Source: Gammaproteobacteria bacterium (lineage in GTDB: Bacteria; Pseudomonadota; Gammaproteobacteria; Natronospirales; REEB76). Taken from it: a stretch of DNA of 36,823 bases. The DNA is taken from positions 111,287 to 148,109 of the forward strand of contig DASVOS010000009.1 of NCBI GenBank assembly GCA_036383255.1. Direction: 5' to 3'. The notes below the pieces were generated by a model. That model was not told where the DNA came from. It saw only the letters and a list, made by a program, of their open reading frames with translations, and did not search any database. Numbering within the stretch: the stretch's first letter is position 1; every line of letters starts with the position of its first letter. The translations under genes were made by a program, and so were the position numbers. Shown here in pieces: positions 1 through 36,823 of the stretch.

Positions 1-624
1 GAGCAGCTCAACCATGTGACCTTCGAGGCATTCTTCCAGAACACCATGTTCCACGAGGTGGCGCACGGCATCGGCATCAAGAACACCGTCAACAAGAAGG
101 GCACGGTGCGCCTGGCGCTCAAGGACTACGCCGGAAGCTTCGAGGAAGGCAAGGCCGACGTGCTGGGCCTCTACCTCGTGGAATGGCTTGCTGACCACGG
201 CGAGCTGGACAAGGCCAAGCTCGAGGACAACTACGTGACCTTCCTGGCCGGCATCCTGCGCTCGGTGCGCTTCGGCGCCAGCGACGCCCACGGCAAGGCG
301 AACATGGTGCGCTTCAACTTCTTCAGCCAGATGGGCGCGTTCAGCCGCGACCCGGCGAGCGGCCGCTACAAGGTGGACCCGGAGAAGATGCACGCGGCGG
401 TTAAGGCGCTCGCCGCCAAACTCCTCACGATCCAGGGCGACGGCGACTACGCCGCCGCCAAGAAGCTGACTGATGAGCAGGGCGTGATCCAGCCGGAACT
501 GCAGGCGGACCTGGATAGGCTATCCAAGGCCAACATCCCCGTGGATGTCGTGTTCGAACAGGGGCCAGCGGTACTAGGCCTCAGCGAGAATGCGGCACCG
601 GCTCCAGCGACAGCCGGCCACTGA
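1..624 (+). CDS. M49-type (dipeptidyl peptidase III-like) zinc peptidase, 3' part
   Basis: This is the C-terminal part (207 codons, open at the left edge) of a protein resembling the bacterial branch of peptidase family M49, zinc aminopeptidases that release dipeptides. The zinc-binding helix is visible about 19 residues in as HEVAHG, and the second zinc-ligand helix about 35 residues further as EEGKAD, where the first or second Glu would be the third ligand. Classical M49 enzymes carry a six-residue HExxGH; here the spacing is the five-residue HExxH. The stop (TGA, 622-624) directly abuts the stop of convergent ccmI at 625, so there is no intergenic spacer and no room for a terminator. The tail is rich in Ala and Pro. 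The start, and any signal peptide, lie outside the window. Family assignment is moderately sure; substrate is unknown. Confidence 0.72.
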   Translation, partial: EQLNHVTFEAFFQNTMFHEVAHGIGIKNTVNKKGTVRLALKDYAGSFEEGKADVLGLYLVEWLADHGELDKAKLEDNYVTFLAGILRSVRFGASDAHGKANMVRFNFFSQMGAFSRDPASGRYKVDPEKMHAAVKALAAKLLTIQGDGDYAAAKKLTDEQGVIQPELQADLDRLSKANIPVDVVFEQGPAVLGLSENAAPAPATAGH

Positions 625-1794
625 TTACCTCACGACCGTATCAATGACAATGGCGAGCGGCTCATCGCTCGCCTTCTTCCATTCGCCCTGCCCCATCAAG
701 TCGCCGGCATGGGGTTCGGCGGTGCCGGTCTTCGAGACTCGCGCGCTCACGACCACGTCTCCGTAGGCCGAGAGCACGCGGCCGGGCATGACCGAGTCCT
801 GATCGCTCAGGCTGATGTCCGCCGGCAGTTCCGAGAGCTTAAGGCGCCGCGCCGCCAGCGGCGGGCCGCCCGCCTGCCCTTTCGGCCGCGCATACACGAA
901 CACCGCGGCATCGGGCGAAAGCTTCGCCGCCAGCGCCGCGGCAAGGCTCAGGCGTAGCCGGATGCCCGTGGCGGCTGCCGTCGTGGGCGTGCCGCCCGCT
1001 TCGGTGATCATGCGCGAGATGTAGGCGCGGTAGTCCGCGGGTGGATCCTGGGCCAGGATGCCGTTCCAGCGCTTCACCGCCAGCGCCTTGTCGCCCCGCT
1101 GCTCGGCGGCGAGACCGCCGTACCAGAGCGCCTGCACGTTGGCGGGCTGCAAGGTGAGCACCTTCTCGAAGAGCGGCGCTGCCTTGTCCATGAACAGGTC
1201 CGGCTCTGCGAGGGTCACCGCTTCCGCATACGCCGCCAGGACCTCAGGGTCGGCATCGCGGGTGAGCTCGCGCGCATGCGAGAAGGCCTGCAACGCATCG
1301 CCGTAGCGGCCCATGATCATGTACGAATGGCCGAGCATCTCCCAGCCCTTGAGGTCGTCTTTGCCTTCCGGTGTCTGCAACCGCGTGGCCAGGTCCGCCA
1401 CCATCTGCAGCACCGCTTCGCGGGACGCCACGTCCACGCCTTCGGCCCCTACGCGCCAATTGCCATAGAACCAGTAGAGAGAACCCGCCAGCGCCAATAG
1501 GCCCGCGAAGATGATGCCCGCGGTGACCCGCCGCGGCTGGACGCCGCGCGAAGCGGGTTCATCCGCGCCGGCGGCAGCCAGGTCCGCTTCCAGGTCGCGC
1601 TGCGCGGCCGCGTGATCTTCCGTCGAGAGGCGGCCGGTTTCCAGGTCCTGCTCGAGTTCGGCGATACGTGCTGCATGCACCTCGCGGTTCGCTGCGGCGG
1701 CGCCTGCCATGGGCTTCACGCCTGCCCGCCACAGCGGCAGTGCCAGCGCGAGGCCGGCGGCGAGGATCATGGCTCCGGCGACGGCGAAGAACAT
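625..1794 (-). CDS. ccmI: Cytochrome c maturation protein CcmI (apocytochrome chaperone)
   Basis: CcmI (CycH) holds the C-terminus of apocytochrome c and delivers it to the CcmFH ligation complex at the inner membrane. The 389-residue protein starts with a membrane segment (about residues 2-22), has a cytoplasmic charged/coiled stretch rich in Glu and Arg (about 35-75), a second membrane segment (about 88-108), then TPR-like helices (about 130-250) and a periplasmic beta-rich C-terminal domain. Its ATG at 1794 shares one base with the ccmH stop (TGATG arrangement), which decides the start over longer in-frame extensions that only read back through ccmH. It is the last gene of the ccm operon. 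Length and two-membrane-segment plan fit the CycH family. No defect seen. Confidence 0.88.
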   Translation of the reverse strand: MFFAVAGAMILAAGLALALPLWRAGVKPMAGAAAANREVHAARIAELEQDLETGRLSTEDHAAAQRDLEADLAAAGADEPASRGVQPRRVTAGIIFAGLLALAGSLYWFYGNWRVGAEGVDVASREAVLQMVADLATRLQTPEGKDDLKGWEMLGHSYMIMGRYGDALQAFSHARELTRDADPEVLAAYAEAVTLAEPDLFMDKAAPLFEKVLTLQPANVQALWYGGLAAEQRGDKALAVKRWNGILAQDPPADYRAYISRMITEAGGTPTTAAATGIRLRLSLAAALAAKLSPDAAVFVYARPKGQAGGPPLAARRLKLSELPADISLSDQDSVMPGRVLSAYGDVVVSARVSKTGTAEPHAGDLMGQGEWKKASDEPLAIVIDTVVR

Positions 1795-2198
1795 CACGAC
1801 GAACCTTCCTCCGCACTGGCGCGGCGGCGCACTACCCGCGCCACGACGGTGAGCGCCAGCAACAGCAGGATGAAAGGGCCTGCCCACAAGAGCGCAGTGC
1901 TGCCCCGCACCGGCGGCTTGTAGAGCACGAAGTTGCCGTAGCGGCTCACCATGTACTGCCGGATCTCGGCCTCGGATCTGCCCGCTTCCACCATCCCATG
2001 GATCTGGCGCCGGAAGTCCGCCGCTAATTCCGCGTTGGAATCCGCCACGGTCTCGTCCTGGCACACCAGGCAGCGGAACTCGTGGGTGAGCTGCTCGTAG
2101 CGCGCCTGCAGCGCGGGATCGGCGAAGGGAGGCTCGCTGTCGATGGCGAGGGCCAAGCCCGCGTACAGAAGTGCGAGGATGGCGAACGCAGCCCTCAC
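1794..2198 (-). CDS. ccmH: Cytochrome c maturation protein CcmH (thiol reductase)
   Basis: CcmH is the periplasmic membrane-anchored thiol-disulfide protein that keeps the CxxCH haem-binding motif of apocytochrome c reduced and works with CcmF and CcmI in haem ligation. The 134-residue product has an N-terminal signal/anchor (about 1-18), the redox motif RCLVCQ (Cys 43 and Cys 46), the conserved three-helix region, and a C-terminal membrane helix (about 105-122). It is the short, single-domain form; the TPR part that E. coli fuses to CcmH is the separate CcmI here. The start overlaps the ccmG stop by 4 bases and the stop shares one base with the ccmI start, so translation is very likely coupled. 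Confidence 0.92.
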   Translation of the reverse strand: MRAAFAILALLYAGLALAIDSEPPFADPALQARYEQLTHEFRCLVCQDETVADSNAELAADFRRQIHGMVEAGRSEAEIRQYMVSRYGNFVLYKPPVRGSTALLWAGPFILLLLALTVVARVVRRRASAEEGSS

Positions 2199-2743
2199 GG
2201 CTCCGCCTGCAGCTGCTTGAGCATGGGGACGAGCCGCGTCTCGATGATCTCAGGCGTGATCGGGCCGATGTACTTGTCTCGGATCATGCCGTGCTTGTCC
2301 ACCAGGAAGCTCTCGGGCGCACCGTACACGCCCCAGTCGATGGCCACGTCGCCGCTGGCATCGAACAATACTGCGGTGTAGGGGTCGCCGTCCTTCTCCA
2401 GCATGGCCAAGGCCGCCTGGGGGTCGTCGTGGTAATCCAAGCCGTAGATCGGCAGCAGCTTGCGCGCCGCCAGCTCCACCAGCACCGGATGTTCCTCGTG
2501 GCAGGCCACGCACCAGGCGCCCCATACGTTGAGCAGCGTCACCTGGCCCTGGAACAGGCCCTGGTCGAGCCGCTTGTCCGGTTGCTTGAGTTCCGGCAAG
2601 GAGAAGGCCGGGGCCGGCTTGCCGATGAGGGGGGATTCCACCTTGCTGGGATCCAGGAACAGGCCCCGGGCGAACAGGCCGATGAGGAACAGGAGCACCA
2701 GTCCCGGCAGGATGAAGGGCGTGTATTGGGCGAGCTTTTTCAT
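2195..2743 (-). CDS. ccmG: Thiol:disulfide interchange protein CcmG/DsbE
   Basis: CcmG is a membrane-tethered thioredoxin-like protein that passes reducing equivalents from DsbD/CcdA to CcmH or directly to apocytochrome c. The 182-residue protein has one N-terminal membrane anchor (about 9-29) followed by a thioredoxin fold. The active site reads WCVAC and sits in the motif NVWGAWCVACHEE, close to the family's NVWASWCxxC. A cis-proline region (YGAPESF) and the acidic groove typical of DsbE follow. Its ATG overlaps the ccmF stop by 4 bases and its own stop overlaps ccmH by 4, as expected for a tightly coupled operon. Confidence 0.93.
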   Translation of the reverse strand: MKKLAQYTPFILPGLVLLFLIGLFARGLFLDPSKVESPLIGKPAPAFSLPELKQPDKRLDQGLFQGQVTLLNVWGAWCVACHEEHPVLVELAARKLLPIYGLDYHDDPQAALAMLEKDGDPYTAVLFDASGDVAIDWGVYGAPESFLVDKHGMIRDKYIGPITPEIIETRLVPMLKQLQAEP

Positions 2744-4686
2744 GCGTACTCTGCGCGTGCGGGGGTCTCGCGCGTGCGGCGGTAACGGCGGTCGCTGGCG
2801 GCGAGGATGCCCCCGAGCATCATCAACAGGCCGCCCAACCAGATGAAACGCACCAGGGGCTTGTACTGGATGCGCACGCTCCAGGTACCCTGGTCCAGGG
2901 GATTGCCCAACGCTATATAGAAGTCGCGGAACAATCCCGGCTCGATGGCCGCCTCGGTGGTCTCGGTGGTGGTGAAGGCGCGTTTCTCGGGACGCATCTC
3001 CGCCACCGCACGGCCTTTGTGGCTCACCCGGAAGATGCCCTGGCGGGCTTCATAGTTAGGCCCGGTCTCGGGATGCACGCCTTCGAAGCTGAAGTCGTAG
3101 CCCGCGACGCTTGCAGTCTCACCCGGACGCATCACCCGGTCCTGCTCGATGCCCAGCAGGCTGGTGACGCTGATGCCCAGCACCAACGCCGCAGCACCCA
3201 GGTGCGCCACACACATGCCGAGGGTCGCACGGGACAGGGTCGCGTGACGGCCCTGCCGGCGGCGGCGCAAGTACGCGAGCGGCTCGATGAACGCGCTGCC
3301 GCCGATCCACACCGCCAGCAGCGCTCCTGCCCCCAGCATCAACGCGCCTTCCCCATGCATGAAGACGAGCGAGACGACGCCGGCCAGGAGCGCGGCGATG
3401 CCGGCGATGCGCAGGGTCCGGGCCGTGGCAGCGGGATCACCATGTTTCCAGCGTACGTAGGGGCCGATGCCGAGCAGGATCAGGAACGGCAGCATCACCG
3501 GCACGAACACTGCGTCGAAGTACGGCGGACCCACCGAGAGCTGGCCCAGGCCGAAGGCATCCATGAATAGCGGGTAGAGCGTGCCTAGCAGCACCGAGGC
3601 GGCCGCCACCACCAGGAAGATGTTGTTGAGCAGTAGCAGCGTCTCGCGGGAGAAGGCCTCGAAGCCGCCGCCGCGCGCGAGCGTCGGCGCACGCCAGGCA
3701 TAGAGCGTCAGTGCCGCGCCCACGAACACTCCGATCATGGCCAGGATGAAGATGCCGCGCTTGGGGTCGCTGGCGAAGGAATGCACCGAGATCAGCACGC
3801 CGGAGCGGACCAGGAAAGTGCCGAGCAGGCTGAGGGAGAACGCGGCGATGGCGAGCAGCGCGGTCCAGTTCTTGAACGCCCCGCGTTTCTCCGTCACCGC
3901 CAGGGAGTGCACCAACGCGGTACCCACCAGCCAGGGCATGAAGGAGGCATTCTCGACGGGGTCCCAGAACCACCAGCCGCCCCAGCCGAGCTCATAGTAG
4001 GACCACCAGCTGCCGAGGGTTATGCCGAAGGTGAGGAACAGCCAGGCGATGAGCGTCCATGGCCGCGACCAGCGCGCCCACACGGGATCCATGCGGCCAC
4101 CCAGCAAGGCTGCCACCGCGAATGCGAAAGCCACCGAGAACCCCACGTAGCCCATGTAGAGCATCGGCGGGTGGATGGCCATGGCCGGGTCCTGCAGGAT
4201 GGGGTTGAGGTCCCGCCCCTGCTCCGCCGCCGGCAGTAGGCGCGTAAAGGGATCTGAGGTTGTGAGCATGAACAGGCAGAAGCCCAGGGTGACGAGGCCC
4301 ATCACGCCGAGCACGCGGCCCGCGAACTCCTGGGGCAGGTGCCGGCTGAAGCGCGCCACCGCCAGGGTCCACAGTGCCAGCACAGTTACCCACAGGAGCA
4401 GCGAGCCCTCGTGGGCGCCCCACACCGCGGTGATGCGGTAGGGCCAGGGCAGCGCCACGTTGGAGTTCTCCGCCACGTACGCGACGGAGAAGTCGCTCGT
4501 GAGGAAGCTGTAGACCAGCGCCGCGAACGCGCCCAGCACGAATGATGCCTGGGCCACCGCCGCCGGCCGGACAACGGCGAGCCACACGCCGTCACGGCGC
4601 TGGGCGCCGGCGAGGCCGAACCAAGCCTGGGCCGCAGCAAGGCCGAGCGCAAGGATCAGGGCGAGGTGGCCGAGTTCGGGGATCAT
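2740..4686 (-). CDS. ccmF: Haem lyase subunit CcmF
   Basis: CcmF is the large integral-membrane haem lyase that takes haem from CcmE and attaches it to apocytochrome c. The product is 648 residues, the usual size, and is almost entirely hydrophobic helices. The tryptophan-rich haem-handling WWD motif is present (WGGWWFWDPVEN, about residues 229-240), as are conserved His residues in the flanking loops and the large periplasmic domain near the C-terminus before the last membrane helix. The start MIPELGH is the normal family N-terminus. A 71-base spacer with a 9-bp inverted repeat separates it from the cytochrome c gene upstream, the largest gap in the operon. Downstream it overlaps ccmG by 4 bases. 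Confidence 0.95.
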   Translation of the reverse strand: MIPELGHLALILALGLAAAQAWFGLAGAQRRDGVWLAVVRPAAVAQASFVLGAFAALVYSFLTSDFSVAYVAENSNVALPWPYRITAVWGAHEGSLLLWVTVLALWTLAVARFSRHLPQEFAGRVLGVMGLVTLGFCLFMLTTSDPFTRLLPAAEQGRDLNPILQDPAMAIHPPMLYMGYVGFSVAFAFAVAALLGGRMDPVWARWSRPWTLIAWLFLTFGITLGSWWSYYELGWGGWWFWDPVENASFMPWLVGTALVHSLAVTEKRGAFKNWTALLAIAAFSLSLLGTFLVRSGVLISVHSFASDPKRGIFILAMIGVFVGAALTLYAWRAPTLARGGGFEAFSRETLLLLNNIFLVVAAASVLLGTLYPLFMDAFGLGQLSVGPPYFDAVFVPVMLPFLILLGIGPYVRWKHGDPAATARTLRIAGIAALLAGVVSLVFMHGEGALMLGAGALLAVWIGGSAFIEPLAYLRRRRQGRHATLSRATLGMCVAHLGAAALVLGISVTSLLGIEQDRVMRPGETASVAGYDFSFEGVHPETGPNYEARQGIFRVSHKGRAVAEMRPEKRAFTTTETTEAAIEPGLFRDFYIALGNPLDQGTWSVRIQYKPLVRFIWLGGLLMMLGGILAASDRRYRRTRETPARAEYA

Positions 4687-4707
4687 CGGAGATCTTTCAA
4701 TGGAACA

Positions 4708-4735
4708 GCGGCGGCCATTCTAACCCGGCCGCCGC
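4708..4735 (-). other. Inverted repeat between the cytochrome c gene and ccmF
   Basis: A perfect 9-bp GC-only stem (GCGGCGGCC at 4708-4716, GGCCGCCGC at 4727-4735) with a 10-base loop lies in the 71-base spacer upstream of ccmF. No T-run follows on either strand, so it is not a convincing intrinsic terminator. It could stabilise the upstream transcript segment or tune readthrough into ccmF. Confidence 0.5.
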
Positions 4736-4757
4736 CGTCTTCTCTCGATGAGCGTTC

Positions 4758-5105
4758 TTACTTGTGCTTCTGGAGGTCGCCGCGGATGTAGTCCACCACA
4801 GCCTGCAGGTCCGCATCCGAGAGCGTGCCTTTCCAGGCGGGCATCGGCATCTGCAGCTCCTTGAAGTGCTTGTCCGCGCCGCTGCGGCCGTCGCGCACCG
4901 TGGCGAGCACGTCATCGCGCTTGCCCGACAGGAACTTGTCCCCCTTGAGCGCCGGTGCGAGTCCCGTGGTGCCCTGCCCTTCGCTGCCATGGCAGCTCGC
5001 ACAGTTCGCCTTGAACACCGCTTCGCCGCCGTTGGCATGGGCCACGGTCACCTGGAACAGGGCCGCGAGCATCAGGGCACCGGCCATCGATCCTTGCATG
5101 CGCAT
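4758..5105 (-). CDS. Small class I c-type cytochrome (monohaem, periplasmic)
   Basis: This 115-residue protein is a small secreted cytochrome c, likely an electron shuttle in the periplasm. It has a signal peptide (about 1-24, cut after AHA), one haem-binding motif CASCH (about residues 35-39), and a Met in the C-terminal half (QMPMPAW) that fits the axial ligand of class I cytochromes, followed by the final amphipathic helix. The ATG at 5105 is chosen because GAGGAGG lies 9 bases upstream. It sits inside the ccm operon between ccmE and ccmF, where the canonical operon has no gene, so a client of the machinery is encoded within its own maturation operon. Its redox partner is not evident from the sequence. 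Confidence 0.88.
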   Translation of the reverse strand: MRMQGSMAGALMLAALFQVTVAHANGGEAVFKANCASCHGSEGQGTTGLAPALKGDKFLSGKRDDVLATVRDGRSGADKHFKELQMPMPAWKGTLSDADLQAVVDYIRGDLQKHK

Positions 5106-5132
5106 ATCGTCTTCCTCCTCACTTGTCTGACT

Positions 5133-5591
5133 TCAGGGTTTGCTCTCGTCCTCGGCTGCGGCCTGCTGCTTCGCCTTGCGGATCGCGGCAGCCACCTCCG
5201 GCGGCATGTACTTCTCGTCGTGCTTGGCCAGCACCTCGTCGGCGGTGAAACGGCCATCGGCGCCGAGGCTGCCGTGCACCACGATGCCCTGTCCCTCGCG
5301 GAACAGGTCCGGCAGGATGCCAGTGTAGGTGATGGGCACCGATTTCTGCATGTCAGTGAGGGCGAAGTGCACGGTCATGGTGCCAGACTCGCGCTGCACG
5401 CTGCCCATGGCCACGAGACCGCCCATGCGGAACGGCCGGCCGGCGGTGGCTGCGCCCGCGGCCACCTGGGTGGGCGTGTAGTAATAGAGGATGTTCTTGC
5501 GGAAGGCCGTGAGCCCGAACGCGACGGCGGTGCCGATGCCCAGCAGCAGCACGATCACGATGACGAGGCGGCGGCGGCGCGCGGGCGTCAT
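5133..5591 (-). CDS. ccmE: Periplasmic haem chaperone CcmE
   Basis: CcmE receives haem from the CcmABCD complex, binds it covalently through a histidine, and hands it to CcmF. The 152-residue protein has an Arg-rich N-terminus, one membrane anchor (about 8-28), an OB-fold beta-barrel, and the haem-binding histidine in the motif VLAKHDEKYMPPE near residue 127, followed by the conserved Tyr. The flexible C-terminal tail is charged, as in the family. The ATG at 5591 overlaps the ccmD stop by 4 bases; longer in-frame extensions only read back through ccmD in the wrong frame. Confidence 0.94.
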   Translation of the reverse strand: MTPARRRRLVIVIVLLLGIGTAVAFGLTAFRKNILYYYTPTQVAAGAATAGRPFRMGGLVAMGSVQRESGTMTVHFALTDMQKSVPITYTGILPDLFREGQGIVVHGSLGADGRFTADEVLAKHDEKYMPPEVAAAIRKAKQQAAAEDESKP

Positions 5592-5749
5592 GCGGCCCCC
5601 TTGCGGCGGCGGATGCCGTCCTTGACGCGCTTCAGGCGCCGGCCCGGTGCGAGCAGGTTCAACAGCACCACCGCTGCGGCGAGGGCGTAGGCCGGCCACA
5701 CGTAGGCGGCGTAGCCACCCATGGTGAGGAACTCATGGAAGGAGCTCAT
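5588..5749 (-). CDS. ccmD: Haem exporter accessory protein CcmD
   Basis: CcmD is a small single-pass membrane protein that helps release holo-CcmE from CcmABC. The product is 53 residues: a short N-terminal periplasmic part with the family pattern FLTMGGYAAYVWPAYALA, one membrane helix (about 16-34), and a basic cytoplasmic tail (RRLKRVKDGIRRRK). The start was set at 5749 because it overlaps the ccmC stop as ATGA and gives the right length; the same frame stays open far upstream only as antisense-like translation of ccmC. Confidence 0.9.
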   Translation of the reverse strand: MSSFHEFLTMGGYAAYVWPAYALAAAVVLLNLLAPGRRLKRVKDGIRRRKGAA

Positions 5750-6498
5750 GCGACCTCCGCCGCCCAGGCGGCGCCGCGCTCGCGTTCCAGCACTTCCGCC
5801 TGCACGCTGCGGGCGAGGCAGGCGGCGAACAGCAGGGTGAAGCCGAAGATCATGCAGAGCAGCGGCCACAGCATGCCGGGCGCGATGTCGGATCCCCGGC
5901 CCACGAACACCGTAGCGCCCTGGTGCAACGAGTTCCACCACACCACCGAGTAATGGATGATCGGCAGGTTCACAACACCGACCAGCGCCAGCACCGCCGC
6001 CGCGCGGTCGCCGCTGCGCGAGTCCTCGTAAGCGCGCTGCAGCGCGATGAACCCGAAGTACAGGAACAACAGGATCAATTCCGACGTGAGCCGCGCATCC
6101 CAGACCCAGTACGTGCCCCACATGGGCTTGCCCCAGAGCGCGCCGGTGACGAGCGCGAGGAAGGTGAAGGAGGCGCCGAGCGGGGCAGCGGCGGCGGCCA
6201 CCGCATGGGCGAGCTTCATGCGCCAGACCAGTCCCACCGCCGAGGCGACGGCCAGGATGGCGTAACCCATCATAGACAGATAGGCGCTCGGCACGTGGAT
6301 ATAGATGATGCGGAAGCCGTCGCCCTGCTGGTAATCCGGTGGCGAGCTCCACAGCCCACCATAGAGTCCCGCCGCGATCAGCACTGCCGCGGGCCAGGCG
6401 AACCACGGTATGAGAAAGCCTGCCACGCGGTACAGGTAGGGTGGCGAAGCGAAACGGTGGAACCAGGCCCAGCCGTATTTGTTATTCAGCGCGGCCAT
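5746..6498 (-). CDS. ccmC: Haem exporter/handling protein CcmC
   Basis: CcmC presents haem to CcmE on the periplasmic side as part of the CcmABCD complex. The 250-residue protein has six predicted membrane helices and the WWD signature WGTYWVWDARLTSE (about residues 125-138), flanked by the two conserved His residues (IHVPSAY near 68 and the IIHYSVVWWNSLHQ region near 185) that act as axial haem ligands in the family. The ATG at 6498 shares one base with the ccmB stop (TGATG). Length and order are canonical. Confidence 0.95.
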   Translation of the reverse strand: MAALNNKYGWAWFHRFASPPYLYRVAGFLIPWFAWPAAVLIAAGLYGGLWSSPPDYQQGDGFRIIYIHVPSAYLSMMGYAILAVASAVGLVWRMKLAHAVAAAAAPLGASFTFLALVTGALWGKPMWGTYWVWDARLTSELILLFLYFGFIALQRAYEDSRSGDRAAAVLALVGVVNLPIIHYSVVWWNSLHQGATVFVGRGSDIAPGMLWPLLCMIFGFTLLFAACLARSVQAEVLERERGAAWAAEVA

Positions 6499-7169
6499 CA
6501 GGACTCCAGGCTGACGCGCACCGCCGCGGCGATGGCGAAAGGTATCAGGGTGAGGCCGAGCGCCAGCAGCGCGGCCATGAGGTACAGCGCGCCTGCGGGG
6601 TCCTCACCATGTGCCGCCTGCGCCGCCGCCTGGGCGCCGAAGATCAGCACGGGTACCGCGAGCGGCAGCACCAGGATCGGCAGCAACATGCCGCTCTGGC
6701 GCAGGCCCACGGTGAGAGCGGCACCCACGGCACCCAGCAGGCTCAAGATAGAGGTGCCGAGCAGGAGACTCAAGACCAGCGTGCCCATCGCCTGCACGGG
6801 ATAGTCGAGCATGAGACCCAGCAGCGGCGCGAGGATCACCAGCGGCAGTCCCGTGGTGAGCCAATGTGTCGCGACCCGCGCCAGCGCCGTGAGCTCGAGG
6901 GGCAGCGGCGCGAGCGCGAGCTGTTCGAGGCTGCCGTCCTCGAAGTCCCCTTTGAGCAGGCTCTCCTGTCCGATCAGACCCGCCAAGAGCGCCGCCGTCC
7001 ATAGCACCCCAGGGGCGATGCTGCGCAGGAGCTCCGGCTGGGGCGAGAGCCCAAGCGGGAACAGTATCGTGACCAGGATGAAGAACATGGCCGGCGTCAG
7101 CACCTCGCCGCGCCGCCGGTAGGCGAGCTTGAGGTCCCGGACCAGGAGCGCGCTGACTGCGCGGCTCAT
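6498..7169 (-). CDS. ccmB: Haem ABC transporter permease CcmB
   Basis: CcmB is the membrane subunit paired with the ATPase CcmA; together they drive release of haem-loaded CcmE. The 223-residue protein has about six membrane helices and the family-typical N-terminus with DLKLAYRRRGEVLTPAMFF and the segment EDGSLEQLALAPLPLE. Its ATG at 7169 overlaps the ccmA stop by 4 bases, consistent with coupled synthesis of the two subunits. Confidence 0.93.
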   Translation of the reverse strand: MSRAVSALLVRDLKLAYRRRGEVLTPAMFFILVTILFPLGLSPQPELLRSIAPGVLWTAALLAGLIGQESLLKGDFEDGSLEQLALAPLPLELTALARVATHWLTTGLPLVILAPLLGLMLDYPVQAMGTLVLSLLLGTSILSLLGAVGAALTVGLRQSGMLLPILVLPLAVPVLIFGAQAAAQAAHGEDPAGALYLMAALLALGLTLIPFAIAAAVRVSLES

Positions 7170-7795
7170 GCGGCGGCCCTAAGTTCGAGGCGTTGCAGCG
7201 GCACGCCTTCCGGCGCGAGGGGCTGGTGGGTGGCGATGATGGCCATGCCACCCTGCCGGGCATGCCCGGCCAGCAGGCCGGTCACCAGGGCGGCGCCGTC
7301 CACATCCAGGCCGGTCAGGGGCTCGTCCAGGATCCAGATCCGGGTGCGTGCTCCCAGCAAACGGGCTAAGGCTGCGCGACGGCGCTGGCCCATGGACAGC
7401 TGAATCACCGGACGCCCCTGAGCCTCTTCCGGAAGGCCAAGACGGCTCAGGGCTTCCTGTGCTCCAATTTCTGAAGGATTACTTTTAATCGATTGATAAA
7501 AAACATAATTTTCTATCGAAGAAAGGTGGGATTTGAGCCCATTATGATGGCCAAGATAGGCCAAGCTACTCCGGTATTCCTCACTTCGCTGGATCGGTGT
7601 GCCGTTCCAGATCACCGTCCCCTCGTCAAGGCGTCCTACCCCCGCCACCGCCCGCATGAGGCTGGTCTTGCCGGAGCCATTTGGGCCGGCGAACTGCATG
7701 AGGGAACCGTCCGCGAGGCTGAAGGAGATGCCACGGCACAGGCAGCGCTCGCCGCGCCAGAGGCCGAGGTCTTGGGCTGCGAGCTCTTGGTTCAT
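7166..7795 (-). CDS. ccmA: Haem ABC transporter ATP-binding subunit CcmA
   Basis: CcmA is the cytoplasmic ATPase of the CcmAB complex. The 209-residue protein has Walker A GPNGSGKT (about 37-44), the signature QLSMGQRRR, where Met replaces the usual Ala or Gly after LS, Walker B IWILDEP, and the switch His in IATHQ. It is the first gene of the operon. The ATG at 7795 lies only 7 bases after the end of the tRNA-Leu gene and has no Shine-Dalgarno sequence (the spacer reads CACCTCC). A stretch around 7461-7520, encoding residues about 92-111, is strikingly AT-rich (16 G or C of 60 bases by hand count) in an otherwise GC-rich gene. The protein alignment through it looks normal (H..GLK...S.IENYVFY). 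No alternative start looks better. Confidence 0.93.
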   Translation of the reverse strand: MNQELAAQDLGLWRGERCLCRGISFSLADGSLMQFAGPNGSGKTSLMRAVAGVGRLDEGTVIWNGTPIQRSEEYRSSLAYLGHHNGLKSHLSSIENYVFYQSIKSNPSEIGAQEALSRLGLPEEAQGRPVIQLSMGQRRRAALARLLGARTRIWILDEPLTGLDVDGAALVTGLLAGHARQGGMAIIATHQPLAPEGVPLQRLELRAAA

Positions 7796-7802
7796 GGAGG
7801 TG

Positions 7803-7886
7803 TGCCCGGGGCCGGACTCGAACCGGCATGACCTTTCAGTCGAGGGATTTTAAGTCCCTTGCGTCTACCAATTCCGCCACCCAGGC
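7803..7886 (-). tRNA. leuZ: tRNA-Leu (anticodon UAA)
   Basis: The minus strand folds as a class II tRNA: acceptor GCCTGGG paired with CCCGGGC plus discriminator A, D arm with GGTAGAC, anticodon stem AGGGA/TCCCT around loop CTTAAAA (anticodon TAA), a long variable arm, and a T arm GCCGG/CCGGC with loop TTCGAGT. The 3' CCA is not encoded: the bases after the discriminator are CAC. It is the third of three tRNA genes in the order Gly-Cys-Leu, as glyW-cysT-leuZ in E. coli, and ends 7 bases before the ccmA start codon. Confidence 0.95.
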
Positions 7887-7918
7887 AAAAGGGGCGCCAA
7901 GGGTACTGAGTGATTATT

Positions 7919-7992
7919 TGGAGGCTAGGGTCGGAATTGAACCGGCGTACACGGCTTTGCAGGCCGCTGCATGACCACTCTGCCACCTAGCC
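7919..7992 (-). tRNA. cysT: tRNA-Cys (anticodon GCA)
   Basis: Cloverleaf on the minus strand: acceptor GGCTAGG/CCTAGCC, discriminator T (U73, the cysteine identity base), anticodon loop CTGCAAA giving GCA, T loop TTCAATT. The 3' CCA is encoded (7921-7919). It lies between tRNA-Gly and tRNA-Leu, matching E. coli cysT. Confidence 0.96.
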
Positions 7993-8088
7993 GTCTGGAA
8001 CCTGAAAACCCCGGAAATCTACCACATAGAAGGGGTAATTTCAGGGTCTTGCGCTGAACATGAAGCCCTCGCCGGGGCTCCAACAAGC

Positions 8089-8113
8089 AAAAACCCCGGC
8101 GTGGCGGCCGAGG
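8089..8113 (-). terminator. Intrinsic terminator-like hairpin after tRNA-Gly
   Basis: On the minus strand CCTCGGC (8113-8107) pairs with GCCGGGG (8100-8094) around a 6-base loop, with one G-U pair, followed by TTTTT (8093-8089). It sits 13 bases after the tRNA-Gly gene and before tRNA-Cys, so it would separate the first tRNA from the other two or attenuate readthrough. No clear promoter was found between it and tRNA-Cys. Confidence 0.65.
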
Positions 8114-8126
8114 TTCTTGGTGGATC

Positions 8127-8202
8127 TGGAGCGGGAAACGAGGCTCGAACTCGCGACCTCAACCTTGGCAAGGTTGCGCTCTACCAACTGAGCTATTCCC
8201 GC
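8127..8202 (-). tRNA. glyW: tRNA-Gly (anticodon GCC)
   Basis: The minus strand is a standard 76-base tRNA with acceptor GCGGGAA/TTCCCGC, discriminator T, encoded CCA (8129-8127), D arm GCTCAGTTGGTAGAGC, anticodon loop TTGCCAA giving GCC, and T loop TTCGAGC. It is nearly identical to E. coli glyW as I remember it, and follows pgsA as glyW does there. Confidence 0.97.
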
Positions 8203-8214
8203 ATAAGGGCGACT

Positions 8215-8242
8215 ATTCTAGGGCCCCCGGCGGGGGTGTCAA
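8215..8242 (-). promoter_or_regulatory. Sigma-70 promoter of the tRNA cluster
   Basis: A consensus -35 TTGACA (8242-8237) and a -10 TAGAAT (8220-8215, five of six matches) are spaced by 16 bp on the minus strand. Transcription would begin around 8208, a few bases before tRNA-Gly. The bases between the -10 and the tRNA are GC-rich (GTCGCCC), as in stringently controlled stable-RNA promoters. It lies in the 56-base gap after pgsA. Confidence 0.82.
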
Positions 8243-8258
8243 GGCGCAGGGGCGGGTT

Positions 8259-8816
8259 TCAGGCCCGTTTCAGCTCCGGCCAGGCTGCCAGCAGGTACAT
8301 GCACATGGACCAGAGGGTGAGGCCCGCCGCCAGCACCAGCATGGCCACGCCAGCGCCGTACACGTCGAACTGCCCCAACGGGTTGCGGAACAGCATGAAG
8401 CCGATGGCCAGCATCTGCATGGTGGTCTTGACCTTGCCGACGAAGGACACCGCCACGTGCTTGGCCCGCCCCATCTCCGCCATCCACTCCCGGAGCGCCG
8501 AGATGGTGATCTCGCGGCCGACGATGATGATGACCGCCAGCGTCATCCACGTGGTGGTCTCGCGGGAGAGCAGCAACAGCAGCGAGGTGGCCACGATCAG
8601 CTTGTCCGCCACCGGATCCAGGAAGCGGCCGAAAGCGGAGCTCTCGTTGAAGCGCCGCGCGATGTAGCCGTCGAACCAGTCCGTCACGCCTGCCAGCGCG
8701 AAGATCGCGCAGCTCGCGAGGGGCGACCAGGTCCGCTCCATCATGAACACCGCCACCAGCACCGGGATGAGCGCGATGCGCAGCAACGTCAGCAGGTTCG
8801 CCCAGGTGAGTATCAC
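8259..8816 (-). CDS. pgsA: CDP-diacylglycerol--glycerol-3-phosphate 3-phosphatidyltransferase
   Basis: PgsA makes phosphatidylglycerol phosphate from CDP-diacylglycerol and glycerol-3-phosphate at the inner membrane, the committed step to phosphatidylglycerol and cardiolipin. The 185-residue protein has several membrane helices and the complete CDP-alcohol phosphatidyltransferase signature, D-x2-DG-x2-AR-x8-G-x3-D-x3-D, seen as DWFDGYIARR followed by GRFLDPVADK (about residues 46-71). Length is typical. It starts 9 bases after the uvrC stop and precedes tRNA-Gly, the order seen in E. coli. Confidence 0.95.
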   Translation of the reverse strand: MILTWANLLTLLRIALIPVLVAVFMMERTWSPLASCAIFALAGVTDWFDGYIARRFNESSAFGRFLDPVADKLIVATSLLLLLSRETTTWMTLAVIIIVGREITISALREWMAEMGRAKHVAVSFVGKVKTTMQMLAIGFMLFRNPLGQFDVYGAGVAMLVLAAGLTLWSMCMYLLAAWPELKRA

Positions 8817-8825
8817 GCCGTCTCC

Positions 8826-10649
8826 CTACTCTTCCGCGTGGAACAGTCCGTAGATGCGCTTGGCCAGCTCGCGGCTGATGCCGGGCACGCTGGCCAGGTC
8901 CTCGATGCCGGCGCGGGTCACGCCCTGCAGGCCGCCGAAGTGCTTGAGCAAGGCCTGCCGGCGCTTCGGCCCCAGCCCCCCGATCTCCTCCAGCGGCGAG
9001 GTGTTGCGCGCCTTGGCGCGCCGCTGCCGGTGACCGGTGATGGCGAAACGATGCGCCTCGTCACGGATCTGCTGGATGAGGTGCAAAGCCGGTGAGTCCG
9101 GAGGGAGTATAAGCGGGGCCTCCCGGCCGGACAAGAAAAGCTGCTCGAAGCCGGGCTTGCGGGTCGGGCCCTTGGCGATGGACGCCAGGAACACCCCCTC
9201 CACCTGCAGTTCCTCCAGCACCTTCTCCGCCTCGTGCAGCTGGCCCTTGCCACCGTCGATGAACAGCACATCCGGCACCAGGCCCTCGCCCTTCTTGAGG
9301 CGGGTGTAGCGGCGCGTCAGGGCCTGGCGCATGGCGCCGTAGTCGTCTCCGCCCTCCACGCCCTCGATGTTGAAGCGCCGGTAGTCGGACTTGCGTGCAC
9401 CCTCGGTGTCGAACACCACGCAGGAGGTGACGGTCCCCTCGCCCATGGTGTGGCTGACGTCGAAGCACTCCAGGCGGGTCGGCATCTGCTCCAGCTCGAG
9501 CGCCTCCTGCAGCGCTTCGAAGCGCCGGCGCATGCCGGCGTCCATGGCCAGGCGCAGCGACAGCGCCTGCTCTGCGTTGACCCGCGCCATCTCCACCTGG
9601 CGGCGGCGCTCGCCACGCACGCTGTCGCGGATCTCCACGGAGTGGCCCGATTGACCCGTGAGAGCCTCGGCGACGACTTCCGCATCCTCGATGGGTTCGG
9701 CCACCACTATCACCGCCGGGATGTCGCGGCCCAGGTAGTACTGGGGCAGGAAAGCATCCAGCACGGCGGCGGTGCTCTCCTCGCCACTGACGCGGGGGTG
9801 GAAGACCTGGTTGCCGAGCTGGCGCCCGGAGCGCACGAACATCACGGTCACCGCAGCCACGCCGGCGCGCGCGGCGGCGGCCACCACGTCATAGTCGCCG
9901 CCCTCGCCGGAGATGTGCTGGTGCTCCGCGGTGCGGCGCAGGCTCGCGATCTGGTCGCGATAGCGGGCGGCGAGCTCGAACTCGGTGCGGGCCGAGGCCT
10001 GCTCCATGCGCTCGACCATCGCTTCCACCACCTCACCGGTCTTGCCCTGCAGGAACATCACCGCATTCTCGGTGTCCCGGGCGTAGTCCTCCTGGGACAC
10101 GAGACCCACGCAGGGGGCCGAACAGCGCTTGATCTGGTACTGCAGGCAGGGCCGGCTGCGGTTGCGGAAGAAGCCGTCGTTGCACTGGCGCAGCAAGAAC
10201 AGCTTCTGCAGCAGCACCACGGTCTCGCGGGCGGAGTAAGCGCTGGGATACGGTCCGAAGTAGCGCCCGCCCTCCCTGCGCCGGCCGCGGTACAGCATCA
10301 GCCGGGGAAACGGATGCGAATCGTCGAGCCGGATGTAGGGGTAGGTCTTGTCGTCCCGCAGCACCACGTTGTAGCGCGGCCGGTGCTGCTTGATGAGGTT
10401 GTTCTCCAGCAGCAGGGCCTCGGTCTCGGTGTGGGTTACCGTGACCTGCACATCCGTGATCTGGTTGCGCATCACCAGGGTCTTGGGATTCGACTCGCTG
10501 GCGCGGAAGTAACTGGCCAGGCGCTTCTTGAGGTTGCGCGCCTTGCCGACATAGAGGATCTCACCGCCGCCTCCGTACATGCGGTACACGCCCGGCGCGC
10601 CAGTCATCGACTCCAGGAAGCGGGCGCTGTCGAAGGTCGGCGTGCTCAC
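8826..10649 (-). CDS. uvrC: Excinuclease ABC subunit C (UvrC)
   Basis: UvrC makes both incisions in nucleotide excision repair after UvrA and UvrB locate the lesion. The 607-residue protein has an N-terminal GIY-YIG nuclease domain (about 15-95, GVYRMY then ILYVGKARNLKKRL) for the 3' cut, a Cys-rich linker, a UVR domain that binds UvrB (about 205-240), the RNase H-like nuclease with DVSHTMGEG for the 5' cut, and a double helix-hairpin-helix at the end (LEEIGGLGPKRRQALL, LASVPGISRELAKRIYG). Its start overlaps the uracil-DNA glycosylase stop by 4 bases. All domains are intact and the length is normal. Confidence 0.97.
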   Translation of the reverse strand: MSTPTFDSARFLESMTGAPGVYRMYGGGGEILYVGKARNLKKRLASYFRASESNPKTLVMRNQITDVQVTVTHTETEALLLENNLIKQHRPRYNVVLRDDKTYPYIRLDDSHPFPRLMLYRGRRREGGRYFGPYPSAYSARETVVLLQKLFLLRQCNDGFFRNRSRPCLQYQIKRCSAPCVGLVSQEDYARDTENAVMFLQGKTGEVVEAMVERMEQASARTEFELAARYRDQIASLRRTAEHQHISGEGGDYDVVAAAARAGVAAVTVMFVRSGRQLGNQVFHPRVSGEESTAAVLDAFLPQYYLGRDIPAVIVVAEPIEDAEVVAEALTGQSGHSVEIRDSVRGERRRQVEMARVNAEQALSLRLAMDAGMRRRFEALQEALELEQMPTRLECFDVSHTMGEGTVTSCVVFDTEGARKSDYRRFNIEGVEGGDDYGAMRQALTRRYTRLKKGEGLVPDVLFIDGGKGQLHEAEKVLEELQVEGVFLASIAKGPTRKPGFEQLFLSGREAPLILPPDSPALHLIQQIRDEAHRFAITGHRQRRAKARNTSPLEEIGGLGPKRRQALLKHFGGLQGVTRAGIEDLASVPGISRELAKRIYGLFHAEE

Positions 10650-11287
10650 GGCACGAGCTTGCGGGCCCGTGCCACCACCTTGTGGAACATGGCGGTGGTG
10701 AGGCGGCCGGTCTGGGTGTTGTAGCGGCTGCAGTGGTAGGAATCCAGAAGGATGCGGCCGCCCGGCAGCGCGTACTCGGCTCCGTGCTTGAACTTAAACT
10801 GCGACTGCTTCAGCTCGTAGACCCGCAGCACCGCCTCATGGGCGACGCGGCCCAGGGCCAGGATCACCGTGCCCTCCGCGGTGTGGTGCAGATCCGCGAT
10901 GAGGTAGCGGTTGCAGTTGCGGATCTCCTCCGGCTTGGGCTTGTTGGCCGGCGGCACGCATTTCACCGCGTTGTTGACCCGGCAATCCTTGAGCTTCAGG
11001 CCGTCATCCGGCGAGGCGCCTTCGGGCTGGTTGGCGAAGCCATACTTGTGCAGGGTCGAATAGAGAAGGATGCCGGCGTAATCGCCGGTGAAGGGCCGCC
11101 CGGTGCGGTTGGCCCCATGCATCCCCGGCGCGAGCCCTACCACCACGAGGCCTGCCTTCGGGTCGCCGAAGGGCGGCACAGGGTGGGCGTAATAGCCGGG
11201 ATGTTCCTTGCGCACGTCCTTGAGGAACCCAGCCAGGCGCGGGCAGATCGTGCAGTGCTTATTGAATATGGTGTCTGATTTCTTCAT
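10646..11287 (-). CDS. Family 5-type uracil-DNA glycosylase (UdgB) with iron-sulfur cysteines
   Basis: This 213-residue protein fits the uracil-DNA glycosylase superfamily, in the iron-sulfur branch known as UDGb (family 5), which removes uracil and related deaminated bases. Motif A is GLAPGMHGANRTGRPFTGD (about residues 51-69); the C-terminal loop motif is SYHCSRYNTQTGRLT (about 183-197). Four Cys that could hold a 4Fe-4S cluster are at about 12, 15 (HCTICPR), 110 and 125. A longer start at 11311 would add 8 residues, but its start codon lies at the edge of a perfect hairpin (11292-11309), so I prefer ATG 11287; neither has a good ribosome binding site. It overlaps uvrC by 4 bases, joining base excision and nucleotide excision repair in one transcript. 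Confidence 0.87.
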   Translation of the reverse strand: MKKSDTIFNKHCTICPRLAGFLKDVRKEHPGYYAHPVPPFGDPKAGLVVVGLAPGMHGANRTGRPFTGDYAGILLYSTLHKYGFANQPEGASPDDGLKLKDCRVNNAVKCVPPANKPKPEEIRNCNRYLIADLHHTAEGTVILALGRVAHEAVLRVYELKQSQFKFKHGAEYALPGGRILLDSYHCSRYNTQTGRLTTAMFHKVVARARKLVP

Positions 11288-11291
11288 GCAC

Positions 11292-11309
11292 GGGACCCCG
11301 GCGGGTCCC
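11292..11309. other. Perfect hairpin at the uracil glycosylase start
   Basis: GGGACCC (11292-11298) and GGGTCCC (11303-11309) form a perfect 7-bp GC-rich stem with a 4-base loop, between the response regulator stop (11329) and the glycosylase start. No T-run follows. It could restrict translation of the glycosylase or attenuate transcription entering udg-uvrC-pgsA. Confidence 0.55.
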
Positions 11310-11328
11310 ATGAGTATGCGGTGCAGGC

Positions 11329-11994
11329 TCAGCCCGCGCCAGTACCGCCCCCGGTCTTCTCCTCGATCATGCCGTAGCGCAGAGCCAGGCGCGTGAGTTC
11401 GACGTCGTTGGAGACGCCCAGCTTCTCGAAGAGTCGCGAGCGGTAGGTGCTCACGGTCTTGGGACTGAGGTGCAGCTTGTCGGAGATGTCCTGCACCGAG
11501 TGGCCGCCGGTGGCCATGATCATGACCTGCATCTCGCGGGCCGAGAGCTGGTCGAAAGGCGAGCCGCCTGCGGTGCGGTTCACCGCCTGGAGCGCCAGCT
11601 GGCGCGCGATCTCGGCCGAGATATAGCGCTCGCCGGCATGCACGCGGCGGATGGCGGTGACGATCTCGTCCTCCGCGGAATCCTTGGTGATGTAGCCGGA
11701 GGCACCCGCCTCCATCAGCTTCATGGGGAAGGGCTCGGCGGTCTGGGCCGAGAGCACGATGATGCGGGTCTCGGGCAGGCTCATGGCGAGCTTGCGGGTG
11801 GCCTCGAGGCCGCCGATACCGGGCATGGACACGTCCATGAGGATGACCTGGGGCTTGAGGGCGCGGGCGCGCTCTACCGCCTCCTCCCCCGAGGAAGCCT
11901 CACCGAGGACGCGGATGTCCGTAGTCTGATCCAGGATGAGCTTGATGCCCGTCCGGATCAGCTTGTGATCGTCCACCAACAGGACGCCGATCAT
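11329..11994 (-). CDS. uvrY: UvrY/GacA-family response regulator
   Basis: A two-component response regulator of the UvrY/GacA/VarA type, which in gammaproteobacteria is phosphorylated by BarA/GacS and switches on CsrB/RsmZ-type small RNAs that titrate CsrA. The 221-residue protein has a receiver domain with acidic pair Asp8-Asp9, phospho-acceptor Asp54 (ILMDVSMPG), switch Ser82 and Lys104, and a LuxR-type helix-turn-helix (about 150-205, LSAREMQ through VSTYRSRLFEKLG). Position immediately upstream of uvrC-pgsA is the classic location of uvrY. A ribosome binding site AAGGGGTAAGG precedes the ATG. The sensor kinase is not in the window. Confidence 0.9.
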   Translation of the reverse strand: MIGVLLVDDHKLIRTGIKLILDQTTDIRVLGEASSGEEAVERARALKPQVILMDVSMPGIGGLEATRKLAMSLPETRIIVLSAQTAEPFPMKLMEAGASGYITKDSAEDEIVTAIRRVHAGERYISAEIARQLALQAVNRTAGGSPFDQLSAREMQVMIMATGGHSVQDISDKLHLSPKTVSTYRSRLFEKLGVSNDVELTRLALRYGMIEEKTGGGTGAG

Positions 11995-12087
11995 CCTTAC
12001 CCCTTGTGCCGCCTCAGCGGCAGTTCATCCGCACAGCTTAATCCAAACACTCCCTTGGGACATCCTGTCCCCGCATCCCATGCGTCC

Positions 12088-13419
12088 TCAGTCCATGTGC
12101 TCGATGATGGCATCGCCGAAGCCGGAGGTCCCCACGAGCTCGGCGCCGGGGATCAGGCTTTGCATCTTCTCCTCGACATTCTTGCGCGCCGCGATCTCGC
12201 GCTTGGGCACGCGGATGGCCTCGCGTAGCCGCGCCAGGTCATAGGTCATGATCTTGGCGGCGATGGTGCGGGCCATGCCGTGCATGATGCGGTCGGCCGC
12301 CTCGTTCCAGCCGAGGTAGCGCAGCATCATCTCGGCGGACAGGATCAGCGAGCCGGGGTTCACCCGGTCCTTGCCGGCGAAGCCCGGCGCGGTGCCGTGG
12401 GTGGCCTCGAAGACCGCGTAACCGTCGCCGATGTTGCCGCCCGGGGCGATGCCGATGCCGCCGACCTGGGCCGCCAGCGCATCGGAGATGTAGTCGCCGT
12501 TCAGGTTGAGGGTGGCGATCACGTCGTAATCCTCCGGCCGCATCAGGATCTGCTGCAGGAAGTTATCGGCGATCACGTCCTTGACCACGATATCGTTGCC
12601 GGTCTTGGGGTTCTTGAAGCTGCACCAGGGGCCGCCGTCGATGTCCACGGCGCCGAACTCCTCCTTCGCCACCAGGTATCCCCAGTTGCGGAAGGCGCCT
12701 TCCGTGAACTTCATGATGTTGCCCTTGTGCACCAGCGTCACCGACACGCGGTCGTTGTCGATGGCGTAGCGGATGGCCTTGCGCACCAGCCGCTGGGAAC
12801 CTTCCTTCGAGACCGGCTTGATGCCGATGCCGGAACTGGAGGGGAAGCGGATGCCGCTCACGCCCATCTCGCGCTGCAGGAAGTCGATGACCTTATGCAC
12901 CTCGGGTGTGCCGGCGGCCCACTCGATGCCGGCATAGATGTCCTCGGTGTTCTCGCGGAACACCACCATGTCGGTGAGCTCCGAGTCCTTCATGGGGGTG
13001 GACACGCCCGGGAAGTAGCGGATGGGGCGCACGCAGGCGTACAGGTCCATGGTCTGGCGCATCGCCACGTTGAGGGAGCGGAGGCCGCCGCCCACCGGCG
13101 TGCCGAGCGGGCCCTTGATGGACACGATGTACTCGCGCAGCGCCAGCAGGGTCTCGTCCGGCAGGTACTGGTCCTTGCCGTAGAGCTGCACCGCCTTCTC
13201 GCCGGCGTAGACCTCCATCCACTCGACCCGGCGCTTGCCGGCGTAGGACTTCCTGACCGCCGCATCCACCACCTTCTTCATCACCGGCGTCACGTCGATG
13301 CCGATGCCGTCACCCTCGATGAACGGGATGATGGGCTGGTCGGGGACGCTGGTGCTGGAATCCGGGTTGACGCGGATCGGCTCGCCGCCCGCGGGCGGCT
13401 TGATCTTGTCGAATTTCAT
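12088..13419 (-). CDS. icd: Isocitrate dehydrogenase, NADP-type family
   Basis: Converts isocitrate to 2-oxoglutarate and CO2 in the TCA cycle. The protein is 443 residues against 416 in E. coli. Substrate residues are present, including Ser115 in GGGLRSLN (E. coli Ser113, the AceK phosphorylation site). With this constant +2 offset the cofactor site can be read: E. coli Val351, Tyr391 and Arg395 are kept as Val353, Tyr393 and Arg397, but Lys344-Tyr345 is replaced by Gly346-Phe347. Cofactor preference is therefore less certain than usual. An extra segment of about 25 residues (about 401-425, highly charged) lies before the final FGDAIIEHM. No aceK is seen in the window. No clear ribosome binding site precedes the ATG. 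Confidence 0.94.
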
Positions 13420-13545
13420 GGCTGGGCCGTAGCCGGTACGCGGGAGCGCGTGGCAGGCAGTTTAGCACGCGGGTAACCGGCCTTATGACAAGGCACTGCT
13501 CAGAAAATACGCAAGCGACCGTGTGACACAGCAGTGGAAACGGGT

Positions 13546-13561
13546 GATGCAGGGATGCATC
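13546..13561. other. Small inverted repeat in the aceA-icd gap
   Basis: GATGCA and TGCATC (6 bp) flank a 4-base loop GGGA. It is the first of three perfect inverted repeats in the 237-base gap between the aceA stop and the icd start. Because both genes run on the minus strand, this part probably lies in the icd upstream region. Function is not known. Confidence 0.4.
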
Positions 13562-13594
13562 GCCAGGTTTAGGACCCCTACTTCACTGGAGAGC

Positions 13595-13625
13595 CGGCGA
13601 GTCCGGGCATGTACCGGACTCGCCG
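13595..13625. repeat. 12-bp perfect hairpin downstream of aceA
   Basis: CGGCGAGTCCGG (13595-13606) and CCGGACTCGCCG (13614-13625) form a perfect 12-bp stem with a 7-base loop. It lies 5 bases from a second hairpin and about 30 bases past the aceA stop. No T-run follows, so it is either a transcript-stabilising 3' structure or half of a paired palindromic repeat of the REP kind. Confidence 0.7.
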
Positions 13626-13630
13626 TTCCT

Positions 13631-13655
13631 GCGGACGCCCAGGATGGGCGTCCGC
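13631..13655. repeat. 10-bp perfect hairpin abutting the aceA stop
   Basis: GCGGACGCCC (13631-13640) and GGGCGTCCGC (13646-13655) with loop AGGAT begin one base after the aceA stop codon on the minus strand. Together with the neighbouring 12-bp hairpin it makes a tandem structure at the end of the aceBA transcript. There is no poly-T tail. Confidence 0.7.
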
Positions 13656-13656
13656 G

Positions 13657-14946
<1,290 letters not shown>

Positions 14947-14963
14947 GATGAATCCCTCCGGGT

Positions 14964-16604
14964 TCAGTCCAGATCGTGATATGCCACGCTGGTGAGGAAC
15001 GGCTCCAGCCGCTCCGCGTGGGTCAGGTCCTTGAGCAGTCCCACCGCGCGGCGCAGGTGTGCGTGCTGCGCGGGAGGAGCCGAGTTGAGCAGGCGATCGC
15101 ACTGCCGCTCGATGGTGTCGTCGATGAGCTTCGCGTCGAGAGCACTGCCGTCGTCGAGGCGCGTGTCGCCCCGGTGCAGCCATTGCCAGAGCTGCGTGCG
15201 GGATATCTCCGCTGTCGCGGCATCCTCCATGAGGTTATGGATGGGCACGCAGCCGTTGCCGCCGAGCCAGGCAGCCAGATAGAGGATGGAGACCTCCACG
15301 TTGTTGTCGAGGCCCTGACGGGTGATGCTGCCTTCCGGCACCGCGAGCAGGTCAGCTGCGCTGACCTGCACGTCCTCGCGCTTCCTGTCGAGCTGGTTCG
15401 GCCCCTTGAAGTGCTTGTCGAAGATCTGCAGGGCGATGGGCACCAGCGCCGGATGCGCGACCCAGGTACCGTCGTGGCCGTCTCCCGCCTCGCGTTCCTT
15501 GTCGGCACGTACCTTGGCGAGGGCCGCCTGGTTGGCCGCATCATCGTTCTTGATGGGGATCTGGGCCGCCATGCCACCCATGGCGAAGGCACCGCGCCGG
15601 TGGCAGGTCTTGATGAGCAGCTGCGAATAGGCGCGCATGCAGGGCGCGGTCATGGTCACCTGGCCGCGTTCCGGCAGCACCCGCGCCTTGCGTGCGTGCA
15701 GCTTCTTGATGAAGCTGAAGATGTAGTCCCAGCGTCCGCAGTTCAGCCCGACGATATGCTCGCGCAGGGCATAGAGGATCTCATCCATCTCGAAAGCCGC
15801 CGGCAGGGTCTCGATGAGCACGGTGACCTTGACGGTGCCGTAGGGCAGCTTGAGCGCCGCCTCGGCGCGGGTGATCACATCCTCCCAGAGGCCCGCCTCT
15901 TCCGAGGACTCCATCTTGGGCAGGTAGTAATAAGGACCTGTGCCGCGCGCCTTGAGAGCAGCCGCGTTGTTGAACAGGTACAGGCCGAAATCGAAGAGCG
16001 CCGCAGGCACGGGCTCGCCGTCCAGGAGTGCGTGCTTCTCCAGGAGATGCCAGCCGCGGGGCCGCACCACCAGCACCGCCGGCGTGCCGTTCACCTGGTA
16101 CTGCTTGCCCTCCGGCGAGGTATACCCGATGGTGCCGCGTACCGCGTCCTTGAGGTTGACCTGCCCTTCCACAACGTTGCGCCAGGTGGGCGCGAGGGAA
16201 TCCTCGAAGTCCGCCATGAACACCTTGGCGCCGGAGTTGAGCGCGTTGATGATCATCTTGCGCTCGGTGGGGCCGGTGATCTCCACGCGCCGGTCCGTGA
16301 GGTCCGCGGGCACGGGGCCCACGTGCCAGTCGGACTCGCGGACGGAGCGGGTGTCGGCCCGGAAATCCGGCAATTCGCCGGCATCGAAGCGCGCCTGGCG
16401 CGCCACGCGGGCGGCCAGCAGCTCCTTGAGGCGAGGATGGAAGCGGCGGCAGAGATCGGCGACGAAGGCCAGGGCTTCCGGGCTGAGGATCTCCGCGTCC
16501 CGAGTACCCCCACTACCCCTGATTTCGAGGCTGGCGGCGGGCTCTACGGGCATTTTACGGATGGCTGAATCCACTGTTTTACCCGGTGATTCGTGGCTTT
16601 TCAT
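14964..16604 (-). CDS. aceB: Malate synthase A
   Basis: Condenses glyoxylate with acetyl-CoA to malate, second step of the glyoxylate shunt. The 546-residue protein is the A-type (about 530-550 residues). Seen in order: [26 protein letters not shown] (read in two halves, about 108-133), [11 protein letters not shown], the region [27 protein letters not shown], and [12 protein letters not shown], all typical of AceB. The ATG at 16604 has GAGGGG and AAGG upstream; an ATG at 16628 would add 8 residues but lacks a site. It heads the aceBA operon and its 5' region is shared with the divergent LysR gene. Confidence 0.96.
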
Positions 16605-16677
16605 GACCTTATCCCCTCGCTTGCACATAAAGAAGACAATTGTTTCAATTTAATCCATTGGAAATCGCAATGATCCC
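16605..16677. promoter_or_regulatory. Divergent aceBA / lysR control region with ATTG-CAAT palindromes
   Basis: The 73-base gap contains an AT-rich core (about 16637-16674) with the short palindrome ATTG-TTT-CAAT followed by ATTG-N7-CAAT. Dyads of this kind next to a LysR gene are typical of LysR operators, so autoregulation and control of aceBA from here is likely. On plus, TTGCAC and TTCAAT spaced by 17 bp could serve as a weak -35/-10. No Shine-Dalgarno precedes the LysR ATG. Confidence 0.5.
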
Positions 16678-17598
16678 ATGACCGCACTGACCCGCCAGTA
16701 CCAGCATAACCGTCACGCCCAACTGCGGGCTTTCTGCCTCGCCGTGCAACAAGGCAGCATCTCCAAGGCGGCGGAGAAGCTGGACCTCGCACAACCCACC
16801 GTCTCGCTGCAGATACAGGCACTGGAACAGGAGCTGGGTGAACTCCTGCTGGAGCGGCGCGGCCCCAAGATATCTCCGACTCCCGCGGGGCTCGCTTTAT
16901 TCGAGTTGGCATTGCCCTTGGTGCAGGGGCTCGACACCCTGCCCCAGGCGCTCGCCGACAAGTTCGGCAAGCTGGACAGCGGCGAGATCAACATCGCCTG
17001 CGGCGAGTCGACATTACTGCATCTCCTGCCGCCATACGTTAGGGAATTCGCCCAGTCTTACCCCGGGATACACCTGAGACTGCACAACGTCACCGGCCGC
17101 AACGGTCTCGCCATGCTGCGGGCCGACGAGGTGGACTTCGCCGTGGGCTCCATGCTCGAAGTGCCGGATGACGTGATCTACCAGCCGCTGTTCAACTATG
17201 AGCCCATGCTCATCACCGCCATGGACCACCCGCTGGTGAAGCTGCCGAAGGTGACGCTGGCGGACATCGCGCCCTATGGCCTGATCCTGCCGCCACAGTT
17301 CCTCTCCACGCTGCGCCGGGTGAGCGAGGTGTTCCGCAAGCACGGCCTCGAGTACAAGGTGCGCCTGGAGGTGGGCGGCTGGGAGGTGATCAAGCGCTAC
17401 GTGGAGGAAGGCCTCGGCATCTCCATCGTCACCAGCATCTGCCTGCGCCAGAGCTACCGACTGCGCGCGATCCCCATGAAGCAGTACTTCCCGGAGCGTA
17501 CTTACGGTGTGGTGCAACGCCGCGGCAAGTTCATGACTCCCCAGGCCAAGCGCTTCATAGAGTCCCTGGAGAACCCGGCGGCACGGGCCGGCGCGTGA
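16678..17598 (+). CDS. LysR-family regulator, probable regulator of the glyoxylate shunt
   Basis: A 306-residue LysR-type transcription regulator of CysB-like appearance. The N-terminal winged helix-turn-helix is at about 14-73 ([25 protein letters not shown] read in pieces), the linker helix follows, and the effector-binding domain covers about 95-298. It is divergent from aceBA, the usual arrangement for a LysR protein and its target; control of aceBA is inferred from this only. Its stop overlaps the GTG start of rluE by 4 bases (GTGA), so the two are likely co-translated. Effector not identifiable. Confidence 0.87.
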
Positions 17599-18128
17599 TC
17601 GTGCTCTTCAACAAGCCCTATGGTGTGCTCTGCCAGTTCACGGGAGACCGCGCCACCCTGGCCGACTATATAGATGTGAAGGGCGTGTACCCGGCAGGCC
17701 GCCTGGATACGGACAGCGAGGGTCTCTTGGTGCTCACGGACGACGGCCGCCTGCAGAACCGCATCAGCCATCCGCATCACAAGCTCCCCAAGACCTATCT
17801 TGCCCAGGTGGAAGGTATCCCCGACGCGCAAGCACTGGACCGCCTGGCGAAAGGCGTGAAGCTCAACGATGGCCCCACCCTGCCTGCCCGCGCCCGGGCG
17901 GTGCCGCCGCCGGACTGGCTCTGGGAACGCACGCCGCCGATCCGTTTCCGCAAGCGCGTGGCGGATTCCTGGATCGAACTCACGCTCCGGGAAGGCCGCA
18001 ACCGGCAAGTGCGGCGCATGACTGCCGTGGTAGGCCACCCGACTCTGCGGCTGATCCGCTGGTCGGTAGGAGACTGGAACCTGGAAGGACTCAAGCCCGG
18101 TGAGTACCGGCTCTTAGGCAAAAGCTGA
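17595..18128 (+). CDS. rluE: 23S rRNA pseudouridine synthase RluE (RsuA family)
   Basis: Isomerises a single uridine of 23S rRNA to pseudouridine (U2457 in E. coli). The 177-residue protein lacks an S4 domain, as RluE does, and carries the catalytic motif [11 protein letters not shown] (about 35-45, Asp38), the KTYLAQVEG segment and the C-terminal [11 protein letters not shown] motif. Start is GTG at 17595, overlapping the LysR stop; a second GTG two codons later is possible. In E. coli rluE is adjacent to icd and nudJ, both also present in this window. Confidence 0.92.
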
Positions 18129-18134
18129 AAGAAG

Positions 18135-18264
18135 TCTCAAAGCGTCGCGAGCGAAGGCAGGACTAGGCGCGCGAGGCGAGCAGGAGGGAGTGCGCTCTTG
18201 GTGTGCATGACCGACTGCGAGCCGAAGCGCAACAACGTCCTGCCGAGCGCAGCAGCTTTGAGAC
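18135..18264. repeat. 130-bp inverted-repeat element between rluE and aroG
   Basis: The convergent gap is filled by an element with nested inverted arms: GTCTCAAAGC (18135-18144) pairs with GCTTTGAGAC (18255-18264), and GGCAGGAC (18157-18164) pairs with GTCCTGCC (18237-18244). The intervening bases of each arm are GC-rich and of similar length (12 and 10). The arms enclose about 72 bases. It begins 7 bases after the rluE stop and ends 2 bases before the aroG stop. It may be a miniature repeat or a bidirectional transcript-end structure. I see no second copy in this window. Confidence 0.7.
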
Positions 18265-18266
18265 CG

Positions 18267-19619
18267 TCACTTCCGTTTGGTACGAGCCACGATGCGCATG
18301 GCCATCTCGAGAGCCTGTTCATAGTTGAGGCGCGGGTCCACCTGGGACTTATAGGCCCGCTCCAGGTCCGTCTCCGTGAGGCCACGGGCACCGCCGGTGC
18401 ACTCGGTCACGTCGTCCCCAGTCAGCTCGAAGTGCACTCCGCCCAGGTGCGTGCCGCACTCCTCGTGCAGCGCGAAGGCGCTCTCGAGTTCCGCGAGGAT
18501 GTTCTCGAAGCGGCGGGTCTTGAGCCCGTTCTTCGTTCCCTCGGTGTTGCCGTGCATGGGATCGCAGATCCACAGCACCTGGCGGCCGCTCCCGCGCACC
18601 GCCTCCAGGAGCGGCGGCAGCTTCTCGGCGATGTGCTTGGCGCCGAAGCGGTGGATGAAGGTGAGCCGGCCAGGCTCGTCATCCGGGTTCAGGGCATCCA
18701 TGAGCTCCAGCAGGCCTTCGCCGGTCATGCCGGGACCCACCTTCACCGCCACAGGATTGGCGATGCCGCGGAAGTACTCCACGTGGGCGCCGCCGAGCTC
18801 TGCGGTGCGCATGCCGATCCAGGGGAAGTGGGTCGCGAGGTTGTACCAGCGGCCGGTCTCAGCCACGAACTGGGTCTGGGCCTGCTCGTACAGGAGGTGC
18901 AGGCCCTCGTGGCTGGTGAACAGGTCGATGCGGCCGCTCTCCGCCAGGGTCTGCCCGGAGATGGTCTCCATGAAGGTGAGCGAGTCCACGATGGCCTGCA
19001 CGATGCGCCGGTACTCCGCCTCGAGGGGCGAGTTGCGCACGAAGTCCAGGTCCCAGTACTCCGGGTGGTGCAGGTCGGCGAAGCCGCCATCCACCATGGC
19101 GCGCACGTAGTTGAGGGTGAGCGCGGCGTGCTCGTAGCCCCTCAGCATGAGCTGCGGGTCCGGGGTGCGCTCCCTGAGGCTGAAGCCGGCGCGGTTGATG
19201 AGGTCGCCGCGGTAGCTCGGCAGCGTCAGGCCGTCGCGGGTCTCGGTATCGGTGGAGCGCGGCTTGGCGTACTGGCCGGCCAGGCGCCCTACGCGGATCA
19301 CCCGCTTCTTGAGGCCGTGCACCAGCACCAGGCTCATCTGCAGGAGGATCTTTAATTTATTGGCGATAGGCTCGGCGGTGCAGTCGTCGAAGCTCTCGGC
19401 GCAGTCCCCGCCCTGCAGCATGAAGCGCTCGCCGCGCTGGGCCTCGGCCAGCTGCGCGCGCAGCTTGTCCACCTCGCCCCAGGTCACCAGCGGCGGCAGC
19501 CGGCGGATCTCCGCCAGCACGCGCTCGGCGGCCTCGGCGTCCGGGTACAGCGGCTGCTGGCCGGCGACGCGGTTGCGCCAACTGTCGGGCTGCCAGGGGT
19601 GGAGGAACTTGCGGTCCAT
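18267..19619 (-). CDS. 3-deoxy-7-phosphoheptulonate (DAHP) synthase, type II
   Basis: Condenses phosphoenolpyruvate and erythrose-4-phosphate, first step of the shikimate pathway. The 450-residue protein belongs to the type II (plant-like) family, unrelated in sequence to E. coli AroF/G/H. Visible: MLQGGDCAESFDDC (Cys73 is the metal ligand in the family), KPRSTDTETRDG, YRGDLIN, the DPMHGNTEGTKNG loop, and GGVHFELTGDDVTECTGG near the end, which supply the metal-binding His, Glu and Asp and phosphate contacts. It is monocistronic, convergent with rluE and divergent from the lysine dehydrogenase gene, with a 194-base gap in which I could not pick a confident promoter. Confidence 0.94.
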   Translation of the reverse strand: MDRKFLHPWQPDSWRNRVAGQQPLYPDAEAAERVLAEIRRLPPLVTWGEVDKLRAQLAEAQRGERFMLQGGDCAESFDDCTAEPIANKLKILLQMSLVLVHGLKKRVIRVGRLAGQYAKPRSTDTETRDGLTLPSYRGDLINRAGFSLRERTPDPQLMLRGYEHAALTLNYVRAMVDGGFADLHHPEYWDLDFVRNSPLEAEYRRIVQAIVDSLTFMETISGQTLAESGRIDLFTSHEGLHLLYEQAQTQFVAETGRWYNLATHFPWIGMRTAELGGAHVEYFRGIANPVAVKVGPGMTGEGLLELMDALNPDDEPGRLTFIHRFGAKHIAEKLPPLLEAVRGSGRQVLWICDPMHGNTEGTKNGLKTRRFENILAELESAFALHEECGTHLGGVHFELTGDDVTECTGGARGLTETDLERAYKSQVDPRLNYEQALEMAMRIVARTKRK

Positions 19620-19813
19620 ATCGGGCCCGCCATGCTACACGCCGCCCGTGGCACGGGAAAGCGCGGGGTACGAAGGGCGCGCCGTTTGTGGCAAAATTAC
19701 GCGCTTTTTAGCTGCCGTTCCCGTCCCTGCGCCCGCAGCGCGCGCCCAGGACCGCCGCGTAGGGTCGGCGTCCCGGGTTTTTCCGCAGAAAATCAGTTTA
19801 GGAGATTCGTCCC

Positions 19814-20977
19814 ATGCATCGCGTGCTCGTCCTCGGCGCCGGCAAGATCGGTTCCCTGCTCTCCGGCCTCCTGGCCTCCTCCGGCGACTATGAGATCAGC
19901 CTCGCCGATGCCAACGGCAAGGCCGCCGAGTCCGTGGCTGCCAGCCACAAGCAGGCCGGCATCGCCATCAAGGCCTTCCAGGTGGATGCCTCCAACAAGG
20001 CCGCCCTCGAAGCCCACCTCAAGTCCCATCCGGCGGACGCGGTGATCTCCAGCCTGCCCTACTTCTGCAACCCGCCGGTGGCAGAGGTCGCGCGCAAGCT
20101 CGACATGCACTACTTCGACCTCACCGAGGACGTCGAAGTGACCCGTGCCGTGACCAAGACCGCCCAGGGCGCCAAGACCACCTTCGCTCCGCAGTGCGGC
20201 CTCGCCCCCGGCTTCATCAGCATCGCCGCCAACGAGCTCATGCGCCACTTCGACGAGATCCACGACGTGAAGCTGCGCGTCGGCGCGCTGCCCCAGAACC
20301 CGGGCAACATGACCAAGTATTCGCTGACTTGGTCATCCGATGGCGTCATCAACGAGTACGGCAACACCTGCTACGGCATCGTCAACGGCAAGGAAGCGGC
20401 GCTGATGCCGCTCGAGGGGCTGGAGACCATCCAGCTCGAGGGCAAGCTGTACGAGGCCTTCAACACCTCCGGCGGTCTGGGCTCCCTGGCCGAGACCTAC
20501 GCCGGCAAGGTGCGCAACATGACCTACAAGACCATGCGCTACCCCGGCCACTGCGAGGTGATGCGCCTCTTGATGAACGACCTGGGGATGAACCAGGACC
20601 GCGACACCCTGAAGCGCATCCTGGAGCGCGCGGTGCCGCGCACTGTGCAGGACGTGGTGCTCATCTACGTGTCCGTGAGCGGACTGCAACACGGCAAGTT
20701 CATGGAGGAGAGCTACTCGAACGCGGTTTACCCGCAGGAGATCGCCGGCCACCTGTGGTCCGCGATCCAGGTGACCACCAGCGCCGGCATCGCCGCGGTG
20801 GTCGACTTGGTGCTGAAGGAGCCGGCCAAGTACCAGGGCCTGGTGATGCAGGAGCGATTCAGCCTCACCGATGTGCTCAACAACCGCTTCGGCAAGGCTT
20901 ACGCCCAGGCCGAGACCGCGGAACTCTCGGCGCGCAAGGTGCGCACCGGCGAAGCCGCCAAGCAGTTCGTGGCCTGA
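19814..20977 (+). CDS. Saccharopine dehydrogenase / lysine 6-dehydrogenase family protein
   Basis: A 387-residue NAD(P)-dependent dehydrogenase of the saccharopine dehydrogenase family. A Rossmann fold starts at once (LVLGAGKIGS, 5-14), followed by the substrate domain with CGLAPGF near residue 133. In this family it could oxidise saccharopine to alpha-aminoadipate semialdehyde plus glutamate, or oxidise lysine directly. The following gene encodes an ALDH7 enzyme that oxidises that semialdehyde, so lysine breakdown is the likely job. No lysine-ketoglutarate reductase is next to it, which slightly favours a lysine dehydrogenase. AGGAGA lies 9 bases before the ATG. The pair is separated by only 18 bases. 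Confidence 0.83.
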   Translation: MHRVLVLGAGKIGSLLSGLLASSGDYEISLADANGKAAESVAASHKQAGIAIKAFQVDASNKAALEAHLKSHPADAVISSLPYFCNPPVAEVARKLDMHYFDLTEDVEVTRAVTKTAQGAKTTFAPQCGLAPGFISIAANELMRHFDEIHDVKLRVGALPQNPGNMTKYSLTWSSDGVINEYGNTCYGIVNGKEAALMPLEGLETIQLEGKLYEAFNTSGGLGSLAETYAGKVRNMTYKTMRYPGHCEVMRLLMNDLGMNQDRDTLKRILERAVPRTVQDVVLIYVSVSGLQHGKFMEESYSNAVYPQEIAGHLWSAIQVTTSAGIAAVVDLVLKEPAKYQGLVMQERFSLTDVLNNRFGKAYAQAETAELSARKVRTGEAAKQFVA

Positions 20978-20995
20978 GCCAGGAGTCAGATACAC

Positions 20996-22528
20996 ATGGC
21001 CGACATCAGCAAGATCCTTTCCAACCTGGGGCTGACCCAGGACAACGTGGGCACCTGGACTTCTACCGGCGGCTGGCGCAAGAGCGCCGGTGGCAAGGTG
21101 ATCGAGTCCATCAACCCGGCGACCGGCTTGGGTCTAGCCAAGGTGCACTGCGCTACCGAGGCGGACTATGAGCAGGTGATCAAGGACTCGGAGGCCGCCT
21201 ACAAGCTCTGGCGCGAAGTGCCGGCGCCGAAGCGTGGCGAAGCCGTACGCCTCATGGGCGAGGAGCTGCGCAAGCACAAGGACGACCTGGGCAGCTTGGT
21301 GTCCCTGGAGATGGGCAAGATCAAAGCCGAGGGCGACGGTGAAGTGCAGGAGATGATCGACATCGCCGACTTCGCCGTAGGCCAGTCGCGCATGCTCTAC
21401 GGCCGCACCATGCACTCCGAGCGGGTGCGTCACCGCATGTCCGAGCAATGGCATCCCATCGGCGTAGTGGGCGTGATCTCGGCCTTCAACTTCCCGGTGG
21501 CGGTGTGGTCCTGGAACGCCTTCATCGCCGCCATCTGCGGCGACACCACGGTGTGGAAGCCTTCGCCCCGCACCCCGCTCTGCGCCATCGCGGTGCAGAA
21601 CATCTGCAACAAGGTGCTGGAGAAGCACGGCCTGCCGGCCATCTTCAGCATGTTCATAGACGGCGACAACCGCTTGGCGGAACGCTTCGTGAAGGACGAG
21701 CGCGTGGCGCTGGTGTCCTTCACCGGTTCCACCGCCATCGGCCGCAAGGTTGGCGAGATGGTCGCCAACCGCATGGGCAAGTCCCTGCTGGAACTGGGCG
21801 GCAACAACGCCATCGTGGTGGACGAGACCGCCGACCTGAAGCTGGTGATTCCGGCGGTGGTGTTCGGCTCGGTCGGCACCGCCGGCCAGCGCTGCACCAC
21901 CACCCGCCGGCTCATCGTGCACGAGTCGCTGGTGGAGGCCCTCACCCAGAAACTGGTGGCGGCCTACAAGCAGGTGCGCATCGGCGACCCGCTGGACCCC
22001 CAAACCCTGATGGGCCCCCTCTGCAGCCAGGACGCGGTGAACCGCTACCAGGCGGCGATCGAAGCCGTTGGCAAGGCCGGTGGCCAGGTGCTGACCGGCG
22101 GCAAGAAGCTCGACCGCCCCGGCTTCTTCGTGGAGCCCACCATCGTGCGCGCCGACAACGCGTGGGACATCGTCAAGAGCGAGACCTTCGCGCCCATCCT
22201 CTACGTCATGTCCTTCAAGACGCTGGACGAGGCCATCCGCATGCATAACGACGTGCCGCAGGGCCTGTCCTCGGCGATCTTCACCACCAGCGTGAAGAAC
22301 GCCGAGTACTTCCTGTCCGCGGTGGGCAGCGATTGCGGCATCGCCAACGTCAACATCGGCACCTCCGGCGCCGAGATCGGCGGCGCCTTCGGCGGCGAGA
22401 AGGAGACCGGCGGCGGCCGCGAATCCGGCTCCGACGCCTGGAAGCAGTACATGCGCCGCCAGACCAACACCCTGAACTGGTCCGACTCCCTGCCGCTGGC
22501 GCAGGGGATTAAGTTCGATATCGGTTGA
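20996..22528 (+). CDS. ALDH7-family aldehyde dehydrogenase (alpha-aminoadipate semialdehyde dehydrogenase)
   Basis: A 510-residue aldehyde dehydrogenase closest to the antiquitin/ALDH7 group, which oxidises alpha-aminoadipate semialdehyde to alpha-aminoadipate in lysine catabolism. Catalytic Cys300 is in [12 protein letters not shown], a spelling characteristic of ALDH7; general base Glu266 is in LLELGGNN; cofactor Lys188 is in [10 protein letters not shown]; the Rossmann contact is FTGSTAIGR. The start (ATG 20996) is preceded by AGGAG. Together with the upstream dehydrogenase it forms a two-gene operon ended by a strong terminator at 22557-22584. Confidence 0.92.
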
Positions 22529-22556
22529 TACCGGTCACGCCGGGTGGTATGAATTG

Positions 22557-22584
22557 GACGCCGCGCAACGCGCGGCGTCTTTTT
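22557..22584 (+). terminator. Intrinsic terminator of the lysine catabolism operon
   Basis: GACGCCGCGC (22557-22566) and GCGCGGCGTC (22570-22579) form a perfect 10-bp stem with a 3-base loop, followed by TTTTT. It starts 28 bases after the ALDH stop and ends 19 bases before the uppP start codon. Confidence 0.93.
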
Positions 22585-22603
22585 ATATGTAAAGGATGCC
22601 CGC

Positions 22604-23440
22604 GTGCTCTACCTGGACCTGCTGCTGCTCGCCATCCTGCAGGGCATCAGCGAGCTCTTCCCCATCAGCAGCCTCGGCCACAGCGTGCTGGTGCCGGCCA
22701 TGCTGCACTGGCCCATCGACCGCGATGCGCCCTGGTTCCTGCCTTACATCGTCGTGCTGCACCTCGGCACTGCGGCCGCGCTGTTCCTGTACTTCTGGAA
22801 GGACTGGTTCGCGCTGCTGGGAGGCACGCTGAAGGCCCGCGGCCACGTCCGCGACCCGCAGGCGCGGCTGTTCTGGCTGCTGGTATGCGGCACCCTGCCC
22901 GCCGGCATCCTGGGCCTGCTGCTGGAGCACAAGGTGCGGGAGTTCTTCGGCGGCTTCGCCGTCGCCGCCGCCTTCCTCGTGGTCAATGGCGTGATCCTGC
23001 TGCTGGGTGACCGCCTCAAGCACCGCGGCGGCTCCTCCACGCCCGAGTCCCTGAGCTGGGGCAAGGCGGTGTTCGTGGGCTGCGCCCAGGCGCTGGCGCT
23101 CATCCCCGGCATCTCACGCTCCGGCGCCACGCTGGTGGCGGGCATCCTGTCGGGGCTCGACTACGCCGCCTCGGCCCGCTTCTCGTTCCTGCTGGCGACA
23201 CCCATCATCGGCGCCGCCGGTCTCTTGGAGATCCCCAAACTGTTGCACCAGCATGAGACCCTGCCGGAAGGCCTGCTGCTGGTGATCCTGTTTGGCGGCC
23301 TGCTCTCGGGCGTGTTCGCGTGGCTCAGCACGTGGTTTCTCATGCGGTGGTTCAGATCGCATGAATTGATGGCATTGCGGCCGTTTGGAATCTATTGCTT
23401 GGTGGCTGGCGGTCTAGCGTTGCTGACGCTGTTCATCTGA
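22604..23440 (+). CDS. uppP: Undecaprenyl-diphosphatase UppP (BacA)
   Basis: Dephosphorylates undecaprenyl diphosphate to recycle the lipid carrier for peptidoglycan and other envelope polymers; overproduction gives bacitracin resistance in E. coli. The 278-residue membrane protein has the two family motifs, QGISELFPISSLGH (about 14-27) and PGISRSGATLVAGIL (about 168-182), and about eight hydrophobic segments. The start is GTG at 22604, preceded by AAGGA at 8-9 bases. The gene is complete, but the 60 bases coding its last 20 codons are repeated in diverged form 71 bases downstream (23512-23571). Confidence 0.94.
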   Translation: MLYLDLLLLAILQGISELFPISSLGHSVLVPAMLHWPIDRDAPWFLPYIVVLHLGTAAALFLYFWKDWFALLGGTLKARGHVRDPQARLFWLLVCGTLPAGILGLLLEHKVREFFGGFAVAAAFLVVNGVILLLGDRLKHRGGSSTPESLSWGKAVFVGCAQALALIPGISRSGATLVAGILSGLDYAASARFSFLLATPIIGAAGLLEIPKLLHQHETLPEGLLLVILFGGLLSGVFAWLSTWFLMRWFRSHELMALRPFGIYCLVAGGLALLTLFI

Positions 23441-23491
23441 ATCCACCGCATCCATCCCTGGCGCCGTCCAGTCTCGGCATCCTGCCTCGCC

Positions 23492-23511
23492 GTGCGGCGC
23501 ATGCGCCGCAC
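23492..23511. repeat. 20-bp perfect palindrome between uppP and its tail copy
   Basis: GTGCGGCGCATGCGCCGCAC is a perfect palindrome directly preceding the diverged uppP tail. No T-run follows. The surrounding spacer (23441-23511) shows no coding potential. Confidence 0.75.
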
Positions 23512-23571
23512 CCCTTCGGAATCTATTGCCTGATAGCAGGCGGTTTAGCGCTGCTGACGTTGGCATTCTGA
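23512..23571 (+). pseudogene. Remnant of a second uppP 3' end
   Basis: Read in frame from 23512 this codes PFGIYCLIAGGLALLTLAF and a stop, against PFGIYCLVAGGLALLTLFI and a stop at the end of uppP. By hand, 13 of 60 bases differ. In the first 17 codons eight of nine changed codons are silent (the exception is Val to Ile). That pattern is what two functional homologues show after long divergence, not a recent tandem duplication that then decayed. The rest of the second gene is absent: upstream is a palindrome and non-coding sequence. It is likely a scar left when uppP was replaced or partly deleted. Confidence 0.82.
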
Positions 23572-23574
23572 AGC

Positions 23575-24072
23575 TCAAGCCGTCAGGTAATAAGGCAGAT
23601 CGAGCACCGGGCTCTCGAGCCCCAGGCGGGTGATGACTGCCGTCACCTGGCCCCGGTGGTGAGTGGCGTGGTTGAAGGCATGGGCGAGCTGCAGGCAGAG
23701 GGGGTACTCGCGCCGGTGGCCTTCCGTGTCGAGATAGGCGTTCGGCGATTCCAGCCGGGTATCGTCCAGCTTCTCCACCAGCCCCTTCAGCGTCTCGGCT
23801 GCCTGGCGCATCTCCTCTGCCAGGCGTCCCCGCTCCTTCACCAGCTCCTGGTCCAGGCTGCTGATGGCGAAGGGCTGGCCCGTGAGGCGGCCTTTCCAGA
23901 GCAGGTCCACCAACAGCAGGTGGTTGAGCGTGCGGTGCACGCTGCGGAAGAACAGCCCCTGGTCGCCGTGGTAGTCGGCATCGCTCATGGGCTGCAAGGA
24001 CTCCAGCAGGCGGCTGCCGGCCCAGATGTGGTAACCCGCCAGGACCCGGAAATACTCGTGCTGCTTCATCAA
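23575..24072 (-). CDS. DinB-fold metal-dependent protein
   Basis: A 165-residue four-helix-bundle protein of the DinB/YfiT-like family. The metal-binding His triad is visible as His51 (RTLNHLLLVD) and His135 and His139 (HATHHRGQV). Family members include thiol-dependent S-transferases and many of unknown function, so substrate cannot be named. It is the last gene of a three-gene minus-strand operon, its ATG overlapping the asparaginase stop by 4 bases. Its stop lies 3 bases from the end of the uppP remnant. Confidence 0.85.
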   Translation of the reverse strand: MMKQHEYFRVLAGYHIWAGSRLLESLQPMSDADYHGDQGLFFRSVHRTLNHLLLVDLLWKGRLTGQPFAISSLDQELVKERGRLAEEMRQAAETLKGLVEKLDDTRLESPNAYLDTEGHRREYPLCLQLAHAFNHATHHRGQVTAVITRLGLESPVLDLPYYLTA

Positions 24073-24554
24073 GTCTCCTCGAAACGGTTCTTGTCGCGGT
24101 TCTTGCGCACTTTGCGCGCATCGAACACCCGGCCGCTCATGAAGAGATAGACGCCGGGAGGCAGCGCCTGGGCCGCTGCCACCGCGCCGCCGATGTTGAA
24201 GATCGCGTCGCTGCCGCGGAAGCGCGCGGGGTTCAGGGAACCGGTGAGCACGATGGTCTTGCCCGGTATGCCCTGCAGTGCCGCCGCGGTCTCGGTCATG
24301 GTGTCGGTGCCGTGGGTGATGAGCACGCGCGTGGCCTCGTCACCCAGTACCGCCTTGCGGATGAGTTCGCGGTCCGCGTCGGTGAGGTCGAGGCTGTCCT
24401 TGCGCATCAACGACGTCATCTCGAAGGGGAAGGTCACGCCCATCTCACGCAGGATCTCGCCGATCTGCGGCTCGCCCACCTCGTACTCGCTCTTGGCGTC
24501 GAAATAGATCTTGTCGATCGTGCCGCCGGTGGTGAAGATGCGCAGCTTTTCCAT
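24069..24554 (-). CDS. Short asparaginase-like protein (N-terminal domain only)
   Basis: A 161-residue protein equivalent to the N-terminal domain of L-asparaginases (COG0252), whose usual length is about 330. Both active-site elements of that domain are present: TTGGTID (8-14) with the nucleophilic Thr, and HGTDTMTET (81-89). The C-terminal domain, which helps form the dimer interface, is missing, and the protein ends in a charged tail (RKVRKNRDKNRFEET). Single-domain forms of this kind are known in proteobacteria, so it is probably a family rather than a truncation; activity on asparagine is unproven. ATG 24554 lies 7 bases past the autotransporter stop and gives the canonical N-terminus. 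Confidence 0.82.
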   Translation of the reverse strand: MEKLRIFTTGGTIDKIYFDAKSEYEVGEPQIGEILREMGVTFPFEMTSLMRKDSLDLTDADRELIRKAVLGDEATRVLITHGTDTMTETAAALQGIPGKTIVLTGSLNPARFRGSDAIFNIGGAVAAAQALPPGVYLFMSGRVFDARKVRKNRDKNRFEET

Positions 24555-24561
24555 GGTGGAC

Positions 24562-26817
24562 TCAGTTGCCGAACGAGGGCGCCAGGGTGGTGCCGTTGAT
24601 GGGGATACCAAGATACAGGAAGAAGACGCGCTGCCCCGACTCGCCGGCACCGACGCCGAAATACAGGGGACCCGCCACGGTGTCGGCGCCGAGCATCACC
24701 GCCGCGCCGTAACGCATGCCGGCCTCGCCGACGACGTTGGTGTGGCCCCAGACGTTACCCGCATCCACCCCGAACCCGAGGTAGAAACCGCGGCCGAGGC
24801 CCGTAGGGAGCTGGCCGGCTCGCCAGGCGTAGATGGCGTGGGCGTCGAACACCCGGTCGCCCCGCAGTTGTCCCTGCCGCTCGCCCGCCAGCGACAGGAA
24901 GCCGCCGAGCTGGAACTGGGCGTACAGCGGCATCGCGCTGCCGAGGTTGCTGCCCGCCTCCGCCATGAGCAGCAGCGAGCCGTCCCGGAGGCCGTAGGCA
25001 TGGCCCAGGGTTGCACCCACCTTGCTGTAGCTGACCTCTCCACCCAGCGAGCGGCGCGGCAGGTAGCCCGTCACCAGCGCATATGAACCGCTGGAGGGGA
25101 AGCTCGCATTGTCGAAGCTGTCGTAGCTGGCGCTGAAGTGCGGGCCCACCAGGGTCTCGTGGAAGTCGGGCAGCGCGGCACGGTCGCCGATGCGTGGCTG
25201 TGAGGTCACCCGGCCGTAGATCAGCCCTACCCGCGCCTCGCCCAGGTCCGCGGCATTGAGGCCGAGATCGAGGCCGGCACGCGGGAACACGGTGCTGTAT
25301 TCAGCGATACGGTCTTGCCCCTGGAACAGGTCGAAGGTCTCGTTCAGGTATTGGGCATTGGGCGCCACGAACACGCGGCCACGGTAGTCCATGGGCTGGT
25401 AGAGCTCGGTGTAGTAGAGCCGGGTCTTGCCCACCTCGAACTGGTTGCGCCACTCGGCGCCCAGGCTGTCTATCTCTGAGACGGTATAGCTCGCCAGGAG
25501 CTGATACGTGCTGTCACCCTCGAAGTCATCCGCGATGTGGATGCCGAACTGCAGGTAGTTGGGACGCCACTCCTTGGGCTCCACCAGGAGCCGAATGCCG
25601 GTGCGGCCGTCGTGGTGCTGCAGTACCGCGTCCACCCGCTGGAAATAACCCAGGTCATAGAGCCGGCGCAGGCCGTTGTTGATGGCCTGCTGGTTCCAGT
25701 CGTCGCCCGGACGCACGCCGAAGCGGGCGCGGATCAGCTCCGGCGAGATGGAACCGTTGCCGCTCACTTCCACGAAGTCCACCTTCTGCGGCTGTTCCGG
25801 CGACTTGCGGTACTGCTTGCGGTACTCCGCATAGTCCGCGTCCGGGAGCATGAGGTCGGTACGTTGCGACAGCGCCGCGTAGGCCTGCTTCTGCCCCAGC
25901 TTGATCGCCTCACCCATGCGTTGGAAGTCGGTGGGCCCGATGTCGCCCAGGTCCGGCTCGATCAACATGTCCTGGGTGCCGAGCGTGGCGATGGAATCCT
26001 TCACGTTCTGGTTGCCGTACAGCTTGAGCACCTGCAGCGACACGGTGAACACGTCGGTCAGCTCGTCGCCCTTGGAGAGCTGGGTGATGATGTCCACGGC
26101 GATCACCACGTCCGCGCCCATCTTGCGCGCCACGTCCACCGGCAGGTTGCGCGAGAGGCCGCCGTCCACCAATGGATGGTCGTCGATGCGCACCGGCGGG
26201 TACAGGCCCGGCACCGACATGCTGGCGTGGACCGCATCGGCCAGGCTGCCGTGGTCCAGCACCACCATGTTGCCGTTGGTGATGTCGGTGGCCACGGCGC
26301 GGAACGGGATCGGCAGCTTATCGAAGTCCATGTCCGGCTTGAGCGCGAGCGTGAGCACGTTGAGGATCCGGCCCGGCGCGTTGCCGTTGACGATGCCCTG
26401 CGGGAAGAAGTACTTGTCCGCTGCGTAGCCGAACTCGACCCTGAGCAGGTACTTGAGCTCGTCCTGCTTGTCCTTGTAGCTCAGGCGGCTGCGCGGCGGG
26501 GCGTTCGCCATGTCCGCCTGCAAGGCAGGCCGGTTCATCTGCGACTCCAGGTCCTGGGACGACATGCCGGCGGCATAGAGGCCGCCGATGATGCCGCCCA
26601 TGCTGGTGCCGGCGATGCAGTCGATGGGGATGTGCAGCTTCTCCATCGCCTCGATCACGCCCACATGCGCGGCGCCGCGGGCGCCCCCGCCGCTCAACAC
26701 CAGGCAGATCTTGGGACGATGGGCGGAAGCGTTGGGGGCATCGGCCTCATCGGCGCGGGCCTGGGCCATGCCGATGAGCAGCGGCAGCATGAGCGCTGAG
26801 ATCAGGAGTGCCCGCAT
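24562..26817 (-). CDS. Patatin-like phospholipase, type Vd autotransporter (PlpD-like)
   Basis: A 751-residue outer-membrane protein with the plan of type Vd secretion: signal peptide (1-22), patatin phospholipase domain (about 35-330), one POTRA domain (about 355-425), and a 16-strand-type beta-barrel (about 435-751). The patatin oxyanion hole is SGGGARG (42-48), the nucleophile Ser72 is in GTSMGG, and the catalytic Asp218 in VDGGLSRN. Relatives are Pseudomonas PlpD and Fusobacterium FplA, lipid-hydrolysing surface or secreted proteins. The sequence ends LGIPI followed by about a dozen residues, so the usual terminal aromatic of a beta-signal is not at the very end. ATG 26817 is chosen as it begins the signal peptide; longer in-frame extensions lack one. 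First gene of a three-gene operon. Confidence 0.93.
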   Translation of the reverse strand: MRALLISALMLPLLIGMAQARADEADAPNASAHRPKICLVLSGGGARGAAHVGVIEAMEKLHIPIDCIAGTSMGGIIGGLYAAGMSSQDLESQMNRPALQADMANAPPRSRLSYKDKQDELKYLLRVEFGYAADKYFFPQGIVNGNAPGRILNVLTLALKPDMDFDKLPIPFRAVATDITNGNMVVLDHGSLADAVHASMSVPGLYPPVRIDDHPLVDGGLSRNLPVDVARKMGADVVIAVDIITQLSKGDELTDVFTVSLQVLKLYGNQNVKDSIATLGTQDMLIEPDLGDIGPTDFQRMGEAIKLGQKQAYAALSQRTDLMLPDADYAEYRKQYRKSPEQPQKVDFVEVSGNGSISPELIRARFGVRPGDDWNQQAINNGLRRLYDLGYFQRVDAVLQHHDGRTGIRLLVEPKEWRPNYLQFGIHIADDFEGDSTYQLLASYTVSEIDSLGAEWRNQFEVGKTRLYYTELYQPMDYRGRVFVAPNAQYLNETFDLFQGQDRIAEYSTVFPRAGLDLGLNAADLGEARVGLIYGRVTSQPRIGDRAALPDFHETLVGPHFSASYDSFDNASFPSSGSYALVTGYLPRRSLGGEVSYSKVGATLGHAYGLRDGSLLLMAEAGSNLGSAMPLYAQFQLGGFLSLAGERQGQLRGDRVFDAHAIYAWRAGQLPTGLGRGFYLGFGVDAGNVWGHTNVVGEAGMRYGAAVMLGADTVAGPLYFGVGAGESGQRVFFLYLGIPINGTTLAPSFGN

Positions 26818-26892
26818 GTGAGGACCGCCGTTGAGATGCAGGCATTTTACCGAACGACACGGGGCCGGTGTAGCGAACGCTGTGTTAAATGA

Positions 26893-26917
26893 AAAGGCCG
26901 CTCGATGAGCGGCCTTT
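26893..26917 (-). terminator. Terminator after degV, bidirectional in form
   Basis: AAAGGCCGCTC (26893-26903) and GAGCGGCCTTT (26907-26917) form an 11-bp stem with a 3-base loop. On the minus strand it is followed by TCATTT and lies 22 bases after the degV stop, so it ends degV transcription before the autotransporter gene. The A/T flanks would let it work in either direction. Confidence 0.9.
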
Positions 26918-26939
26918 AAATGCGGACGAGAGGCGATGC

Positions 26940-27881
26940 TTACTTGGCGGCGTACGCCAAGCTGAACGCCCCCGGCCCGACATGGATGCCCGCCACGGTG
27001 CTCATCACGGACAGCAGCGTCTCCACCTTGTGGGCGTGGGCGACCTTCACGAACTCGTCGTAACCCGGGAAGGCCTTCACGTCCTCGGGGTTGCCGGCGT
27101 AGCTCATGCACACCACCTTGGTGAGCAGGCCCTTCTCGATGGCCTGGGTGGCGATGGCGAACAGGCGCTTCATGGCACCGTCGAAGCCGCGCACCGTCTC
27201 CACCGCCTCGGTCTCGCCGCGGTAGGCCTTGAGGATGGGTTTGATGTCCAGCATGGTGCCCATCTGGTACTTGAACCAGCCCACGCTTTTGTCACCCTTC
27301 TGGTGGGCGCGGGAACGCACGTAATAGAGGTCTTGGGGCACGAGGTAGGCGTGCACGTCCTGGGAGAAGCTCTCCACGTGCTGGCGCAGGCGGTCGAAGG
27401 CCACCTCGGCCTGGCCGCCCTGCAGGAGGCGCAGGGCCTCGTACACCACCACGCCTTGGCCGGTGAACAGGGTCTTGCTGTCCAGCACGCGCAAGGCGAA
27501 CTGTTCCTCCATGCCGGCAGCGCGGCGGCGCTCCTTGTAGCCGGACAGGATCATGAAGGAAGCCTTGGTGGCGTTCTCGAACACCGGGCTGCGGCTGCTG
27601 GAGACCGTGATCACCAGCACGCGGTCGTACTTGAGCACCAACTGGTCCAGGAACCAGTCCTTGATCGCCTTCACCGAGAGCGGTGCGGTGGTGATCTCGA
27701 GTTCCTTCTCCGCCACGTAGCGGCGGTAGAACTCCATGGTCTGGTCGGGGTCACGCACGTCCTTGAAGGTCATGGTGCCGAACTGCATGTTGATGGGCAT
27801 GATCTCGAGGCCGTTCTGCTCGATGAAGCTGCGCGGCAAGTCGCAGGCGGCGTCGACGACGATTCCGATCTTCTGAGGCAT
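26940..27881 (-). CDS. DegV family lipid-binding protein
   Basis: A 313-residue DegV family protein. DegV proteins (FakB in Gram-positives) bind a fatty acid and in Firmicutes present it to the kinase FakA; the role in proteobacteria is poorly known. The N-terminus has the typical VVDAACDLPRSF start, ITTAPLS at the usual ligand-site position, the segment ITVSSSRSPVFENA, and VLDSKTLFTGQGVVVYEA. It is slightly longer than the usual 280-290 residues. ATG 27881 is chosen for GGGAG 8 bases upstream. It is preceded by a 146-base gap after mazG that contains an AT-rich stretch (about 27955-27970), a possible promoter, and is closed by the terminator at 26893-26917. No FakA-like kinase is nearby. Confidence 0.88.
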   Translation of the reverse strand: MPQKIGIVVDAACDLPRSFIEQNGLEIMPINMQFGTMTFKDVRDPDQTMEFYRRYVAEKELEITTAPLSVKAIKDWFLDQLVLKYDRVLVITVSSSRSPVFENATKASFMILSGYKERRRAAGMEEQFALRVLDSKTLFTGQGVVVYEALRLLQGGQAEVAFDRLRQHVESFSQDVHAYLVPQDLYYVRSRAHQKGDKSVGWFKYQMGTMLDIKPILKAYRGETEAVETVRGFDGAMKRLFAIATQAIEKGLLTKVVCMSYAGNPEDVKAFPGYDEFVKVAHAHKVETLLSVMSTVAGIHVGPGAFSLAYAAK

Positions 27882-28027
27882 TGTTATGGCTCCCAATCGT
27901 CCTGGTGGTCCCGCCCGCCCATGCTTGGGCCCCGTCACCCTCGGGAAGGACCATTTAACTTATATATCACCCAACGATAGCACAGGCAGGCCCGCTTTTC
28001 CCAACAGCCATGCGGGGTTGCAGGGCT

Positions 28028-28810
28028 CTAGAGTCCTTCGCGCTTGGCTTCGTCCCAATAATGGTCCATCTCCTCCAGGCTCACTTCCTCCGGGTGCTTG
28101 CCCTGCTCCGCGAGCCGAGCCTCCATGTGGCGGAAGCGCCGCTCGAACTTGCGGTTGGTGCCGCGCAGGGCCTGCTCCGGGTCCACGCCGAGCTTGCGCG
28201 CCATGTTCGCCACCGCGAACAGCACGTCACCCAGCTCATCCTCGAGCCGCGCCTTGGGCGCCTGTTGGACCAGCTCCTGTTCCAGTTCCGTGAGCTCCTC
28301 CCGCACCTTGGCGAACACGGGGCCAAGCTCGCCCCAGTCGAAGCCCACCCGTGCGGCCCGCTTCTGCAGCTTCTCGGCCCGGGTCAGGGCCGGCATGCCG
28401 GCGGGCACGCCATCAAGCACGCCGGTCTGCTGCTTGGCGGCCCGCTCGTGGACCTTGCGCGCCTCCCAGTCCCGGGTCTGGGCCTCAGCGTCAGCGACCT
28501 GCGCCGTCCCGAAGACATGCGGATGTCGCTGCGTGAGCTTATCGCCGACACCGGCGGCCACATCCTCGAAACTGAACAGGCCCGCCTCCTCCGCCATGCG
28601 CGCGTGGTACACCACCTGCAGCAAGAGGTCTCCCAGCTCTTCATGGAGCGCCGTGAGGTCCTGCCGTTCGATGGCATCCGCCACCTCGTAAGCCTCTTCC
28701 ACGGTGTAGGGCGCGATGGTCTTGAAGGTCTGCTGGCGGTCCCAGGGGCATCCCGTCTCAGGGTCCCGCAGCCGCGCCATGATCTCGAGCAGGCGCTGCG
28801 TCTGTTTCAT
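28028..28810 (-). CDS. mazG: Nucleoside triphosphate pyrophosphohydrolase MazG
   Basis: Hydrolyses NTPs and dNTPs to monophosphates and pyrophosphate, cleaning the nucleotide pool and lowering ppGpp under starvation in E. coli. The 260-residue protein has two tandem MazG domains. The N-terminal one starts RDPETGCPWDRQQTF and contains EEAYEV and HEELGDLLLQVVYHARM; the C-terminal, catalytically dominant domain contains REELTELEQE and EDELGDVLFAVANMAR, supplying the metal-binding Glu/Asp set. Length matches E. coli MazG. Its ATG overlaps the upstream NUDIX gene's stop by 4 bases. Confidence 0.95.
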   Translation of the reverse strand: MKQTQRLLEIMARLRDPETGCPWDRQQTFKTIAPYTVEEAYEVADAIERQDLTALHEELGDLLLQVVYHARMAEEAGLFSFEDVAAGVGDKLTQRHPHVFGTAQVADAEAQTRDWEARKVHERAAKQQTGVLDGVPAGMPALTRAEKLQKRAARVGFDWGELGPVFAKVREELTELEQELVQQAPKARLEDELGDVLFAVANMARKLGVDPEQALRGTNRKFERRFRHMEARLAEQGKHPEEVSLEEMDHYWDEAKREGL

Positions 28811-29436
28811 GCGTCCTCCGTCTTGAGCGTATCCAGGAAGTTCACCAGCATGGCGGCGGTGGCGCCCCAGATGGTGTGCTGCCCGTATTCGAAGAGATAG
28901 AAACCTACCTGCTCGCCCCCCACCTCCCGGGTCTGCACCTGGCGGTTGCCGATGTCTGCCAGGAACGCGAGGGGCACCTCGAACACTTCCGCCACCTCCA
29001 GGGGATCCGGTGCCAGGGTGAAGCCGGGCCGCACCAAGCCCACCACTGGGGTCACCGCGTAACCACTGATGGTGAGGTAGCCCCGGAGGTAACCCACCAC
29101 CTCCACATACTCATGACCCAATCCGATCTCTTCGCGGGTCTCCCGCAGGGCGGTGGCCACCGGGTCCAGGTCCTGGGGTTCCCGGCCACCCCCGGGGAAG
29201 CTCACTTGGCCGCCGTGATCCTGGAGACGATCGGTGCGGCGTGTGAGGAGGACGGTAGGCCCTTCCGGGTGGATGACTAAAGGCAGGAGCACCGAGGCGG
29301 GCCGCCAGGGCTGCTTGGGCAGGAAACCGGGCGGCAGGTCCCCGAGTACCCGCCGTGGCGAGAAGTCTTCGGGGACCAGGCTGCCGGCGAAACGGCGGCG
29401 GATGAATTCGGGGAAATTTCCGCCTTTTAATTCCAT
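28807..29436 (-). CDS. NUDIX CoA diphosphatase (NudL-like)
   Basis: A 209-residue NUDIX hydrolase of the CoA pyrophosphatase group, cleaving CoA to 4'-phosphopantetheine and 3',5'-ADP. It has the family's leading motif LLTRRTDRLQDHGGQVSFPGG (read in two parts, about 63-83) followed by the NUDIX helix RETREEIGL (about 97-105). The start has no Shine-Dalgarno sequence and is preceded by a 38-base AT-rich spacer after fumC, so the start is less certain than the frame. It is co-translated with mazG; both clean up nucleotide-type pyrophosphates. Confidence 0.9.
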   Translation of the reverse strand: MELKGGNFPEFIRRRFAGSLVPEDFSPRRVLGDLPPGFLPKQPWRPASVLLPLVIHPEGPTVLLTRRTDRLQDHGGQVSFPGGGREPQDLDPVATALRETREEIGLGHEYVEVVGYLRGYLTISGYAVTPVVGLVRPGFTLAPDPLEVAEVFEVPLAFLADIGNRQVQTREVGGEQVGFYLFEYGQHTIWGATAAMLVNFLDTLKTEDA

Positions 29437-29474
29437 TTTATCAATGAGTTAAAGATAGTCTTAAAAGTAAATTC

Positions 29475-30869
<1,395 letters not shown>

Positions 30870-30898
30870 CTCCGCTCCTCAAGAATCCAAATAAGGAA

Positions 30899-30911
30899 AG
30901 CTTAATAAGCT
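30899..30911. promoter_or_regulatory. Palindromic operator candidate in the fumC-purB gap
   Basis: AGCTTA-A-TAAGCT is a perfect 6-bp inverted repeat with a one-base centre. It overlaps the -35 proposed for purB (30902-30907) and lies 30 bases upstream of fumC, so a bound protein could affect either gene. No regulator is identified. Confidence 0.4.
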
Positions 30912-30930
30912 ACTGATTTGATGATATAAT
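30902..30930 (+). promoter_or_regulatory. Sigma-70 promoter for the purB operon
   Basis: A perfect -10 TATAAT (30925-30930) is preceded at 17 bp by TTAATA (four of six matches to the -35 consensus). Transcription would start around 30937, leaving a leader of about 85 bases before purB. Confidence 0.65.
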
Positions 30931-30939
30931 CTGTGGTGA

Positions 30940-32753
<1,814 letters not shown>

Positions 32754-32769
32754 TCGCGGCCGGCCTTCC

Positions 32770-33933
32770 GTGGCCGAGGTCTCCACGCTGCTCGGCGGCC
32801 TGACGCCGCGCGAGTTCCTGCAGCAGCACTGGCAGCGCAAGCCGCTGCTGGTGCGCGGTGCCTTCCCGGACATCGTCTCCCCGCTCACGCCCGCCGAGCT
32901 CGCCGGCCTCGCCTGCGAGGAAGGCGTCGAGTCGCGCCTGGTGGAGCAGACCAGGAAGGCGCCGGGCTGGAAGCTGAGGCATGGCCCGTTCCTGCACAAG
33001 GATTTCAGGAAACTCCCCAAGACGCGCTGGACCCTGCTGGTGCAGGACGTGGACAAGCACGTGCCGGCGGTGGCGGCTCTGCTAGAGCCCTTCCGCTTCA
33101 TCCCCGACTGGCGCATCGACGACATCATGGTGAGCTACGCCGCCGACGGGGGCTCGGTGGGCCCACATGTGGACGCCTATGACGTGTTCCTGCTGCAGGC
33201 GGAGGGCATGCGCCGCTGGGACATCCATACCGCTCCGCAGCCGGAGCATACCGCTCCCGGGCTCGAGCTCAGGCAGGTGCAAGCTTTCCAGCCGGAGGAG
33301 AGCTGGCTGCTGATGCCGGGTGACATGCTGTACCTGCCGCCGGGCGTCGCACACCACGGCGTCGCCTTCGGCGAGTGCCTGACTTACTCCGTCGGTTTCC
33401 GCGCGCCGGCTCAGACGGAGCTGCTGGCGGACTTCGCGGCGGACCTGATGCAGGGCGCCGATGCGAACGTCCGCTACACCGATCCTGATCTCGTGCCGGC
33501 GGCAAACCCGGGCGAGCTCACGCTCGAGGCGCGCGCCCGCGCCCGCCAGATGCTGCGCGCGCACCTGCGGCCCACCGACGACCAGCTCGATGTGTGGTTC
33601 GGGCGCTTCATCACAGAGCCCAAACCCTGGCTCAAGCCCGTGCCGGCCGCGCGCCGCACCAACCTCGCCAAGCTCAAGGCCGGCCTCACGCGTCGCAACC
33701 TCGCTTGGCACCCGGCGGTGCGGGTGGCCTGGTTCGGCGTGCGCCAGTCCTGCCACCTGTTCGTTGACGGTAAGCACTATCCCCTGCCCGAGAAGCTCAC
33801 GGCCTTCGCCGAGTTCCTGGGTGAAACTCGCAGCCTCGATGGCGATAAGCTGCTGCGGCTCGTGGACCATCCTGAGATCGCGCCGCTGCTGCTGGAGTGG
33901 CTGGACGCGGGCCAGCTCGAGTGGAACCCATGA
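32770..33933 (+). CDS. roxA: Ribosomal oxygenase RoxA (YcfD), L16 arginine hydroxylase
   Basis: A 2-oxoglutarate/Fe(II) oxygenase that hydroxylates an arginine of ribosomal protein L16. The 387-residue protein has the JmjC-type facial triad: His133 and Asp135 (GPHVDAYDVF) and His195 (PPGVAHHG). The approach motifs PDWRIDDIMVSY and YSVGFRAP match E. coli YcfD closely, followed by the dimerisation and winged-helix C-terminal domain. Start is GTG at 32770, which gives the right N-terminus (LTPREFLQQHWQRKPLLVRG); an in-frame ATG at 32695 would run back through the lipoprotein gene. The stop overlaps the next gene as ATGA. Confidence 0.92.
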   Translation: MAEVSTLLGGLTPREFLQQHWQRKPLLVRGAFPDIVSPLTPAELAGLACEEGVESRLVEQTRKAPGWKLRHGPFLHKDFRKLPKTRWTLLVQDVDKHVPAVAALLEPFRFIPDWRIDDIMVSYAADGGSVGPHVDAYDVFLLQAEGMRRWDIHTAPQPEHTAPGLELRQVQAFQPEESWLLMPGDMLYLPPGVAHHGVAFGECLTYSVGFRAPAQTELLADFAADLMQGADANVRYTDPDLVPAANPGELTLEARARARQMLRAHLRPTDDQLDVWFGRFITEPKPWLKPVPAARRTNLAKLKAGLTRRNLAWHPAVRVAWFGVRQSCHLFVDGKHYPLPEKLTAFAEFLGETRSLDGDKLLRLVDHPEIAPLLLEWLDAGQLEWNP

Positions 33934-34358
33934 ACGCAGACTTCCGCATCCGCGTCGCCGACTGGGAACGGGAGCGCGAGGCCATGCGTGCCGTGCGCAC
34001 TGAAGTGTTCATCCAGGAGCAGCACATCCCGCCCCAGGACGAGTGGGACGAGCTCGACCCCCTGTGCGTGCACTTGCTGGCGTTGGATGCCGAGGGTGCA
34101 CCGGTCGGCACCGGCCGCCTCACCCCCGACGGACAGATCGGCAGGATGGCGGTGCTCAAGGCACGGCGCGGACGGGGCATCGGCACCGCCCTGCTGCGGA
34201 CCTTGCTGGACTCGGCGCAGCAGCGCGGCCTCAAGGCCTGCCGCCTGAACGCTCAGGAGCATGCCATGGGCTTCTATGCACGTCACGGCTTCACCGCTTA
34301 CGATGAGGGCTTCCTGGAAGGCGGCATCCCGCACCGCCGCATGCGCAAGGATCTTTAA
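33930..34358 (+). CDS. GNAT family N-acetyltransferase
   Basis: A 142-residue GNAT acetyltransferase similar to the YjcF/ElaA-type group. The acetyl-CoA pyrophosphate loop is RRGRGIGTALL (about 80-90), preceded by the beta-4 strand IGRMAVL; the N-terminal VRTEVFIQEQHIPPQDEWDELD (read in parts) is typical of this subgroup. ATG 33930 is chosen as it overlaps the roxA stop. The next gene starts one base after its stop. Substrate unknown; neighbours suggest, but do not prove, a link with translation. Confidence 0.87.
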   Translation: MNADFRIRVADWEREREAMRAVRTEVFIQEQHIPPQDEWDELDPLCVHLLALDAEGAPVGTGRLTPDGQIGRMAVLKARRGRGIGTALLRTLLDSAQQRGLKACRLNAQEHAMGFYARHGFTAYDEGFLEGGIPHRRMRKDL

Positions 34359-34359
34359 G

Positions 34360-34854
34360 ATGGAGACGCCGCGCGAAGACAATTACCGCAGGCTCGAGAC
34401 CCTGGCGGACAACCGCGCGGCCTCGGTGGCCGTGGCCGCGATCGCGAAGCGCGAGCTCGTTCTGTTCAGCCACGACCTGGAGCCCATGCTCTATGACAAG
34501 GAGGAGTTCATCGCCGCGGTGCAGGCACTCGCCACCCGTTCACGCATGAGCCGCATCCGGGTGGTGACCATCGACCCCGGCCCAGCCATCCGCGCGGGAC
34601 ACAGGCTCGTGGCCCTGGCCCAGCGCTTCAGTTCCTACATAGAAGTGCGGCGCGCCTCCCACGACCACGCCGGCCTCGCGGAGACCTACCTCGTGGCAGA
34701 CTCGACGGCGTTGCTGCTGCGTCCCGTCGCCACACGCTACGAGGGCTATGCCGACCTGCACGCACCCTTCGAAGCCCGCCAGCAGCTCAAGGGGTTCGAG
34801 GAGATATGGGAGAAGGCCGAGCCAGACCCCGAATTCCGTCGGCTGGGTATCTAG
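34360..34854 (+). CDS. Uncharacterised protein following the GNAT gene
   Basis: A 164-residue soluble protein with no motif I can assign firmly. It has an N-terminal helix, then LVLFSHDLEPMLYDKEEF and a segment RIRVVTIDPGPAIRAGHRLVALAQRF resembling the alternating strand-helix pattern of phospholipase D-like folds, but without an HxK catalytic motif. I recall, with low confidence, that a similar domain is fused to the C-terminus of GNAT enzymes in other proteobacteria (DUF7931), which would explain the one-base spacing here. AAGGAT lies about 11 bases upstream of the ATG. Function is unknown. Confidence 0.75.
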   Translation: METPREDNYRRLETLADNRAASVAVAAIAKRELVLFSHDLEPMLYDKEEFIAAVQALATRSRMSRIRVVTIDPGPAIRAGHRLVALAQRFSSYIEVRRASHDHAGLAETYLVADSTALLLRPVATRYEGYADLHAPFEARQQLKGFEEIWEKAEPDPEFRRLGI

Positions 34855-34860
34855 GTAGCC

Positions 34861-35334
34861 ATGGTCTGGAAACCACATGTCACGGTTGCAGCGATAGCGG
34901 AACAGGATGGCCGCTTCCTCGTTGTTGAGGAAGAAGTGCGTGGCCGTCGCGTCTTCAACAACCCCGCCGGCCATCTCGAACCGGGCGAAAGCTTCCTGGA
35001 GGCTGTCCAGCGCGAAGCCCTGGAAGAGACCGGCTGGGAGTTCACGCCGGATGCCGTCACCGGCATCTACCTGTGGAAGAACCCGGAGCTGGACGCGACC
35101 TTCGTGCGGGTGGCCTTCCACGGCCGTTGCGCGCGGCATCACGCGGACCGCGCGCTGGACAAGGGTATCGTCGGCCCGCACTGGCTGAGCCGGGCCGAGC
35201 TCGCGGATGGCACGCGGCCACTGCGCAGCCCCATGGTACTGCATTGCATCGACGACGCACTGGCCGGCCGGCGCTACCCGCTGGACCTCCTGAGCCACGT
35301 CACCGACCTGGACTCGATCCTCGAAGACGCCTGA
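34861..35334 (+). CDS. nudJ: NUDIX phosphatase NudJ
   Basis: NudJ hydrolyses nucleoside triphosphates and thiamin precursors (HMP-PP) in E. coli. The 157-residue protein has a full NUDIX box, G-x5-E-x7-RE-x2-EE-x-G, visible as GHLEPGESF then REALEETGW (37-59). It starts with [12 protein letters not shown], the normal NudJ N-terminus. It lies 25 bases before mnmA, and nudJ-mnmA adjacency is conserved in E. coli. Confidence 0.92.
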
Positions 35335-35359
35335 AGCGCCCGGCGCTAGACTATCGCGC

Positions 35360-36502
35360 ATGGCTTCACCCTCCTCCACCCGCGTCATCGTCGGCCTCTC
35401 AGGCGGCGTGGACTCCGCCGTGGCCGCGCTGCTCCTGAAGCGCGAAGGCTACGCGGTGGAAGGCCTGTTCATGGACAACTGGGAGGACGGCGAAGACGAG
35501 AGCTACTGCACCGCCGCCGAGGACTTCCAGGACGCGCGCCAGGTATGCGAGACCCTCGGCATCCCGCTGCACAAGGTGAACTTCGCAGCCGAGTACCGGG
35601 AGCGGGTGTTCAAGCACTTCCTGGAGGGTTACGCCGCAGGCTGGACACCCAACCCTGACGTGCTCTGCAACAGCGAGATCAAGTTCAAGGCCTTCCTCGA
35701 CCATGCGTTGCGTCTCGGCGCCGGGCGCATCGCCACCGGCCACTACGCACGCCTCGCGCCGGGACCGGAGGGCGTGAAGCTCCTGAAGGCGCTGGACGGC
35801 GCCAAGGACCAGAGCTACTTCCTGCATGCGGTGCCCCAGGCGGCGCTGCAGCGGGCTCTCTTCCCCCTGGGCGGGCTGCTCAAGACCGACACCCGCGCCC
35901 TGGCGAAGGAAGCCGGATTCGCGAACCACGCCAAGAAGGACAGCACCGGCATCTGCTTCATCGGCGAGCGGCGCTTCGCGGAGTTCCTGGGAAAGTACCT
36001 GCCGGCGCAGCCGGGCGAGATCGTCACCCCCGATGGCAAGGTGCTGGGCCGGCACAACGGCCTCATGTTCTACACCCTCGGCCAGCGCTCCGGCATCGGC
36101 ATCGGAGGGCGGCGGGAAGGCACGGACGAGCCGTGGTATGTGGCTGGCAAGGACATGGCGCGCAACCGTCTGTTGGTGGTGCAGGGCCACGACCATCCGC
36201 TGCTCCTGAGCGACGGGCTCACGGCCGGACGGCTGCACTGGATCGCCGGGGCGGCACCGGCCTTGCCGCTGCACTGCGCCGCCAAGACCCGCTATCGGCA
36301 GGCGGACCAGCCCTGCATGCTCCTGCGCATCGCCGACGGCCGTGTCCGGGCGGAATTCGAGCAGCCGCAGCGCGCCGTGACCCCCGGGCAATATGCGGTG
36401 TTCTACCTGGAGGATGAGTGCCTGGGTGGCGGCGTGATCGAGGCCCTGCCGGAGCCGGCGGATGCGCAGCACGTGGCCGCGGCCGAACTGTCTCGGGCCT
36501 GA
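35360..36502 (+). CDS. mnmA: tRNA-specific 2-thiouridylase MnmA
   Basis: MnmA adds sulfur to uridine 34 of tRNAs for Lys, Glu and Gln, taking it from the TusE relay in E. coli. The 380-residue protein has the PP-loop SGGVDS (14-19), catalytic Cys103 in NPDVLCN, the second catalytic Cys199 in [12 protein letters not shown], and the C-terminal beta-barrel. Length is typical. It probably ends the purB operon; the acnA promoter follows within 10 bases of its stop. Confidence 0.97.
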
Positions 36503-36509
36503 TGCTTAC

Positions 36510-36520
36510 CTTATAATAAG
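36510..36520 (+). promoter_or_regulatory. -10 element upstream of acnA within a small palindrome
   Basis: A perfect TATAAT (36512-36517) lies in CTTAT-A-ATAAG, an 11-base palindrome. No good -35 is visible at 16-18 bp, where the DNA still codes the end of mnmA, so the promoter may depend on an activator or another sigma factor. Leader to acnA is about 85 bases. Confidence 0.45.
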
Positions 36521-36607
36521 CGGCTCAAGTCATCCCTTCCCGACGGCACGTCCGCGTCTCTCCCGAAACCGGCCCCGGCGGGGAATCCATCCCTAACCGG
36601 AGGCGTC

Positions 36608-36823
36608 ATGCAGGATAGCTTCAAGTCGCGCGCCACGCTCAACGTCGGCGGCAAGGACTACGAGATCTTCAAGCTCAGCGCGCTGGAGGCCAAGTACAAG
36701 GTCTCGCGCCTGCCCTATTCCCTGAAGATCCTGCTGGAGAACATGCTGCGCCTGGAAGACGGCGTGAGCGTGACCCACGCCGACATCGACGCGCTCGCCT
36801 CCTGCGACCTCAAGAAGCTGCCG
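36608..36823 (+). CDS. acnA: Aconitate hydratase A, 5' part
   Basis: The first 72 codons of an AcnA/IRP1-type aconitase, cut by the window edge. The start MQDSFKSRATLNVGGKDYEIFKL and the segment SRLPYSLKILLENMLR are characteristic of the family N-terminus. Aconitase converts citrate to isocitrate, feeding icd and aceA, both in this window. GGAGG lies 5 bases before the ATG. The iron-sulfur Cys residues are outside the window. Confidence 0.95.
   Translation, partial: MQDSFKSRATLNVGGKDYEIFKLSALEAKYKVSRLPYSLKILLENMLRLEDGVSVTHADIDALASCDLKKLP

Follow-up and report, generated by a model that had tools for sequence, protein, structure and literature searches.

Organization of the tRNA-ccm region

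The 36,823-nucleotide stretch of DNA analyzed here (the window) is part of a 2.59-Mb genome in 18 contigs. The genes that concern us lie on its minus strand, in the order luxR-type response regulator, uracil-DNA glycosylase, uvrC, pgsA, tRNA-Gly(GCC), tRNA-Cys(GCA), tRNA-Leu(UAA), ccmA, B, C, D and E; all coordinates below are window positions, and all of the features are on this strand. The upstream neighbour of the tRNA genes is pgsA (8259–8816; TIGR00560), and tRNA-Gly (8127–8202) and tRNA-Cys (7919–7992) both encode their CCA. tRNA-Leu (7803–7886; RF00005, 57.7 bits), whose score is within the range of other tRNAs with a long variable arm, does not. After a junction of seven bases (CACCTCC, 7796–7802) the haem exporter ATPase gene ccmA (7166–7795; Pfam ABC_tran) begins, followed by ccmB (6498–7169; Pfam CcmB, TIGR01190), ccmC (5746–6498; Pfam Cytochrom_C_asm, TIGR01191), ccmD (5588–5749, with its ATG at 5749 and the Pfam CcmD match across 5588–5746) and ccmE (5133–5591, starting MTPARRRR at 5591; Pfam CcmE and NF009729 both match on 5699–5133).

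The tRNA-Leu/ccmA junction and the ccmA start codon

The acceptor stem of tRNA-Leu is GCCTGGG/CCCGGGC, and its 3' side reads on as CCCGGGC-A, CACCTCC, ATG. We set the 3' end of the tRNA at the discriminator A, position 7803 (the ARAGORN end at 7802 includes one trailer base), which places the spacer at 7802–7796 and the ATG at 7795–7793, seven bases past the tRNA, just as the first-pass annotation of this DNA had it. This is the tightest tRNA-to-ORF junction among the 30 of the 37 tRNAs found in the genome that could be assessed (seven with fewer than 300 bases downstream were left out, and for one of the 30 the scan covered 32 positions only); the next gaps are 16 and 18 nt. At tRNA-Glu(CTC) (contig C13, about 115068; L025/L072) the ATG of a 157-amino-acid probable membrane protein lies 16 nt past the CCA, with no Shine-Dalgarno (SD) sequence visible by eye, and at tRNA-Thr(TGT) (contig C16, about 20025; L001) a 493-amino-acid ORF begins 18 nt past the CCA.

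The ccmA start was set from relatives and from the reading frame. The protein scores above cut-off with the CcmA profiles (PRK13538, 209.9 bits against 195; TIGR01189, 195.5 bits against 131.6), its residue 3 aligns with profile position 4, and likeness to other CcmA proteins starts at about residues 2–5. No ATG, GTG or TTG lies in frame between the upstream in-frame stop and the ATG at 7795, and none lies within the 25 codons after it, so use of another start codon, a possibility that had been raised against the seven-base spacing, is unlikely, and 7795–7793 is very probably the ccmA start as judged from these alignments. The earlier statement that ccmA has no SD is likewise borne out: the spacer contains no SD 4-mer, and the best duplex with the anti-SD within positions −20 to −4 is −3.0 kcal/mol and uses bases of the tRNA acceptor side. 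The spacer itself, CACCTCC, is presumably identical to the anti-SD stretch of 16S rRNA and so cannot act as an SD. A hidden SD or an alternative start was thus sought and rejected.

The missing SD is not in itself the remarkable feature of this locus, and we rejected it as such. The filter for unambiguous ATG starts was passed by 28 of 127 genes, of which 11 have an SD 4-mer and 17 have none; 12 of the 28 (ccmA included) pair with the anti-SD no better than ccmA does. Such starts are common enough in this genome that nothing special should be required for ccmA to be translated. In predicted folds the bases from the discriminator to about +8 are mostly unpaired, both in the precursor and in the processed mRNA (0.63 or more across the junction and AUG), and a ccmA hairpin is predicted from about +9, so the junction lies between the acceptor stem and this hairpin. 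In the minimum-energy fold predicted for the precursor the acceptor stem is retained, but the full cloverleaf does not form.

Two other properties of the ccmA coding sequence were noted. An A+T-rich patch occupies 7450–7599 (about codons 82–108, past the Walker A region), with a lowest GC of 0.36 versus about 0.67 around it. Among the 11 genes counted ccmA is the only one with a TTA codon; TTA makes up 43 of the 3985 leucine codons in 86 ORFs, so the chance of at least one in ccmA is 0.27 and a UUA-codon link between ccmA and tRNA-Leu(UAA) was rejected.

Transcription signals

A promoter TTGACA-N16-TAGAAT (8215–8242; 11 of 12 matches) precedes tRNA-Gly, and inspection by eye shows its TTGACA at the corresponding position in all 14 sequences compared. 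Directly 3' of tRNA-Gly there is an intrinsic terminator (8089–8113; stem CCTCGGC/GCCGGGG, followed by T5) that is found in the tRNA-Gly/tRNA-Cys spacers of all 14 genomes including this one, when 0.05 would be expected in shuffled sequences. The initial terminator scan of the window reported none; the fold shows a 13-pair stem that takes in the T run. Farther on, 22 nt upstream of tRNA-Cys, lies the conserved extended −10-like motif TGTGGTAGATTT (8015–8026), which we propose as the promoter for tRNA-Cys, tRNA-Leu and ccm. The pattern T(G/A)TGNTA(A/G)A(T/G)T(T/C) occurs upstream of tRNA-Cys in 13 of the 14 spacers against 0.01 expected in dinucleotide shuffles, a figure that overstates the significance because the pattern was written after the alignment had been viewed. 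It stands 13–29 nt before tRNA-Cys in 12 genomes and 80 nt before it in one; the exception (L045, genome G012) has a 46-nt spacer and a tRNA-Leu that runs in the opposite direction. No −35 element was established for the motif ahead of tRNA-Cys.

Between tRNA-Leu and ccmA the seven-base gap has no room for a terminator, and tRNA-Leu and ccmA are likely to be co-transcribed. A transcription start within tRNA-Leu, which would have given ccmA a longer leader, finds little in the promoter scan, where no pair inside the tRNA scored above 7 of 12. The transcription unit most likely comprises tRNA-Cys, tRNA-Leu and ccmABCDE; its start is placed at tRNA-Cys because of the conserved terminator after tRNA-Gly, which is probably a unit of its own. 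The earlier proposal that ccm is transcribed together with the tRNAs therefore stands for tRNA-Leu, where the gap is short and an internal promoter was not found, but has to be trimmed at the other end, since the terminated tRNA-Gly does not appear to belong.

Absence of an encoded CCA

CCA is encoded by 36 of the 37 tRNAs found in this genome, and tRNA-Leu(UAA) is the sole exception (the 37 are RF00005 matches and form an incomplete set, with no Ala, Ile or Trp tRNA among them). Lacking it, this tRNA must depend on the CCA-adding enzyme. In a genome of the sister genus (G002) all 33 distinct tRNAs read, of 42 Rfam matches, encode CCA, and so do 15 of the 16 tRNA-Leu(UAA) homologues in other genomes of the order. 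The exception is again G012 (L045/L157, L130), where two of the 31 distinct tRNAs read (36 Rfam matches), Leu(UAA) and Lys(UUU), are without CCA and the tRNA-Leu(UAA) points away from ccmA. The tRNA-Cys of the sister-genus genome G003 (L086:7-78) also has no encoded CCA. Since none of these three is directly followed by ccmA, CCA loss is, to judge from the genomes at hand, sporadic in the order and not a mark of the ccmA junction, and we rejected the idea that it is a signature of that junction. For an origin of the junction by deletion from an ACACCTCC stretch within a sister ccmA (L032), frame and length fit poorly.

Enzymes for tRNA 3' processing

The genome encodes a CCA-adding enzyme (NF008137, 669.8 bits against a cut-off of 451), two RNase E/G proteins, RNase T and RNase PH, all above cut-off. 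Canonical RNase Z, the nuclease one would expect to act on tRNAs without CCA, was not found in it: the best TIGR02651 score is 47.7 bits against a cut-off of 293, and TIGR02649 has no match here or in all but two of the 19 genomes of the order (17 are empty, and the two have one weak match each), while 13 of 14 control genomes were matched. The strict TIGR02651 cut-off is exceeded in none of 75 genomes of the class, with only G019 (262.7 bits) close, so an RNase Z absence specific to this lineage was rejected. With RNase Z not found, none of the known enzymes of this genome would be predicted to cut precisely 3' of the discriminator. The best RNase Z-like match in the genome (L069, C13:153132-153575) belongs to a 254-amino-acid protein of the metallo-beta-lactamase fold; searched whole, this protein gives 66 bits across two stretches and is weakly RNase Z-like, and matches as weak and as long recur across the class sample.

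RNase E is described as favouring A/U-rich sites (PMC3848588), and the C-rich junction is unlike these. The same account portrays P. acnes as having no obvious tRNase Z, CCA-less tRNA genes and a CCA-adding enzyme, with cleavage right at or close to tRNA 3' ends, and also within CCA between its two Cs, that is ascribed to an unknown endonuclease (PMC3848588).

Conservation of the arrangement

CcmA is found in 18 of the 19 genomes of the order, and in 13 of these tRNA-Leu(UAA) immediately precedes ccmA in the same orientation: this genome, six of the sister genus and six of other families. The likely ATG lies 8–12 nt past the CCA in the six sister-genus genomes where the two genes adjoin (L036 also has a second potential ccmA start, 35 nt away) and 24–69 nt past it in the other families. 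No SD 4-mer precedes ccmA in any of the ten sister-genus genomes that have the gene; outside the family one is present in two of six (L042, L049). Among 12 CcmA loci examined in the class outside the order, there is none in which a co-oriented tRNA-Leu immediately precedes the gene; in one of them (L044) a tRNA-Leu lies about 1 kb from ccmA on the opposite strand. An independent tRNA-ccmA adjacency was seen in another family of the class, where tRNA-Val(CAC) precedes ccmA in the same orientation (L056, G050).

In four of the ten sister-genus genomes (G011, G004, G003 and G010) tRNA-Leu does not adjoin ccmA. The distance is about 1.4 kb in G011, 0.2 kb in G004 and 19.6 kb in G003; the 5.0 kb of contig upstream of ccmA in G010 contain no tRNA. 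Sequence resembling the tRNA 3' end remains on the ccmA side in G011 (26 nt at 92%) and G004 (15 of 16); for G003 and G010 blastn gave no match, and a near match of 10 bases could be made out by eye. The tRNA-Leu(UAA) 3' end beside ccmA is a recurrent place of insertion or duplication in these four genomes (L086, L089, L088, L067), and the 19.6-kb stretch of G003 (L086, G003:C26:300700-320600) has, by eye, a copper nitrite reductase-like gene, c-type cytochromes and a CRP/FNR-like regulator. Since tRNA-Leu and ccmA are apart in 4/10 of the sister-genus genomes, their coupling is dispensable. The suggestion made for this locus at first, that cytochrome c maturation is coupled to tRNA synthesis, is accordingly unsupported as a need, and a regulatory coupling of ccm to the tRNA is unproven.

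A model for expression of ccmA, and its alternatives

From the geometry of the junction, the CCA loss, the conserved terminator and −10-like motif and the enzyme gene content, we infer co-transcription, a cut, a leader length and a mode of initiation as follows. A promoter just upstream of tRNA-Cys would drive tRNA-Cys, tRNA-Leu(UAA) and ccmABCDE, with tRNA-Gly separate and terminated, and every transcript that yields tRNA-Leu(UAA) would run on into ccmA. The usual 30S footprint covers the position of a folded acceptor stem at −8. Because the folded tRNA reaches to within 8 bases of the start codon, and so into this footprint, ccmA would most likely be translated once the tRNA is cut away. After the cut the ccmA mRNA would have at most about 7 nt of leader and no SD, initiation would take an SD-independent (near-leaderless) route on the exposed AUG, and the CCA-adding enzyme would finish tRNA-Leu, as it would for a few other tRNAs in the order. 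We give this model, one tRNA-Cys/tRNA-Leu/ccmABCDE unit from which the tRNA is cut away before SD-independent initiation at ccmA, a probability of roughly 0.55. The seven-base junction, the missing ribosome-binding signal and the unencoded CCA together suggest that efficient reading of the ccm messenger probably requires its prior release from the tRNA by cleavage. It is plausible that weak initiation is of benefit in limiting CcmA output from a transcript that is synthesized as fast as a tRNA.

The almost leaderless ccm mRNA that the first-pass annotation expected from 3' processing of tRNA-Leu is plausible and would arise from a cut at the tRNA 3' end, but it is no automatic product of processing, since CCA is not encoded and RNase Z, which would make the cleanest cut, was not found. 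We regard as improbable a stronger version, a tRNA punctuation in which an RNase-Z-independent cut at the end of the CCA-less tRNA-Leu(UAA) starts maturation, which the CCA-adding enzyme completes, and makes a near-leaderless ccm mRNA that cannot be translated until the cut has been made, with cytochrome c assembly following tRNA processing.

The alternative that fares best, unlikely as a whole though deserving of weight, is a conventional read-through operon that lacks a processing gate, in which ccmA is translated independently of an SD from the unprocessed or partly degraded transcript and tRNA excision merely lowers the yield. The large share of clear ATG starts without an SD 4-mer (17/28), an AUG that is predicted to be mostly unpaired already in the precursor, the existence of other short junctions between a tRNA and an ORF (16 and 18 nt), and the four sister-genus genomes in which ccm is apart from tRNA-Leu are all consistent with it. 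It has to accommodate a folded acceptor stem at −8 inside the usual 30S footprint, and tRNA excision is normally fast.

It is rather improbable that processing is either-or, an endonuclease cutting in or after the ccmA start and exonucleases trimming back, with each transcript giving tRNA-Leu or CcmA. RNase E/G, T and PH are present while RNase Z was not found, the first unpaired stretch past the tRNA is predicted to be the ccmA start itself, and the trailer of E. coli leuZ is described as a processed RNA excised by RNase E (PMC6191717). An RNase E cut inside ccmA with trimming back would remove the start in that molecule, which counts against a model with an exact cut; cuts of the P. acnes type, at tRNA 3' ends or between the Cs of CCA, would spare the AUG (PMC3848588).

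It is very unlikely that ccmA is served by a promoter of its own inside tRNA-Cys or tRNA-Leu and so has a leader of 40–110 nt: TAAAAT in the anticodon arm (its end 51 nt from the ATG) and AATAAT downstream of tRNA-Cys (117 nt from it) each match 5/6 of a −10, but the partner −35 sequences match just 2–3 of 6, TAAAAT is simply the anticodon region of tRNA-Leu, and AATAAT is absent from the other Cys-Leu spacers displayed (CATAAT in L032 and L038). That the missing CCA is an assembly or sequencing error is hardly credible, for although there is a single 18-contig assembly and no other member of the genus among the genomes searched, the ccmA frame is intact, the entire junction differs from that of relatives and is not a homopolymer, and three tRNAs without CCA occur in two other genomes of the order.

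The locus is notable because a 7-nt junction and a CCA-less tRNA occur together in a genome with no recognizable RNase Z. In the favoured model a single cleavage would set both the 3' end of a CCA-less tRNA and the 5' end of an mRNA, in a compact natural setting. The locus bears on two questions that one construct could address: how CCA-less tRNAs are matured, and by which enzyme, where RNase Z is lacking, and whether tRNA excision can give rise to a translatable near-leaderless mRNA in bacteria.

Comparison with known systems

The glyW-cysT-leuZ unit of E. coli, a neighbour of pgsA, is made up of these three tRNAs as well and has them in an identical order (GCC-GCA-UAA). That unit is listed among the essential ones in E. 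coli (PMC11480407). It is one transcript, whereas here a terminator follows tRNA-Gly and a −10-like motif precedes tRNA-Cys, suggesting a division. The trailer of leuZ ends in a terminator and acts as an sRNA sponge; here the ccmA coding sequence starts 7 nt past the tRNA instead, and unlike in the E. coli unit tRNA-Leu has no encoded CCA.

Transcripts that carry both tRNA and mRNA occur in bacteria, for example from the E. coli tufB operon, and the proposed unit would likewise join a stable RNA to protein genes. To our knowledge the known bacterial co-transcripts of this type have longer leaders with SD sites, and ccmA differs from these in having 7 nt and no SD. In animal mitochondria a tRNA abuts the ORF, CCA is not encoded and the mRNA is nearly leaderless. 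The mitochondrial tRNAs are excised by mtRNase P and Z, as described in PMC8437803. The junction studied here resembles this tRNA punctuation in that tRNA-Leu all but touches the ORF, has no encoded CCA and would give a near-leaderless mRNA; it is unlike it in being bacterial, in being a single such junction and in that RNase Z was not found. The ccm case thus looks like a variant of tRNA-mRNA co-transcription that resembles mitochondrial punctuation in layout and fails its RNase Z feature. In the literature searched, with most subscription journals outside its scope, there was no report of a ccmA/tRNA-Leu arrangement.

Leaderless mRNAs have been delimited as those with a leader under 10 nt, with five such mRNAs given for E. 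coli and 264 for S. coelicolor (PMC4681348). ccmA, with an AUG start and no SD, would come under this heading if the transcript is cut at the tRNA end, with the difference that its 5' end would come from processing and not from a transcription start. P. acnes, as portrayed in PMC3848588, shares with this genome a CCA-less tRNA and a CCA-adding enzyme in the company of no recognizable tRNase Z; it differs in that about half of its tRNA genes are without CCA, against one of the 37 tRNAs found here.
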